Assembly: GCF_002351485.1 (NCBI RefSeq)
Contig: NZ_NWMW01000001.1
Coordinates: 186,001 to 250,000 of the forward strand
From: Sphingomonas spermidinifaciens
Lineage (GTDB): Bacteria; Pseudomonadota; Alphaproteobacteria; Sphingomonadales; Sphingomonadaceae
Length of the DNA stretch: 64,000 bases
Direction: 5' to 3'
The first letter of the stretch is position 1, and each line of letters starts with the position of its first letter. The notes below the pieces were generated by a model. That model did not search any database, was not told where the DNA came from, and was given only the letters and a program-made list of their open reading frames with translations. Shown here piece after piece: positions 1 to 64,000 of this stretch. The position numbers and the translations under genes are program-made.

Positions 1-91
1 CGACACGCTCTGGCCCGATTTTAACGGAGACACGCTGGCCGCCGCGATCGAGAGCTTTTCGCGCCGCCAGCGGCGTTTCGGTGGCCTGTGA
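1..91 (+). CDS. uppS: Isoprenyl transferase (undecaprenyl diphosphate synthase), 3' end only
   Basis: Only the last 29 codons and the TGA stop lie in the window. The visible tail reads DTLWPDFNGDTL followed by a basic FSRRQRRFGGL end. The W-P-D-F signature is the usual C-terminal motif of cis-prenyltransferases that make the C55 carrier lipid for peptidoglycan. The stop overlaps the GTG start of cdsA (GTGA), and uppS-cdsA-dxr-rseP-bamA is a conserved order, which supports the call. The body of the gene is outside the window. Confidence 0.85.
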   Translation, partial: DTLWPDFNGDTLAAAIESFSRRQRRFGGL

Positions 92-900
92 CGCCCAGCG
101 ATCCCGTGGTGGCGGATGACAGGGCGCGGCGAAAGGCGAACCTGAACCAGCGGCTTGCGGTGGGCTTCAGCCTGCTCGCCCTCGCATTTTGCGCGCTCTG
201 GTGGGGCGGCTTCATCTTCTGGCTGGTCGTTGTCATCGGCGCGCTCGTGATGATGAGCGAGTGGTCGACGATGTTCGCGGCCACCCCCCGGCAAAAACGC
301 CTCGGCCAGCTGGCGATCTCGGTTCCACTCGCGATCATGGCGCCGATCGCCAGCGGTCCGTCCTTCTTCTCGCTCGGTCTTGTCGTTGGGGCGGCGTTCT
401 TCGTCGGCGCGGTAACGGGCCGCCGGGCGCTGGCGGGCGGTATCCTCTATGTCGCGCTGCCGGCGCTGGCGCTGCTGCTGCTGCGGTCTATCCCTGACGG
501 GCTGTTTCTGTCGCTCTGGGCGATGGGCCTCGTCTGGGCGTGCGACACCGCCGCCTTCTTTGTCGGTCGGTCGGTCGGCGGCCCACGTCTTGCGCCGTCG
601 ATCAGCCCCAACAAGACATGGTCGGGCTTGATCGGTGGCCTGGTCGCCGCGGCGGTGCTGGGTTTCATCATGGCGCAGTACGGCCTGTCACCGTGGCTGG
701 CGGCGATGACGCCGGTGCTCGCGGTCGTTTCGGCGCTCGGCGACCTTTACGAGAGTTGGCTCAAGCGGCGGGCGGGGATCAAGGACTCGGGGACGCTGCT
801 GCCGGGCCATGGCGGCATGCTCGACCGGCTTGACGGCATCGTCCCCGTCGCGCCGCTCGCCGCGCTGATGGTGATCGCGCTGGGGAGTGCCGCGTCATGA
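88..900 (+). CDS. cdsA: Phosphatidate cytidylyltransferase (CDP-diacylglycerol synthase)
   Basis: This inner-membrane enzyme converts phosphatidic acid and CTP to CDP-diacylglycerol, the precursor of all phospholipids. The 270-residue protein is mostly hydrophobic helices (from about residue 28 on). It ends in the family signature at about residues 223-249, with SWLKRR, KDSG and HGGMLDRLD visible; the Asp residues there bind metal and CTP. The start is GTG inside the uppS stop (GTGA), so translation is probably coupled. The TGA stop overlaps the dxr ATG. Length and motif are normal for the family. Confidence 0.95.
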   Translation: MTPSDPVVADDRARRKANLNQRLAVGFSLLALAFCALWWGGFIFWLVVVIGALVMMSEWSTMFAATPRQKRLGQLAISVPLAIMAPIASGPSFFSLGLVVGAAFFVGAVTGRRALAGGILYVALPALALLLLRSIPDGLFLSLWAMGLVWACDTAAFFVGRSVGGPRLAPSISPNKTWSGLIGGLVAAAVLGFIMAQYGLSPWLAAMTPVLAVVSALGDLYESWLKRRAGIKDSGTLLPGHGGMLDRLDGIVPVAPLAALMVIALGSAAS

Positions 901-2054
901 GGACGGTGACGATCCTCGGCGCGACCGGCTCGATCGGCACCTCGACGCTCGACCTGATCGAACGCGAGCCCGATCGTTTCCGCGTGGTCGCACTCACCGC
1001 CAATTGCGACGTCCCCCGGTTGGCCGAGGCGGCGCGGCGGACCCGTGCCGAGCTGGCGGTCGTCGCCGACGAAAGCTGCCTGCCCACCCTGGCGGAGGCA
1101 TTGGCCGGCACGTCCACGCGCGTCGCCGGCGGGCGACAGGCGGTCTGCGATGCGGCGCAAAGCGGTGCCGACTGGACGATGAGTGCGATCGTCGGCTGCG
1201 CCGGGCTCGGCCCCACGCTGGCCGCGATCGAGGGCGGCGGCACCGTCGTCATCGCCAACAAGGAGCCGCTCGTTTCCGCCGGCGAGATCATCCTCGCCGC
1301 GGCGAAGGCGAGCGGCGCGACGCTGCTCCCCGCCGACAGCGAGCACAACGCGATCTTCCAGTGCCTGGCGGGTGACCGCCCTGCCGGCGTGCGCCGCCTG
1401 ATCCTGACTGCCAGCGGCGGCCCGTTCCGCGCCTGGAGCCTCGCTGAAATGGCGGCGGTGACACCCGAACAGGCGGTCGCGCATCCAAATTGGTCGATGG
1501 GCGCCAAGATCAGCGTTGATTCGGCGACGATGATGAACAAGGGGCTCGAGCTGATCGAGGCGGCGCGGCTGTTCCCCGTCGATCCCGACGCCATCGGCAT
1601 CGTCGTTCATCCGCAATCGGCGATCCATTCGCTGGTCGAGTATGTCGACGGATCGATGCTGGCGCAGATTGGCCCCAGCGATATGCGCGTGCCGATTGCG
1701 CACACGCTCGCGTGGCCCGACCGGATGGCGACGCCGTTGACGCCGCTCGACCTCGTCAAGCTGGGCCGGCTGGAGTTCGAGGCACCCGATCCGGTTCGCT
1801 TCCCCGCGCTCGCGCTCGCGCGGACGGCGTTGGGGGCAGGGGGCGCACGGCCCGCAATCCTCAATGCCGCGAACGAGGTCGCGGTCGAGGCATTCCTCAA
1901 GCGGCGTTGCGGCTTCCTCGAAATTGCCGCAATCGTTGCCGATACGCTCGATGCATATGATCCGCCCGCGGCGCACGATGTCGATGCGGTACTGGCGGTC
2001 GATGGCGAGGCGCGGCGTATCGCGGCCGAGCGGGTAAAGGATCGCGTCGCTTGA
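897..2054 (+). CDS. dxr: 1-deoxy-D-xylulose 5-phosphate reductoisomerase
   Basis: Second step of the MEP isoprenoid pathway: NADPH-dependent rearrangement and reduction of DXP to MEP. The 385-residue protein opens with the Rossmann motif ILGATGSIG (residues 6-14). It has NKEPLVSAGE and the metal-binding DSEHNAIFQ segment (Asp147 onward), then the TASGGPFR and SATMMNKGLE loops. The ATG overlaps the cdsA stop (ATGA). Its product feeds IspDF, encoded at 26.9 kb, and supplies isoprenyl units to the UppS product of the same operon. Cytosolic; all expected motifs are intact. Confidence 0.97.
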   Translation: MRTVTILGATGSIGTSTLDLIEREPDRFRVVALTANCDVPRLAEAARRTRAELAVVADESCLPTLAEALAGTSTRVAGGRQAVCDAAQSGADWTMSAIVGCAGLGPTLAAIEGGGTVVIANKEPLVSAGEIILAAAKASGATLLPADSEHNAIFQCLAGDRPAGVRRLILTASGGPFRAWSLAEMAAVTPEQAVAHPNWSMGAKISVDSATMMNKGLELIEAARLFPVDPDAIGIVVHPQSAIHSLVEYVDGSMLAQIGPSDMRVPIAHTLAWPDRMATPLTPLDLVKLGRLEFEAPDPVRFPALALARTALGAGGARPAILNAANEVAVEAFLKRRCGFLEIAAIVADTLDAYDPPAAHDVDAVLAVDGEARRIAAERVKDRVA

Positions 2055-3184
2055 TCGAGAACCCCGGTTTCCTGTTCACGCTGCTGGCCTTTGTCGGGGT
2101 GATCGGTCCGCTCGTCTTCGTACACGAGATGGGGCATTATCTCGCCGGTCGCTGGTTCGGGGTAAAGGCCGAGGCCTTCTCGATCGGTTTCGGGCGCGAG
2201 ATCGCGGGCTTCACCGACCGCCGCGGCACGCGCTGGAAATTCGGCTGGCTGCCGCTCGGCGGATATGTCCGCTTCGCCGGTGACATGAGCCCCGCGAGCC
2301 AGCCCAGCGCCGAATGGCTGTCGCTCCCGCCTGAACAGCGCGCCCGGACCTTTCAGTCGAAGCCGGTCTGGCAGCGCGCGATCATCGTCGCGGCGGGACC
2401 GGCGATCAACTTCCTGCTGGCAATCCTGATCCTCGGCGGCTTCGCCTATGCTTACGGCGTCAGCCGGACGCCGCCGGTGGTCGGCATTGTCGAGCCGGGT
2501 AGCGCCGCCGCCACCGCAGGACTGCTGCCGGGCGACCGGTTGACGGCGCTGGGCGGTCGAGGCGTCGATACCTTTGACGATATTGCCGGCTTTGCGCGGC
2601 TGCGTCCCGGCGAACGGATCGAGATCGTTATCGACCGGGGCGGCGCGTCGCAGACGCTGGCCGTGACGATCGGCGAGCGGCGCGAGCGTGATCGCTTCGG
2701 CAACGACTATCGCATCGGTCGCCTCGGTATCGGCCCCGCCGCGCCCGTGCGCGAGCCGATCGGCCTGATCGAGGCGCCGCTCATCGGCGTCGAGCGTACC
2801 GGCGAGATCGTCGGGATGATGGTCGATACCATCGGCCAGATTGTGACGGGACGCCGCTCGGTCGACGAACTCGGCGGGCCGCTGCGCATCGCGCAAGTGT
2901 CGGGCCAGCAGCTCAGCCTTGGCCTCCCCGAGTTCATCGGCCTGATTGCGCTCATCTCGATTAACTTGGGGTTCATTAACCTCTTGCCAGTGCCGACGCT
3001 CGATGGTGGCCACCTGCTTTTCTATGCGATCGAGGCGGTGCGCCGTCGCCCCGTCGATCCGCAGGTGCTCGAATGGGCGTTTCGGGGCGGTGTCGCAGCG
3101 CTGCTGGCGCTGATGCTGCTCGTGACGATCAACGATCTCGGCGCATTCGGCCTCTGGCGCAGCCTCGCCGGCTTGATCGGCTGA
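2051..3184 (+). CDS. rseP: RIP metalloprotease RseP (site-2 protease)
   Basis: An inner-membrane intramembrane zinc protease that cleaves anti-sigma factors and leftover signal peptides. The HExxH zinc motif is HEMGH at residues 25-29 within the first transmembrane helix. A PDZ domain follows at about residues 130-210, and the second metal motif NLLPVPTLDGGH places Asp318 in the third helix; a last helix closes the C-terminus. The 377-residue length is typical of a single-PDZ member. The start is TTG within the dxr stop (TTGA), so no separate ribosome site is needed. bamA follows directly, the usual partner gene. Confidence 0.95.
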   Translation: MIENPGFLFTLLAFVGVIGPLVFVHEMGHYLAGRWFGVKAEAFSIGFGREIAGFTDRRGTRWKFGWLPLGGYVRFAGDMSPASQPSAEWLSLPPEQRARTFQSKPVWQRAIIVAAGPAINFLLAILILGGFAYAYGVSRTPPVVGIVEPGSAAATAGLLPGDRLTALGGRGVDTFDDIAGFARLRPGERIEIVIDRGGASQTLAVTIGERRERDRFGNDYRIGRLGIGPAAPVREPIGLIEAPLIGVERTGEIVGMMVDTIGQIVTGRRSVDELGGPLRIAQVSGQQLSLGLPEFIGLIALISINLGFINLLPVPTLDGGHLLFYAIEAVRRRPVDPQVLEWAFRGGVAALLALMLLVTINDLGAFGLWRSLAGLIG

Positions 3185-3254
3185 CATGCTTCGTGCAGGG
3201 GCGTTGCGCCCCGGTGCAGGACTTTTCCTCGGGACATTTTGGGTGGGGACGACG

Positions 3255-6011
3255 GTGACGGCGATCAAGGCGAGCAAGATGGGTGCGCAGGGCGCGATGC
3301 TGCTTGCCGGCACGATGTTGGCGGGCGTGGCGCAGGCGCAGACCGCTGCCCCCGCGCCGGCCCAGCCCCAGGCGGCCGCACCGGCCCCGGCGCCCGTCGT
3401 GCAGGCCGCCCCTGCGCGCATCATCAAGTCGCTGCGTGTCGTGGGCAGCCAGCGCATCGAGCCCGAGACGGTGCTCAGCTACACCAAGCTGCGCGTCGGC
3501 CAGCCCTATACAAACGAGAGCGTCGATCAGGCGATCAAGGACCTGCTTGCATCCGATCTGCTCAACGACGTGCAGATCGAGGGCGTCGAGAATGGCGACC
3601 TGATCGTTCGTGTGCGCGAGAACCCGATCATCAACCGCATCGTGCTCGAGGGCAATCGGCGGCTGAAGAACGACAAGATCCTGCCCGAGATCAGGCTCAA
3701 GCCGCGCCAGATCTTCACCCGCACCGCGGTGCGCGCTGACGTGGCGCGCATCGTAGAACTGTATCGGCGTCAGGGCCGTTTTGCCGCGATCGTCGAGCCC
3801 AAGCAGGTCAATCTCGACCAGAACCGCGTCGATGTCGTGTTCGAGATCACCGAAGGGCCGAAGTCCAAGGTTCGCCAGATCAATATCATCGGCAACGAAC
3901 AGTTCAGCGATAATGAGCTGCGCAAGGAGATGGCGACCAAGCAGGCGCGCTTTTTCCGCTTCTTCAGCTCGAATACGTCCTACGACCAGGACCGGCTGGC
4001 GTACGACCAGCAGAAGCTGCGCCAGTTCTACCTGACTGAGGGCTATGCCGACTTTCGCGTGATTTCCGCGGTGGCCGAGCTGACGCCCGACAAGGAAGAC
4101 TTCATCATCACCTACGTGGTCGAGGAAGGGCCGCGCTACAAGTTCGGCGATGTCGAGGTCGACAGCGGCATCCGCGACTTCGATGGCGAAAAGCTCGCCG
4201 CCGGCCTGCCGATCAAGAAGGGCAACTGGTTCAATGCGAAGTTGGTCGAGGACTCGGTCACGTCGCTGACCGAGACCGCGGGCCTGTTCGGCTATGCCTT
4301 TGCCGACGTCCGCCCTGAATATCGCCGCGATCCCGAAACGCTGACGATGGGGCTGTCGTTCAACATCGCCGAAAGCTCGCGCACCTATGTCGAGCGGATC
4401 GAGATCACTGGCAACACCCAGACGCAGGATGAGGTGATCCGCCGCGAGATGCGCCTTGCCGAGGGCGATGCGTACAACAGCTTCCTGCGCAAGCGGTCGC
4501 AGGACCGCGTCAACTCGCTCGGCTTCTTCCAGGACAAGTTCGAGATCGAGGAGAAGGAGGGCTCGGCCCCCGATCGCGTCGTCCTTGGTGCCAATGTCGA
4601 GGAGCGCTCGACTGGCGAACTGACGCTGTCGGCAGGCTTCTCCAGCCTCGAGCGGTTCATCCTCCAGGGCTCGATCCGCCAGCGCAATTTCCGCGGCAAG
4701 GGCCAGGACCTGCGCCTCCAGGCCAATTATTCGGCCTATTCGAAGTCGGTCGAGCTGGGCTTTACCGAGCCCTATCTGTTCGACAAGAACATTGCCTTGG
4801 GCGGCACGATCTTTCGCCGTGACTTCAATTCGTTCAACTTCATCGGCAACGATCGCAACACGACCTTCAGCCAGACCTCGACCGGGTTCCAGATCGTCGC
4901 GGGCGTGCCGCTGACTGAATATTGGTCGTTGTCGGGCCGCTATCAGCTGAGCCAGGACGATGTCAGCCTCGACGAGTCGATCTACTTCACCAACGGCCAG
5001 TGCGACCCGCTGCGTGCCGGCCGATATCTGTGCGAGCAGATCGGCAACCGGCTGACCTCGCTAGTGGGTGCAAGCCTCGTCTATGACAGCCTCAACAGTC
5101 GCCTGCGCCCGACCCGCGGCCAGCGGCTGACGCTGGGCGTCGATTTCGCCGGCCTCGGCGGCGACGTCCGCTATATCCGCGGTCGCGGCGAATACAGCCG
5201 CTTCTGGGGCCTGGGCGGCGGCTTCATCTTCTCGGTCAACGCGCAGGGCGGCTACATCCATAGCCTCGAAAGCGATCGCGGCCCCGGCATCGATCCGGTT
5301 CGGATCGTCGACCGCTTCTACCTCGGCGAACCGCAGTTCCGCGGCTTCGACATTCGCGGTGTGGGACCGCGCGTGCTGCGCATCCCGTACACCACCGACG
5401 AGAATGGCAACACGATCCTCCAGACTGACCGCCAGAGCATCGTCGACGATCCGCTGGGCGGCAAGGCTTACTATCTCGGCCGCGCCGAGCTCGAGATCCC
5501 GCTGGGTTCGGGCGCACAGGAGCTGGGGCTGCGGCCGTCGGTCTATGTTCAGGCAGGTTCGCTGTTCAACATCAAGCGGCCGCTGCCGACCGCCACCTTC
5601 AGCCAGGCGACGGATTCGAACGGCAACCCCGTGTTCAACGTCGACGGCTCGCCGCGCCTGCTCGATCTCACCAGGCCGGTGACGACCGACACGGGGCAGC
5701 AGATCTACCTCAACACCTTCACCGAGAATGGCGTGACGAGCCAGCGGCAGACGACCTGCGCCGTCGGCTATTCCGCAACGGTTGGTGGCGCCTGCGTCGG
5801 CAGCGAGCCGAATGCCGCCCAGGTGACGACGATCTCGCCTTTCCTCGAGCGCTTCGTTGGCGATACGCCCAAGCCGCGCATTACGGTCGGCGTCGGCGTC
5901 AACTGGAACTCGCCGTTCGGTCCGCTCCGCATCGACCTTGCCAAGGACATCATCTCGGTCGACGGCGACGATCCCAAGCTTCTCACCTTCAACGTTGGAG
6001 CCGCTTTCTAA
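3255..6011 (+). CDS. bamA: Outer membrane protein assembly factor BamA
   Basis: Essential Omp85 protein that folds beta-barrels into the outer membrane. After a signal peptide (cleavage near AQAQ) there is an Ala/Pro-rich linker, then POTRA repeats from about residue 50 to 400 and a 16-strand barrel with the conserved FRGFDIRGVGPR segment and a C-terminal aromatic strand ending in VGAAF. The frame is open from an ATG at 3186, but that site has no ribosome-binding sequence. GTG 3255 is preceded by GGTGGGGA and gives a clean signal peptide, so I prefer it. The barrel has a long loop rich in D, N and T (encoded around 5590-5810). The stop overlaps the skp start by one base. Confidence 0.95.
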   Translation: MTAIKASKMGAQGAMLLAGTMLAGVAQAQTAAPAPAQPQAAAPAPAPVVQAAPARIIKSLRVVGSQRIEPETVLSYTKLRVGQPYTNESVDQAIKDLLASDLLNDVQIEGVENGDLIVRVRENPIINRIVLEGNRRLKNDKILPEIRLKPRQIFTRTAVRADVARIVELYRRQGRFAAIVEPKQVNLDQNRVDVVFEITEGPKSKVRQINIIGNEQFSDNELRKEMATKQARFFRFFSSNTSYDQDRLAYDQQKLRQFYLTEGYADFRVISAVAELTPDKEDFIITYVVEEGPRYKFGDVEVDSGIRDFDGEKLAAGLPIKKGNWFNAKLVEDSVTSLTETAGLFGYAFADVRPEYRRDPETLTMGLSFNIAESSRTYVERIEITGNTQTQDEVIRREMRLAEGDAYNSFLRKRSQDRVNSLGFFQDKFEIEEKEGSAPDRVVLGANVEERSTGELTLSAGFSSLERFILQGSIRQRNFRGKGQDLRLQANYSAYSKSVELGFTEPYLFDKNIALGGTIFRRDFNSFNFIGNDRNTTFSQTSTGFQIVAGVPLTEYWSLSGRYQLSQDDVSLDESIYFTNGQCDPLRAGRYLCEQIGNRLTSLVGASLVYDSLNSRLRPTRGQRLTLGVDFAGLGGDVRYIRGRGEYSRFWGLGGGFIFSVNAQGGYIHSLESDRGPGIDPVRIVDRFYLGEPQFRGFDIRGVGPRVLRIPYTTDENGNTILQTDRQSIVDDPLGGKAYYLGRAELEIPLGSGAQELGLRPSVYVQAGSLFNIKRPLPTATFSQATDSNGNPVFNVDGSPRLLDLTRPVTTDTGQQIYLNTFTENGVTSQRQTTCAVGYSATVGGACVGSEPNAAQVTTISPFLERFVGDTPKPRITVGVGVNWNSPFGPLRIDLAKDIISVDGDDPKLLTFNVGAAF

Positions 6012-6640
6012 TGAACAAGTTCCTCATCGCCGCGGCGCTCGCGCCGGTCGCGATCGCCGCGCCGTCGCTGGCGCAGGTGAACGGCATCGCCGTCGCCAAT
6101 CCCGAGAGCGCCGTCCTCCAGTCGAACGCCTGGAAGACCGCGATCTCGCAGATCCAGACGACGTACAAGACGCAGCTCGACCAGGCGCAGGCGCGCCAGA
6201 CCGCCGTCCAGAACGAGCTTCGCCCGCTGGTCGAGGCGTTCGAGAAGGCCCGCGCCGCCCCGAACGCCAACGAAGCGTCGCTGCGTACCCAGGCGACGAC
6301 GATTCAGCAGCGCGAGCAGACGGCGAATGCCGAGCTTCAGCGCCTGACGCAGCCCGTGCAGCGCGCACGCGCCTATGCCGCCGAGCAGATCGGCGCGCAG
6401 CTTCAGGCCGCGGTCAATGCCGCGATGTCGAAGAAGAAGGTGACGCTGCTGCTTCGTCCCGAAGCGGCGGTTTCGGCCCAGCCCTCGACCGACATCACTG
6501 CCGACGTGACGGCCGAGCTCAACCGCCTCGTCCCCAATGTTAGCATCACGCCGCCCGCCAACTGGCAGCCCGGTGGTCAGCAGGGTGCTGCGGCGGCGCC
6601 CGCAGCCGCGGCGCCGCGTCCGGCAACGCCCGGCCGGTGA
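6011..6640 (+). CDS. skp: OmpH/Skp family periplasmic chaperone
   Basis: 209 residues. A signal peptide ([21 protein letters not shown]) is followed by [14 protein letters not shown], matching the first strand of the Skp body. A long Gln/Ala-rich amphipathic region (about residues 50-145) should form the coiled-coil tentacles that hold unfolded outer-membrane proteins. The position directly after bamA with a one-base overlap (TAATG) is the standard arrangement and supports a role feeding BamA. It carries a Pro/Ala-rich, low-complexity tail of about 30 residues beyond the usual Skp end, of unknown purpose. Family assignment is firm; the sequence is diverged from E. coli Skp. Confidence 0.88.
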
Positions 6641-7128
6641 GCGAAGACGTCGTGACGGGCGAGGCCGGGCGCGCCGCGCTCGGCCCGCTCGACGTTACCC
6701 GGGTGATGGCGGCGCTCCCGCACCGCTATCCGATGCTGCTCGTCGACCGGGTCGAGGAGATCGTCCCCGACCGGTCGATCCGCGCGGTCAAGGCAGTGAC
6801 GATCAACGAGGGCTTCTTCCAGGGGCATTTCCCAGGCCGCCCGATCATGCCCGGCGTACTGATCGTCGAGGCGCTGGCGCAAGCCGCCGGCGTGCTTGCG
6901 GTCGAGAGCCTCGGCCTCGCCGGCTCGGGCAAGCTCGTCTATTTCATGGCGATCGAGGAAGCCAAGTTTCGGAAGCCTGTCGAACCCGGCGTGCTCCTGA
7001 CGCTCGAGGTCGAGTTCGTCCAGAAGCGGTCGAGCGTCTGCAAGTTTGCCGGCCGCGCGCTGTTGGGCGATGCGGTGGCGGCAACCGCCAACTTCACCGC
7101 GATGATCGCCGACCCGCCCAAGGCGTAA
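6637..7128 (+). CDS. fabZ: 3-hydroxyacyl-ACP dehydratase FabZ
   Basis: Hot-dog fold enzyme that dehydrates beta-hydroxyacyl-ACP in fatty acid and lipid A precursor synthesis. The active-site helix is present as [20 protein letters not shown], with catalytic His64 and Glu78. The 163-residue length is normal, with a short N-terminal extension before [12 protein letters not shown]. The GTG start sits in the skp stop (GTGA). lpxA often follows fabZ in proteobacteria, but here the operon ends and rpmE begins with its own promoter. Confidence 0.96.
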
Positions 7129-7192
7129 TCGGCCGCGGCTTTTTCTATTCGTCGTCGAGGACTTGATCCGGTGACGTAAGGAAGGAGCTGCA

Positions 7193-7221
7193 TTGCGCTG
7201 TTCCCCTTCCGCTGCTATGCG
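7193..7221 (+). promoter_or_regulatory. Putative housekeeping promoter of rpmE
   Basis: TTGCGC at 7193-7198 and TATGCG at 7216-7221 are separated by exactly 17 bases, a plausible sigma-70 type pair in this GC-rich background. Initiation would fall near 7228-7230, immediately before the leader hairpin at 7232. The sequence match is direct; activity is inferred. Confidence 0.45.
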
Positions 7222-7231
7222 CGCGCCCTTC

Positions 7232-7258
7232 GCCGCTGGTCGGAAACCAGCGGCTTTT
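7232..7258 (+). promoter_or_regulatory. Leader hairpin with T-run in front of rpmE
   Basis: GCCGCTGGT (7232-7240) and ACCAGCGGC (7246-7254) form a perfect 9-bp stem with a 5-base loop, followed by TTTT. It looks like an intrinsic terminator but lies only about 15 bases ahead of the rpmE start and just ahead of its GGAG site. It could be an attenuator, a 5' stabilising stem, or a binding site for autoregulation by L31. Confidence 0.55.
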
Positions 7259-7272
7259 CCGGAGAATTGAAC

Positions 7273-7503
7273 GTGAAGAAGACCGGCCACCCCGACTATC
7301 ACATGATCAAGGTCCAGATGACCGACGGCACCGTGTTCGAAACGCGCTCCACCTGGGGCAAGGAAGGCGACACGATGACGCTCGACATCGACCCGCTGGC
7401 GCACCCGGCCTGGACCGGCGGCAATCAGCGCCTGCTCGACGCCGGTGGTCAGGTCGCGCGCTTCAACAAGCGGTTCGGCGGGCTGTCGCTTCGCTCGAAG
7501 TAA
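7273..7503 (+). CDS. rpmE: 50S ribosomal protein L31
   Basis: 76 residues beginning [12 protein letters not shown], the characteristic L31 start. The protein has no cysteine at all, so it is the zinc-independent (C-minus) form. The frame is open from a TTG at 7267, but GTG 7273 lies 8 bases after a GGAG site and gives the conserved N-terminus. The gene stands alone behind its own promoter and leader hairpin and is followed by a strong inverted repeat. Confidence 0.95.
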
Positions 7504-7512
7504 GAGTTCTTC

Positions 7513-7536
7513 ACGCCGCGTTTACCAACGCGGCGT
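7513..7536 (+). terminator. Inverted repeat after rpmE, probable terminator
   Basis: ACGCCGCGTT (7513-7522) and AACGCGGCGT (7527-7536) form a perfect 10-bp stem with a TACC loop, 9 bases after the rpmE stop. There is no T-run behind it, so termination may be partial or factor-dependent. The PilZ gene begins 12 bases later. Confidence 0.5.
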
Positions 7537-7548
7537 AGCGTCGGGGGC

Positions 7549-7890
7549 ATGGAGAGCCATGTCCCCGTACGCACGCGTATCGCCGCCGAGCTGATTCCGC
7601 TTGCGGCCGGCGAGAGCCGACGCGCTGCCGCCCGCAAATCCGTGTCGCTCGATGCCGGACTGTTTGACGCGGGCTATCACGGCAGTCTTTGCCGCATAAC
7701 CGACTTGTCGATGAGCGGCGCGCGCATCCAGACGTTCACCGATCTTGTGGCCGACACCAGCATCCTGCTGACGCTACCCGGCGGGGTCCGGCGAGTCAGC
7801 CGCGTGGTGTGGTCGCGCGATTACCAGGCTGGCTGCCAGTTCGAACAGCCGCTTTCGAACTTCGAGCTCGAGCTGCTGACCGCCGGCTGA
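7549..7890 (+). CDS. PilZ domain protein
   Basis: 113 residues matching a stand-alone PilZ domain, the cyclic-di-GMP receptor fold. The arginine-rich switch is ESRRAAARKSVSL (about residues 22-34), followed by the second motif DLSMSGARI (D-x-S-x-x-G) at about 56-64 and short beta strands. Binding of c-di-GMP is inferred from these motifs; the output is unknown because the domain is alone. The CRITDLSMSG part is well conserved. It sits between rpmE and a small secreted hypothetical, so the context does not tell which process it controls (motility, adhesion or exopolysaccharide are usual). Confidence 0.85.
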   Translation: MESHVPVRTRIAAELIPLAAGESRRAAARKSVSLDAGLFDAGYHGSLCRITDLSMSGARIQTFTDLVADTSILLTLPGGVRRVSRVVWSRDYQAGCQFEQPLSNFELELLTAG

Positions 7891-7996
7891 TCCCGATCCG
7901 TCGCCAACGCTATTTCCTGCTGGCCACATCGCCCGAGTTCGGCCATGTTTCCGCCACAACCACGGTCGCGCGGCCGGTTTGGCGCAGGGAGCATCG

Positions 7997-8365
7997 ATGG
8001 CGGGCACATGGGTCGCGTTGGGCATGATGCTGGCAAGCGGCGCCGCATCCGATGATCGTTCCGCCGCGCCCCTCGGCGCCGTGCCTTTCGCGCTCGGCCT
8101 TCGTCTGGTCCCGGCCGAAGCCCGTACCCCGCGCCTGCCGCGCATCGCCGCCGAGGCGCTGCCGCTTGACCTGCTGCCCGGCGACCGCCCCGCCGCCGAC
8201 CTCTGCGCGGACACGACCGAACGCCCGCGCGAGCCCGGTGCGCCCGTTCGCGCGCGCATGTCGATGCGCCTCGACAGCGGCCGCGACGCCATGCGCCCCG
8301 CCTTCGCGCTCGGCGGCCTGGGCGGCGCGCTGATGCGGGTTACGGACGCGCTCCTCGATGATTGA
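7997..8365 (+). CDS. Hypothetical small protein with signal-like N-terminus
   Basis: 122 residues from an ATG preceded by CAGGGAG; the frame is also open from a TTG at 7979. The first 25 residues (AGTWVALGMMLASGAASDD) look like a weak signal peptide. The rest is rich in Ala, Arg, Pro and Leu, with a final segment FALGGLGGALMRVTDALLDD. I recognise no family. Codon third positions are GC-rich as in neighbouring genes, but a chance open frame cannot be excluded in this composition. It ends just before tRNA-Ser on the other strand. Confidence 0.45.
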   Translation: MAGTWVALGMMLASGAASDDRSAAPLGAVPFALGLRLVPAEARTPRLPRIAAEALPLDLLPGDRPAADLCADTTERPREPGAPVRARMSMRLDSGRDAMRPAFALGGLGGALMRVTDALLDD

Positions 8366-8372
8366 GCGCGGA

Positions 8373-8463
<91 letters not shown>

Positions 8464-8579
8464 AGCGCCCGAGCGCGGCGTTAGCGCCCTGTGGCGTATT
8501 TGTGCAAGCGCCGACGACAAGGGGGGTTCAGGCCGCGGCGCGACTGTGGCACATCGGCGCGATGCTGGGGTTCGGTAAA

Positions 8580-9611
8580 ATGCGTAAATGGTGTGCGGCG
8601 CTGCTCGGCGTCTGGTTGGCGGCCGGAACCGCGGGCGGGGCGGCGGCGCAGGGCGAGGCAGGTTTTCAGGCGTATCTGTCACAGGTGCGCGGGCGGGCGC
8701 TCGCCGCCGGCGTGACGGCGCGGACGCTCGACGCCGTGCTCCCGACGCTGTCCGTCAACCCGCGAGTAATCGAGCTCGACCGCGGCCAGCCGGGCGGCAC
8801 CGCTGGCCCGCCGAGCGCGGTGCTCAACTTCGCGCCCTACCGCGCGCGGCATGTCGATGCGGCTCGCATCAGCCGCGGCAAGCGCGCCTATGCCGCCAAT
8901 CGAACGCGCCTGTCGCGGATCGAGGCCGAGACGGGCGTGCCCGAATCGATCATGGTCGCGATCTGGGGGCACGAAACCAATTATGGTTCCTATACCGGCG
9001 ACTTCGATCTCGCCCGGTCGCTCGCTACGCTCGCCTATGAGGGGCGGCGGCGCGCGCTGTTCGAGGGCGAGTTGATCGCACTTCTAAAGATGATGGACCG
9101 CGGCATCCCCCGCGAACGGCTGAAGGGCAGCTGGGCGGGCGCTATGGGCCATCCACAGTTTCTGCCCTCGATCTATCTGCGCCTTGCGCGGGATGGCGAT
9201 GGCGACGGGCAGGCGGACATCTGGAGGAGCGAGGCCGATGCGCTCGCCTCGATCGCCAACTATTTCGTCAATGCCGGGTGGCGCGCGGGCCAGCCCTGGG
9301 GCGTCGCGGTCAACGTGCCCGCCAGCTTCAACCGGGGCGCACTGACCACCCGCACGATCTCGCCGCGGTGCCCGCGCGTGTTCGAGCGGCACAGCCGGTG
9401 GCGGACGATGCGCGAATGGCGCCAGCTCGGGATGGTGCCGCAAGCGGGGCGCTGGCCCGCCGACGACGTGCTCGCCACGCTGATCGAGCCCGACGGGCCG
9501 GGACGCACTGCCTATCTGCTGACGGGCAATTACCGCGTCATCCTCGACTATAATTGCTCGAACTTTTACGCGCTTTCCGTGGGATTGCTCGCCGATGCCG
9601 TCGCCGGTTGA
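8580..9611 (+). CDS. Lytic murein transglycosylase, MltB/SLT_2 family
   Basis: 343 residues from ATG 8580, with a signal peptide MRKWCAALLGVWLAAGTAGG...AQ. The catalytic stretch is IWGHETNYGSYTG with Glu132 as the likely acid. SWAGAMGHPQFLPS follows, together with a D-x-D-x-D-rich loop (RDGDGDGQADIW) that resembles the calcium loop of the MltB family. It should cleave glycan strands in the periplasm to 1,6-anhydro ends. The frame is open upstream from 8502, but only this start gives a proper signal peptide. Its stop overlaps the start of the RlpA-like gene by 17 bases, so the two wall genes are probably one operon. Confidence 0.92.
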   Translation: MRKWCAALLGVWLAAGTAGGAAAQGEAGFQAYLSQVRGRALAAGVTARTLDAVLPTLSVNPRVIELDRGQPGGTAGPPSAVLNFAPYRARHVDAARISRGKRAYAANRTRLSRIEAETGVPESIMVAIWGHETNYGSYTGDFDLARSLATLAYEGRRRALFEGELIALLKMMDRGIPRERLKGSWAGAMGHPQFLPSIYLRLARDGDGDGQADIWRSEADALASIANYFVNAGWRAGQPWGVAVNVPASFNRGALTTRTISPRCPRVFERHSRWRTMREWRQLGMVPQAGRWPADDVLATLIEPDGPGRTAYLLTGNYRVILDYNCSNFYALSVGLLADAVAG

Positions 9612-10404
9612 CCTCATTGCCCTGACGCTGGCCGCCGCACTGCCCGGCCAGGACGCTCCGCCCCCTGCCGCGGGGCCGAGCGCCGCCTCGAACGAGGGTG
9701 AGCGCTACGACGCGGTGGGTTATGCCGGCGCGACCGAGCAGGCCACGGGCGCGGCACATGCGACGCTGCCCGTCGGCAGCTTTGTCGAGGTGACGGCGCT
9801 CGACAGCGGGCGCACCGTGTTGCTGATGATTGCCGCCGTCGCCGCGCCCGCGGCGATGCAGCCGATCGCGCTCTCGCCCGACGCGCTGCGCCAACTTGCG
9901 ATCGCGCCCGGCGCGCCTGTCCGCGTCCGCACTGCGCGGCCGTCGCCGCCCGATGAGGCGGCGCTAAGGGCCGGGCAGGCAGCGCCGGCACGGCTCGACG
10001 CACCGCCCGTGCTGCTCGCAGGGCTGCGCAAGGATCTACCGCCCCGAGGCACCCCGATGGCCGCCAAGCCTGCGCCCGAGCCGATCGCCGCGCCGAAACA
10101 ACCGGTCGCCAAACCCGCACCCCGCCCGCAGCAGCGCCCGATCGACCCGCCCGAGCGTCAGGTCGCCGTGCAGCCCAAGCCGCAGACCGCGCCCGCATCG
10201 GGCTGGGGCGTACAGGTGGCGGCCCTCTCGAACGAGGCCAATGCCCGCGCGCTCGCCAGCCGGCTCGGCGGTCGCGTGCGTGCTGCAGGCAAGCTCTACC
10301 GCGTCCAGCTTGGCCCATTTGCCGATCGCGCCGCGGCAGAGGCTGCGCGGGCCGGCGCTATCCGCCGCGGCCATGCCGGCGCGGCGCTCGTCCGCATCCC
10401 CTGA
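9595..10404 (+). CDS. RlpA-like double-psi barrel protein with C-terminal SPOR domain
   Basis: 269 residues. Residues about 35-115 follow the RlpA pattern (YDAVGYAGATE, AAHATLPVGSFVEVTALDSGRTV), a long Pro/Lys/Gln linker follows (about 130-200), and a SPOR domain closes the protein (GWGVQVAALSNEANARAL to the end), which binds denuded septal peptidoglycan. The His of AAHATLP is kept, but the strand after the Gly-Arg turn reads LLMIAAVAAPAA, where RlpA enzymes have V-N-D-R-G-P with the catalytic Asp. It may therefore bind glycan without cutting it. The N-terminus is hydrophobic but not a classical signal peptide. It lies between two other wall genes. Confidence 0.75.
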   Translation: MPSPVDLIALTLAAALPGQDAPPPAAGPSAASNEGERYDAVGYAGATEQATGAAHATLPVGSFVEVTALDSGRTVLLMIAAVAAPAAMQPIALSPDALRQLAIAPGAPVRVRTARPSPPDEAALRAGQAAPARLDAPPVLLAGLRKDLPPRGTPMAAKPAPEPIAAPKQPVAKPAPRPQQRPIDPPERQVAVQPKPQTAPASGWGVQVAALSNEANARALASRLGGRVRAAGKLYRVQLGPFADRAAAEAARAGAIRRGHAGAALVRIP

Positions 10405-10436
10405 TGTTCCTCAAGCCACCGGGTATTGTGCCACCG

Positions 10437-11603
10437 ATGAATCGCTTGCTTGCCCTTTCGCCGCTCGTCCTCCTCGCCGCCGCGCCTGCCGGGGCGCAGC
10501 GCCCGCCCTTCGATACGCCGGCGCCCGTGGCCTATCTCGAGGACCTGTCCTCGGGCGCGGTCCTCTATGCCAAGGACGCCGACCGCCGGATGCCGCCCGC
10601 GTCGATGGCGAAGATGATGACGACCTATGTCATCTTCGACATGATCAAGAAGGGGGAGATCAAGCTCGACCAGAAGATCACCGTCCGGCCCGAGACCTGG
10701 CAGAAATGGCACGGGCCGCAGGCGGGATCGACGATGTTCCTGTCGCCGAACGAACAGGTGAGCGTCGAGAATCTGCTCTACGGCGTCGTCGTGCTGTCGG
10801 GTAACGACGCCTGCGTCGTGCTGGCCGAGGGCGTGGCGGGCACCGAGGAAGCGTTCGTCAACCTGATGAACCAGCGCGCCAAGGCGATCGGGCTCAAGAA
10901 CAGCCAGTTCGGCACCTCGAACGGCTGGCCCGACGAGGGGCGCACCTTTGTGACCGCGCGCGACCTCGCCCATCTCGCCAAGGCGACGATCGAGAACTAC
11001 CCCGACCTCTACAAGAAGTTCTACAGCCGCCGCGACTTCACCTGGGGCCAGACGATGGGCGGGAACGCCATCACCCAGGCCAATCGCGACCCGCTGCTCG
11101 GCCGCGTCAACGGCGCCGACGGGCTCAAGACCGGGCACACCGAGGAAGCGGGTTATGGCTTCACCGGCTCGGCCGAGCAGAATGGGCGCCGCCTCGTCAT
11201 GGTCGTCGCCGGGCTGACGAGCTTCAATCAGCGTGCCAATGAATCGGTGCGCTTCATGGAATGGGGCTTCAACGCCTGGCGCGCCAAGCCCGTGGTCAAG
11301 CAGGGCAAGCGCGTCGAGAGCGCCGACGTGCAGCTCGGCGATTCCGCGACCGTGGGCCTCGTCGCACCGCGCGACCTCAACGTGACCGTGCCCGCGGGCA
11401 GCTCGGCGGCGATGACGGCCAAGGTCGTCTATCAGGGACCGGTCAAGGCCCCGATCAGGCAGGGTCAGCATATCGCCGACCTTGTCATCACCAGCGCCGA
11501 CCTCGGCGAGCAGCGCCTGCCGCTCGTCGCCGAGAGCGCGGTCGGCGAGGCGGGCTTCTTCGGCCGCGTCTGGGCGGGGCTGATGGGGCTCTTCGGCGCT
11601 TGA
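10437..11603 (+). CDS. D-alanyl-D-alanine carboxypeptidase (PBP5/DacA family)
   Basis: 388 residues from ATG 10437 (an in-frame ATG at 10404 overlaps the previous stop but would bury the signal peptide). The signal MNRLLALSPLVLLAAAPAGAQ is followed by a serine peptidase domain with SMAK (Ser56, Lys59), SGND (Ser121, Asn123) and KTGH (Lys231). A PBP5 C-terminal beta domain then leads to an amphipathic tail GFFGRVWAGLMGLFGA that should anchor it to the inner membrane. It removes the last D-Ala of pentapeptides. The stop overlaps the tmk start (TTGA). Confidence 0.95.
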   Translation: MNRLLALSPLVLLAAAPAGAQRPPFDTPAPVAYLEDLSSGAVLYAKDADRRMPPASMAKMMTTYVIFDMIKKGEIKLDQKITVRPETWQKWHGPQAGSTMFLSPNEQVSVENLLYGVVVLSGNDACVVLAEGVAGTEEAFVNLMNQRAKAIGLKNSQFGTSNGWPDEGRTFVTARDLAHLAKATIENYPDLYKKFYSRRDFTWGQTMGGNAITQANRDPLLGRVNGADGLKTGHTEEAGYGFTGSAEQNGRRLVMVVAGLTSFNQRANESVRFMEWGFNAWRAKPVVKQGKRVESADVQLGDSATVGLVAPRDLNVTVPAGSSAAMTAKVVYQGPVKAPIRQGQHIADLVITSADLGEQRLPLVAESAVGEAGFFGRVWAGLMGLFGA

Positions 11604-12226
11604 GCCCAGGCCGCTTCATCACGCTCGAGGGCGGGGAGGGCGCGGGCAAGTCGACGCAGGCGCGCGCGCTCGCCGCCGCGCTGGAGGCGCGCGGGCTCCA
11701 CGTTCTCGTTACCCGCGAGCCGGGCGGCAGCGACGGGGCAGAGGCGGTGCGCGAACTCTTGATGCAGGGCGATGTCGGCCGCTGGAGCCCGCACGCCGAA
11801 ACGCTGCTGTTCGCCGCCGCTCGCGCGGATCATGTCGAGAAGCGTATCCGCCCGGCCATCGGTGCGGGGCATTGGGTGATCTGCGACCGCTATGTCGATT
11901 CGACACGAGCCTATCAGGGAGCGCAGGGGATCGACGACGCCGCGATCCTCGCGTTGCACGGCTTCGGCTCGCGCGGGCTGATGCCCGACCGCACCTTCCT
12001 GCTCGAACTTCCGCCCGAAGAAGGCGCGGCGCGCGCGGCGGGACGGGGCTCGGCCGCCAACGACCGGTTCGAGGTTCGCGGCACCGGTTTCCACGCCGCG
12101 GTGGCGGAGGGATTCGCGCGCATCGCTGCCGCCGAGCCCGACCGCGTCCGTCGCATCGACGCCGCCGCGGCACCGGAACGCGTCACCGCCGCGCTGATCG
12201 AGGCGCTCGCCGACCTGCTGCCATGA
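11600..12226 (+). CDS. tmk: Thymidylate kinase
   Basis: Phosphorylates dTMP to dTDP. 208 residues from a TTG that overlaps the preceding stop. The P-loop is LEGGEGAGKST (Lys17), followed by the dTMP-binding TREPGGS, the CDRYVDST motif and a short LID region (RAAGRGSAANDRFE). The same frame is open far upstream, but homology begins at RFITLEGG. holB follows with an ATGA overlap; the tmk-holB pair is common in bacteria. Confidence 0.95.
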   Translation: MSPGRFITLEGGEGAGKSTQARALAAALEARGLHVLVTREPGGSDGAEAVRELLMQGDVGRWSPHAETLLFAAARADHVEKRIRPAIGAGHWVICDRYVDSTRAYQGAQGIDDAAILALHGFGSRGLMPDRTFLLELPPEEGAARAAGRGSAANDRFEVRGTGFHAAVAEGFARIAAAEPDRVRRIDAAAAPERVTAALIEALADLLP

Positions 12227-13200
12227 CGTCACTCGTCGGCAACGAGGCCCCCCGCGCCGCCTTTGCCGCGGCGATCGGCGGCGAGGCGATCCACCATGCC
12301 TGGCTGATCGCGGGGCCGGAGGGGGTGGGGAAGGGCCGGTTCGCCCGCGAGGCCGCCGCGCTGCTGCTCGCTCGCGCGCTTGACCCGTCGGTGCCCCCGG
12401 GCGGGCCGCTGCCGCCGGAGCACCGCGTCGCCCGCCTGCTCGCGAGCGGCGCGCATCCCGATTACCGCGAACTCGTCCGCCTGCCCAAGGACGCGTCCAA
12501 GCCCGAGGATGGGCTAAAGCGCAGCATCACCATCGACCAGGTCCGCACGCTCCAGCCGATGTTCGCGACCAAGCCGGCGCTGTCGGGCCGCCGGGTCGTG
12601 CTGATCGACGCGATCGACGATCTCGAGCGGAGCGGCGCCAACGCACTCCTCAAGAATCTCGAGGAACCGCCCGCGGGTACGATTTTCCTTCTTGTCAGCC
12701 ATTCGCCCGGCCGCCTCCTCCCGACGATCCGCTCGCGCTGTCGCTCGCTTCGCTTTTCGGCGCTGACCGACGATCAGGTGGCGAGGGTGCTCCGCGCCGA
12801 GGAACCCGACCTGCCCGATGCCGAGGTCGCGGCGCTGGTGCGCGCCGGCGCCGGCTCCCCCGGCCGCGCGCTCGCCTTTGCCGGGCTTGATATGGCCACG
12901 ATCGAGCGCGATCTGGCCGAAATCGCCGCGACCGGCGACCGCGACAATGCGGTTCGTGGGCGGCTGGCGAAGGCGTTGTCAGGAAAGGGCGCGGCGGAGC
13001 GTTTCGCCGCCTTCGTCGAGCGCGTGCCCGCCTTCATCGCCGAACGCGCGCGCGCAGCAAGCGGCGAGGCGCTCCGCACCGCACTCGATGCGCACGAGGC
13101 GGCGCGATCGGTGGGCGGGATCGCCGTCGCGCTGACGCAGGACGCCGCGGGCACGGTGTTCGAACTCGGCGGCATCGTCGCGCGCCTCGCCCCGCGCTGA
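12223..13200 (+). CDS. holB: DNA polymerase III subunit delta'
   Basis: Clamp-loader subunit, 325 residues from ATG 12223 (overlap with the tmk stop). It has the AAA+ core: AWLIAGPEGVGKGRFAREAA as P-loop, a sensor segment VVLIDAIDDLERSGANALLKNLEEPP, and SHSPGRLLPTIRSRCRSLRF, in which SRC is the conserved delta'/gamma motif. The zinc cysteines of gamma are absent, as expected for delta'. The C-terminal collar domain is diverged. Position between tmk and metG (then tatD) is the classical order. Confidence 0.93.
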   Translation: MTSLVGNEAPRAAFAAAIGGEAIHHAWLIAGPEGVGKGRFAREAAALLLARALDPSVPPGGPLPPEHRVARLLASGAHPDYRELVRLPKDASKPEDGLKRSITIDQVRTLQPMFATKPALSGRRVVLIDAIDDLERSGANALLKNLEEPPAGTIFLLVSHSPGRLLPTIRSRCRSLRFSALTDDQVARVLRAEEPDLPDAEVAALVRAGAGSPGRALAFAGLDMATIERDLAEIAATGDRDNAVRGRLAKALSGKGAAERFAAFVERVPAFIAERARAASGEALRTALDAHEAARSVGGIAVALTQDAAGTVFELGGIVARLAPR

Positions 13201-13252
13201 CGCGCCCGCTCCCGGCTTGCCGCACTGCGGCGCGCCGCCTAGAGCAGGCGCC

Positions 13253-14809
13253 ATGGCCGACCCCTTCTATATCACCACCGCAATCCACTATCCCAATGGC
13301 CGCCCTCATATCGGCCACGCCTATGAGATGATCGCCGCCGACGCGATCGCCCGCTTTCAGCGTCAGGCGGGCCGCGACGTCCGCTTCCAGACGGGCACCG
13401 ACGAGCACGGCCTCAAGATGGCGCAGACCGCCCGCGACCGCGGCATGACCGCGCGCGCACTGGCCGACGAGATGTCAGCCTTTTTCAGCGAGATGGCGAC
13501 ATCTCTTCACATCAGCCACGACCGCTTCATCCGCACGGTCGAGGCCGATCATTACCGCGCGAGCCAGGCGATCTGGGAGGCAATGCAGGCGTCGGGCGAC
13601 CTGTATCTCGACCGCTACGAGGGCTGGTACTCGGTCCGCGACGAGGCATTCTACGAGGAGAAGGAACTGACCGAGGGGGAGGGCGGCCAGCGCCTCTCGC
13701 CGCAGGGTACGCCCGTCGAATGGACTGCGGAGGAAACCTGGTTCTTCCGCCTGTCCAGGTACCAGCAGCCGCTACTCGATCTCTACGCCGCCAATCCCGG
13801 CTTCATCCGGCCGGAGAGCCGCCGCAACGAAGTGCTGCGCTTCGTCGAGGGCGGGCTGACCGACCTGTCGGTCTCGCGGACGAGCTTCGACTGGGGTGTG
13901 CCGGTGCCGGGCAGCCCGGGGCATGTCATGTATGTCTGGGTCGATGCGCTCACCAACTATCTGACCGGCGCCGGTTATCCCGACGGAGGCGACCTCTGGC
14001 GCTACTGGCCCGCCGACCTCCACGTCATCGGCAAGGACATCGTTCGCTTCCACGCGGTCTACTGGCCCGCCTTCCTCATGTCGGCGGGGCTGCCACTGCC
14101 GCGCGAGGTGTTCGGCCATGGCTTCGTCCTCAACCGGGGCGAGAAGATGTCGAAGTCGGTCGGCAATGTGGTCGATCCGCTGGCGCTCGCCGATGCGTTC
14201 GGGGTCGATGCGCTCCGATACTTCCTGCTGCGCGACATCAGCTGGGGTCAGGACGGCAGCTACAGCCCGCGCGCGATTGCGACGCGCGCCAATGCGGACC
14301 TGTCGAACAGCTTCGGCAACCTCGCCCAGCGCACGCTGAGCTTCATCGCCAAGAACCTCGAAGGCGCGCTGCCGGAGCCCGGCCGCGCCGATCCGGCCGA
14401 TGCCGCGCTGCTGGCGGCGGTGACGGAGGCGAATGGCGAGTTCATCCGCCTGTTCGCCGAACAGTCGATCACCCCCGCGCTGGAGGCGTGGATGCGCGGC
14501 GTCTTCGCCTGCAACCAGTATATCGACGTCCAGGCCCCGTGGTCGCTGCGCAAGACGGACCCCGAGCGGATGCACGCCGTGCTTGGCACGCTGGTCCGCG
14601 CGATCCGATTGCTCGCGATTACGATCCTGCCCGTCGTGCCCGCATCGGCCGGCGCGATGCTCGACCAGTTCGGCGCCGACGAGCGCGACCATGCCGCGCT
14701 CGCGGACGACGGCTGGTATGCGCGAAAGGCAGGGGAGGGCTTTCGCATCGGCCCCCCGACCCCCATCTTTCCTCGACTGGACGTGCCCGAGGAGGAAGCG
14801 GCGGCATGA
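13253..14809 (+). CDS. metG: Methionyl-tRNA synthetase
   Basis: 518 residues from ATG 13253. Class I synthetase motifs HIGH (residues 19-22) and KMSKS (298-302) are intact, as are TGTDEHGLK and YVWVDALTNYL. It lacks the CxxC zinc knuckle and the C-terminal dimerisation domain, so it is the short alphaproteobacterial type. An earlier in-frame start at 13217 would add 12 residues with no homology. The ATG of tatD overlaps its stop (ATGA). Confidence 0.97.
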   Translation: MADPFYITTAIHYPNGRPHIGHAYEMIAADAIARFQRQAGRDVRFQTGTDEHGLKMAQTARDRGMTARALADEMSAFFSEMATSLHISHDRFIRTVEADHYRASQAIWEAMQASGDLYLDRYEGWYSVRDEAFYEEKELTEGEGGQRLSPQGTPVEWTAEETWFFRLSRYQQPLLDLYAANPGFIRPESRRNEVLRFVEGGLTDLSVSRTSFDWGVPVPGSPGHVMYVWVDALTNYLTGAGYPDGGDLWRYWPADLHVIGKDIVRFHAVYWPAFLMSAGLPLPREVFGHGFVLNRGEKMSKSVGNVVDPLALADAFGVDALRYFLLRDISWGQDGSYSPRAIATRANADLSNSFGNLAQRTLSFIAKNLEGALPEPGRADPADAALLAAVTEANGEFIRLFAEQSITPALEAWMRGVFACNQYIDVQAPWSLRKTDPERMHAVLGTLVRAIRLLAITILPVVPASAGAMLDQFGADERDHAALADDGWYARKAGEGFRIGPPTPIFPRLDVPEEEAAA

Positions 14810-15585
14810 CGCTGGCCGACAGCCACTGTCACCTGAATTACAAGGGGTTGGTCGAGGAACAGGACAAGGTCCTCGAACGCGCCCGCGCGCGCGGCGTGAC
14901 TGCGATGCTCAACATTTCGACGCGCGAGCGCGAATGGGGTGACGTCATCGCGGTAGCCGAGCGCGAAGCCGACGTCTGGGCCAGCGTCGGCATTCACCCG
15001 CACGAGGCCGATGCGCATCCTGACGTTGACGCCGCCAAGCTGATCGCGGCGGCGCGGCACCCGCGCGTCGTCGGCCTCGGCGAATGCGGTCTCGATTACT
15101 ATTACGACCATAGTGACCGCGCGGCGCAGGCCGCGAGCTTTCGCGCGCACTGCGCCGCCGCGCGCGCGACCGGCCTGCCGATCATCGTCCACACCCGCGA
15201 TGCCGAGGGCGACACTGCCGCGTTGCTGGAGGAGGAACTGGGGAAGGGGGCCTTTCCCGGTGTCATCCACTGCTTCACCGGGACCGGCCCCTTCGCCGAT
15301 CGGATGCTCGAACTCGGATTCTACATCTCGATCTCGGGGATCGTGACGTTCAAGAACGCGCGCGATCTTCAGGAAACCGCCGCGCGGCTGCCGATCGAGC
15401 GGCTGTTGATCGAGACCGATGCGCCTTTCCTTGCCCCCGTGCCTCACCGGGGCAGGCCGGGGGAGCCGGGCTTTGTCGCCGATACATGCGCGTTCCTCGC
15501 CGGGCTTCGCGGCACAACGCCTGAGGAACTCGGGGCGGCAACGGCTGCAAACTTTCACACCCTGTTTGAAAAGACGCTCGCTTGA
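14806..15585 (+). CDS. tatD: TatD family metal-dependent hydrolase (DNase)
   Basis: 259 residues of TIM-barrel hydrolase. The metal ligands appear as DSHCHLNY at the N-terminus, GIHPHEA, GLGECGLDYYY, PIIVHTRDAEGD, VIHCFTG and the C-terminal IETDAPFLAP. TatD enzymes act as 3'-5' nucleases in the cytoplasm. The start was chosen at the 4-base overlap with metG because an upstream open frame has no homology. The next gene begins with TTG inside this stop. Confidence 0.95.
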   Translation: MTLADSHCHLNYKGLVEEQDKVLERARARGVTAMLNISTREREWGDVIAVAEREADVWASVGIHPHEADAHPDVDAAKLIAAARHPRVVGLGECGLDYYYDHSDRAAQAASFRAHCAAARATGLPIIVHTRDAEGDTAALLEEELGKGAFPGVIHCFTGTGPFADRMLELGFYISISGIVTFKNARDLQETAARLPIERLLIETDAPFLAPVPHRGRPGEPGFVADTCAFLAGLRGTTPEELGAATAANFHTLFEKTLA

Positions 15586-16346
15586 AGCTGACGTTGCTCG
15601 GATGCGGAACGTCGTCGGGCGTGCCGCGGATCGGCAATGACTGGGGGCGTTGCGATCCGTCTGAATCGCGCAACCGCCGCACTCGCTGCGCCGCGCTGGT
15701 CGAGAGCAGCGGCACCCGCGTCCTGATCGATACTGGCCCCGACATGCGCGAGCAGCTCAACGCTGCCAATGTCGGTCGCGTCGATGCGGTGATCTGGACC
15801 CACGACCATGCCGACCACACGCACGGCATCGACGATCTGCGCCAGCTCGCCCAGTCGCTTGGCCGACCGGTCCCCTGCTATGCCCGCCCTGCGACCGCGG
15901 CGGTGCTGGCGGCACGCTTCACTTATGTATTCGAGGGCGGGGGCGGGTACCGGCCGGTTGCCACGCTCGCGCCGTTACCCGACGAGTTGACGATCGGCGA
16001 CGTGACGATCTCCACGGTCGATCAGCCGCATGGCGAGATCACGAGCGCCGGCCTGATCTTCGCACATCATGGTAAACGCATCGCATATTCGACCGACTTT
16101 CACGCACTTACTGACGAAATGACACAGGCGTTCGACAGTGCAGAGATCTGGATCCTCGACGCGCTCCGTCGGCATCCACATCCGTCCCACAACCATCTGT
16201 CGCTCGCGCTGGAGCATATCGAGCGCGTCCGCCCCGGCCGCGCGGTGCTGATCCACATGGACAATTCGATGGATTACCGAACGCTCAATGCGGAGCTGCC
16301 GACCGGGGTCGAGCTTGGCTATGACGGCATGGTGCTGCTGCCATGA
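15582..16346 (+). CDS. MBL-fold metallohydrolase, PhnP-like
   Basis: 254 residues that begin MKLTLLGCGTSSGVPRIG, the hallmark of the PhnP/RNase Z-like phosphodiesterase branch. The metal motif THDHADHTHGIDDLR is complete, and later ligands are visible in YSTDFHAL and HNHLSL. An insert SESRNRRTRCAA near residue 28 corresponds to the usual variable loop. It likely hydrolyses a cyclic phosphodiester or nucleic-acid-like substrate; the exact one is unknown. The location after metG-tatD with 4-base overlaps on both sides is conserved in alphaproteobacteria. Confidence 0.9.
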   Translation: MKLTLLGCGTSSGVPRIGNDWGRCDPSESRNRRTRCAALVESSGTRVLIDTGPDMREQLNAANVGRVDAVIWTHDHADHTHGIDDLRQLAQSLGRPVPCYARPATAAVLAARFTYVFEGGGGYRPVATLAPLPDELTIGDVTISTVDQPHGEITSAGLIFAHHGKRIAYSTDFHALTDEMTQAFDSAEIWILDALRRHPHPSHNHLSLALEHIERVRPGRAVLIHMDNSMDYRTLNAELPTGVELGYDGMVLLP

Positions 16347-16933
16347 ATGGGGACCAGTCCGTCGAGCTCCTCTGGGGCGTCGGTGCGCTGGTGCTGGTGC
16401 TGAGTGGGCTCACCGCGCGGCGCGTGTCGGCACGGGTGATCGTGCGCAATCTTCTCGGCTGGGCAGCGATCGCCGGCGTACTGTTCGTGCTGTTCGCCAA
16501 TCAGGACCGGCTGGCGCTACTTGCCGAGCGCGCCGGGCTCACCGGGCAGCAGGTGTCGGGCGATACGGTGCGCATCCGCCAGTCGGCCGACGGGCATTTC
16601 TATGCCGATGTGCGCATCAACGGCGTGCGCCAGCGGATGCTGGTCGACAGCGGCGCGACGATCACCGCCTTGTCGGAGGATGCTGCCCAAGCGGCCGGTG
16701 TGACCGCAGAGAGCGGCTTTCCAGTGGTGTTGGCGACGGCCAATGGTCAGGTTCAGGCCCGGCGAGGCGTTGCGGCGACGTTCGCCATTGGCGAGCTAGA
16801 GACGCGCGATTTGTCGGTCGTCATCTCGCCCAGCTTCGGCGACATGAGCGTGGTCGGCATGAATTTCCTGTCGCGGCTGGGCAGCTGGCGGGTTGAAGGC
16901 CGCACGCTGATCCTCGAGCCGATACGAAACTGA
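16343..16933 (+). CDS. Membrane-anchored retropepsin-like aspartic protease (TIGR02281-type)
   Basis: 196 residues. Two N-terminal hydrophobic segments (about 7-25 and 32-52) anchor it in the inner membrane. A clan AA protease domain follows from about residue 70, with the catalytic motif MLVDSGATITAL (Asp102), a flap-like region and SVVGMNFLSRLGSWRVEG, which matches the second conserved loop of retropepsins. One Asp per chain implies a dimeric active site. Substrates are not known. The ATG overlaps the stop of the hydrolase before it. Confidence 0.88.
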   Translation: MNGDQSVELLWGVGALVLVLSGLTARRVSARVIVRNLLGWAAIAGVLFVLFANQDRLALLAERAGLTGQQVSGDTVRIRQSADGHFYADVRINGVRQRMLVDSGATITALSEDAAQAAGVTAESGFPVVLATANGQVQARRGVAATFAIGELETRDLSVVISPSFGDMSVVGMNFLSRLGSWRVEGRTLILEPIRN

Positions 16934-16934
16934 A

Positions 16935-16960
16935 CTTTACATAATGTGTATTATCGAATT
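16935..16960 (+). promoter_or_regulatory. AT-rich island with inverted repeat before mazG
   Basis: The gap before mazG is strikingly AT-rich for this genome and contains ATAAT-GTGT-ATTAT (16941-16954), a 5-bp inverted repeat. It likely includes the -10 region of a mazG promoter or a small operator. The GGCGGAGGTG ribosome site follows at 16961-16970. Confidence 0.35.
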
Positions 16961-16975
16961 GGCGGAGGTGGCGCG

Positions 16976-17716
16976 ATGATCGAGCGGCTGGTTGCGATTA
17001 TGGCGCGGCTGCGTGATCCCGTCCACGGCTGCGAATGGGATCGCGCGCAAGACTTCCGCTCGATCGCGCCTTACACGATCGAGGAAGCCTATGAGGTAGC
17101 CGATGCCTGCGAGCGCGGCGACATGACCGAGCTCAAGGACGAGCTTGGTGACCTTCTCCTCCAGGTCGTGTTTCACAGCCGTATGGCCGAAGAAGCCGGC
17201 GCCTTCGCGCTGCCCGACGTGGTTGCTGCGATCAGCGACAAGATGGAGCGCCGACACCCGCACATCTTCGGCGACCGGGCCGAGGGCGGCCATCACCTCT
17301 GGGAAGTCATCAAGGCCGAGGAGCGCGCGGTCAAGTCCGACCCGAGCGCCCTTGCCGGCGTCGCACTCGGCCTGCCGGCGCTCACCCGCGCTGAAAAGCT
17401 TCAGAAGCGAGCCGCGCGTGTCGGATTCGACTGGCCCGATGCCAACGGCCCGCGCGCCAAGATCGACGAGGAACTCGCCGAGGCCGAGGCGGCCACCGAT
17501 GCCGATGCTCGCACCGAGGAAGTCGGCGACCTGCTCTTCGCCGTCGTTAACTGGGCCCGACATCAGATCATCGACCCGGAGGCCGCGCTCCGACACGCCA
17601 ATGCCAAGTTCGAGCGCCGCTTCAGGGCGATGGAGGGCTCGGCGGGCGCAGCATTCGCTGCGCTCGACCTCGATGGAAAGGAAGCGCTCTGGCAGAAAGC
17701 CAAGGCGAACGAGTAA
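16976..17716 (+). CDS. mazG: Nucleoside triphosphate pyrophosphohydrolase MazG
   Basis: 246 residues from ATG 16976, well placed after GGCGGAGGTG; an earlier ATG at 16946 lacks such a site. Two MazG domains are present: the first has RLRDPVHGCEWDRAQ, YTIEEAYEVADA and LKDELGDLLLQVVFHS; the second has KIDEELAEAEAATD and EEVGDLLFAVVNWAR. The E-x-x-E...E-x-x-D metal motifs are intact in both. It degrades (d)NTPs and may lower ppGpp by depleting precursors. It ends one base away from the convergent hflX stop. Confidence 0.96.
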   Translation: MIERLVAIMARLRDPVHGCEWDRAQDFRSIAPYTIEEAYEVADACERGDMTELKDELGDLLLQVVFHSRMAEEAGAFALPDVVAAISDKMERRHPHIFGDRAEGGHHLWEVIKAEERAVKSDPSALAGVALGLPALTRAEKLQKRAARVGFDWPDANGPRAKIDEELAEAEAATDADARTEEVGDLLFAVVNWARHQIIDPEAALRHANAKFERRFRAMEGSAGAAFAALDLDGKEALWQKAKANE

Positions 17717-17717
17717 C

Positions 17718-18950
17718 TTAGCCCGCCCGGCTCACGAACCGCTCGTGATCCTCCGGCGCCAATCGAACCTCATAATGCGCGCCGTCATCGGCCATCCAGT
17801 GGTCGAGCACTTCGCCATGCTGGTGCAGCCATGCCGCCCCCGCCCCGTCGGCCGGGTCGAGCGTCAGCATGAAGCGGCGGTGTCCCGCCGTCAGCCGCGC
17901 CGCTGCCGCCGCGATCAGCTCGTCCACCCCCTCCCCGGTCAGCGCGGAGATCGCCACGACGTCGGCGCGCGCCGCCGCATCGGCGATCACCCCGTCGCGG
18001 CGATCGTCCTCAAGCGCGTCGAGCTTGTTCCACGCCTCGATCCGCGGCGTTTCGGGATCGACGCCAATCTCGCCCAGCACCGCTTCGACGTCATGGCGCT
18101 GCGCCTCGCTGTCAGGGTGCGCGATGTCGCGGACGTGGATCAGGAGGTCGGCCGACACCACCTCCTCCAGCGTTGCCTTGAAGGCGGCGACCAGCTGCGT
18201 CGGCAGGTCGGAGACGAAGCCCACCGTGTCCGACAGGATCGCCTTGTCGATGCCCGGCAGCGAAATCTGACGCAGCGTCGGGTCGAGCGTCGCGAACAGC
18301 AGGTTTTCTGCCATCACCCCCGCCCCGGTCAGGCGGTTGAACAGCGTCGATTTGCCCGCATTGGTATAGCCGACCAGCGCCACGACCGGCCACGGCGCGC
18401 GCTGGCGCCGGTCGCGATGGAGCGTGCGCGTGCGGCTGACCTGATCGAGCTCACGGCGCAGGCGCGCCATGCGGTCGCGGATCATCCGCCGGTCGGCCTC
18501 GATCTGCGTCTCGCCGGGGCCGCCGAGGAAGCCGAAGCCGCCGCGTTGCCGCTCGAGGTGAGTCCAGCTGCGCACGAGGCGCGAGGACTGATAATCGAGA
18601 TGCGCGAGCTCGACCTGCAACCGCCCCTCGGCCGTCCGAGCGCGCTCGCCGAAAATTTCGAGGATCAGGCCGGTCCGGTCGATGACCTTGCAGCCGAGCC
18701 CGGTTTCGAGGTTCCGCTGCTGCACCGGCGAAAGCGCCGCGTCGAACACGGCCAGGCTCGCGCCCAGCGCCTCGACCCGCTCGTGCAGGCTCTCGACCTG
18801 GCCGCCACCGATCAGCGTCGCGGGTCGCGGTTGCCGGACGCGCAGGCCGACGCGCTCGACCACCTCGACACCGATCGCCGCGGCAAGGCCCGCCGTCTCC
18901 TCCAGTCGCGCGTCGACCTCGCGGCTCGCGCCGCCCTGGTCGGGCAACAC
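17718..18950 (-). CDS. hflX: GTPase HflX (ribosome rescue/heat-shock GTPase)
   Basis: The frame gives 410 residues from GTG 18950: N-terminal HflX domain with TLIGGGQVE and LSPVQQRNLE, coiled coil with GFLGGPGETQIEADRR, then the G domain with GYTNAGKSTLFNRLT (G1), DTVGFV (G3) and NKLD (G4). The frame is open further upstream, reading FDRDAEEFARGARAIVV before that GTG. This looks like the missing first strand, and a CTG at 19008-19010 overlaps the hfq stop (CTGA), so the true protein may have 430 residues. Last gene of the dusB-ntr-hfq cluster. It binds the 50S subunit and splits stalled ribosomes in the cytoplasm. Confidence 0.95.
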   Translation of the reverse strand: MLPDQGGASREVDARLEETAGLAAAIGVEVVERVGLRVRQPRPATLIGGGQVESLHERVEALGASLAVFDAALSPVQQRNLETGLGCKVIDRTGLILEIFGERARTAEGRLQVELAHLDYQSSRLVRSWTHLERQRGGFGFLGGPGETQIEADRRMIRDRMARLRRELDQVSRTRTLHRDRRQRAPWPVVALVGYTNAGKSTLFNRLTGAGVMAENLLFATLDPTLRQISLPGIDKAILSDTVGFVSDLPTQLVAAFKATLEEVVSADLLIHVRDIAHPDSEAQRHDVEAVLGEIGVDPETPRIEAWNKLDALEDDRRDGVIADAAARADVVAISALTGEGVDELIAAAAARLTAGHRRFMLTLDPADGAGAAWLHQHGEVLDHWMADDGAHYEVRLAPEDHERFVSRAG

Positions 18951-19006
18951 GACGATGGCGCGCGCGCCGCGGGCGAACTCCTCGGCGTCGCGATCGAATC
19001 CGGTAC

Positions 19007-19498
19007 TCAGGCTGCGTCCCCCTGTGCCTGTTCTTCGGCAAGATTCAGCGGGTTCGCGGGCTGGATCGTCGACACGGCGTGCTTGTAGACGAGCTGCGAC
19101 ATGCCGTCGCGCTGGAGCAGCATGCAGAACAGGTCGAACGCGGCGATCTGGCCCTGCAGCATCACGCCGTTGACGAGGAACATCGTCACATGCTCCTGCT
19201 GGCGGCGCACGGCGCTCAGGAAAATTTCCTGCAAGACCGGGTTCTTGCTGCCGTTATCCGACACGCTGTCAATGATGGGCGACAAGTCGACATTGCCCGT
19301 CGGCATGATCGTCGAGATCGCGTGCTTGTAGATCAGCTGCGACTGGCCGTCACGGCGCAGCAGGACCGAGAAATTGTCGAACCAGGTGACGATCCCCTGA
19401 AGCTTGACGCCCTTGACGAGGAACATCGTCACCGGCGTCTTCGCGCGGCGCAGGGCGTTGAGGAACTGGTCCTGGAGCGAGGTCTGCTTGTCGGCCAT
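19007..19498 (-). CDS. hfq: RNA chaperone Hfq with two tandem Sm domains
   Basis: 163 residues, about twice a normal Hfq core. The first Sm domain (about residues 6-68) reads [30 protein letters not shown] and YKHAISTI. The second (about 87-150) reads [30 protein letters not shown] and YKHAVSTI. Both keep the Sm1 Gly/Asp pattern and the YKH proximal-face motif; a linker with [10 protein letters not shown] joins them, and a short acidic tail follows. Six Sm units could be supplied by three chains, giving a pseudo-hexamer with two kinds of faces. It is encoded 127 bases after ntrX; small hairpins (19594-19612, 19614-19627) lie in that gap. It mediates sRNA-mRNA pairing. Confidence 0.95.
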
Positions 19499-19625
19499 CG
19501 GTCGATCCCTTGTTCTTGGCGGGGTTTGCCCGCTGCGCGCCGCTTCGTGCGACGTCGGTCGCGCGCCACCGTGGCGTGCGCCGCCAAGGTAGGGACGATT
19601 GCCGCGATCGTCCAGCCGCGAGCGG

Positions 19626-21002
19626 CTAGTCCTCGCGCGTCTCGGTGATGCCGAGCAACTTCAGTTTGCGGTGCAGCGCCGAGCGTTCCATGCCGATGAA
19701 GCTCGCCGTTCGGCTGATATTGCCCGAGAAGCGGCGGATCTGGACGCGCAGATACTCCCGCTCGAACGTCTCGCGCGCTTCGCGCAGCGGCGTGCCCATG
19801 ATCGCGCTTGCGCCCAGCCCGCTCGCATCGCGGCCGGTCTGGAGCACCTCGGGGGGCAAGAGGTCGAGGTCGATGCGGCCGATCCGGTCGCCGGGCGCCA
19901 GGATCACCGTGCGCTCGACGACGTTGCGCAGCTGGCGGACGTTGCCCGGCCATTCATAGCTCTGCAGCGCGACCATCGCATCGGGTGCGACCTCGGGCGT
20001 GGGCACGCGGCGGTCGGTGGCATAGCGCGCGACGAAATGCTCGACGAGCGGCGGAATGTCCTCGCGGCGGTCGGCGATCGGCGGGATGACGACGGGGACG
20101 ACGTTGAGCCGGTAATAGAGATCCTCGCGGAACCGCCCCTCCCCGATCTCGACCATCAGGTCGCGGGCGGTGGCGGAGACGACGCGGACATCGACCTTGA
20201 CGACGCGCGTGCCGCCGACACGGGTAAAGCTCTGATCGGTCAGCACGCGCAGGATCCGGGCCTGCGTCGCGACCGGCATGTCGGCGATCTCGTCGAGGAA
20301 CAAAGTGCCGCCATGCGCCTGTTCGAGCAGGCCCGGCCGCACAAGGTCGCCCGCTTCCTCGACGCCGAACAGCTCCTCTTCGACGCGCTCGGGCGTCATT
20401 CGCGCGGCGCTCACGATGACGAAGGGCGCCGTCGCGCGCTGGCTCCAGGCGTGCAGCAGGCGGGCGGCGACTTCCTTGCCCACCCCCGGACCGCCCGAGA
20501 TCAGCACCCGGCTGCCCGTCTGCGCCACGCGTTTCAGCGTCGCGCGGACGGTGTTGATCGCGGCCGAGCTGCCGGTGAGGTCGGTGTCGCGCCCGGCACT
20601 TGCGCGCAGATCCTCGACCTCCTGACGCAGGCGCTCGGTCTCGGTCGCGCGCTTGACGAGGAGAAGCAGGCGCTCGGCTTCGAACGGCTTCTCGATGAAG
20701 TCCGACGCGCCGCGCCGGATCGCCGCCACCGCGGTGTCGAGATTGCCATGGCCCGAGATTACCAGCACCGGCAGCGACGGGTCGCGCCGCTTGATCTCCT
20801 CGAGCAGTTCGAGCCCGTCTAGGCGTGAGCCGTGCAGCCACACGTCGAGCAGGACAAGGCTCGGCCGGCGCGTCGCGATCGCTTCCAGCGCGGCGTCGCT
20901 GTCGCCCGCCGAGCGCGTGTCATAGCCTTCGTCCTCGAGCACGCCGGCCACCAGCTCGCGAATGTCGCGTTCGTCATCGACGACGAGAATGTCGAGGGTC
21001 AT
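19626..21002 (-). CDS. ntrX: Nitrogen/redox response regulator NtrX (AAA+ type)
   Basis: 458 residues: receiver domain with phospho-acceptor Asp53 ([10 protein letters not shown]) and Lys in [10 protein letters not shown]+ domain with a Walker A-like [17 protein letters not shown] and Walker [13 protein letters not shown]-terminal Fis-type helix-turn-helix ([22 protein letters not shown]). The GAFTGA loop needed to contact sigma-54 is absent: [15 protein letters not shown] stands in its place, as is known for NtrX. It therefore probably controls sigma-70 promoters. The ATG overlaps the ntrY stop (ATGA). Confidence 0.95.
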
Positions 21003-23269
21003 GAATTAGGGTTCCGGGTCCGGGTGAGCATGTGAAGGCGGTCGTCGTCCGTGGAGGCGGGCGTCGCCTCGGCATCCTCGGGCACCGCCAGCGGTTCGAG
21101 CGCGCGTGCGTCGAAAGCGAGCGTCACGATCGTGCCACCACCGGGCCGATCGGCGAAGCTCACTGCGCCCAGATGCTCCTCGGCAATCTTCTTGACGATC
21201 GCGAGGCCGAGGCCCGTGCCGCGGCTGCGTGTCGTCATATAGGGCTCGACGATGCGATCACGCTCGAGCGGCAGGCCGACGCCGTTGTCGGCGACCGACA
21301 GCGTGACGCGGCCGTTCGACTTGGCAAGCGTCATCACGATCTCGCCCTGCGGCAGGTTATCGGCGGCCGGGCGCGCCTCAATCGCCTCGGCGGCGTTCTT
21401 GATGACGTTGGTCAAGGCCTGGCCGATCTGCCGCCGGTCGCAGACGAGGCTGACCGGCGCGTCGGGATCGGTATCGAGGCGGAACGCGATGCCGGGATGC
21501 CCAACCTCGTGCAGGAACATCGCCTGGCGGGCGATATCGACCAGTGACTCGCGCCGGAACACGGGCTTGGGCATCCGCGCGAAGGATGAGAACTCATCGA
21601 CCATGCGGCGCAGATCGCCGACCTGCCGGACGATGGTCTCGGTCAGCCGCGAGAAAGTCGTGTCGGACGGTTCGATACTCTTGCCGTACCGGCGCTGGAG
21701 CCGCTCGGCGGCGAGCTGGATCGGGGTAAGCGGGTTCTTGATCTCGTGCGCGATGCGCCGGGCAACGTCGGCCCAGGCGGCGCGGCGCTGGTCGGCCAGC
21801 TGCTGAGTGATGTCGTCGAAGGTCAGGATCGGACCGGCGGCGTCCCTCGTGATCTTGACCGCGAGCGTCCGGGCCTCGCCGCCGCGCGCGACCTGGACCA
21901 CAGCCTCGCGCTGGTCACTGGCGAGCAGCGCGTCGAGTTCGGGCGCGACCTCGGTCAGCGGGCGGCCGATCGCATCGTCCTCCCCGATCTCGAGGAGGTG
22001 CGCGGCCGAGCTGTTGATGAGGCGGACCGTCCGCTCGGCACCGATCGACACGATGCCTGCCGATACGCCCGACATCACCGCCTCGATGAGCGCGCGACGA
22101 CCCTCCGATTCGGCGTTCGCGGCGACCAGTGCGCCGGTCTGCTCCTTCAACCGCTCGGTCATGGTGTTGAACGCGCTGGCCAGCGTGCCGACTTCGTCCA
22201 TCCGCTTGGGCTGGCTGACACGCGCGTCGAAATTGCCGCCGGCGACGCCGCGCGCGGCATCGACCAGGTCGTTGACCGGGCGCACGAGCCGGTCGGCGAT
22301 GGCCAGTGCCGCGAACACTGCGAGGCCGACGATGAACAGCGAGATGCCGAGAAGCGCCAGATTGAACCTCAACTGCAGCGAACGTGACCGCTCGCGCAGC
22401 GCCCGATAATCGGCGACCACTCCCTCCGCGCGCTGCTTTCGCTCCATCAGTTCGCGCGCGCCGACCACGCGGCTCGAGGCAACGAGGTATCGCGTGCCCG
22501 GCACCGGCGCGATTGACTGGATGCGTTCGCCGCTGACGATCACGACGCTGGGCCTGCCGGCCAGCACCGCCCTGGCGTCGGCGACGCTTAGACTGCTTGC
22601 GAGGCCGCGCTCATAGGGGTCGAGTAGCGCATAGGTCAGGACCTCGCCGTCGGGCGCCAGGGTAAAGACGATCGACTCGGCCAGGCTGCGCTGGAAGACG
22701 CTCTGCTCGAACGTGGCGATGAACTCGGGCGTGTCGAACGGATATCCCGCGGCCAGCACGCGCTGGATATCCTTGCCGAGCGCGATGTTCTCCCCGTCGA
22801 TCCACCGCGTCATTTCGCGATAGGATTCGTCGGCGAGCGTCGCGGCACGCTCGATCATGTCCTTGGCGCGGTCGGAATACCAGAATTCGACGCCGTACTG
22901 GAACAGCATCGACGCGACGATGGTTACGAGGATCATCGGCACGCTGGCAAGGACGGAGAACAGCGCGACGAGGCGGACGTGCAGTCGCCCCTGCCCCCCC
23001 GCCGCCGACGCCATCGCGCGCTTGATCGCAATGCGCCGCCCGATCAGCACCAGCAGTGCGACTGCGGGCACGAGGTTGGCGACCATCAGCAGCGCGACCA
23101 GCGGTGGTGTCAGCGGCCGCGGCGATGTCGGGTCTGCGGTGATGATGAAATAGGTGGCGATGCCGATCGCGACCGCCGCGGCGAGCACGCCAAGCTCGAT
23201 CAGCGGCGTTACGCTCAGCCGTCGGCGCGGCTCGGAACTCAGCATGTCGGGAACGGCAATAGCCTCCAT
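20999..23269 (-). CDS. ntrY: Sensor histidine kinase NtrY
   Basis: 756 residues from ATG 23269 (an open frame begins with GTG at 23308). Three N-terminal transmembrane segments are followed by a periplasmic region with a dCache-like sensor stretch, a fourth helix (LALLGISLFIVGLAVFAALAIA), HAMP (RLVRPVNDLVDAARGVAGG), PAS, then DHp with [13 protein letters not shown] (phospho-His) and a HATPase with N, G1 (DNGVGLP) and G2 (GTGLGLAIVKKI) boxes. It phosphorylates NtrX and has been linked to nitrogen and redox control. The 60-base gap to ntrC suggests the same transcript. Confidence 0.95.
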   Translation of the reverse strand: MEAIAVPDMLSSEPRRRLSVTPLIELGVLAAAVAIGIATYFIITADPTSPRPLTPPLVALLMVANLVPAVALLVLIGRRIAIKRAMASAAGGQGRLHVRLVALFSVLASVPMILVTIVASMLFQYGVEFWYSDRAKDMIERAATLADESYREMTRWIDGENIALGKDIQRVLAAGYPFDTPEFIATFEQSVFQRSLAESIVFTLAPDGEVLTYALLDPYERGLASSLSVADARAVLAGRPSVVIVSGERIQSIAPVPGTRYLVASSRVVGARELMERKQRAEGVVADYRALRERSRSLQLRFNLALLGISLFIVGLAVFAALAIADRLVRPVNDLVDAARGVAGGNFDARVSQPKRMDEVGTLASAFNTMTERLKEQTGALVAANAESEGRRALIEAVMSGVSAGIVSIGAERTVRLINSSAAHLLEIGEDDAIGRPLTEVAPELDALLASDQREAVVQVARGGEARTLAVKITRDAAGPILTFDDITQQLADQRRAAWADVARRIAHEIKNPLTPIQLAAERLQRRYGKSIEPSDTTFSRLTETIVRQVGDLRRMVDEFSSFARMPKPVFRRESLVDIARQAMFLHEVGHPGIAFRLDTDPDAPVSLVCDRRQIGQALTNVIKNAAEAIEARPAADNLPQGEIVMTLAKSNGRVTLSVADNGVGLPLERDRIVEPYMTTRSRGTGLGLAIVKKIAEEHLGAVSFADRPGGGTIVTLAFDARALEPLAVPEDAEATPASTDDDRLHMLTRTRNPNS

Positions 23270-23329
23270 CGTTGCAAGCGTACAACATCGCCGTGGCAGA
23301 GAAAACACATAGTTTGGTTCATCTGATCG

Positions 23330-24778
23330 CTACACGCCCACGCTTCGCCGTGAGGTGTCGATGCCGAGTGTGTCGAGCCGCTTGCGCAGGGTGTTGCGAT
23401 TGATGCCGAGAATGCGGGCGGCGCGAAGCTGGTTCTGGCCGCAGCGCGCGAGCACCGCCTCGATCAGCGGCCGCTCGACCTCGGCGATGATCCGCTCGTA
23501 GAGGCTGCCGTCCTCGAACGCCTGCGGCATCTCGCGCGCCAGTCGTTCGAGGCGGGCGGCGACTGCAGCCGAAAGGTCGGGATCGGTCTCCGCGCCGACC
23601 ATGGGCGGCCCGCCCTTGCCCAGATTGGCCCGGATCTCATCGGCGTCGATCGTCGCATCGCGCCCGAGCGCGGCGGCGCGGCGCATCAGATTCTCGAGCT
23701 CGCGGACATTGCCTGGCCAGTCATGGCTCTCGAGCAGCGCCAGTGCGCCCTTGTCGATGCCCTTGCGCGGCAGCCCGCTCTCGGCCGCGCGATCGAGGAA
23801 ATGGCGCGCCAGCAGCCCGACGTCCTGCCGCCGCTCCCGAAGCGGCGGCAGGCTGATCGGCACGACGTTGAGGCGGTAGAACAGGTCCTCGCGAAACGCG
23901 CCCTGCGCGACCGAGGCGGTCAGGTCCTTGTTGGTCGCCGCGACGATGCGCACGTCCGCGCGGATCGTCCGTGCGCCGCCGACGGTGGTGAACTCGCCCG
24001 ACTGGAGCACGCGCAAGAGCCGGGTCTGCGCCTCCATCGGCATGTCGCCGATCTCGTCGAGGAACAACGTTCCTCCCGCCGCCTGCTCGAACCGGCCTGC
24101 CATCCGGGCCGCAGCACCGGTAAACGCGCCGCGCTCGTGCCCGAACAATTCTGCCTCGATCAGTTCGCGCGGGATCGCCGCCATGTTGATCGCGACGAAA
24201 GGCGCGGCGCTGCGCGGGCCAAGCTCGTGGATCGCGCGCGCGACCAGTTCCTTGCCCGTTCCCGATTCCCCCGAGACGAGCACGGTGAGGTCCGTCGCGA
24301 CGACGCGCGCGATGATACGATAGACTTCCTGCATCGCCGGCGAACGACCGATGAGCAGCCCCCCGCCCTCCTCCGCCGGCCCCAGGTCGGCCGGGCGAGC
24401 GGCGCTCCGGGCAAGCGCCCCCTGCACTGCGTCGGCGAGGGCCGCGAGGTCGAAGGGCTTGGGCAGATAATCGAACGCCCCCGCCTCGGTCGCGCGAACG
24501 GCGGTGGTCAGCGTGTTCTGCGCCGACAGGACGATGACGGGAAGGCCGGGAAAGTCGCGCGTCAGTGACGTCACGACGTCAAGCCCGTTGCCGTCCGGCA
24601 GGATCACGTCGGTGACGAGCACGTCGGGCAGCCCGCGCGCGATTTCGCCGCGAAGCTGGGCGAGGCTGGCGACGGTATCGACCCGGTGCCCCGCGCGCCG
24701 GAGCGCCTGCGCGATGACCGTCCGGATCGCGGCATCGTCGTCGCAGACGAGGATGCTGCCGATCCGCCCCTCGCTCAT
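23330..24778 (-). CDS. ntrC: Nitrogen regulation response regulator NtrC (sigma-54 activator)
   Basis: 482 residues from ATG 24778, which overlaps the ntrB stop. The receiver has CDDD and phospho-acceptor Asp57 (LVTDVILPDGNG). The AAA+ domain has Walker A GESGTGKE, an intact GAFTGA loop (ELFGHERGAFTGAAAR), Walker [14 protein letters not shown] and the arginine finger region FREDLFYRLNV. The Fis-like HTH closes it (NQLRAARILGINRNTLRKRL). Unlike NtrX next door, this one can drive sigma-54 promoters, classically nitrogen assimilation genes. Confidence 0.96.
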   Translation of the reverse strand: MSEGRIGSILVCDDDAAIRTVIAQALRRAGHRVDTVASLAQLRGEIARGLPDVLVTDVILPDGNGLDVVTSLTRDFPGLPVIVLSAQNTLTTAVRATEAGAFDYLPKPFDLAALADAVQGALARSAARPADLGPAEEGGGLLIGRSPAMQEVYRIIARVVATDLTVLVSGESGTGKELVARAIHELGPRSAAPFVAINMAAIPRELIEAELFGHERGAFTGAAARMAGRFEQAAGGTLFLDEIGDMPMEAQTRLLRVLQSGEFTTVGGARTIRADVRIVAATNKDLTASVAQGAFREDLFYRLNVVPISLPPLRERRQDVGLLARHFLDRAAESGLPRKGIDKGALALLESHDWPGNVRELENLMRRAAALGRDATIDADEIRANLGKGGPPMVGAETDPDLSAAVAARLERLAREMPQAFEDGSLYERIIAEVERPLIEAVLARCGQNQLRAARILGINRNTLRKRLDTLGIDTSRRSVGV

Positions 24779-25851
24779 GCGTCCGCCCGCGGCAACAGGA
24801 TACGCAACACCGTCCATTCAGGCTCTCCCTCGCGCGCATAGGCGACGATCCCGCCCATGTCGCGCACCAGCTTGTCGACCAGCGGCAGGCCCAGCCCCTG
24901 CCCCTCGGGTTTGCCCGACACGAACGGCTCGAACAGATGTTCGGTGATGTCGATGGGCGCGCCGGGGCCGTTGTCGAGCACGCAGATCTCGATCGGCAGC
25001 TTCTGGCGCGGGCGGCCCGGCGCGGCACTCGCCGACATGCCGTGGCGATAGGCGGTGGCGATCTGTATCCGCGGATTGGGCCGCCCCGCCAGCGCCTCGG
25101 CCGCGTTTTTCATGAGGTTCAGGATCACCTGCAGAAACCGGTCTCCGTCGATCATGACGTCGGGCAACGACGGGTCGAACCGCTCCTCGATCGTCACGCC
25201 GCGCGCGAAGCCCGCCTGCGCCACGCGCTTGGCATGGGCGAGCAGCGGATAGATGTTGGCAGCCGCCAGCGCGGGGGGGCGCGTGTCGGTGAAGTCCTGC
25301 ATCCGGTCGATCAGCGCGGCGATGCGATCGACCTCTGTGGTGATGAGCTCGGTCAGCTCGCGCTCGCCGCCCGCATCGCCCAGCAGCTGCGCGGCGCCGC
25401 GGATGCCCGACAGCGGGTTCTTGATCTCGTGCGCCAGCATCGCCGCCGCGCCCATCGCCGCGCGCGCGCCGCCGCGGTCGCCGACGCCGTGCCGCCGTCC
25501 AGCCGACGCATCGTGCAGGCTGACCACGCGCCAGCCGCGCTCGGGCAGCAGCGCCTCGGTCATGTCGACGCGGATGCGGTGCCCCCGGCGCGTCACCAGC
25601 TCGGTATCGAGCAGCGCCAGTCCGCCGCGATCGCGATTGCGGACATAATCCTCGGGCAGATCGAGCACCTGGGTTACTCCCAGCCCGCGCATCGACCGCT
25701 CCGACTGGTTGAGGAGCAGCTCGCACGCGCCATTGGCGAAGACGATGCAGTCGCCCGGATCGAGCACGAGCACCGCCACGGGCAGCGCCGCGAACAGCTC
25801 GGCCGCGCTCGGCCCCTCCGCCTCGGTCAGGCCGCCGCGCGCGAACGCCAC
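24775..25851 (-). CDS. ntrB: Nitrogen regulation histidine kinase NtrB
   Basis: 358 residues from GTG 25851. PAS domain ([32 protein letters not shown]), DHp with [20 protein letters not shown] carrying the phospho-His, and a HATPase domain with [20 protein letters not shown] and [13 protein letters not shown] boxes. No transmembrane segment, so it is a cytoplasmic GlnB-controlled sensor as usual. It overlaps the end of dusB by 25 bases from this GTG; a CTG exactly at the dusB stop (CTGA, 25827-25830) is an alternative start, 7 codons shorter. Confidence 0.93.
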
Positions 25852-26825
25852 GGCGCGTAGAAGTCGGCGAGCATCGCCTTCACGACCTTCGGGTCGGCGA
25901 TCTGGTTCACCTTGTTGCGGAACTCGGCCGAGCCGTGCAGCCCGCGCGTGTACCAGCCGATATGCTTGCGCGCCATGTTGACGCCGGTCTCGATCCCATA
26001 GTGCGACAGCATCATGTCGTAATGTTCGGCGATCAGCTCGTACTGCGCCTCCAGCGTTGGGTCGGCGACCTGCCGCCCGCTGGCGAAATGCGCCATCACC
26101 TGCCCGAGCAGCCACGGCTTGCCATAGGCACCGCGGCCTATCATCACGCCATCGGCGCCCGACTGCGCCAGCGCGGTCTCGGCATCCTCGATCGAACAGA
26201 TGTCGCCATTGACGATCACCGGCAGCTTGACCGCATCCTTGACGTTGCGGACGAACGCCCAGTCGGCGCTGCCCTTGTACATCTGGTTGCGAGTGCGCCC
26301 GTGGACAGTGATGAGCTGCGCGCCCAGGTCCTCGGCGATGCGGGCCAGCTCGGGCGCGTTCAGGCTCGAATGGTCCCAGCCCATCCGCATCTTCACGGTG
26401 ACCGGCACCTTCACCGCCCTCACCACCGCCTCGATCAGACTGGCGGCGAGCGGCAGGTCGCGCATCAGCGCCGAGCCGGCATCGCCGTTCACCACCTTCT
26501 TCACCGGGCAGCCCATGTTGATGTCGATGATCGCGGCGCCACGATCCTCGTTGAGCTTCGCCGCCTCGGCCATCTCCTTGGGCGAGCAGCCGGCGAGCTG
26601 CATCGACACCGGCTCCTCGACCGGATCCCACGCCGCCTTCTGCAGCGACTGCCGCGTCTCGCGGATCATCGCCTGACTGGCGATCATCTCGGTGACGTTC
26701 AGGCCCGATCCGAAGCGGCGCACCAGCTTTCGGAACGGCAGATCGGTGACGCCCGTCATCGGCGCGAGGATCACGGGACTGTCGATCCGCACCGGACCGA
26801 TCTGGATGGGCGCAAGCTGGGTCAT
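25827..26825 (-). CDS. dusB: tRNA-dihydrouridine synthase DusB
   Basis: 332 residues. FMN barrel with [15 protein letters not shown] at the start and the catalytic Cys in [37 protein letters not shown] and VIVNGDICS line the flavin site, followed by [18 protein letters not shown] and the C-terminal helical domain. It reduces uridines of tRNA D-loops. First gene of the ntr operon, the standard alphaproteobacterial order. A hairpin lies 5 bases before its ATG (see separate entry). Confidence 0.96.
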
Positions 26826-26830
26826 CGGAA

Positions 26831-26849
26831 CTGCCTGAAAAACAGGCAG
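26831..26849 (-). promoter_or_regulatory. Hairpin directly before the dusB start codon
   Basis: CTGCCTG (26831-26837) and CAGGCAG (26843-26849) form a perfect 7-bp stem. On the transcript of dusB the loop is UUUUU and the stem ends 5 bases before the AUG, where a ribosome site should be. No Shine-Dalgarno sequence is visible elsewhere. It may limit dusB-ntr translation or mark a processed 5' end. Confidence 0.5.
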
Positions 26850-26917
26850 CCCCTAGCCGATGGGGCGATCGCTGGCAAGGCTGGCGAGCCGTGTCCGATT
26901 GGGCTAGTCGCCGGCCG

Positions 26918-28069
26918 ATGGAACGCCCCAGAACCGCCGCACTGATCGTCGCCGCAGGCCGGGGCACACGCGCGGGCGGTCCGAAGCAATTCCGCGCGCT
27001 CGGCGGTCGGCCGATACTGGCGTGGAGCTACGACGCGCTTGCCGGCCATGACGCGATCGGTCAGGTGCTGGTCGTGATCGGTGCCGGCCAGGAGGCGGCG
27101 CTGGTCCAGGCGCTGGGCGACGTGCCGTTCGTGATCGGCGGCGCGACGCGCCAGGCTTCGGTCCGCGCCGGGTTGGAGGCGCTCGACGCCGATGGTGTTG
27201 AGCGCGTTCTGGTCCACGACGCCGCACGCCCGTTCCTTCCCGGCACCGTGATCGATGCGCTGCTCACGGCACTCGATGCCGACAGCGGCGCGACGGCCGC
27301 TATTCCCGTGACCGATACGCTCGCGCGCGGCATCGAGGTGCTGGGTGACACCGTGCCGCGCGGCGGCATGGTCCGCATTCAGACGCCGCAGGCGTTTCAC
27401 CTGCCTGAACTGCTCGCCGCGCATCGCGCCTGGCCGGAGGGGGAGGCGGCGACCGACGATGCGCAAATACTGCGCCGCGCGGGCCACGACGTCGCCCTCG
27501 TGGCTGGCGATCCCGCGCTCGACAAGATCACATTCCCAGCAGACTTCGCGCGTGCGGAGGCGATGCTCGCCGCCTGCATGGTCAGTCGTACGGCGACCGG
27601 CTTCGACGTCCACCGGCTCGAGGCGGGCGAGGAATTGTGGCTTGGCGGCATGCTGATCCCGCACGACAAGGGTCTGTCGGGCCATAGCGACGCAGATGTC
27701 GCGCTCCACGCGATCACCGACGCGCTGCTCGGCACGATTGGCGCGGGTGATATCGGCCAGCATTTTCCGCCTAGCGACTCGCAATGGAAGGGCGCGCGGT
27801 CCGACCAGTTCCTCGCCCATGCCGCCACGCTGGTGCGCGCGGCCGGTGGCATTATCGATTTCGTCGATCTGACCCTGATGTGCGAGGCGCCGAAGATCGG
27901 CCCGCACCGCGAGGGGATGCGCGATCGGATCGCCCAAATCTTGCAGCTTCCGCCCGCCCACGTTAGCGTCAAGGCAACGACGACCGAACGGCTGGGCTTC
28001 ACTGGCCGCGGCGAGGGGATCGCGGCTCTGGCGAGCGCGACGGTCCGCGTACCGGGACAGGAACCATGA
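26918..28069 (+). CDS. ispDF: Bifunctional IspD/IspF (MEP cytidylyltransferase / MECDP synthase)
   Basis: 383 residues from ATG 26918 (an in-frame earlier start at 26891 lacks homology). Residues 1-225 are IspD with ALIVAAGRGTRAGGPKQF, VLVHDAARPF and TPQAF. Residues about 228-383 are IspF with TGFDVHRLEAG, LSGHSDADVALHAITDALLG (zinc ligands) and VKATTTERLGFTGRGEGIAA. The fusion performs MEP pathway steps 3 and 5 and is common in alphaproteobacteria. It diverges from dusB across 92 bases and overlaps the next ATG. Confidence 0.97.
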   Translation: MERPRTAALIVAAGRGTRAGGPKQFRALGGRPILAWSYDALAGHDAIGQVLVVIGAGQEAALVQALGDVPFVIGGATRQASVRAGLEALDADGVERVLVHDAARPFLPGTVIDALLTALDADSGATAAIPVTDTLARGIEVLGDTVPRGGMVRIQTPQAFHLPELLAAHRAWPEGEAATDDAQILRRAGHDVALVAGDPALDKITFPADFARAEAMLAACMVSRTATGFDVHRLEAGEELWLGGMLIPHDKGLSGHSDADVALHAITDALLGTIGAGDIGQHFPPSDSQWKGARSDQFLAHAATLVRAAGGIIDFVDLTLMCEAPKIGPHREGMRDRIAQILQLPPAHVSVKATTTERLGFTGRGEGIAALASATVRVPGQEP

Positions 28070-28596
28070 TGAACACGCTTTCGCCGCTGGCACGCGGCGC
28101 GCTGTGGCTCGCCGCGCTGGCAGTACCCGCGCCTGCGCTCGCCCAGACCAACGCCTGCCTGACCCCGCGCGAGGGTGAGGCGGTCCTGCTCTACCTCGCG
28201 CCCGACCTGCTGGCGCAGGCGACGCGCACCTGTGCGCCGGTGTTGCCGGCGAGCGCCTATCTGCGCCGCAACGCGGATCTCGGCCGCCGCTATGCCGGGG
28301 CGAGCGCCGACGCCTGGCCCGCCGCGCGCGGCGGGATCGCCAAGATCGCCGGTCCCGACGTCGCCCCGCTGCTCGACAGCGCGTTCGCGGCGGCCGCCGT
28401 CTCGTCGCTGGTCGCGCCGCTGGTCGCGCAAGAGATCACCGCCGGCGACTGCCCGCAGATCGACCGCATCCTGTCGCTCGTCGCCCCGCTCCCGCCACAG
28501 AATGTCGCGGGCATCGCCGTCGCCTTCCTGCAGCTGGCCAACGACCGTGATCGCCGGGCCGGTCGTCGCTCGCCGCTGCCGATCTGCACGAAGTGA
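28066..28596 (+). CDS. Hypothetical secreted protein
   Basis: 176 residues with a clear signal peptide (LWLAALAVPAPALAQ, cleaved before TNACL). The mature part has four cysteines (in NACLT, RTCAPV, GDCPQ and PICTK), which could form two disulfides in the periplasm, and is mostly Ala/Leu-rich helix. I recognise no family. 4-base overlaps with ispDF in front (ATGA) and cinA behind (GTGA) argue strongly that it is a real, co-translated gene. Confidence 0.8.
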   Translation: MMNTLSPLARGALWLAALAVPAPALAQTNACLTPREGEAVLLYLAPDLLAQATRTCAPVLPASAYLRRNADLGRRYAGASADAWPAARGGIAKIAGPDVAPLLDSAFAAAAVSSLVAPLVAQEITAGDCPQIDRILSLVAPLPPQNVAGIAVAFLQLANDRDRRAGRRSPLPICTK

Positions 28597-29126
28597 CACG
28601 CATGGAAACGATGCTCCCCCCCGAACTCGTCACCCTCGCCCGCCGCGTGGTCGAGGAAAACTGCGCCCAGGGCCGCCGCGTCGCGCTTGCCGAAAGCTGC
28701 ACCGGCGGGCTCGTCGCCGCGGCGTTGACGGAGATTCCAGGGTCGTCGGAGGTGCTCGATGCCGGCTTCGTCACCTATTCGAACGAAGCGAAGATGAAGA
28801 CGCTGGGCGTTAGCCTCGACGTGCTCGAAACCTTCGGCGCGGTGTCGATCGCGGTCGCTTGGCGGATGGCGCAGGGCGCGCTTGAAAAGTCACAGGCCGA
28901 TATCGCGGTGGCGATCACCGGCATCGCCGGGCCGGGCGGCGGCAGCGAGAAGAAGCCCGTGGGCACCGTCGTCTTTGCCCGCGCCGTCCGCGGCGCCGAC
29001 CCACAGGATGTTCACGCCGATTCGAAACTGTTCGAGGACAATGGCCGCGCCGGCATCCGCCTTCAGGCGGCGCTTTGCGCGCTCGAACTGCTGCTGCCCG
29101 ATTCACCCGCGCCCGAAGGCGAGTAG
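28593..29126 (+). CDS. pncC: CinA-family nicotinamide-nucleotide amidohydrolase
   Basis: 177 residues, only the C-terminal CinA (PncC) amidase domain: ALAESCTGGLVAAALTEIPGSS with the nucleophilic Ser, FVTYSNEAKMKTLGV, and AITGIAGPGGGSEKKPVGTV. It deamidates NMN to NaMN in pyridine nucleotide recycling. The GTG start overlaps the preceding stop; ATG 28602 is an alternative. Its last 64 bases overlap the convergent ratA gene on the other strand. Confidence 0.93.
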   Translation: MTRMETMLPPELVTLARRVVEENCAQGRRVALAESCTGGLVAAALTEIPGSSEVLDAGFVTYSNEAKMKTLGVSLDVLETFGAVSIAVAWRMAQGALEKSQADIAVAITGIAGPGGGSEKKPVGTVVFARAVRGADPQDVHADSKLFEDNGRAGIRLQAALCALELLLPDSPAPEGE

Positions 29127-29548
29127 AGCGTCGCCGCCCGCTCCTCGAACGCGCCGATCATCTTGCGGAGCGCGCGGTCGAACACCTGCCCCGCCAGCAT
29201 CTCGAACATCCGGCTCTTGAACTGGAAATCGACGGTGAAATCGACCAGGCAGCCGCCCTTGCCGTCGGGCCGGAAGGTCCAGTCGTTATGCAGGTACTTG
29301 AGCGGCCCGTCGATATACTCGACGCGGATCTTCTCCGGCCGCACCTTCTGCACGCGCGAGGTGAAGCTTTCGCGCAGGCCCTTGAAGCCAACGATCATGT
29401 TGGCGACCATCTCGGTCTCGCTGTTCGACCGCACGCGGATCGCGCTGACCCAGGGCAGAAACTCGGCATAGCGGCCGACATCGGCCACCATGTCGTACAT
29501 CTGCTCGGGGCTATAGGGCAGCGCCCGCGTCTCGCTATGCTTGGGCAT
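29063..29548 (-). CDS. ratA: RatA/COQ10-like START-domain protein
   Basis: 161 residues starting [27 protein letters not shown], the typical beginning of the oligoketide cyclase/coenzyme Q-binding family, then FLPWVSAIRV, GFKGLRESFTSRV, IDGPLKYLHNDW and LVDFTVDFQFKS. Bacterial members are described both as ubiquinone-binding proteins and as the ribosome-association toxin RatA; no RatB gene lies here, so the lipid-binding role is likelier. The C-terminal 20 residues are Ser/Ala-rich and lie in the antisense overlap with pncC. It is coupled to lipA by a one-base overlap. Confidence 0.87.
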   Translation of the reverse strand: MPKHSETRALPYSPEQMYDMVADVGRYAEFLPWVSAIRVRSNSETEMVANMIVGFKGLRESFTSRVQKVRPEKIRVEYIDGPLKYLHNDWTFRPDGKGGCLVDFTVDFQFKSRMFEMLAGQVFDRALRKMIGAFEERAATLYSPSGAGESGSSSSSAQSAA

Positions 29549-30474
29549 CAGCGGGTGCGTGCGAGCTTCGCCTCGCGATTGGCGCGCAGGCGCTCGAAAT
29601 CGTCGCCCGCGTGATAGCTCGACCGGGTGAGCGGCGAGGACGCGACGAGCAGGAAGCCTTTGGCACGTGCGATTGCCGCATAGGCGTCGAACGCCTGCGG
29701 CGTCACGAAATCCTCGACCCGGGCGTGGCGCGGGGTGGGCTGAAGATACTGGCCCATTGTGAGGAAATCGACGTCGGCGGAGCGCATGTCGTCCATCACC
29801 TGATGGACCTCGAGTCGCTGTTCGCCCAAGCCCAGCATGATCCCCGACTTGGTGAAGATGGACGGATCTAGCCGCTTGACGCTCTCGAGCAGCCGAAGCG
29901 AGGCGTAGTAGCGCGCGCCCGGCCGGATCGTCGGATAAAGCCGCGGAACGGTTTCCAGATTGTGGTTATAGACGTCGGGCCGCGCCGCCACGATCGCCTC
30001 GACCGCGGCGTCGGCCTTGTTGCGGAAGTCGGGCGTCAGGATCTCGATCGTCGTCGTCGGGTTTGTTCGCCGGATCGCCTCGATCACCTTGACGAACTGG
30101 CTCGCGCCGCCATCGGGTAGATCGTCGCGATCGACCGAGGTGATGACGATGTGGTTGAGGCCCATCTGCGCCGCGGCGTCAGCGACATTCTGCGGCTCCA
30201 TCCGGTCGACCGCGCGCGGCATGCCCGTCTTGACGTTGCAGAACGCGCAAGCGCGCGTGCACGTGTCCCCGAGGATCATCACGGTGGCGTGCTTCTTCGA
30301 CCAGCATTCGCCGATGTTCGGGCACGCCGCCTCTTCGCAGACGGTCGTCAGGCTTTTGGCGCGCATCAGCTCGCGAGTCGCGGCGAACCCGGCCGAGGTC
30401 GGGGCCTTGACGCGAATCCAGTCGGGCTTGCGCGTGCGGGGCGCGCGGGGGGCGAGCACGGGGCTGTCGGTCAT
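29548..30474 (-). CDS. lipA: Lipoyl synthase
   Basis: 308 residues from ATG 30474 (frame open to 30534). Radical SAM enzyme that inserts two sulfurs into octanoyl groups of lipoyl domains. Auxiliary cluster cysteines: [15 protein letters not shown] cluster: [19 protein letters not shown] and the terminal [15 protein letters not shown] with the conserved R-S-S-Y serine ligand are present. It diverges from carbonic anhydrase; the spacer has a 19-bp palindrome. Confidence 0.97.
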
Positions 30475-30507
30475 GGCGCCCAAATAGAGCCGGGCGCGGC
30501 CGGAAAC

Positions 30508-30526
30508 AATCGTGTCGGACACGATT
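30508..30526. promoter_or_regulatory. 19-bp palindrome between lipA and carbonic anhydrase
   Basis: AATCGTGTC-G-GACACGATT is a perfect inverted repeat around one central base. It abuts a TTGACA box (30526-30531) that could be the -35 of the carbonic anhydrase gene; a -10 is unclear. It lies 34 bases before the lipA ATG on the other strand. This looks like a dimeric regulator's operator; which regulator is unknown. Confidence 0.55.
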
Positions 30527-30604
30527 TGACACAAAGCGTTCGTTGCCCGGCAAGATGCCGGTCCCTAGCTGACGCTCACATCATAACCCCTGTCGGGAGG
30601 CCTA

Positions 30605-31264
30605 ATGACCTACTTCAACGACCTGATCGACGGTTATCACCGCTTCCGTACCGCTGATTTGCGCCGCCAGCACGAGCGCTGGCTCGAGCTGCGCGAGAAG
30701 CAGGAGCCTAAGGTGATGGTTATCGCCTGTTCGGACAGCCGGGTCGAGCCTGCGCAGATCTTCGACACGCTGCCCGGCGAGATCTTTGTCGTGCGCAACG
30801 TCGCCGCACTGGTGCCGCCTTGCGAGATCGGCGGCGGTCGCCATGGCGTGTCGGCCGCGCTTGAGTTCGCGGTGACGAAGCTCAAGGTCGAGGAGATCGT
30901 CGTCATGGGTCATGGCGCCTGCGGCGGCTGCGCCGCGGCGCTGTCGAACGTGTTCAAGGATGCCGAGCCCGGCGAGGGCGGCTTCGTGCGCGACTGGGTC
31001 AGCATCCTCGACGACGCGCGCGAGAAGGTGAAGGCCGAGTTCGGCGACAGCCCGAGTGCCGGCCGCGAGATGGAGTATGAGGCGGTCCGCACCTCGATCA
31101 CCAACCTAGACACCTTCCCCTTCGTCCAGAAGGCCAAGGCCGCAGGCGAGCTCAAGGTCCACGGTGCCTATTTCTCGCTCATCGACGGCGAGCTGCATGT
31201 GCTTGGCGAAGACGGGAAGTTTCACTTCCCCCAGCCCGTTCAGGTCGAAACCGAGACGGTGTGA
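30605..31264 (+). CDS. Beta-class carbonic anhydrase
   Basis: 219 residues. The zinc ligands are Cys42 and Asp44 (IACSDSRVEP) and His103/Cys106 (MGHGACGGC); NVAALVPP and the GGGRHGVSAALEFAV segment are typical of the clade. It interconverts CO2 and bicarbonate in the cytosol. GGGAGG lies just before the ATG. A GC-rich hairpin follows the gene. Divergent from lipA. Confidence 0.96.
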   Translation: MTYFNDLIDGYHRFRTADLRRQHERWLELREKQEPKVMVIACSDSRVEPAQIFDTLPGEIFVVRNVAALVPPCEIGGGRHGVSAALEFAVTKLKVEEIVVMGHGACGGCAAALSNVFKDAEPGEGGFVRDWVSILDDAREKVKAEFGDSPSAGREMEYEAVRTSITNLDTFPFVQKAKAAGELKVHGAYFSLIDGELHVLGEDGKFHFPQPVQVETETV

Positions 31265-31273
31265 CGCATCCGG

Positions 31274-31302
31274 CCCGCCGGCGTGGACAATACGCCGGCG
31301 GG
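31274..31302. terminator. Inverted repeat between convergent carbonic anhydrase and catalase genes
   Basis: CCCGCCGGCGT (31274-31284) and ACGCCGGCGGG (31292-31302) form a perfect 11-bp stem with a 7-base loop, 9 bases after one stop and 25 bases from the other. It has no T-run on either side. The position between two gene ends suggests a shared terminator or a 3' stabiliser. Confidence 0.55.
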
Positions 31303-31327
31303 ACAAGTTCCCTCGCGCTCCTTCCCC

Positions 31328-32221
31328 TTATTCCCGGAGCGCTTCCTTGACGGCGTGCGCGGCCTTGCCGAGCACGCCGTCGCCTTCTGCAACGCCTCTC
31401 ATCTGCTGCGCCTGCGCGCCGCCGCCGGGGCGCGGCGGCGCGAGCATCGGCTCGCCGCCCAACGGCTCCATCGGCCGCTGCGAATATTCGCCCTTACCGT
31501 CGAGCGACGGACCCTCCGACCAGCGGCCCGCGGGCGGCGGCGTGCCGTCGCGGTTGAAGCCCAACTGGGTATAGCTGAACTCGGTCGCCTCGGCCTCTTG
31601 CGGGAAGCTGTTGGGGATCGGCAGGTTGGCGTCGAGCCCGCCCAGTTCCTCGATCACCGCCAGGAACTGCTGCTGGTGATAGGTGTCGCGGGCGATGAGG
31701 TAGGACAGCATGTCCTTCATCCCCGGATCCTCGGTCATGTTGTACAGCTTGGTCGCAAGCATCCGGCCCGTCGCCTCGGCGGTCACGTTGGCGAGCATGT
31801 CGGCGGCGAGGTTGCCGCTGGCATAGACGTGGCTGGTGTCGAACGGCACGCCATTGGCATCGGTCGGCAGCGCGGCAAGGCCGGTCGAGAGCACATGGCG
31901 CATGTCCATGCCGTTGAGCACCGATCCGCCTGCGGCATCGGCGGCGATATCCTCCTTGATCGACAGCGGCGCTTTCTCGAGATTGAGCGCGACGGCTGTC
32001 GCCAGCATCTCGATATGCGCGATCTCCTCCGTCGCGGTGTTGAGCAGGAGGTCGCGATATTTGGCTGGCCCGCGCGCGCCCCAGGCCTGAAAGAAATACT
32101 GCAGGCAGACGCGAATCTCGCCCTCGATTCCGCCGATCGCCTGCTGAAGCGCGCGGGCGAACACCGGATCGGGCCGCTCGACGCGGACGGGGTACTGCAG
32201 GAGCTTGTCGGTGTAATACAT
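31328..32221 (-). CDS. Manganese catalase (dimanganese, ferritin-like fold)
   Basis: 297 residues from ATG 32221, directly after GGAGGAAC. The ferritin-like core shows the metal ligands of non-heme catalases: GGIEGEIRVCLQYF, TEEIAHIEML, AEATGRM and ARDTYHQQQFL. The C-terminal 100 residues are proline- and glycine-rich (FNRDGTPPPAGRWSEGPS) as in other family members. It disproportionates hydrogen peroxide. A matching EcfG promoter lies upstream at 32313-32337, implying general stress control. Confidence 0.9.
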   Translation of the reverse strand: MYYTDKLLQYPVRVERPDPVFARALQQAIGGIEGEIRVCLQYFFQAWGARGPAKYRDLLLNTATEEIAHIEMLATAVALNLEKAPLSIKEDIAADAAGGSVLNGMDMRHVLSTGLAALPTDANGVPFDTSHVYASGNLAADMLANVTAEATGRMLATKLYNMTEDPGMKDMLSYLIARDTYHQQQFLAVIEELGGLDANLPIPNSFPQEAEATEFSYTQLGFNRDGTPPPAGRWSEGPSLDGKGEYSQRPMEPLGGEPMLAPPRPGGGAQAQQMRGVAEGDGVLGKAAHAVKEALRE

Positions 32222-32312
32222 TCGCGTTCCTCCGGGTTCGGGACGAGAACGGCCGTTGCCCGAAGCGGTGCTTCGAGACGCGTCGGCCAGGGTCATGTGC
32301 TGCGAGGCCCCT

Positions 32313-32337
32313 AACGGGCGCCCGCAACCCATGTTCC
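32313..32337 (-). promoter_or_regulatory. EcfG-type general stress promoter of the manganese catalase gene
   Basis: On the minus strand GGAAC (32333-32337) and CGTT (32313-32316) are separated by exactly 16 bases, the consensus for the alphaproteobacterial general stress sigma factor EcfG. The leader to the catalase ATG would be about 85 bases. It was the only such pair I found in front of a gene in this window. Confidence 0.7.
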
Positions 32338-32388
32338 GGAGAAAATGGCTATTCTAAAGAAGGTTAGCGTAAATTCGCGGGCGCAAGA

Positions 32389-34194
32389 TCACGCCGTCGC
32401 GGGCTTGGTGCCCGGCGCCTCGACGATGCGGATGCCGAGCTCGCGAAGCTGCTTGGCCGTGACCGCCGAGGGGGCGTTCATCATCAGATCCTCGGCCTTC
32501 TGCGTCATGGGGAAGGTGATGACCTCGCGGATGTTCGGCTCGTCGGCGAGCAGCATGACGATGCGATCGACGCCCGGTGCCGACCCGCCATGCGGCGGCG
32601 CGCCGCACTTGAAGGCGTTGATCATCCCCGAGAAATTGGCATCGACCTCGTCCTGCGAATAGCCCGCGATCTCGAACGCCTTGTACATGATCTCGGGCTT
32701 GTGGTTCCGGATCGCGCCCGACGACAGCTCCACGCCGTTGCAGACGATGTCGTACTGATAGGCGAGGATATCGAGCGGGTCCTTGGTTTCCAGCGCCGCC
32801 ATCTCGCCTTGGGGCATCGAGAAGGGGTTGTGGCTGAAATCGACCTTCTTGGCGTCCTCGTCATACTCGAACATCGGGAAGTCGACGATCCAGCAGAACT
32901 CGAACCGGTTCTGGTCGATCAGCCCCAACTGCTCGGCAACGCGCGTGCGGGCGAGGCCGGCGAGCTTGGCCGCCTGCCCTTCCTTGCCCGCGGCGAAGAA
33001 CACGCCGTCGTTGGCACCAAGGCCCAGCGCCGCGATCAGCGTGGCGGTGGCTTCCTCGCCATGGTTCTTGGCGATCGGGCCGCCGGGGACGCCGTCCTTG
33101 ATGTTGATGTAGCCGAGGCCCGAATAGCCCTCGCCTCGTGCCCAGTTGTTCATGTCGTCGAAGAACTTGCGGCTGCCCGCGCCCGCCCCCGGCGCCGGGA
33201 TCGCGCGGATGACGCTGCCGCTCTCGACGAGGCTCGCGAAGATGCCGAAGCCCGAGCCCACGAAATGCTCGGTCACGTCGACGATCTCGATCGGGTTGCG
33301 CAGGTCGGGCTTGTCGTTGCCGTACTTGAGCATCGATTCGCGGTACGGGATGCGGCGGAAGGGGAGCGCCGAGACGCTGCGGCCCTTGCCCTGCCAGTCG
33401 GCGAACTCCTCGAACACGCCGTGCAGCACCGGCTCGATCGCGGCGAACACGTCCTCCTGCGTGACGAAGCTCATCTCGAAGTCGAGCTGATAGAACTCGC
33501 CCGGCGACCGGTCGGCACGCGCATCCTCGTCGCGGAAACAGGGCGCGATCTGGAAATAGCGATCGAAGCCCGCGACCATCAGCAGCTGCTTGAACATCTG
33601 CGGTGCCTGCGGCAGCGCATAGAATTTGCCCGGATGAACGCGGCTGGGGACGAGATAGTCGCGCGCGCCCTCGGGGCTGCTCGCCGTCAGGATCGGCGTC
33701 TGGAACTCGGTAAAGCCCTGATCGATCATCCGCCGGCGCAAGCTCGCGATCACGCTGGCGCGCAGCATGATGTTGGCATGTACCTTCTCGCGGCGCAGGT
33801 CGACGAAGCGATAGCGGAGGCGGATATCCTCGGGATATTCGTTCTCACCCGCGACCGGCATCGGCAGGTCGTGCGCCATCGACTGGACGACCGCCTCGAC
33901 CGCGCGCACTTCGATGGCGCCGGTGGGCAGATTGGGGTTCACCGCCTCCGCCGCTCGCGCAACGACCTTGCCGGTGATCGTCACCACCGACTCGCTCCGC
34001 AGCGATTCGATGACGGCAAATGCCGGGCCATCGACCTCGGTCACGATCTGGGTGATGCCGTAATGGTCGCGCAGGTCGATGAAGACGAGGTCGCCATGAT
34101 CGCGCTTCTTGTGGACCCAGCCCGACAGGCGGACTTCCTGTCCGACATCGGTGTCGCGAAGGGCGCCGCAATGGTGCGTGCGATAGGCGTGCAT
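32389..34194 (-). CDS. aspS: Aspartyl-tRNA synthetase
   Basis: 601 residues from ATG 34194 ([14 protein letters not shown]); ATG 34203 would add three residues. Class IIb layout: OB-fold anticodon domain ([19 protein letters not shown]), motif 1 region, motif 2 [21 protein letters not shown], a bacterial GAD insert (about residues 290-420), and motif 3 [14 protein letters not shown]. The frame continues open far upstream but without homology. No gatCAB genes are nearby, so whether it also charges tRNA-Asn cannot be judged here. Confidence 0.96.
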
Positions 34195-34222
34195 GGTCGT
34201 CATCTCTCTATCCAATAAGCCC

Positions 34223-34301
34223 GTCACCCCAGCGGAGGCTGGGGTCTCCATCCGCTGGCGAGGCGCAGGTGGAGGGAGATCCCAGCCTTCGCTGGGATGA
34301 C
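34223..34301. repeat. REP-like palindromic element between aspS and rnd
   Basis: Two stem-loops in inverted arrangement: CCCCAGC-GGAG-GCTGGGG (34227-34244) and ATCCCAGC-CTTC-GCTGGGAT (34279-34298), flanked by GTCA and TGAC. The outer ends mirror each other, so the whole is a larger imperfect palindrome. This form is typical of dispersed REP/BIME-like repeats. It sits in the divergent spacer. Confidence 0.7.
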
Positions 34302-34374
34302 GCCGGTCACGGCCCGGCGCATCCTGTCCCTTCCCCTCTTTGTCAACCCGCGCAACTGGTTCTATGGGGAGGCG

Positions 34375-35580
34375 ATGCACATACACGGCCTGATCGAGGA
34401 CAATGCCGCCCTCGCCAATCTTTGCACACGCCTTGCCAATTCGCCCTTCGTCGCGGTGGACACCGAGTTCATGCGCGAGAACAGCTACTGGCCCGAGCTC
34501 TGCCTGATCCAGATCGCCGACGAGAACGAGGCCGCGGCAATCGACCCGATGCAGCCGGGCATCGATCTCAAGCCCCTGCTCGACCTGCTCACCGAGAACG
34601 AGGACGTGCTCAAGGTCTTCCACGCCGGCGGACAGGATATCGAGATCGTCTATAACCTGACCGGCAAGACCCCCCATCCGCTGTTCGACACGCAGATCGC
34701 GGCGATGGCGCTGGGTCAGGGCGAGCAGATCGGTTACTCGAACCTCGTCGACAGCTATCTCGGCATCGTCGTCGACAAGGGCGCGCGCTTCACCGACTGG
34801 TCGCGCCGGCCGCTCGATGCGCGGCAGATCGACTATGCGATCGCGGACGTGACGCATTTGTCGAAGATCTTCCCGCGGATGCTCGAGAAGCTGAAGCGCA
34901 CTGGCCGCGGCCTGTGGCTCGACGAGGAGATGGAGCGGCTGGCGGACCCCGCCAACTATTTCAACGATCCCGACGAGGCGTGGCAGCGCGTCCGGATCAA
35001 CAGCCGCAAGCCCGAAGTGCTCGGGCGCCTCAAGGCGCTCGCCCGCTGGCGCGAGCTGGAGGCGCAGGGCAAGGACCTGCCCCGCGGTCGCATCGTCAAG
35101 GACGAGACGATTGCGGACCTCGCCGCCAATCCGCCCAGGAAGCAGAGCGACCTCGCCCGCGTGCGCGGCCTGTCGGCAACCTGGGGCGGCAACGATATCG
35201 GCGGGCGACTGATGGCGGCGCTCGAGGACGCGAAGCCGATGCGCGGCGACGAGCTGCCCGCGCGCGACGATCGCCGGCCGGGCGTCGGCAAGGATGGCGC
35301 GCTGGTCGCCGACCTCTTGAAGCTCCTTCTCAAGATCCGCGCCAAGGAGATCAACGTCGCCGCCCGCCTGCTCGCGCGCTCCGATGATCTCGAAGCGCTG
35401 GCGGCAGGACAGCGTAACGGGCTCGCGGTGCTCGACGGCTGGCGCTACGAACAGTTCGGCCGTGATGCGCTGGCTTTGGTCGAGGGGCGGCTGGGCTTCG
35501 CGGTCAAGGGCGGCAAGCTCAAGATGACCCGCACCGAAGAGCCCGCCGCGGCAGCGGCCGACGAAGAGGAAGCCGCATGA
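34375..35580 (+). CDS. rnd: Ribonuclease D
   Basis: 401 residues from ATG 34375 after GGGGAGG (frame open from 34297). DEDD exonuclease: [12 protein letters not shown] (Exo I), [15 protein letters not shown] (Exo II), [10 protein letters not shown] (Exo III, DEDDy type with Tyr/Asp). HRDC-like helical domains follow ([25 protein letters not shown]). A charged Glu/Ala tail ends the protein. It trims tRNA 3' ends. The stop overlaps the start of the I78 gene (ATGA). Confidence 0.96.
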
Positions 35581-35867
35581 TCCGCCTCGCCCCCATCGCG
35601 CTGATCGCCCTCGCTGCCTGCGCGCCGACGACCGAGCCCGCGACCGCCGATCCGGCGACGGGCGCGCAGTGCGACGCGACTCCGGTGCAGGCTCTTGTCG
35701 GCCAGGCGGGCGACGCCGCGACGGTCGATAGGGCCAAGGTCGGTTCGGGCGCGCGGACGGTGCGTCGCTATGCGACCGGCTCGGCACTGACGATGGACTT
35801 CCGCCCCGACCGCCTGAACGTCGAGGTCGATGGCGGGGGGAAGATCGTGAAGCTGTCCTGCGGCTGA
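35577..35867 (+). CDS. Peptidase inhibitor I78-family lipoprotein
   Basis: 96 residues. Lipoprotein signal with lipobox ALAAC (Cys15). The mature part matches Inhibitor_I78: [52 protein letters not shown], including two Cys that may form a disulfide. Members are small potato-inhibitor-like proteins; a periplasmic serine protease target is inferred. Overlaps rnd by 4 bases. Confidence 0.85.
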
Positions 35868-35878
35868 TCCTGCCTCCC

Positions 35879-35897
35879 CTCCCTGGAACGGAGGGAG
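35879..35897 (+). terminator. Short hairpin after the I78 inhibitor gene
   Basis: CTCCCT (35879-35884) and AGGGAG (35892-35897) form a 6-bp stem with a 7-base loop, followed by GCGCTTTGCGC, 12 bases after the stop. It is weak and lacks a long T-run. Confidence 0.3.
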
Positions 35898-35963
35898 CGC
35901 TTTGCGCCCGCAGAGCGTTTGCTGGGCCTCCCTGCTCTCGCTTATCCCTCGGTTCTTGCTGAA

Positions 35964-36020
35964 TAGCGATCGAGTAGGCGCGCCAGCGGCGTATCGAGGC
36001 CGCGGATTGAACGATCGCTA
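35964..36020. repeat. 9-bp inverted repeat flanking 39 bases
   Basis: TAGCGATCG (35964-35972) and CGATCGCTA (36012-36020) are perfect inverted copies ending two bases from the stop of the VanY-like gene. They could base-pair as a long stem or be remnant ends of a tiny element. Nothing else is recognisable in the 155-base gap. Confidence 0.35.
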
Positions 36021-36022
36021 GC

Positions 36023-36817
36023 TCATTCCACCCCCGGCCGCGCCGGAAATTTCGCCCGGGCGAGCGCGAACGTCCGCCGCGCCGTCGTCGCCCCCGGTGC
36101 GCTCGCGGCGGTGCCTACCCAGCGCCAGTGCCACGGCTCCCATTTCACCTGCTGCCGGTTCCCCGCCGGGAAGCTCAGCTCGAATCCAAAGCGCGACGCA
36201 TTGGCGAGCAGCCATTTGCCCATGTCGGTCGCCGCAAAGCAGGCATCGGCATCGGGGCAGCCGCCGCGGTCGCGGGTGCCGAAATCGATGACATAGCCCG
36301 TCGCATGCTCGCTGTGGCCGGGCGGTGCCGAGGCCCAGGCGCGGTCCCTGAACCCTTGGCTACGGCCCGACAGGATGCCGGCGCAGAAGGTCTGTGCCTG
36401 GAACGCGACGCTCCGCTGGCACGACACCGCCCGCAGCTTGCCCGCCACACGCGGATCGGCATCGGCCGCCGCGATCAGTCGCTGCAGGTCGGGTAGCGTC
36501 GCAGGATGTACCCGGCAGCTATCGTCGCCGAGCGCGGCCGGCGCTGGCACCAGCGCGCTTACTGGCATCTCGGGATAGGGAAAGTGATTGAGCATCCGCC
36601 CGTCCGGTCCCGGCGCGACGACGCCCCGCCCGCACAGCGCCATCGGCGGCCGCGCGGCTGCGACGAGCACCGACGGCGGCGCCGCGGGCAGCGGCGTGAC
36701 GGGCGCGGGCGTCGCCACTACGACGGCGGGCGCGGGCTTGGCCGTCGGTGCGCAGCCGGCGAGCGCAAGCAGCGCCCCCTCCCCCATCAGCCCCGCCCAT
36801 GCTAGGCGAGCGCGCAT
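36023..36817 (-). CDS. VanY-like D-alanyl-D-alanine carboxypeptidase lipoprotein
   Basis: 264 residues. Signal with lipobox LALAGC, a Pro/Ala/Val-rich spacer (about 25-60), then a zinc D,D-carboxypeptidase domain: [15 protein letters not shown] carries the S-x-H-x-x-G-x-x-x-D metal motif, and [12 protein letters not shown] the E-x-W-H motif. Two extra cysteine pairs (MALCG, SCRVH, SCQRS, TFCAG) suggest disulfides. It trims peptidoglycan stems in the periplasm. Its ATG and the ATG of the divergent pseudouridine synthase share the palindrome CATG. Confidence 0.88.
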
Positions 36818-37481
36818 GACCCGTCCCGACCTTGCCGACCGTGTCCTGTTCATCGACGGCGAGGCGCTGATCCTCGACAAGCCCGCGGGGCTGCCCGTCG
36901 ATGAACCCCGCGACCGTTCGCCCAGCGTGACCGCGATGCTCGATGACCTGACCTTCGGCTTCAAGCGCGCGCCCCTTCCCGTCCATCGGCTCGACCGCGA
37001 CACCAGCGGCTGCCTTCTCCTGTCGCGCAACCCCAAGGCGCACAAGCGGTTCCAGCAGGTGTTCGAAGCGGGCCTGGTGACGAAACGATATCTGGCCGTG
37101 CTGGCCGGCGTGCCCGAGGGCTCGAGGGGCACGATTGATCTGCCACTCGCCAAGGTCTCGACCGCGGAGACCGGCTGGCGGATCGTGCCCGACCCGCGCG
37201 GCAAGCGCGCTGTCACCCATTGGGAAGTGCTGCGCGCGGAAGGCGACCGCGCCCTCGTCGCTTTCACCCCCAAGACCGGGCGCACTCATCAGATCCGCGT
37301 CCATGCGGCGAGCGGTCTCGGCCTCCCGATCGTCGGCGATCCGAACTACGGCCGGGCCGAGCGCGGCGGGATGCTGCTCCACGCCCAGCGACTTTCGCTC
37401 CCGCGCGAGGGCAAGGCGGCGGTCGAGGCAGAGGCGCCGCTGCCCGACCGCTTTGCCGCGGCCGGATTCGGCGAGGGCTAG
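36816..37481 (+). CDS. RluA-family pseudouridine synthase
   Basis: 221 residues from ATG 36816. Catalytic motif PVHRLDRDTSGCLLLS with Asp60, LDKPAGLPV near the start, and TKRYLAVLAG and PKTGRTHQIRVHAA as further conserved segments. No S4 domain, so it is the short type (RluA/TruC-like). The target uridine is not predictable. LysR follows after 3 bases. Confidence 0.92.
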   Translation: MTRPDLADRVLFIDGEALILDKPAGLPVDEPRDRSPSVTAMLDDLTFGFKRAPLPVHRLDRDTSGCLLLSRNPKAHKRFQQVFEAGLVTKRYLAVLAGVPEGSRGTIDLPLAKVSTAETGWRIVPDPRGKRAVTHWEVLRAEGDRALVAFTPKTGRTHQIRVHAASGLGLPIVGDPNYGRAERGGMLLHAQRLSLPREGKAAVEAEAPLPDRFAAAGFGEG

Positions 37482-37484
37482 GCG

Positions 37485-38423
37485 ATGCAGCTGCCCGACT
37501 TCGAGGCCTGGGCGATCTTCGCGTGCGTCGTCGAGCATCGCAGTTTCAGTGGGGCGGCGCAGGCACTCGGCCTTAGCAAGGCGACAGTGTCGAAGGCGAT
37601 CAGCCGGCTCGAGGCGCGGCTCGGCACCGCGCTCTTCCACCGCACCTCGCGTCGGCTGACGCTGACCGACAGCGGCCGCTCGCTCGCCGAGCATGCCCAA
37701 CGCATCCTTGCCGAGGGACAGGCGGCCGAGGAGCAGGCGCTCGAAAGCGCCCGCGCGCCGACCGGCCTCGTCCGGGTCGCCGCGCCGATGACCTTCGGCA
37801 TCCGCCATGTCGCCCCCGCCATTGCCGACTTCATGGCCGCGCATCCGGGCATCGAGATCGAGCTCGCCTTGTCAGATTCGCGCGTCGATATCGTCGCCGA
37901 GGGGATCGACATCGCGCTCCGCATCGCCGACCTGCCCGACAGCTCGCTTCGCGCGCGGCGCCTGTCCGCGGTGTCGTCGCACGTCGTTGCCAGCCCCGCC
38001 TATCTGGCGCGCGCCGGCACGCCGACGCATCCGGCGCAGCTCGCCGAGCATCCATGCTTCGGCTATACCAACATCGCCAACCCGACCTGGCTGTTCCACG
38101 GGCCGGGCGGCGAAGTCGCCGCCGTCCGCGCGGCAGGACCGCTGTCGACCAACAATGGCGAAGCGATGCTGCCCGCGCTGGTGGCCGGCCTCGGCATCGC
38201 GCGTCTGCCCGATTTCATCGTCGATCGCGAGCTGGCGTCGGGTGCGCTGGTCTCGATCCTGCCCGACTGGCGCGCGCCGCCGGTCGCGCTGCACCTGCTC
38301 ACCCCGCCCAGTCCGCGTCGCCCCGCGCGCGTCGAATTGCTGATCGCATGGCTCTCCGAACGCTTCCGTAATGTTTGCGAACGAGAAGGTAAGCACGCCG
38401 ACTCGCGGATTGCTGCCGATTAG
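37485..38423 (+). CDS. LysR-family transcriptional regulator
   Basis: 312 residues. N-terminal winged helix (FEAWAIFACVVEHRSFSGAA, LSKATVSKAISRLEARLG, FHRTSRRLTLTDSG) and a periplasmic-binding-like effector domain (GLVRVAAPMTFG, GIDIALRIADLPDSSL). It belongs to the DsdA/CrgA-like branch that often represses its own gene or a neighbouring enzyme. No divergent target is present, since the pseudouridine synthase precedes it in the same direction. The ligand is unknown. Part of the ctrA control region lies inside its 3' end. Confidence 0.93.
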   Translation: MQLPDFEAWAIFACVVEHRSFSGAAQALGLSKATVSKAISRLEARLGTALFHRTSRRLTLTDSGRSLAEHAQRILAEGQAAEEQALESARAPTGLVRVAAPMTFGIRHVAPAIADFMAAHPGIEIELALSDSRVDIVAEGIDIALRIADLPDSSLRARRLSAVSSHVVASPAYLARAGTPTHPAQLAEHPCFGYTNIANPTWLFHGPGGEVAAVRAAGPLSTNNGEAMLPALVAGLGIARLPDFIVDRELASGALVSILPDWRAPPVALHLLTPPSPRRPARVELLIAWLSERFRNVCEREGKHADSRIAAD

Positions 38424-38464
38424 CGAGAAATTAACCTTTTGGCTTCAGAGCTGTTTAGGTTAAT
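38400..38464 (+). promoter_or_regulatory. Control region of ctrA with TTAACC inverted repeat and a GANTC site
   Basis: ATTAACC (38430-38436) and GGTTAAT (38458-38464) are perfect inverted copies 21 bases apart; TTAACC is the half-site of CtrA boxes. GACTC at 38400-38404 is a GANTC site of the CcrM methylase. Together they resemble the autoregulated, methylation-sensitive ctrA promoters of other alphaproteobacteria. About 70 bases remain to the ATG. Confidence 0.5.
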
Positions 38465-38534
38465 GCAAGCGTCCAGCGAGCGGCCGGCCAAAGGGGGCAT
38501 AGCGCATCTCGCGACAGGACAGGGGATCCGGCCG

Positions 38535-39236
38535 ATGCGCGTTTTGCTGATCGAGGACGAGCCTACCACTGCCAAGGCGATCGAGCTGATGCTCGCGACC
38601 GAGGGATTCAACGTCTATTCGACCGACCTGGGCGAAGAGGGCTTGGACCTGGGCAAGCTCTACGACTACGACATCATTCTTCTCGACCTGAACCTGCCCG
38701 ACATGCACGGGTACGATGTTCTCAAGAAGCTGCGCGTGGCGCGCGTCCAGACGCCCGTGCTGATCCTTTCCGGCGTGGCCGAGATGGATTCGAAGGTGCG
38801 CAGCTTTGGCTTCGGCGCTGACGATTATGTCACCAAGCCGTTCCATCGCGAGGAACTGATCGCGCGTATCCACGCCGTCGTCCGCCGCTCCAAGGGCCAT
38901 TCGCAGTCGGTCATCAAGACGGGCAAGCTCGCGGTCAACCTCGATGCCAAGACGGTAGAGGTCGATGGCGCCCGCGTCCACCTGACCGGCAAGGAATATG
39001 CGATGCTGGAGCTGTTGTCGCTCCGCAAGGGCACGACGCTGACCAAGGAAATGTTCCTCAACCACCTTTACGGCGGGATGGACGAGCCCGAGCTCAAGAT
39101 CATCGACGTCTTCATCTGCAAGCTGCGCAAGAAGCTGTCGATGGCGACCGAGGGCGACAATTATATCGAGACCGTCTGGGGCCGCGGCTATGTGCTGCGT
39201 GATCCGGAGGAAGTGCGCGAGGCGCAGGTCGCTTGA
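38535..39236 (+). CDS. ctrA: Cell cycle response regulator CtrA
   Basis: 233 residues from ATG 38535 ([20 protein letters not shown], the diagnostic CtrA start). Phospho-acceptor Asp51 in [20 protein letters not shown], the Lys in [13 protein letters not shown], and an OmpR-type winged helix ([44 protein letters not shown]). It is the master regulator of division, polarity and often motility. Frame is open from 38439, but homology starts here. An intrinsic-type terminator follows. Confidence 0.97.
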
Positions 39237-39276
39237 TCCCCAACCGATGAACTTCCCCAGAGCGGGGGAAACTGGG

Positions 39277-39309
39277 AACGGCGCCGGTTCGGGGGATCCG
39301 GCGCCGTTT
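39277..39309 (+). terminator. Rho-independent terminator after ctrA
   Basis: AACGGCGCCGG (39277-39287) and CCGGCGCCGTT (39298-39308) make a perfect 11-bp stem with a 10-base loop, and the sequence continues TTTC. It lies 40 bases after the ctrA stop. Confidence 0.75.
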
Positions 39310-39363
39310 CTGTGTACGTGGTCGCGGCTTGTTAACGGCTGACCGCTAAGATCTGCCGTCATT

Positions 39364-40560
39364 GTGGAGGCGGCCCTGTACCATCAAGCGATCGAGCGGC
39401 CACAGCCGGCGGATGCGCCCGTGTCGGCGCGCCTGCTGACGCTTGCCGACCTCGATGCGCTGCATGCGGCGGCGTGGGACGATTGCGCCGCTTGCGCCGC
39501 TGAGCCCAATCCCTTTTCCGAGCGCTGGTTCGTCATGGCATCGGCCCGGCATCTCGGCGATGCAGGTGCCATTCGCGCGGTCGCGGCGTTTCGCGGCCAG
39601 CGGCTGATCGGCCTGATGCCGCTCGCGACTGAGCCGCGTTACTACCGTATCCCGCTGCCCACACTCGCAAACTGGGTCCATGCCAATGCCTTTCTCGGCA
39701 TGCCGCTGCTGCACGCTGGTGACGAGGCGCCGGCGATCCGGGCGATGCTCGCCTGCCTCGACAAGGCACCCGGCCTGCCCCCGCTCCTTCATCTGACGGC
39801 AATCGCCGAGGGCGGCGCTGCGCACCGCGCGCTCACCGCTGCCGCCGACCGGCCGATCGCGGCGGTCCTCCGATACGAACGCGCGCTGCTCGCCAGCGAC
39901 CTGTCGCCCGCAGCCTATTACGAAGCAACGGTGCGAAAGAAGAAGCGCAAGGAGCTGAAGCGCCTCGCCAATCGCCTCGCGGAGCTCGGCCCCGTCGTCA
40001 CGACCCGCTTCGGCGAGGGCGATGAGCTGGACGACTGGATCGAGGCGTTCCTGACGCTCGAGGCGTCGGGCTGGAAGGGGCGCGAGGGTTCGGCCCTCGG
40101 CAGGGACGCGTCCAAGCGAGCTTTCTTTGCCGAGGCGCTGGCGGGCGCTCGCGATGCCGGGCGGCTCGAAATCCTGCGCATGACCGTCGCCGGGCGGACG
40201 ATCGCGATGCTCGTCAACTTCCGCTGCCCCCCCGGCAGCGCCTCGTTCAAGATCGCCTATGACGAGGATTATGCGCGCTTCTCGCCGGGCGTGCTCATAC
40301 AGATCGAGAATTACGAGGTGCTCACCGACCCCGCGATCGACTGGATGGACAGCTGCGCGGCGGCCAACCACCCGATGATCGACAGCCTGTGGGCAGAGCG
40401 TCGCGGCATCGTCCGGCTGACGCTGCCCATCGGCGGCGCACGCGGGCGCCTCGCCTTCGCCGCGGCGCGCGCGGTCGAGCGCAGTTGGGCCGCGATCAAG
40501 GCGCGCCGCGCACCCACCCCTTCACCGCCACGGAACGACCACGATGACGCAGATCTTTGA
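39364..40560 (+). CDS. GNAT-type acetyltransferase (CelD/BcsL-like)
   Basis: 398 residues from GTG 39364. The fold resembles the Acetyltransf_6 family seen in CelD/BcsL and FemAB-like proteins: AFRGQRLIGLMPLA in the first half and RLEILRMTVAGRTIAMLVNF, FKIAYDEDYARFSPGVLIQIENYE in the second, with a basic patch RKKKRKELKRLANRL between them. FSPGVL resembles the acyl-CoA-binding turn. The acceptor is unknown; relatives act in polysaccharide or envelope modification. It overlaps the cupin gene by 17 bases, so the two act together. Confidence 0.75.
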   Translation: MEAALYHQAIERPQPADAPVSARLLTLADLDALHAAAWDDCAACAAEPNPFSERWFVMASARHLGDAGAIRAVAAFRGQRLIGLMPLATEPRYYRIPLPTLANWVHANAFLGMPLLHAGDEAPAIRAMLACLDKAPGLPPLLHLTAIAEGGAAHRALTAAADRPIAAVLRYERALLASDLSPAAYYEATVRKKKRKELKRLANRLAELGPVVTTRFGEGDELDDWIEAFLTLEASGWKGREGSALGRDASKRAFFAEALAGARDAGRLEILRMTVAGRTIAMLVNFRCPPGSASFKIAYDEDYARFSPGVLIQIENYEVLTDPAIDWMDSCAAANHPMIDSLWAERRGIVRLTLPIGGARGRLAFAAARAVERSWAAIKARRAPTPSPPRNDHDDADL

Positions 40561-41407
40561 CGACGGCGCGCGCAGCACGTTCGACGCGCTCTATCCCGAA
40601 ACCGCGGGCAAGCTGACGCATGGCCTTGTCGGGCACAAATTGTTCGAGCTCGAGTCGCTCGTCGCCCTTGCGCAGCGGATGCGGCCGGTTGATGTCGAGC
40701 AGAATCTCGCCGACCTACCGATCGGGGTCGATCCCGACGCGGTGCGCGACAACGGTCTGTCCTTCGCCGATACGATCCGGTCGATCGAGGAAAACGGCTC
40801 GTGGATGGTGCTGAAGTTCGTCGAGCAGGATCCCGCCTACAAGGCGCTCATGGACGAAGTGCTCGACGAGATCGCACCGCTTGCCGCCCCCTCGACCGGG
40901 CCGATGCTGAAACGCGAGGCGTTCATCTTCGTGTCGTCGCCCAAAGCGGTCACGCCGTTCCACTTCGATCCCGAGCACAACATCCTGCTGCAACTGCGCG
41001 GGTCAAAGACGATGACCGTCTTCGACCCGGCCGACCATGACGTGGTGAAACCGGAAGCTCATGAGGCTTTCCACCGCGGCGCGCATCGCAACCTGCCCTT
41101 CCGCGACGAGATCAAGGACCGCGGCCAGCCGATCACGATCGCGCCAGGCGAGGCGATCTACGTGCCGGTCAAGGCGCCGCACTGGGTCCAGAACGGGCCG
41201 GCGACGTCGGTGTCCTTCTCGATCACCTGGCGCTCCGGATGGAGCTATCGCGAGCAGTACGCGCACAATCTCAACGCAATGCTGCGCGATGTCGGCCTGT
41301 CACCCTCGGCCCCCAAACGTTATCCGGCGCAGAACCTGGCCAAATCGACGGCATACCGCGCGATCGCCAAGGCACGCCGGGTGGCGGGAATCGACAAGCC
41401 CGGTTGA
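40544..41407 (+). CDS. Cupin-like (JmjC-type) Fe(II) oxygenase family protein
   Basis: 287 residues. Iron ligands of the H-x-D...H triad are visible: His140 and Asp142 (TPFHFDPEHNILLQL) and His213 (VKAPHWVQNG). GSKTMTVFDP and the GEAIYVPV strand match Cupin_8/FIH-type hydroxylases that need 2-oxoglutarate. Substrate unknown. The ATG lies within the end of the acetyltransferase gene (17-base overlap), suggesting a joint pathway such as peptide or lipid modification. Confidence 0.78.
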   Translation: MTQIFDDGARSTFDALYPETAGKLTHGLVGHKLFELESLVALAQRMRPVDVEQNLADLPIGVDPDAVRDNGLSFADTIRSIEENGSWMVLKFVEQDPAYKALMDEVLDEIAPLAAPSTGPMLKREAFIFVSSPKAVTPFHFDPEHNILLQLRGSKTMTVFDPADHDVVKPEAHEAFHRGAHRNLPFRDEIKDRGQPITIAPGEAIYVPVKAPHWVQNGPATSVSFSITWRSGWSYREQYAHNLNAMLRDVGLSPSAPKRYPAQNLAKSTAYRAIAKARRVAGIDKPG

Positions 41408-41460
41408 GAACGCTAGCCCCCAAATTGCTCAGGGATCCTACTTTCTCTGCGACGGCCCGC

Positions 41461-42660
41461 TCAGGCGGCGGCAAACCTCTTGAGGCCCGCCTCCAGATCG
41501 GCGATCAGATCGCCCGTATCCTCCAGCCCGATCTGAAGCCGGATCATCGGCCCGTCGGCTGCCCAGCGTGTCGCGGTGCGGTAGAATTGCGGATCAACGG
41601 GGATGACAAGGCTTTCATAGCCGCCCCAGCTATAACCGATGCCGAAATGCGCGAGCCCGTCGATCATCGCCGCGCGGCCCGCATCGCTGTCACCCTTCAG
41701 AACCACGCTGAACAGCCCCGCCGCCCCCTTGAAGTCGCGCGCGAACACCTCGTACCCCGGGCAGTCGGGCAGCGCCGGGTGCAGCACCCGCGCCACCTCC
41801 GGCCGCGTTTTCAGCCACTCGGCGATGGCGAGCGCCGAACGCCCCTGCTCGTCGAGCCTGAGCTTCATCGTGCGCAGCCCGCGGCTGCCCAGCCACGCAT
41901 CGTCCGGGCTCACGCACTGACCGAGCTGATAGGTCGCCGTCCGCAGCGCCTCAAGCCGCCCCGGACCCGCCGTCACTGACCCCAGCATCACGTCCGAGTG
42001 CCCGACGACATATTTCGTGCAGGCGAGGATCGTGTAATCCACCCCCCGCGCAATCGCGGGAAAGAGGAGCGGCGTTGCCCAGGTATTGTCGAGCAACGTC
42101 ACCAGCCCCCGTGCCTTCGCCACCGCGACGATCGCCGGCACGTCCTGCACCTCGAAAGTCAGGCTGCCGGGGCTTTCCATGAAGACAGCGCGCGTCGCCC
42201 GGCCGATCAGATCGGCGATCCCCGCGCCGACGAGCGGATCATAGAAGCGCGTTGATATTCCCATCCGCTTGAGGATGCCGCCCCCCAGCGAGCGCGTCGG
42301 GTCATAGGCGCTGTCGGGAATCAGCACCTCGTCGCCGGGCGACAGGACCGCAAGCAGCGCCGTCGCGATCGCGGCGACACCCGAGGGGTAAAGAAGCGTC
42401 CCCTCCGCACCCGGCTCAAGCTCATCGAGCGCATCGGCGAGACTCCATTGAGTCGGCGTGCCCCTCCGGCCGTAGAACAGGCGGTGGGTGGTGTCGCGCT
42501 TGGCATTCGTGCGCAGGTCGGCGACGCTGTCGTAGAGGATCGTCGACGCGCGCCAGACTGGCGGATTGACGATCCCCCGCGTCCACTCGTCCCGCCGCCC
42601 GCCCTGCACCACCCGGGTGGCATCGGCGATCGGGGCGGCAGGGTGGGTCGGGTCAGTCAT
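41461..42660 (-). CDS. metC: Cystathionine beta-lyase (PLP-dependent Cys/Met metabolism family)
   Basis: 399 residues from ATG 42660. PLP enzyme fold type I: RLFYGRRGTPTQWSLADAL, LYPSGVAAIATALLAVL, VTLLDNTWATPLLF (cofactor Asp) and CTKYVVGHSDVMLG with the Schiff-base Lys. YSWGGYESLVIP and GPMIRLQIGLEDTGDLIADL are typical of the MetC branch. It splits cystathionine to homocysteine. A longer open frame upstream has no homology. Same direction as sseA. Confidence 0.93.
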   Translation of the reverse strand: MTDPTHPAAPIADATRVVQGGRRDEWTRGIVNPPVWRASTILYDSVADLRTNAKRDTTHRLFYGRRGTPTQWSLADALDELEPGAEGTLLYPSGVAAIATALLAVLSPGDEVLIPDSAYDPTRSLGGGILKRMGISTRFYDPLVGAGIADLIGRATRAVFMESPGSLTFEVQDVPAIVAVAKARGLVTLLDNTWATPLLFPAIARGVDYTILACTKYVVGHSDVMLGSVTAGPGRLEALRTATYQLGQCVSPDDAWLGSRGLRTMKLRLDEQGRSALAIAEWLKTRPEVARVLHPALPDCPGYEVFARDFKGAAGLFSVVLKGDSDAGRAAMIDGLAHFGIGYSWGGYESLVIPVDPQFYRTATRWAADGPMIRLQIGLEDTGDLIADLEAGLKRFAAA

Positions 42661-42721
42661 GCGGCGGGTGGTAGCGTCCGCGGCCGGAGTGGACAATTCC
42701 TCCGCGTGCCGGCAAGGATCT

Positions 42722-43546
42722 TCAGGCCTTCGCCGTCTCAGGATGCGCACCCCATTCCGACCAGCTGCCGTCATAGAGCGCCGCCTTCTGCCCCAGCAGA
42801 TGCAGCGCGAAGGCAAGCACCGACGCGGTGACGCCCGAGCCGCAGGTAGTGACGATCGGCTTCTCCACATCCACTCCCGCCGCCTCGAACGCCGCGCGAA
42901 GCTCGTCCTTCGACTTGTACGTCCCATCGGCATTGAACAGCCGGGCGATCGGCACGTTCGCGGAACCGGGGATATGCCCCGACGCGGTGCCAGCGCGCGG
43001 CTCCGGCTCCTCGCCCGAGAAGCGCGAGGCCGAGCGGGCATCGACGATCTGCTCGGTGCCGCTCGCCAGACTGGCCTGCATGTCGGCGAGCGTGCGGACG
43101 CTGCCGCGATCCTCCCACACGGTGAAGTGGCGATGGCGCAGCGTTTCGCGCCCGCTCGCGACCGGCCGGTCCTCGGCCAGCCACTTGGCGAAGCCGCCGT
43201 CGAGGATCGCGACGTCATGCGCGCCGAAGGTCTTGAGCATGAACCACGCGCGCGCCGCGGTCTTGTACGGGGAATTGTCATAGAGGATGATGCGGCTACC
43301 GTCGCCGAGCCCCAGCGACTGCATCCGGCTGGCGAACTTCTCGGCAGCCGGCAGCATCATCGGCAGGTCGCTCGACGTGTCGCGCACGTCCTCCAGATCG
43401 AGGAACACCGCCCCGGGGATATGCGCCCGCTCGTAATCGGCGGCGCCGTCGCCCTGCCCGGCCATGAACCACGTCGCGTCGACCACGCGCAGGTCGCCGG
43501 CCCCCAGTTCACCTTCGAGCCAGTCGGTCGAGACGAGCGAATCCAT
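42722..43546 (-). CDS. sseA: 3-mercaptopyruvate sulfurtransferase (rhodanese tandem)
   Basis: 274 residues with two rhodanese domains. The first, inactive one has YERAHIPGAVFLDLEDVRD; the second has the active loop CGSGVTAS with Cys235, where G-S-G-V-T/S identifies mercaptopyruvate sulfurtransferases. It moves sulfur to thiols or cyanide in the cytosol. Position next to metC fits sulfur amino acid metabolism. Confidence 0.93.
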   Translation of the reverse strand: MDSLVSTDWLEGELGAGDLRVVDATWFMAGQGDGAADYERAHIPGAVFLDLEDVRDTSSDLPMMLPAAEKFASRMQSLGLGDGSRIILYDNSPYKTAARAWFMLKTFGAHDVAILDGGFAKWLAEDRPVASGRETLRHRHFTVWEDRGSVRTLADMQASLASGTEQIVDARSASRFSGEEPEPRAGTASGHIPGSANVPIARLFNADGTYKSKDELRAAFEAAGVDVEKPIVTTCGSGVTASVLAFALHLLGQKAALYDGSWSEWGAHPETAKA

Positions 43547-43576
43547 GGCAGTCCTCCCCAGCGGTTTTTTGCCAGC

Positions 43577-45118
43577 CTACGTAGAAGCGTCGCTCCCGCC
43601 AAGCGTCCGAAGGTAGGTGGCGGCCTGTTTCCGGACGGCCTTCTGCGTCGCCTCATCCATCCGGTCCCAGTTCCGGTACGGCATGGCCAACCGCTGATTG
43701 TTGCCGAGCTTGGCTCGATTGCGCGCGAGAAAGTCCCAGTAGAGCGCGTTGAAGGGACAGGCGTCCGCTCCCTCGCGCTTCTTGACGTCATAGCGGCAGT
43801 GCCCGCAATAATCAGACATGCGATTAATGTATGCGCCTGAGGAGGCGTAAGGCTTCGACGCGAGCAGGCCGCCGTCGCCGAACTGGCTCATGCCCAGGGT
43901 GTTGGGCGCCTCCACCCATTCATAGGCGTCGGCATAGACCTCAAGATACCAGCGCTGCACCTGTTCGGGATCGGCCCCAATCAGGAGGGCGTAATTGCCC
44001 GTCACCATCAGCCGCTGGATATGGTGGGCATAGGCATGGTCGATCGTCCCGCCGATCGCCTCTGCCATACAGTGCATGTCGGTCTCGCCCGTCCAATAGA
44101 AATCGGGCAGGTCGCGCTTCGCATTCAGGAAGTTTCGCGTGGTATAGTCCGGCCCCTCGCGCCAGTAGATGCCGCGCACGAACTCGCGCCAGCCGATGAT
44201 CTGGCGGATGAAGCCTTCCGCTGCGTTGAGCGGCACGCGCCCGGCGCGGTACGCCTTCCCGACCGCACGGCACAGGTCGAGCGGGTCGAGCAGCCCGGCA
44301 TTGAGGTAGGGCGACAGGACCGCGTGCCACAAATACGGCTCACCCGTCACCATCGCGTCCTGATAGTCGCCGAAGCGCGGCAGATGATGCTTGAGGAAAT
44401 GCGCCTGTTGTTTCAGCGCATCCTCGCGCGTCACCGCAAAGCCGAAATCTTCGAGCCGGCCGACATGATTGTCGAAGCGCGCCTTCACCAGGCTCAGCAC
44501 GTCCTGCGTGATCTTGTCCGGCTCGAACGCGAGCGGCGCGGGCGGCCTCGCGGCTGCGGGGGGCGGCTTGCGATTCTCGGCATCGTAGTTCCATTGCCCG
44601 CCCTCGGGCTTGGCGCCGTCCATCAGGAGGCCGGTCTTGCGCCGCATTTCGCGGTAGAAGAACTCCATGCGCAGCGACTTGCGATCCGCCGCCCAGGCCT
44701 CGAACTCGGCATGGCTCGCGACGAAGCGGGTGTCGGGGCGGATCTCGACCGCGCAGTCGAAACGATCCTGCCAGCTTTCGAGCATCGCGCGCACGCGCCA
44801 CTCCCCCGCTTCGGTGACGACGATCCGCTCGGGGCGAAGCCGCTCGACCGCGCGCGCAACCTCGGCCGAGAAACTGCCCTCGTTGTCCGGATCGTCGAGG
44901 GTGACATAGTCGACCTTCCATCCGGCGGCGCGCAGCCGCTCGGCATGGTGGCGCATCGCCGAGAAGAGGAAGGCGATCTTGCGGACGTGGTGGCGGACAT
45001 AGGTCGCCTCGTCCCCCACCTCCATCATCAGGATCCGCGCCTCGCCCTTGTCGATGCCGTCCAGCGAGGAGAGATTGTCGGATAGCTGGTCGCCCAGCAC
45101 CGGGATCAGAACCGTCAA
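43577..45118 (-). CDS. phrB: Iron-sulfur bacterial cryptochrome/(6-4) photolyase
   Basis: 513 residues. N-terminal Rossmann-like domain ([19 protein letters not shown]) and a helical FAD domain ([61 protein letters not shown]). Four candidate [4Fe-4S] ligands are present: Cys in [10 protein letters not shown], the pair in DYCGHCRYD, and [12 protein letters not shown]. This matches the FeS-BCP class, whose studied members repair (6-4) photoproducts. Length and motifs are complete. Confidence 0.92.
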
Positions 45119-45157
45119 ATCTTCCCTCCGTCGCGCGTCCGACTATATGGCGAGCCC

Positions 45158-45604
45158 ATGACCCCCAAGCATCTCGGCCAGACCAGTGCCCTGCCCGCCA
45201 GCCCCGACGAAGCGGTCCTGGACTATGTTCCCAATCCGCGCCCGGGTTCTTTGTACTGTGTCCGCTTCGCCGCACCCGAGTTCACCTCGCTCTGCCCGGT
45301 GACGGCGCAGCCCGACTTCGCGCACCTCGTCATCGACTATGCGCCGGCTGAAACGATCGTCGAATCGAAGTCGCTGAAGCTCTTCCTCGGGAGCTTCCGC
45401 AACCATGCGGCGTTCCACGAGGACTGCACCGTCGGGATCGGCGAGCGGCTGGTCGCGGAGATGAAGCCCCAATGGCTGCGGATCGGCGGCTACTGGTATC
45501 CGCGCGGCGGCATCCCGATCGATGTTTTCTGGCAATCGGGCCTAGCGCCCGAGGGGCTTTGGGTCCCGGATCAGGGTGTTGCGGGATATCGCGGTCGCGG
45601 CTGA
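45158..45604 (+). CDS. queF: NADPH-dependent 7-cyano-7-deazaguanine reductase
   Basis: 148 residues, the unimodular QueF type. [15 protein letters not shown] contains the catalytic Cys46 and Asp53; [21 protein letters not shown] carries the QueF signature E-S-K-S-x-K and F-x-x-H-E-D. It reduces preQ0 to preQ1 in queuosine synthesis. No preQ1 riboswitch is evident in the 39-base divergent gap to the photolyase. Confidence 0.96.
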
Positions 45605-45633
45605 TAGCGTTGAACGCGGGCTGAACCGACCCG

Positions 45634-45717
45634 TGTTGCATTGCACCAATGTTGCAACCATATTTCGATCAAGTCGTTTGGGAGACGAAGCTTAGGGCCT
45701 GCCCGGTCCGTGTTGCA
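45634..45717 (+). promoter_or_regulatory. Three TGTTGCA repeats upstream of the glycosyltransferase/GH130 pair
   Basis: TGTTGCA occurs at 45634-45640, 45650-45656 and 45711-45717 within a 130-base gap. The first two are 16 bases apart, and GTTGCA/TGCAAC (45635-45640 and 45652-45657) form an inverted pair. The region is less GC-rich than its surroundings. This looks like an operator for an unidentified regulator. Confidence 0.4.
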
Positions 45718-45734
45718 TATGCGAAAGGTAAGCC

Positions 45735-48014
45735 ATGTCGACGCTTGAGGGAGCGAAGGCGCCGCGGATCAATCATCTGGCGCTGATCGGCAATTATCTG
45801 CCCCGCCAGTGCGGGCTCGCGACGTTCACCACGCATTGCCATCAGGCGATGATCGACCGCTATCCCGACCTTCGCGTCGATGTCTATGCGATGGACGACC
45901 ATCCTGGCCGCCACGCTTATCCCGAGGCGGTGACCGCGACGATCCCGCAGCACGACCTGTCGGCCTATCTCGCCGCGGCGCGTCGGATCGAAATGTCGGG
46001 CGCGCAGGTCCTGTGGGTTCAGCACGAATATGGCATCTTCGGCGGGTCGGCGGGCGACCATCTGCTCGCGCTGCTCGACCGCACGTCGCTGCCGGTCATC
46101 GTCACGCTGCACACCATCCTCGAAAAGCCGAGCGCCGAGGAACGGCGGGTGATGGAGGCGCTGCTCCGCCGCGCGAGCAAGGTGATGGTGATGGCCGAGA
46201 AGGGCCGCGAGATCCTGACCCGTGTACACGGCGCCGACCCGCGCCGCATCGTCACCATTCCGCACGGCGTACCCGACCGCGCCTTCCTCGACCCCGACGC
46301 CATGAAGCCGCGCTTCGGCTGGGAGGGGCGGCGAGTCATCTTCACTTTCGGCCTCCTCGCCCCCAACAAGGGTATCGAGACGATGATCGCGGCAATGCCC
46401 GAGATCGTGAAGGCGGAACCACGCGCGCATTATATCGTCCTCGGCGCCACCCACCCCAACCTCGTCGCGCACGAGGGCGAGGCATATCGCGAGCGGCTGA
46501 TCGCGCAAGCGGCCGAGCTCGGCGTATCGGATCATGTCGAGCTGCTCGACGGCTTCGCCGAGGAGCCGGAACTCCTCGACTATCTCCAGGCCGCCGATAT
46601 CTATGCGACCCCGTACCATAACCCCGCCCAGATCACCTCGGGCACGCTCAGCTTCGCGGTGGGCATGGGCAAGCCCGTCGTCTCGACGCCATATGTCCAT
46701 GCGACCGAGATCCTGGCCGAAGACCATGGCGTGCTCGTCGACTTCCGTGATGTCGCCGGCTTCGCGCGAGCAATCGGCGGACTGCTCGCGGATGATGGTG
46801 CGCGCATGGCGCTGGCGACGCGCGCCTATGCTCGCGGCCGGACGATGATGTGGCCGTGCCTGGCCGAGGGGATCATGAAGGCGGCGGAGCAAATCGCGAC
46901 CGCCCGCCCCCGCCGGATCCCCGGCGTCGCCGCCGAGTTCGCGCCGCTTCGTCCCGACCTGTCGGCGGTGGAGCGGATGAGTGACGCGACGGGGATGCTT
47001 CAGCATTCGATCTATTCGATCCCCGATCGCCGTCACGGTTATTGCATCGACGACAATGCTCGCGCGCTAATCCTGATGTGCCGGATCGATCCGCTGGACG
47101 AGGTGGTGCGAGACAAATGGACGAGCATCTATGCCTCGTTCGTTCAGTACGCCTGGAACCCTGATAAGCGGCGCTTCCGCAACTTCATGCGCTTCGACCG
47201 CGCCTGGTGCGAGGACGAGGGGTCGGAGGATTCGAACGGTCGCACGCTCTGGGCGCTCGGCGTTGCCGCGACCGAGGCGCGCGAGCAGAAGCATCGCGAC
47301 TGGGCGGCGGCGATGTTCGACCAGACGGCCAGCCTCGCCTTCGACCTCGGCAGCCCGCGCGCGCAGGCGTTCGCGATGCTGGGTGCGGCGGCGATGCGCG
47401 ACGGCTTCCCGTCGCATCCGATCGCGACGCGCATCCTCGAGACCTTTGGCGAGCAGTTAGTCGCGCTGTGCGAGACGAATCGGCGCCCCGACTGGCAGTG
47501 GTTCGAGATCGTCCTCGCCTATGACAATGCCCGCTTGCCCGAGGCGCTGATCCGCGCGGGTCATGTGCTCGGCCGGCGCGACTTCATCGCCTGCGGCATC
47601 GAGACGCTCGAATGGATCGTCTCGCGTCAGACGTCGCCCGCGGGCAATTTCCGCGCGGTCGGAACCGAGAGCTTTGGCCGAGCCTATGCAGAGCCGCTCC
47701 CCTTCGACCAGCAGCCGCTCGAGGCGCAGGCGACGGTAGAGGCGTGCGCCGCCGCGTTCGAGGCAACGGGCGAGAAGCGCTGGTTCGACGAGGCGATGAA
47801 GGCCTATCGCTGGTACCTCGGCGGCAACGACCTCGAACTGCCGCTGGCGACGGCGCAGGATGGCGGCTGTTTCGACGGGCTCCAGCCCACCGGACTTAAT
47901 CGCAACCAGGGCGCCGAATCGATTCTGGCGCTACAATTGGCCAATTGCGCCATTTCCGGGCTTTCAAAGGCGGCAGCAAATCTGGCAGACCCGCCTCGCA
48001 TCGTCGTCGCCTAG
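45735..48014 (+). CDS. GT4-type glycosyltransferase fused to a toroid-like C-terminal domain
   Basis: 759 residues. The first 390 follow a GT-B/GT4 transferase: IGNYLPRQCGLATFTTHCHQAM, VWVQHEYGIFGG, VTLHTILEKPS, VTIPHGVPD, FTFGLLAPNKGIETMI and the C-domain loop PAQITSGTLSFAVGMGKPVV in the place of the usual E-x7-E motif. The remaining half (from about 415) is an Asp/Glu/Trp-rich helical region (YCIDDNARALILM, NGRTLWALGVAATEA, LEAQATVEACAAAFEAT, DGLQPTGLNRNQGAES) resembling (alpha/alpha)6 glycoside toroids. Start chosen at an ATG after AAAGGTAAG. A GH130 gene follows 41 bases later. The product glycan is unknown. Confidence 0.8.
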   Translation: MSTLEGAKAPRINHLALIGNYLPRQCGLATFTTHCHQAMIDRYPDLRVDVYAMDDHPGRHAYPEAVTATIPQHDLSAYLAAARRIEMSGAQVLWVQHEYGIFGGSAGDHLLALLDRTSLPVIVTLHTILEKPSAEERRVMEALLRRASKVMVMAEKGREILTRVHGADPRRIVTIPHGVPDRAFLDPDAMKPRFGWEGRRVIFTFGLLAPNKGIETMIAAMPEIVKAEPRAHYIVLGATHPNLVAHEGEAYRERLIAQAAELGVSDHVELLDGFAEEPELLDYLQAADIYATPYHNPAQITSGTLSFAVGMGKPVVSTPYVHATEILAEDHGVLVDFRDVAGFARAIGGLLADDGARMALATRAYARGRTMMWPCLAEGIMKAAEQIATARPRRIPGVAAEFAPLRPDLSAVERMSDATGMLQHSIYSIPDRRHGYCIDDNARALILMCRIDPLDEVVRDKWTSIYASFVQYAWNPDKRRFRNFMRFDRAWCEDEGSEDSNGRTLWALGVAATEAREQKHRDWAAAMFDQTASLAFDLGSPRAQAFAMLGAAAMRDGFPSHPIATRILETFGEQLVALCETNRRPDWQWFEIVLAYDNARLPEALIRAGHVLGRRDFIACGIETLEWIVSRQTSPAGNFRAVGTESFGRAYAEPLPFDQQPLEAQATVEACAAAFEATGEKRWFDEAMKAYRWYLGGNDLELPLATAQDGGCFDGLQPTGLNRNQGAESILALQLANCAISGLSKAAANLADPPRIVVA

Positions 48015-48055
48015 AACAATCGGGTCGGAGAGCGACGGCCTTACGGGGGGCTTGA

Positions 48056-49342
48056 ATGCTCGAACTGGAAACCCACGCGCTGCGGCTGCATGCCGATCCG
48101 TCGCGCGTGGTCGTACGTCCGTTTCACATCGCCTGGCAGTCGAACGGATCGGCGCCCAGTCGGACCGAGCGGCTGGTGCACGCCGTGCTCGCCATGTCGC
48201 CGATCGAGGCGCGGCGGCAGCTCAATACCGTGCTTAAGGATTTCGAGGCGCGCCACTGGCAGACGCGGCGCGTGTTCATGACCCGTTACGACCAGATCGA
48301 GGAGTTGCTGAAGCTCGACGGCGCGTCGATCTCCGACGAGAAGCGTCAGCTGATCGGCGCCTATTTCTGCCACGAATACAGCTATGCCGCCGCCGCTCTG
48401 ATGAACCCCAGCGCGGTGCCGCATTTCGACCAGTCTGGGATGCCCAAGGGGTCGCTGCGCATCCTCATGTCACTGCGCGCCGTGGGCGAGGGGCATATCA
48501 GCTCGGTCGCGTTCCGTGAGGGAATCATCACCGACCAGAACGAGCTGATCCTCGCGCCCGAGCCCCCCTTCGCCACCGCCGTCGACCGCGAGGGCGCCGA
48601 CGAACTCGGTATCCCCGAAGGCGAGGTGACGGTCCACCGCCACCGCGATTCGACATTGTCGGGCACCGTCATCTTCCCGATCACGCGTGCGCAGTCGAAC
48701 GGGCTGGAGGACATGCGCCTCGTGCACTTCACCCATGACGACGGGTCGGTCGAATGGCTGGGCACCTACACCGCCTATAATGGCTCGGTTATCCAGTCGG
48801 AGATGCTTCGCACCCGAGACTTCAGGGCCTTCGACCTCGTACCGATGACCGGCTCGGCCGCGCGCAACAAGGGCATGGGGCTCTTTCCGCGCAAGATCGG
48901 CGGCAAGTACATGATGATCGGGCGTCAGGACGGCGAGAACCTGTTCCTGATCCAGTCCGACACGCTGACCCACTGGGACGAGGGCGAGCTGCTGCTGAAA
49001 CCCCACTACCCGTGGGAGCTGGTCCAGATCGGCAATTGCGGCCCGCCGATCGAGATCGACGAGGGCTGGCTGCTCCTCACCCACGGTGTGGGCGCAATGC
49101 GCAAATACTCGATCGGCGCGGTGCTGCTCGACAAGGACGATCCGTCCAAGGTGATCGGCCGTACCCGCGAGCCACTGCTGGCGGCGGCGGATCAGGATCG
49201 CGAGGGGTACGTCCCCAACGTCGTCTATTCGTGCGGCGCGATCCGGCACGGGGACCGTCTGTTCATCCCGTATGGCGTGGCCGACAGCTCGGTCGCGTTT
49301 GCCTTTGTGTCGATCGGATCGATGCTGAAGGTGATGGACTGA
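48056..49342 (+). CDS. Glycoside hydrolase family 130 protein (mannoside phosphorylase/hydrolase-like)
   Basis: 428 residues of five-bladed propeller type. GH130 features: RVVVRPFHIAW at the start, RRVFMTRYDQIEE, EYSYAAAALMNPS, and GLEDMRLVHFTHDDG (Glu218-Arg221), which stands for the E-D-P-R motif. NKGMGLFPRKIGGKYMMIGRQDGEN and ELVQIGNCGPPIEIDEGWLLLTHGVG line the usual pocket. Such enzymes phosphorolyse or hydrolyse beta-mannosides. The pairing with the glycosyltransferase suggests making and recycling a mannose-containing glycan; activity cannot be told from sequence alone. Confidence 0.85.
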   Translation: MLELETHALRLHADPSRVVVRPFHIAWQSNGSAPSRTERLVHAVLAMSPIEARRQLNTVLKDFEARHWQTRRVFMTRYDQIEELLKLDGASISDEKRQLIGAYFCHEYSYAAAALMNPSAVPHFDQSGMPKGSLRILMSLRAVGEGHISSVAFREGIITDQNELILAPEPPFATAVDREGADELGIPEGEVTVHRHRDSTLSGTVIFPITRAQSNGLEDMRLVHFTHDDGSVEWLGTYTAYNGSVIQSEMLRTRDFRAFDLVPMTGSAARNKGMGLFPRKIGGKYMMIGRQDGENLFLIQSDTLTHWDEGELLLKPHYPWELVQIGNCGPPIEIDEGWLLLTHGVGAMRKYSIGAVLLDKDDPSKVIGRTREPLLAAADQDREGYVPNVVYSCGAIRHGDRLFIPYGVADSSVAFAFVSIGSMLKVMD

Positions 49343-49344
49343 TG

Positions 49345-49372
49345 TCGTGCTCCCGCGAAAGCGGGGGCACGA
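49345..49372. terminator. Strong hairpin with GAAA loop between convergent genes
   Basis: TCGTGCTCCCGC (49345-49356), GAAA, GCGGGGGCACGA (49361-49372): a 12-bp stem with one G-T pair and a GNRA-type tetraloop. It fills the 37 bases between the GH130 stop and the convergent small-protein stop, so it likely ends both transcripts; similar CCCGCGAAAGCGGG units are common REP-type sequences. Confidence 0.65.
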
Positions 49373-49379
49373 CGCCGCC

Positions 49380-49570
49380 TCAGAATGGCAGCAACTCCGG
49401 CCCGCCCGGAAATATCAGATCCTCGGTCCAGTCGACGCCGACGAGCATCGTGAGCACGACGAACGCCACCAGCGACAGGTCGAACAGCGCCACCCCCGCC
49501 CAGGCGACTAAAGGGTGGAACGGCCCCACGCGGTCATAGCCGTCGCGGGTGGTGCGGGCGCGGCGATGCT

Positions 49571-49574
<4 letters not shown>
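49380..49574 (-). CDS. Small single-span membrane protein downstream of ppdK
   Basis: 64 residues from an ATG that overlaps the ppdK stop (ATGA). A basic N-terminus (MKHRRARTTRDGYDRVG) precedes one hydrophobic span (LVAWAGVALFDLSLVAFVVLTMLVGV) and a short acidic/aromatic end (DWTEDLIFPGGPELLPF). I recognise no family. Coupling to ppdK and a good membrane segment make it likely real; function unknown. Confidence 0.65.
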
Positions 49575-52249
<2,675 letters not shown>

Positions 52250-52335
52250 TAATTCAGTCCCTGCCTCTGGTCTTTGCATAGGTATGCGCTGCATTGCAGC
52301 AGCGATGGCGGGTGTCCACTCCGACTATAGCGCTA

Positions 52336-54747
52336 TCAACCCTCGATCTTCGAGAAATCGGCCACCCGGTGCACCGCCGCGCGCATCCGTGCGAGCAGTT
52401 CAAGCCGCCGCTGCCGCTTGGCCGGATCGGCGTCATTGACCGTTACAGTTTCGAAGAAGGCGTCGATCGGCGCGCGCAGGCTCGCGAGTGCGGCCATCGC
52501 GCCCTCGAAATCCTCCGCCTCGATCGCTGCGGCGGCGCGCGGCTCGGCGGCGTCGAGCGCCGCGATCAGCGCGGCCTCGGCGGGCTCGAAAACAGGGGTC
52601 GCGTCGTCGCTCCTCTCGCCCGCGGCCGCGCCCGCCGCGTCCTGCCCAGCGGGTTCGGCGAGCGGGTCCTCCTCGCCGGTCTGCGGGATGTTCCCGCCGG
52701 CGAGGTCCGCGGCAATGAAGCGCGCCTCGTCGGGCATGCGCCGCGGCTCGTCACCGAACGGCTTCGACTGCTCCGCCATGTCGGCGAGGGAGAACTGGGG
52801 CGCCGGCGAGGCAGCAAGCGCCGGGCCTTCCTGCCACGCTTCCTTTTTCAGGATATTCGCCGCACGCTTGTACCCGGCAAGCAGGTTCGTCCCCTCGCCC
52901 GTCGCCACGAACCCCTGAAGCGCATGCACCCGCGCGAGCAACCGGACGAGATCGTCCTCGCCGCCGAGCGCGAACACCGCGTCGATCAGGTCGTGGCGGA
53001 CGCCGGCCTCGCGCTGCTGGACTTTGAGGCGGTCGGCGAAGAAATCGAGCACCTTTGCAGGCGCCTTGGAGTCAAGTATTTCGATATCCGGATGCGCCGC
53101 GATGACGAGGGCTAGACGCGCACGTTCAGATAATCCGTCCTGATCAATCCCACCGATTCGCAGAGCCTCGTCGATAAGTTCAGTGCGCGGGCGATCTCGC
53201 TCGATCTCAGCATTTTCTCTCTGAATCCAGACCATTGCAGTCACCAGGCTGAGAGCCTGTTCCAGCGGCAATCTTAGATCAGACTGTGCTATAAGCTGGA
53301 TTGCGCCCAAGCAGGCACGCCTGAGGGCATAAGGATCGCGGGACCCAGTCGGCGGCATTTCGCCAGTAAAGAAGCTGACAATCGTATCCAGCTTGTCCGC
53401 CAGCGACACCGCCACCGTCAGCGGCACGGTGGGCACCTCGTCGCCCTGCCCGACCGGCTTGTAGTGATCGCGGACGGCTTCCCAGACTTCGGTCGGTTCG
53501 CCCTGCGCCTTAGCGTAGTAGCCGCCCATCAGGCCCTGTAATTCGGGAAACTCGCCGACCATGCCGGTGACGAGATCGGCCTTGGCCAGCCGCGCGGCGC
53601 GTTCGGCGTGGGCGGGGTCGGCGCCCTTGACGATCCCTTCCTCGACCAGCCAGCGCGCGAGCTTCGCCACGCGCTCGACCTTGTCGGCGACGGTGCCGAG
53701 CTTTTCGTGGAAAACGATCTTCTCGAGCTTCTTCGCCTGCTCTTCGAGCGGCACCTTGAGGTCGGTCTCGTAGAAGAAGCGCGCATCTGAAAGGCGCGCG
53801 GCGAGCACCTTCTGGTTGCCCGCGACGATCTTCTCGCCGCCGTCCTTCGCCTCGATATTCGCGACGCAGACAAAGGCATTGGCGAGGCCGCCATCTGCTC
53901 CCTCGCACACGAAATACTTCTGGTTCACCCGCGCGGTCAGCTGGATGACTTCCGCCGGCACGTCGAGAAACGCCTCGTCGAAGCGGCCGAGCAGCGGCAC
54001 CGGCCATTCGGTCAGTCCCGCATTCTCCGCGACCAGCCCCTCGTCCTCGATCAGCTTGAGCCCGGCCCCCGCCGCCAGCGCACCCGCCCGCTCGCGGATG
54101 AGCGCGCGTCGTTCATCCTGATCGACGATGACGTGGCACGCCCGCAGCTTCTCGGCATAGTCGTGCGCGCCGCCGATCGTGATCGCATGCGGGCTATGGA
54201 AGCGGTGGCCGACCGTCGCGAACCCGCTCTCGATCCCCGCCACCTCGCAAGGCACAAGCTCCTGCCCGAAGATCGCGACGATCCCCTGCAACGGCCGAAC
54301 CCAGCGAAGGCTCTCGCTCGACAGCGAGGCGTCGCCCCAGCGCATCGACTTGGGCCAGGGGAAGGCACGAACGATCGCCGGGATGGCCGCGGCGAGCACC
54401 TCGGCCGTCGCACGGCCGGGCTTCTCGGTCACGGCGAACCACACGCCGTCGCGCTCGGTCAGCTGGTCCCTGGTGAGGCCGGTCTTGCGCAGGAACCCTT
54501 CCAGCGCCTGCTCGGGCGCGGAGGTGCGCGGCCCCTTCACTTCCTCGCGCGCCCCCTCGGTCGCGTCGGGCAGGTCGCGCGCGATCAGGGCGAGCCGGCG
54601 CGGCGTCGCATAGGTGACCATGCCGCCCGCCAAGATGCCAGCCTTGGCAAGCTCGGCGACGAACAACTTCTCAAGGTCGGCACGCGCGCGATCCTGCATC
54701 CGCGCCGGGATTTCCTCCGACCGGAGTTCGAGGAGGAAGTCGGTCAC
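52336..54747 (-). CDS. glyS: Glycyl-tRNA synthetase beta subunit
   Basis: 803 residues from GTG 54747, which overlaps the glyQ stop. Start [15 protein letters not shown], then the HD-like and body segments ([27 protein letters not shown]-like [27 protein letters not shown] in two parts) and a C-terminal DALR-type helical domain ending VADFSKIEG. Usual length is near 690-700: about 80 extra residues (roughly 641-722) form a disordered Ala/Glu/Pro/Asp-rich insert in the C-terminal domain. Codons for about residues 449-569 are far less GC-rich than the rest (see separate entry). Works with GlyQ as alpha2beta2. Confidence 0.95.
53041..53400. other. Low-GC tract inside glyS
   Basis: By direct count this 360-base segment is about 56% G+C, against about 70% in the 60 bases on its 3' side (52981-53040) and 75% in the 60 bases after 53400. 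The protein stays in frame and homologous. Synonymous codons shift to A/T-ending ones. This suggests a replaced segment from a relative or a local constraint on RNA. Confidence 0.6.
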
Positions 54748-55646
54748 AGGCTCCACTCCGGAAATCGCGTGCTCCACACCGGCGTCATCTTGTCGATCTG
54801 CGCCTTGCACGCGCCCTTCGCCAGGTCGCGGACGCGGCCGATATAGGCCTGTCGCTCGGCGACCGAGATCACGCCGCGCGCCTGAAGCAGGTTGAAGACA
54901 TGGCTCGCCTTGATCGCCTGCTCATAGGCGGCGATCGGCAGCGCGGCGTTCAGCGAGTTCTCGCACTCGGCCACATGCTTGCGAAAGGCGTCGAACAGGC
55001 TGTCGGTATTCGCGACCTCGAAGTTCCAGGTCGACATCTGGACCTCGTTCTCGTGATACACGTCGCCATAAGTGACGCCCGCGTCGTTGAAGGCGAGGTC
55101 GTACACGCTGTCGACATTCTGGATGTACATCGCCAGCCGCTCGAGCCCGTAGGTGAGCTCGCCCGCGACCGGCTTGCAGTCGAAACCGCCCATCTGCTGG
55201 AAATAGGTGAACTGCGTCACCTCCATCCCGTCGCACCAGACCTCCCAACCGAGGCCCCAGGCGCCCAGCGTCGGGCTTTCCCAATCGTCCTCGACGAAGC
55301 GGATGTCGTGGCTGGCCATGTCGACGCCGATCGCCGCGAGGCTGCCGAGATAAAGCTCCTGCAAGTCGGTCGGGCTCGGCTTCAGGATGACCTGATACTG
55401 GTAATAATGCTGGAGCCGGTTGGGGTTCTCCCCATAGCGGCCATCGGTCGGCCGGCGGCACGGCTGGACGAAGGCGGCGTTCCACGGCTCCGGCCCCAAC
55501 GCCCGAAGCGTCGTCGCGGGGTGAAAGGTGCCCGCCCCCATCTCCATGTCATAGGGCTGGAGGATGACGCAGCCGCGCGCACTCCAGTAATCATGGAGCG
55601 TCAGGATCATGCGCTGGAAGCTCATCGGCGCATCGGGTCGGGACAA
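54744..55646 (-). CDS. glyQ: Glycyl-tRNA synthetase alpha subunit
   Basis: 300 residues. Class II catalytic core: [61 protein letters not shown] (motif 2 region), [21 protein letters not shown] and [12 protein letters not shown] (motif 3). The TTG at 55646 has AAGGTG in front at good distance and fits the family's N-terminal length better than ATG 55625. glyS is coupled by GTGA. Confidence 0.95.
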
Positions 55647-55760
55647 GGCGCACCTTCATGTCGGATCGTGTGAAGCCGACCCCTTGGCGAACCCCCAGCC
55701 GCCGGTCAACACGGGCGACGGCGGCGACAAGGCCGCTTCGATGCGGTAGCGAACGGGCCG

Positions 55761-56963
55761 ATGGGAAGCGATCGGGCGATTCGGGCGGGCATCGCGCTTG
55801 CGCTTGCGGTAGCGAGCGGCGCGGCGGCGCTGCTGATCGGCGGCGACGTGTCGGCGACCCTCGTCGCGATCGTCGGTGCGATCGCCGCGGTGCTGGTCGC
55901 GCTCGGCACCGAATCGGACGAGCGGCCCGCGCCTGTCGCGCCCCCGCCGCCACCCGCACCCGACGCCCTGGTCAGCGACGTGATCGAGGCGGTGGTGGAG
56001 CCTTTACTGGTCGTCGCCGACCGCCGCGTGGTGCGCGCCAACGCGGCCGCGCGCGCGCTGCTCGGCCAGCATATCCTCGGCGAGGATGTGCGCCTCGCCA
56101 TCCGGCACCCCGCCGCCGCCGAGCGGCTGACCGCACCCTTACCCGAGGGGGACGCGCCGATCGACCTGGTCGGCGTCGGCACGCGCGAGCAGCGCTGGGA
56201 AATGCATGTCCGCGCCGCCGGCCCGTCGCTGCGGGTCGTCCACCTGATCGACCGGACGGGCAGCTACGCGGCCGACAAGATCCGGATCGATTTCGTCGCC
56301 AATGCGAGCCACGAGCTGCGCACGCCCCTCGCTTCAATCCTCGGCTTTATCGAGACGCTCCGCGAGGGCGCGGGCGACGATCCCGAGACGCGCGACCGCT
56401 TCCTCAAGATCATGTTCGGCGAGGCGACGCGCATGCGCCGGCTGGTCGACGACCTGATGAGCCTTTCGCGGATCGAGGCCGAGAAATATCGCGAGCCCGA
56501 TCAGATCGTCCGTCTCGGCGAACTGGTGGAGGAAGTCCGCGCCGAGGTGGCGAGCGTCGCCGACGCGCGCGCCGCCGACCTTGTCACCGCGGTCCATGAC
56601 GCGCCGCCGGTCAAGGGCGATCGTGCGCAGCTGAGCCAGGTGCTCCACAACCTCGTCGGCAATGCGCTCAAATATGGTCGCCCCGGCACGCCGGTAACGG
56701 TCGAGCTGCGCCACGATGGCGGCGCAATGCTCCGGCTGGCGGTGCGCGACGAGGGCGATGGCATCGCCGCCGAGCATCTGCCGCGCCTCACCGAACGCTT
56801 CTATCGCGTCGATTCGGGGCGCAGTCGGCAGGCGGGCGGAACGGGCCTCGGCCTCTCGATCGTCAAGCATATCGTCGAACGTCACCGCGGGCGGCTCGAC
56901 ATCGCCAGCGTGCCGGGGACGGGCACGACAGTGACGATCCTGCTGCCGGTGGTGGCGGGGTGA
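55761..56963 (+). CDS. phoR: Phosphate regulon sensor kinase PhoR
   Basis: 400 residues. Two short N-terminal membrane helices (about 8-28 and 31-48), a Pro-rich linker, a PAS-like region (VEPLLVVADRRVVRANAAARALLG), DHp with FVANASHELRTPLASILGF (phospho-His), and HATPase with VLHNLVGNALKYG, DEGDGIA, ERFYRVDSGRSRQAGGTGLGLSIVKHI. Short periplasmic loop is typical of PhoR, which senses phosphate through PstSCAB-PhoU. The partner phoB lies 5.8 kb downstream at the end of the cluster. Confidence 0.93.
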   Translation: MGSDRAIRAGIALALAVASGAAALLIGGDVSATLVAIVGAIAAVLVALGTESDERPAPVAPPPPPAPDALVSDVIEAVVEPLLVVADRRVVRANAAARALLGQHILGEDVRLAIRHPAAAERLTAPLPEGDAPIDLVGVGTREQRWEMHVRAAGPSLRVVHLIDRTGSYAADKIRIDFVANASHELRTPLASILGFIETLREGAGDDPETRDRFLKIMFGEATRMRRLVDDLMSLSRIEAEKYREPDQIVRLGELVEEVRAEVASVADARAADLVTAVHDAPPVKGDRAQLSQVLHNLVGNALKYGRPGTPVTVELRHDGGAMLRLAVRDEGDGIAAEHLPRLTERFYRVDSGRSRQAGGTGLGLSIVKHIVERHRGRLDIASVPGTGTTVTILLPVVAG

Positions 56964-56989
56964 AGAACGACCAAAGGGGGACCTGAACG

Positions 56990-57415
56990 ATGCGGACCAT
57001 GTTGATCGCCGTGACCCTGACCGCCGCCGCCTCGCCGGTCGCGGCGCAGGAACAGCCGCTGCGCGACCTTACCGAGCGCTTCGCCGCTGCCCGCGCGGGC
57101 TATGACGCCGCCGCGCTCGAAGCGACGCTCGCCCCCGATTACGAGGAGATCTCGCCCGTCGGCACCGTCGACAAGCGCGCCGAGGTGATCGGCTTCTACA
57201 CCGCCGACAAGAAGGCGCCCGTGCCGCCGATGACTGCCGACGAATGGGCCGGCGCTGCGAGGGGCGACGTTGCCGTCGTCACGCTTCGCCAGTCGTTGGC
57301 GCTGCCGGGGGGGCAGACCCGCGCACTCCGCGTCCGCCACCTCGCGCGGCGGGAGGCGGGGAAGTGGAAGCTGGTCTCCACCCAGTATACGCCGATCCCG
57401 CCAGCACGTCCGTGA
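56990..57415 (+). CDS. Secreted SnoaL/NTF2-like protein (DUF4440-type)
   Basis: 141 residues. Signal peptide MRTMLIAVTLTAAASPVAAQ, then a cone-like NTF2 fold: LRDLTERFAAARAGYDAAALEATLAPDYEEISPVGTV, KRAEVIGFYTADKK, VTLRQSLALPGG, REAGKWKLVSTQYTPI. The pattern matches DUF4440 proteins, mostly of unknown function. AAAGGGGG stands before the ATG. It separates phoR from pstS, an unusual insertion in a pho cluster. Confidence 0.83.
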   Translation: MRTMLIAVTLTAAASPVAAQEQPLRDLTERFAAARAGYDAAALEATLAPDYEEISPVGTVDKRAEVIGFYTADKKAPVPPMTADEWAGAARGDVAVVTLRQSLALPGGQTRALRVRHLARREAGKWKLVSTQYTPIPPARP

Positions 57416-57470
57416 CGTTCGCGCCAAGCTTCTTTCTTTGATCTCGCGCCAACACCAAGGAATGGCGCCA

Positions 57471-57489
57471 CCCCGGATCAAGGCCGGGG
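57471..57489. repeat. REP-like hairpin before pstS
   Basis: CCCCGG (57471-57476), 7-base loop ATCAAGG, CCGGGG (57484-57489), within CACCCCGGATCAAGG and GGGGCGACG. The form matches dispersed palindromes of GC-rich alphaproteobacteria. It may end the transcript of the NTF2-like gene. Confidence 0.5.
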
Positions 57490-57530
57490 CGACGAACCGG
57501 TGCACTGGATCGGCCCCGCCCGCCCTCGTT

Positions 57531-57548
57531 GTCATCAAACCGCAACGT
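57531..57548 (+). promoter_or_regulatory. Possible PHO box upstream of pstS
   Basis: TGTCATCAAACCGCAACG resembles the PhoB direct repeat TGTCAT-AAA-CTGTCAC; the first half is exact while the second is degenerate. It lies 80 bases before the pstS ATG. PhoB encoded downstream would bind it. Confidence 0.4.
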
Positions 57549-57627
57549 CGATGCAACAAAGGGGCGTCGATCGGGTGCTAGCGGCCTTCATGGAACCGCC
57601 TGTCCAGGCGTCCGGGGGACCGTGCAG

Positions 57628-58662
57628 ATGCTTCGACCGCTTACCCTTGCGGGGTTCATCGCCCTTGCACTCGCCGCGTGCGACGAGGGCGGGGTCGCGC
57701 GCGACGAGATCAGGATCGTCGGCTCCTCCACCGTCTACCCCTTCACCACCACCGTGGCAGAGGCATTCCGCAACAAGCGCCCCGATCGCAAGGCACCGGT
57801 GATCGAGGCGACGGGCACCGGCGCGGGGATCAAGCAGTTCTGCGCCGGCATCGGCCCGCTCCACCCCGACATCCTCAACGCCTCGCGCCGCCTCAAGAAG
57901 TCCGAATATGACGCTTGCGCCGCCAACGGCGTGAGCGAGATCATCGAGGTGCAGGTCGGGCTCGACGGCGTCGCCTTCGCCGAATCGAACCGGGGACCGC
58001 GCCTCAGGCTCGGTCGCACCGACATCTATCGCGCTCTCGCCGCATTCCCCGGCGGGCGGCCCAACACCGCCCGGCTCTGGTCCGACGTCAATCCAGGCCT
58101 GCCGCGCGTGCCGATCCAGATGCTCGGCCCGCCCGCAACCAGCGGCACGCGCGACGCGCTCGCCGAACTGATCCTCGCCCCCGCTTGCGAGGCACTGCTG
58201 CCGCAGGCCGCCGAGTGGAAGGAGGTCGACCCCGACCGCTTCGCGCGCACCTGCACCCGCGTGCGCGACGATGCCGCCTATGTCGACTCGGGCGAAAACG
58301 ACAACCTCATCGTCCAGAAGCTCGACGCCAATCCCAGCGCCGTCGGCATCTTCGGCTTCAGCTATCTCGAGGAAAATGCCGACCGGCTACACGGCGTGCC
58401 GGTCGACGGCGTCGAACCGACCTATGAGACGATCTCGACCGGCCGCTATCCGGGCGCGCGACCGCTTTACATCTATGTGAAGAAGCGCCATCTGCGGCCG
58501 GTCCCGGGATTGGCCGACTTCCTGGCCGACTATGCCGCCGCATGGGGACCCGACGGCCCGCTGGTGCGCAAGGGCATGATCGCCGCGCCACGCGCCGTGC
58601 GCGCTGCCTCGGCCGCCATCGTGGCGCGCGGCACCACGCTCGACCCCGCGGCGCTTCAATAA
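57628..58662 (+). CDS. pstS: Phosphate-binding protein PstS
   Basis: 344 residues from ATG 57628 after GGGGGAC (frame open from 57529 without homology). Lipobox ALAAC makes it a lipoprotein. IRIVGSSTVYPFTTTVAEAF, IEATGTGAGIKQFCAGIG and GPPATSGTRDALAEL are the phosphate-contact segments; NPSAVGIFGFSYLEENADRL and the terminal domain follow. It delivers phosphate to PstCA. The pst genes follow in order without large gaps. Confidence 0.95.
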   Translation: MLRPLTLAGFIALALAACDEGGVARDEIRIVGSSTVYPFTTTVAEAFRNKRPDRKAPVIEATGTGAGIKQFCAGIGPLHPDILNASRRLKKSEYDACAANGVSEIIEVQVGLDGVAFAESNRGPRLRLGRTDIYRALAAFPGGRPNTARLWSDVNPGLPRVPIQMLGPPATSGTRDALAELILAPACEALLPQAAEWKEVDPDRFARTCTRVRDDAAYVDSGENDNLIVQKLDANPSAVGIFGFSYLEENADRLHGVPVDGVEPTYETISTGRYPGARPLYIYVKKRHLRPVPGLADFLADYAAAWGPDGPLVRKGMIAAPRAVRAASAAIVARGTTLDPAALQ

Positions 58663-58665
58663 CCG

Positions 58666-60036
58666 ATGTCGGGCTCGGCGCTCCTTTTCCTTGTCCTCGG
58701 CCTTGCGCTGATCGGCTGGCTGACGGCGCGGGCGCGCGCGGTACGACTGTCGGGGACCGCGCGGCTGCACTCGCTGCCCGGCCAGCATGGCTGGTATGTC
58801 GCGATGTGGGTGGCGATCCCCGCCTTCGTGTTCCTCGCGCTATGGGGCTGGCTCAGTCCGCAGCTGGCGCGTGAGGGGGTGCTGGCGAGCCCACAGGCCG
58901 CGGGGCTGCCCACCTTCGCGTTCGAGCGGTCGGCGATCCTCGCCGAGGCTCGCGCGATCGCCCGCAATCCCGACCTCGGCGCCTTCAATCCGCAGGCCGA
59001 GCTGCTGGCACCCGTCTATCGTACCTACCTCACCCGCTATTCCTGGATCGGCACGGCGATCGCGCTGCTCCTTGCCTTTGCCGGCGGCGCCTATGCCTTC
59101 AGCCGCATCGCCCCGCCGTTCCGCGCGCGCGGTCATGTCGAGCGCGGCGTGATGCTGATCCTGCTCGTCGCCAGCCTGATTGCCATCCTGACGACGCTCG
59201 GGATCTTCGGCTCGCTGCTGTTCGAAAGCGCGCGCTTCTTCTCGATCGTGCCGATCGGCGATTTCCTGTTCGGCACACACTGGAGCCCGCAGGTCGTCAG
59301 CGCGACCGATCCGGGTGCCGACCTCGGCGCGGTGCCGCTCTTCTGGGGCACCTTCTTCATCGGCGCGGTGATCGCGATGGCGGTCGCCATCCCGTTCGGC
59401 CTGATGAGCGCGATCTACCTGACGCAGTACGCCGCCCCCGCCGTCCGCCGCTGGGTCAAGCCGATGCTCGAGATTCTCGCGGGCGTGCCCACCGTCGTCT
59501 ACGGCTATTTCGCCGCGCTCACCGTCGGCCCGGCGATCCGCCAGTTCGCCGTCGCGATCGGCATGCCCTATGCCAGCTCGGAGAGCGCGCTCGCCGCGGG
59601 GCTGGTGATGGGGGTGATGATCATCCCCTTCGTCAGCTCGATGGCCGACGACGCGCTCGCCGCCGTTCCCTCGGCGATGCGCGATGGCAGCCTGGCGATG
59701 GGCGCGACCAAGTCCGAGACGATCAGCCGCGTCTTGATGCCCGCCGCGCTGCCCGGCGTCGTCGCCGGCATCCTTCTCGCCGTCAGCCGCGCGATCGGCG
59801 AGACGATGATCGTCGTCATGGCCGCATCGGGCGCCGCGACGATCAGCCTCAATCCCTTCGACAGCGCGACGACCGTCACCAAGCAGATCGTCGATCTGCT
59901 GACCGGCGAGGCCGAGTTCGACAGCCCCAAGACGCTCGCCGCCTTCGCGCTAGGTTTGACGCTGTTTGTCATCACCTTCCTGCTCAACATCGTCGCGCTG
60001 CGCGTCGTGAAGAAGTATCGCGAGGCCTATGAATAG
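58666..60036 (+). CDS. pstC: Phosphate ABC transporter permease PstC
   Basis: 456 residues. N-terminal extra helices and a long extracytoplasmic-like stretch (about residues 50-130), then six membrane helices of the BPD permease with the coupling motif region SAMRDGSLAMGATKSETISRVLMPAALPGV. Conserved EILAGVPTVVYGYFA is diagnostic of PstC. It is the longer alphaproteobacterial type. The pstA start overlaps its end by 8 bases. Confidence 0.95.
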   Translation: MSGSALLFLVLGLALIGWLTARARAVRLSGTARLHSLPGQHGWYVAMWVAIPAFVFLALWGWLSPQLAREGVLASPQAAGLPTFAFERSAILAEARAIARNPDLGAFNPQAELLAPVYRTYLTRYSWIGTAIALLLAFAGGAYAFSRIAPPFRARGHVERGVMLILLVASLIAILTTLGIFGSLLFESARFFSIVPIGDFLFGTHWSPQVVSATDPGADLGAVPLFWGTFFIGAVIAMAVAIPFGLMSAIYLTQYAAPAVRRWVKPMLEILAGVPTVVYGYFAALTVGPAIRQFAVAIGMPYASSESALAAGLVMGVMIIPFVSSMADDALAAVPSAMRDGSLAMGATKSETISRVLMPAALPGVVAGILLAVSRAIGETMIVVMAASGAATISLNPFDSATTVTKQIVDLLTGEAEFDSPKTLAAFALGLTLFVITFLLNIVALRVVKKYREAYE

Positions 60037-61297
60037 CGCCGCCATCCCCGACCGTGCGCCCACCGACTGGCGGGCACAGGCAATGCAGCGCCGCATCCGC
60101 CGCCGCTATGCCGCCGAGCGCCGCTTCCGCTGGCTGGGGCTGGCGGCGGTGTCGCTGTCGGGGGCGTTCCTCGCCTTCCTCCTGTGGACGATGCTGGCTA
60201 GCGGGCTCGGCGGCTTTTCACGCACCGAGGTCCGACTGCCTCTCGACTTTCCGGCGATGGCGCTCGACGTACGCCCCGAACAGCTCGGCCGCGCGGGCGC
60301 CGACCTCGCGCTCGCCGGCGCGGGGCTCCAGAATGCGGTCGGCGCTGCGGCGGTGCAGGCATTCGGTGACGATGGCGAGCGCGTCATCTCCGACAGCGCC
60401 TGGGTGACGGTGCGTGAGGCGATCAAGGCAGACCCCTCGCTCCTCTCGCGCCGTGCCACCATCACTGTCCCCGCTGCGCCCGGCATCCACGAGGCCGCGA
60501 CCGGTGAAGCCCGGCCTGATGACGAGGCCGCCGCGGCCCGCCTCGCGGCCGCGGGTGCGCTCACCAGCGGCTTCAACTGGACCTTCCTGACCGGGGCCGA
60601 TTCGACCGATCCGACCGCGGCGGGCATCTGGGGAGCGCTCAAGGGCTCGCTGCTCACGATGCTGGTGACGCTCGGCCTCGCATTCCCCATCGGCGTGCTG
60701 TCGGCGATCTATCTTGAGGAATATGCCCCCCGGAACCGCTGGACCGACCTGATCGAGGTGTCGATCAACAACCTCGCCGCCGTCCCCTCGATCATCTTCG
60801 GCCTTTTGGGCCTCGCCGTCTTCCTCGGCACCTTCAACATGCCGCGCTCGGCACCGGTCGTCGGCGGGCTGACGCTCGCGCTGATGATCATGCCCGTCAT
60901 CGTCATCGCAGGGCGCAACGCGGTCAAGGCGGTGCCCCCCTCGATCCGCGACGCGGCGCTGGGCGTGGGGGCGAGCCGGGTGCAGGTCGTCTTCCACCAC
61001 GTCCTCCCTCTCGCGCTGCCCGGCATCCTGACCGGCACGATCATCGGCATGGCGCGGGCGCTGGGCGAGACAGCGCCCCTGCTGATGATCGGCATGCGCG
61101 CCTTCATCGCGACCCCGCCCGACAAGCTGACCGACGCCGCCAGCGTGCTGCCCGTCCAGATCTTCCTCTGGTCCGATCAGGTCAGCCGCGGCTTTGTCGA
61201 GAAGACGTCGGCGGCGATCATCGTCCTTCTCGTCTTCCTGCTCGCGATGAACGCCCTCGCCATCTACCTCCGCAACCGTTTCGAGACCCGCTGGTGA
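60029..61297 (+). CDS. pstA: Phosphate ABC transporter permease PstA
   Basis: 422 residues. One N-terminal helix (about 36-56), a large soluble insert (about 57-190) typical of long PstA (DUF3333), then permease helices with [39 protein letters not shown] and the coupling loop [29 protein letters not shown]. It pairs with PstC. Stop overlaps the pstB start. Confidence 0.95.
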
Positions 61298-62076
61298 TGC
61301 ACGCCCCCGCCCCCACCGCTTCGCCCAAGATGTCGGCGCGCCACGTCAACGTCTTCTATGGTCGCAAGCAGGCGATCGACGACGTGTCGATCGACGTCGA
61401 TATGGAGAATGTCACCGCCTTCATCGGCCCTTCGGGCTGCGGCAAGTCGACCTTCCTGCGCACGCTCAACCGCATGAACGACACCATCGCCACCGCGCGC
61501 GTGGATGGCGAGATCCGGCTGGATGGCGAGGATATCTATGCCAGCGACATGGACGTGGTGCAGCTGCGCGCGCGCGTCGGCATGGTGTTCCAGAAACCCA
61601 ATCCGTTCCCCAAGTCGATCTACGAGAACGTCGCCTATGGCCCGCGTATCCACGGCCTCGCCGCGAGCAAGGCCGACCTCGACCGCATCGTCGAACAGTC
61701 GCTCACGCGCGCCGGCCTGTGGGGCGAGGTCAAGGATCGGCTGAACGATTCGGGGACCGCACTGTCGGGCGGCCAGCAGCAGCGCCTGTGTATCGCCCGC
61801 GCGATCGCCGTCGATCCCGAAGTGATCCTGATGGACGAGCCATGCAGCGCGCTCGACCCAATCGCCACGGCGAAGATCGAGGAGCTGATCCATGAGCTGC
61901 GCGGCAAGTATGCGATCGTCATCGTCACGCACAACATGCAACAGGCGGCGCGCGTGTCGCAGCGCACCGCCTTCTTTCACCTCGGCACCCTCGTCGAATA
62001 CGGCGTGACGTCGGAGATCTTCACCAATCCGCGCCAGGAGCGCACCAAGGATTACATCACCGGCCGCTACGGCTGA
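61297..62076 (+). CDS. pstB: Phosphate ABC transporter ATP-binding protein PstB
   Basis: 259 residues from ATG 61297 (TGATG with the pstA stop); a GTG at 61294 is equally possible. Walker [23 protein letters not shown]-loop [18 protein letters not shown], signature [16 protein letters not shown], Walker [17 protein letters not shown] and the switch His ITHN-like [12 protein letters not shown]. Sequence is a textbook PstB, energising phosphate import. Confidence 0.97.
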
Positions 62077-62090
62077 GCCGGACAGGAACC

Positions 62091-62768
62091 ATGATGAACG
62101 AGCATACGGTCAAGGTTTTCGACGACGAACTGGGTCAACTGCGTGGACTGGTCGCGCAGATGGGCGGGCTGGCCGAGGAAGCCATCGAAAGCGCGGTCGA
62201 GGCGCTGGTCCGCGGCGACCTCGCCGCGGCGGTGCGTGTCGTCGAGGGCGATCGCCGCATCGACGCGCTGGAGGGCGAGGTCGAGCGCCTCGCGGTCCAG
62301 CTCATCGCGCTGCGCGCGCCGATGGCCGACGACCTGCGCGAGGTGCTGACGGGCATGAAGTTCGCCAATACGCTCGAGCGTGTAGCCGATCATGCCAAGA
62401 ACATCGCCAAGCGCGTGGGCGAGATCGACCGGTCGGTCCCCATCGAGCCCATGTCGGTGTTGCCCGCGATGGCGACCGTCGCGGGCGAGATGCTGCACGA
62501 CGTGCTCGACGCCTTTGCCGCGCGCGATGTCGAGGCGGCGAAGCGCGTCTGCGAGCGCGACCGCGCAGTCGACGACCTCTACAATTCGATCTTTCGGGCG
62601 CTCGTGACCTTCATGATGGAAAACCCCAAGTCCATCAGCCAGGCCGCGCACCTGCTCTTCATCGCCAAGAATCTCGAGCGCATCGGCGACCAGGCGACCA
62701 ACCTGGCCGAGATGGTCCATTACGCCGCCACCGGCGAGCGGATGGGCGAGCGCGAGCGAGTGAGTTGA
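62091..62768 (+). CDS. phoU: Phosphate signalling regulator PhoU
   Basis: 225 residues, two three-helix PhoU repeats. Acidic metal-binding patterns appear as ALEGEVERLAVQLIALRAPMADDLREVL and NTLERVADHAKNIAKRV in the first repeat, and ERDRAVDDLYNSIF and KNLERIGDQATNLAE in the second. It links PstSCAB to PhoR and dampens PhoB when phosphate is plentiful. AGGA fits ATG 62094 slightly better than ATG 62091. Confidence 0.95.
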   Translation: MMNEHTVKVFDDELGQLRGLVAQMGGLAEEAIESAVEALVRGDLAAAVRVVEGDRRIDALEGEVERLAVQLIALRAPMADDLREVLTGMKFANTLERVADHAKNIAKRVGEIDRSVPIEPMSVLPAMATVAGEMLHDVLDAFAARDVEAAKRVCERDRAVDDLYNSIFRALVTFMMENPKSISQAAHLLFIAKNLERIGDQATNLAEMVHYAATGERMGERERVS

Positions 62769-62779
62769 AAGGGACGACG

Positions 62780-63472
62780 ATGGCACGGGTAAAGATGCTG
62801 CTGGTCGAGGATGACGCCGCGCTCGCCGAACTGCTCGCCTGGCATTTCAAACGCGAGGATTTCGAGGTCAAGCAGACCCCCGATGGCGAGGAGGCGCTGC
62901 TCCTCGCCAAGGAAGCGACGCCCGATATCGTCCTGCTCGACTGGATGGTCGAGGGGCTGTCGGGGATCGAGGTCTGTCGCCGCCTGCGCCGCATGCCCGA
63001 GACGGCGAACGTACCGATCATCATGCTGACCGCACGCGGCGAGGAGGAGGATCGCGTCCGCGGCCTTGAGACCGGCGCCGACGACTATGTGACCAAGCCA
63101 TTCTCCCCCCGCGAGCTGGTCGCCCGTGTCGGCGCGGTGCTGCGCCGCGTGCGTCCCGCGCTGGCAGGCGAGCAGCTTACCTATTCGGATATCGAGATGG
63201 ACACGGTGGGCCATAAGGTGCGCCGCGGCGGAGAGGTGATCCCGCTCGGCCCCACCGAGTTCCGGCTGCTCAAGCATTTCCTCGAACATCCCGGCTGGGT
63301 CTTCTCGCGCGAGCGGCTGCTCGACGCCGTCTGGGGCCATGACAGCGATATCGAAAGCCGGACGGTCGACGTCCATATCCGTCGCCTGCGCAAGGCGATC
63401 AATGTCGGCGACAAGCCCGACATCATCCGCACCGTCCGCTCGGCGGGCTATGCGCTTGATGCGGGCAATTGA
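62780..63472 (+). CDS. phoB: Phosphate regulon response regulator PhoB
   Basis: 230 residues from ATG 62780 after AAGGGA; a TTG overlapping the phoU stop (62765) is less likely. Receiver with acid pair Asp11/Asp12, phospho-acceptor Asp54 (IVLLDWMVEGLSG), Lys in [13 protein letters not shown]; winged-helix output GPTEFRLLKHFLEHPGWVFSRERLLDAVWG, RTVDVHIRRLRKAIN, RTVRSAGYALD. It activates pst and other phosphate-starvation genes. Confidence 0.97.
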   Translation: MARVKMLLVEDDAALAELLAWHFKREDFEVKQTPDGEEALLLAKEATPDIVLLDWMVEGLSGIEVCRRLRRMPETANVPIIMLTARGEEEDRVRGLETGADDYVTKPFSPRELVARVGAVLRRVRPALAGEQLTYSDIEMDTVGHKVRRGGEVIPLGPTEFRLLKHFLEHPGWVFSRERLLDAVWGHDSDIESRTVDVHIRRLRKAINVGDKPDIIRTVRSAGYALDAGN

Positions 63473-63592
63473 TCGCGATCAACCTCCCCTAAAGCCGAAT
63501 CGGCAGCGCAACGAAGGAAACCTTCGCCGTGCCGGGCGTTCATCGGCCCGACGCGCGCGTAACCAGCGCGTTTGGTACGAGGAGAGTTCGCA

Positions 63593-64000
63593 ATGAAGCT
63601 CATCGCAATGACCGCCGCGCTGGCGCTGACCGGCGCCGCCTATGCGCAGCAGACGCCCCCCGCCGATCCCGGCATGACCCAGCCCGGCGTGACGCAGCCC
63701 GACGCCAACACCCCGCCGAGCGACCCCAACGCGCCCGCCGCCACTGCCCCCGCGACCGACCCGGCGATGCAGTCGGCGCCAACCCAGACCGCGCCAATGG
63801 CCCAGCAGCCGATGGCAAGCACGCCGACCGGCGCCACCGGCGGCACCGAGACCACGGGCGGCTACATGCCCTCGACCCCGCCGCTGTCGGGCACGCCGAC
63901 GCCCGGCGCCACCGTCCGCGTCCAGCCGTCGATGTCGCCCAGCCAGGCATTTCCGCCGCCGGCACCCGAGGCCGAATATCCGATCTGCAAGAAGGGCCAG
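63593..64000 (+). CDS. Proline/threonine-rich secreted protein, 5' part (runs off the window)
   Basis: ATG 63593 follows GGAGAG and starts an open frame of 136 codons to the window end. A signal peptide (MKLIAMTAALALTGAAYAQ) is followed by a low-complexity region dominated by Pro, Thr, Ala, Gln and Gly (GMTQPGVTQPDANTPPS, MAQQPMASTPTG, GGYMPSTPPLSGTPTPG) and then PEAEYPICKKGQ, the start of a Cys-containing end. No family recognised; it looks like a periplasmic or surface protein. The 3' end is missing. No gene is visible between phoB and this start (120 bases); that gap holds only a small CGAAGG-AAA-CCTTCG hairpin (63512-63526). Confidence 0.8.
   Translation, partial: MKLIAMTAALALTGAAYAQQTPPADPGMTQPGVTQPDANTPPSDPNAPAATAPATDPAMQSAPTQTAPMAQQPMASTPTGATGGTETTGGYMPSTPPLSGTPTPGATVRVQPSMSPSQAFPPPAPEAEYPICKKGQ

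Follow-up and report, generated by a model that had tools for sequence, protein, structure and literature searches.

The tandem form of Hfq in sphingomonads

In ordinary Hfq any mutation affects all six subunits, so that it is hard to ask how many rims, pockets and tails a ring needs. A tandem hfq gene of Sphingomonas spermidinifaciens raises this question anew, since its product carries two Hfq Sm domains in one chain: what ring would such chains build, and have the two halves divided the RNA-binding work? The gene lies at positions 19007-19498, on the minus strand, of the 64,000-nucleotide stretch of contig NZ_NWMW01000001.1 that we analysed (hereafter the window), and is a single uninterrupted open reading frame of 163 amino acids with an ATG start and a TGA stop. 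The first Sm domain (D1) spans residues 7-66 (19301-19480, minus strand) and the second (D2) residues 88-147 (19058-19237, minus strand). Pfam PF17209 matches the protein in two stretches with a total of 189.4 bits (cut-off 27), each domain exceeding the cut-off by itself in the genome search (105.6 bits for D1 and 87.5 bits for D2), and TIGR02383 likewise matches in two stretches (181 bits, cut-off 61.7). A chance match is not an issue for this two-domain Hfq. A preliminary description had claimed two Sm folds in one polypeptide, each with a YKHA motif, and this is borne out: the motif is found at residues 57-60 of D1 and 138-141 of D2. The differences between the halves that were quoted there (44 residues in all) are also correct, and the halves are 64% identical across the Sm core. 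Between them lies a linker (residues 67-87; 19238-19300, minus strand) at the position taken by the acidic tail in one-domain members of the family, and the chain ends in an acidic C-terminal tail (residues 148-163; 19010-19057, minus strand) with a net charge of -3.

The two PF17209 matches are the sole Hfq matches in the 3.6 Mb genome, and they share one frame with no stops between them. Downstream of hfq is hflX, encoding a GTPase (17718-19010, minus strand; Pfam GTP-bdg_N, GTP-bdg_M, MMR_HSR1 and HflX_C on 17721-18998), and upstream is the gene for a sigma-54 response regulator (19626-21002, minus strand; Pfam Response_reg, Sigma54_activat and HTH_8), which we take to be ntrX. All 79 loci of the locus tree described below have an HflX homologue near hfq, and therefore hfq stands at its usual place and is not an extra gene.

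The two-domain form is already known and named. Zymomonas mobilis Hfq (ZMO0347) was described as a single chain with two Sm-like domains, a form common to six other Sphingomonadales species, and whether three chains suffice for a ring was raised as a question in the same paper (Yang et al. 2010, PMC2877685); the remark in the preliminary description that duplicated Hfq had been noted in sphingomonads was thus correct. The available excerpts of that paper treat ZMO0347 without residue-level asymmetry, a tree or a family-wide survey. Novosphingobium aromaticivorans is listed elsewhere among species with two hfq copies (PMC3474761). The NCBIfam equivalog model NF010691 (PRK14091) matches residues 1-160 of the window protein with 285.7 bits (cut-off 270), aligned to positions 16-174 of 176; by this length the model appears to be, in effect, a curated family of tandem Hfq. 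We saw no relevant difference between the model and the window protein, and the model is silent on mechanism. What is added here is the division between the halves at the level of residues, the single origin of the form, and a divergent lineage within it.

Distribution of tandem Hfq

To describe how widely the form occurs, we surveyed samples of genomes from the order, class and phylum; these samples overlap and do not comprise all genomes, and family and genus totals are hand counts from tables. As a control, the profile search was run on 14 well-known genomes, 5 of which gave an Hfq match. The order survey covered 296 genomes, 213 from the window's family (Sphingomonadaceae, to judge from its named relatives, mostly Sphingomonas) and 83 from other families. 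Two Hfq matches were present in 202 of the 213 family genomes, and the suggestion that the form might be lineage-wide is thereby upheld for the sampled family; the other 11 had one match, in every case a normal short Hfq of 79-85 amino acids. Among the other families of the order, 77 of 83 genomes had an Hfq match, one of them (G001) with two, and six had none. Outside the family, the class survey gave matches in 314 of 380 genomes (two matches in 2 of these) and the phylum survey in 186 of 286 (two matches in 4).

None of the two-match genomes of the class and phylum surveys proved to be a tandem. In the class, G354 has separate genes on different contigs, and G601 has two partial matches at contig ends. 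In the phylum, the best matches of G696, G867, G893 and G898 lie in frames of 85-101 amino acids, too short for two domains; judged from these best matches, which were the ones among the rows listed, the genes are separate. Indeed, no one-frame tandem Hfq was found outside the family in the order, class or phylum samples. The second match of G001 is partial, on another contig (G001:C82:5520-5633) and in a 51-amino-acid frame, and is possibly contamination. Two assemblies (L080 and L091), with the titles Bacillus sp. 2B10 and Microvirga sp. SRT01, carry a Sphingomonas-type tandem hfq; probably they are mislabelled or contaminated.

The concern that a frameshift or an assembly join of two hfq genes had created the long frame can be set aside. 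We read the window and one locus from each of 60 further genomes, and both domains lie in one open frame, without stops, in 61 of 61; together with the full-length NF010691 match, this recurrence in many independent genomes leaves an artefact with a negligible probability, and we rejected it.

Origin of the second domain

A FastTree phylogeny of HflX and NtrX (79 loci; 72 with both proteins and 7 with HflX only, 6 of these 7 being outgroups) placed the 61 tandem loci in one clade, with a modest SH-like support of 0.75. All 11 one-domain family members fell outside this clade, eight of them just outside it at a node with support of 1.0 and the other three deeper. An interim IQ-TREE tree, which carries no supports, likewise shows a pure tandem clade. 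So there was one fusion within the family, with no reversal among the sampled genomes.

A tree of single domains addresses the halves themselves. All 60 distinct D2 sequences form one clade (0.91), and another clade (0.88) unites all 48 distinct D1 sequences of our main set with 3 of the 11 D1 domains from genus g12, the divergent lineage described below; the other 8 D1 domains of g12 fall elsewhere. D1 and D2 were not found as sister clades in this tree, the best joint clade also including one-domain Hfqs, and the tree is therefore no proof that D2 derives from the hfq of the family itself. Met24, however, marks the family's own Hfqs: it is present in 45 of 50 D1 domains, 48 of 50 D2 domains and 10 of 11 one-domain Hfqs of the family, and in 0 of the 47 other Hfqs compared. 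D2 looks home-grown because of this shared residue, and its source was presumably the family's own gene, duplicated at home. Most likely, hfq was duplicated in frame once, long ago, where it natively stands between ntrX and hflX.

The halves differ in a conserved manner

To compare the halves we used a main set of 50 proteins, namely the window protein and those of 49 tandem loci outside g12, along with 58 one-domain controls (11 Hfqs of the family, and 47 of other families within the order and the class). Residues are numbered as in E. coli Hfq, whose sequence was checked to be identical to 3qhs, and residue roles were taken from the available parts of PMC11770335, PMC10628458 and PMC6561178. 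The proximal pocket hardly differs between the halves. In the window protein Q8, F42, K56 and H57 are present in D1 and D2 alike; across the main set Q8, Y55, K56 and H57 are found in 50 of 50 proteins in each half, and F42 in 50 of 50 D1 and 49 of 50 D2 domains. At position 41, through which other Hfqs contact the base with an amine group (PMC10628458), N occurs in all 50 D1 domains and L in 45 of 50 D2 domains. The monomer-interface residues F11, L12 and L26 (positions from PMC11770335) are kept in 50 of 50 proteins in both halves.

On the distal face each half departs from the controls at a position of its own. Position 28 is K in all 50 D1 domains, including that of the window protein, and N in 58 of 58 controls; position 31 is M in all 50 D2 domains, again including that of the window protein, and K in 58 of 58 controls. 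Two subunits build the second adenine site, to which N28 is described as contributing a water-mediated contact (PMC10628458); therefore, the site would come in two kinds if the halves alternate in the ring.

At the rim, the summed charge at positions 16, 17 and 19 is +3 in all 50 D1 domains (R17, R18 and K20 by residue number in the window protein) and in all 58 controls, and in D2 it averages -0.12 (range -2 to +3 among the 50 main-set proteins). An arginine near the rim is kept in 50 of 50 D1 domains and is replaced by E or Q in 45 of 50 D2 domains. The window D2 is milder than most, keeping R16 and R17 with Q at 19 (rim +2). The 11 one-domain family members have an acidic tip, with -3 to -5 in the last ten residues; at the corresponding place the tandem proteins have a linker of 21-25 amino acids with a mean net charge of 0.06 (50 main-set proteins; the count starts where D1 ends and stops at E. 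coli position 8 of D2, giving 23 amino acids in the window protein), and the acidic tip occurs only after D2, the last ten residues carrying -3 or less in 47 of 50.

It had been proposed that the chains would form a ring with alternating surfaces which could split RNA classes between faces. The part of this that stands is that the halves differ in a directed and conserved way that fits such a ring, chiefly in the rim, in residues 28 and 31 of the distal face and in residue 41; the proximal pocket is almost alike in the two, and the loss of the D2 rim is only partial in the window protein. Judged by these substitutions, the pattern suggests that the halves have divided the work, although fixed differences between halves do not by themselves prove a ring of mixed halves.

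Both halves are under purifying selection, and D2 evolves faster but is far from decay. Among 81 loci (the window and 80 named relatives), dN/dS was 0.030 for D1 and 0.128 for D2, calculated from the 2904 of 3240 pairs with dS of 0.1-1.5 in both halves, pairs that are not independent of one another. The mean root-to-tip distance in the single-domain tree was similarly 1.46 for D2 and 0.93 for D1. One might take this faster evolution, along with the lost rim charge and the L at position 41, as a sign that D2 serves mainly as structural filler or as carrier of the acidic tail and that D1 alone works on RNA. This is improbable in our estimation, given the near-invariance of the proximal pocket residues of D2 noted above and the pattern seen in g12.

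A divergent lineage of tandem Hfq

Genus g12 (loci L176 and L184-L193) has fast-evolving tandem Hfqs in which both halves are very divergent. We read 11 of its 22 genomes in the order sample, mainly the weakest scorers, and the frequencies given here therefore lean to the extreme. In D1, N28K is present in 11 of 11, and Q replaces H57 in 3 of 11. In D2, the first helix lacks two residues in 8 of 11 and K31M is present in only 5 of 11. The linker is shortened to 16-17 amino acids in 8 of 11, and in 8 of 11 the tail is no longer clearly acidic. Throughout this divergence D2 keeps Q8, K56 and H57 in 11 of 11, even where D1 has lost H57, and this argues against D2 as mere filler.

A proposed ring of three chains

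An AlphaFold2 model of one chain, built with 57 aligned tandem proteins, had a pLDDT of 88.6 and a pTM of 0.85. Each half has the same helix and five strands, and the linker has a pLDDT of about 72-78. A single aligned Hfq domain reaches a TM-score (TMq) of only about 0.40 on the tandem chain, and the pTM of 0.85 therefore indicates a confident mutual placement of the halves. From this model we infer that the contact between D1 and D2 within a chain probably corresponds to the contact between ring neighbours. Among the matches listed, the best-scoring solved chain by both sequence and fold is Caulobacter crescentus Hfq (6gwk; Z 9.8 and rmsd 0.9 over 71 residues against D1). The Foldseek and VIA-align matches listed are single Hfq chains that cover one domain, and are therefore no test of how the halves are placed. 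Similarly, none of the 35 matched PDB sequences, each matched in one stretch, is a tandem Hfq chain. No title or opening of an abstract among the literature matches listed, mainly freely readable papers and hence no proof of absence, reports biochemistry or structure of tandem Hfq, and the portions of two Zymomonas hfq papers from 2020 and 2022 that concern domain or hexamer terms make no mention of two Hfq domains (PMC7546472, PMC9797736).

Taking sequence and model together, the likeliest arrangement is a ring formed by three chains with alternating halves. We consider it probable that tandem Hfq is the ordinary Hfq of the family, altered by duplication, and that it acts as a three-chain, six-domain ring in which D1 and D2 alternate and the RNA work is divided; the trimer, the alternation and the division of work are the deduced parts of this proposal. 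In such a ring, each of the six domains would retain its proximal uridine pocket, and U-rich sRNA ends would be held as usual. The basic rim that speeds annealing would be kept on the three D1 domains and, in most members, weakened or reversed on the D2 domains. The acidic tail that restrains the rim would follow D2 only, giving three tails for three rims, and second-adenine sites of two kinds, one with Asn28 and one with Lys28, would lie on the distal face.

The tail of D2 may restrain the rim of a neighbouring domain, as the acidic tip does in Caulobacter Hfq, where it contacts the basic rim of the adjacent monomer (PMC6561178, from the available excerpts). This contact fits a tail after D2 acting on the rim of D1; crystal packing brings the Caulobacter tails against neighbouring hexamers as well (PMC6561178). 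The two proteins differ in that Caulobacter Hfq has one Sm domain per chain and forms a homohexamer with a rim and a tail on every subunit, whereas tandem Hfq has two domains per chain. A looser likeness is to the heteromeric Sm/Lsm rings of eukaryotes, which are also rings of non-identical Sm subunits (PMC2877685); there, however, the subunits are seven and are encoded by separate genes, whereas here they are two halves of one chain.

Six chains might instead form two stacked homotypic rings, one of D1 and one of D2, tied together by the linkers. Homotypic rings are conceivable because the hydrophobic interface positions are kept in both halves, and a linker of 21-25 amino acids could bridge them. 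The defined arrangement of D1 and D2 in the AlphaFold2 model fits ring neighbours better, however, and stacked rings make it harder to explain why a tail-bearing half is paired with a rim-bearing half; we regard this arrangement as unlikely, and the filler role for D2 discussed above as no more probable. Far less likely still is that the chain is cut, or D2 started internally, to give ordinary one-domain subunits. Apart from the flexible linker nothing was found for this, a Met that could serve as a start occurs in the linkers of only 22 of 50 proteins (only Met starts were counted), and the two-domain arrangement has been retained in nearly all sampled family genomes.

Returning to the alternating ring of three chains, two observations weigh against it: the window D2 rim is still +2, so that the rim split is weak there, and K31M is incomplete in g12. 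A stricter version holds that the fusion imposes an obligately three-fold ring, with rims and tails in a one-to-one ratio, sites distinguished by Asn28 or Lys28 and by K31 or M31, and part of the D2 rim charge transferred to the linker end. This fuller version is a possibility that we put forward tentatively.

At the end of the linker, the last ten residues carry a charge of +1 or more in 46 of 50 tandem proteins and are thus mostly basic; in the window (about 19235-19264) they are neutral while the D2 rim is +2. Linker-end charge and D2 rim charge are negatively correlated (-0.65, 50 tandem proteins). With independent contrasts the correlation in the main set was -0.38 (n=49, p=0.006), one of five trait pairs compared there, the others giving p=0.005 (a variant of the same test), 0.73, 0.058 and 0.84. 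Across all 61 proteins it was -0.32 (p=0.012), and the charge of the rest of D2 performs equally well (-0.33, p=0.010). For a shift of rim charge into the linker end, these correlations are suggestive only.

Use of the tandem form

Two reports speak for the tandem form working in the cell. Zymomonas hfq mutants show phenotypes (PMC2877685), and in the sphingomonad Sphingopyxis granuli TFA, the action of SuhB on thnR mRNA depends on Hfq (PMC6563040); by kinship, the Hfq of this species is presumably tandem, in which case it lends further support. Both statements rest on the accessible parts of these papers.

If the ring alternates, mutations in a single half would produce exactly three altered sites per ring. 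Sphingomonads, including the industrial Zymomonas, would then be a ready natural system for counting active sites, and the conserved asymmetry indicates which sites to probe first. Should the three-fold version hold, single faces could be mutated in half of the Hfq ring, in a natural system whose parts are genetically separable.

Start sites at the tandem loci

Two observations concern start codons at these loci. A seemingly long N-terminal extension rich in Pro, Ala and Lys precedes D1 at L136, L165 and others, where start codons are unsettled. In the window, the apparent start of hflX is a CTG at 19008-19010 (minus strand), which overlaps the hfq stop as CTGA, and the same arrangement is seen in the 98% identical relative L033; either hflX starts with CTG or its true start is a different one. 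Among the 68 of 141 tandem loci where a start motif was found for hflX, the start codons were TTG (34), ATG (25), GTG (5), CTG (2) and others (2).
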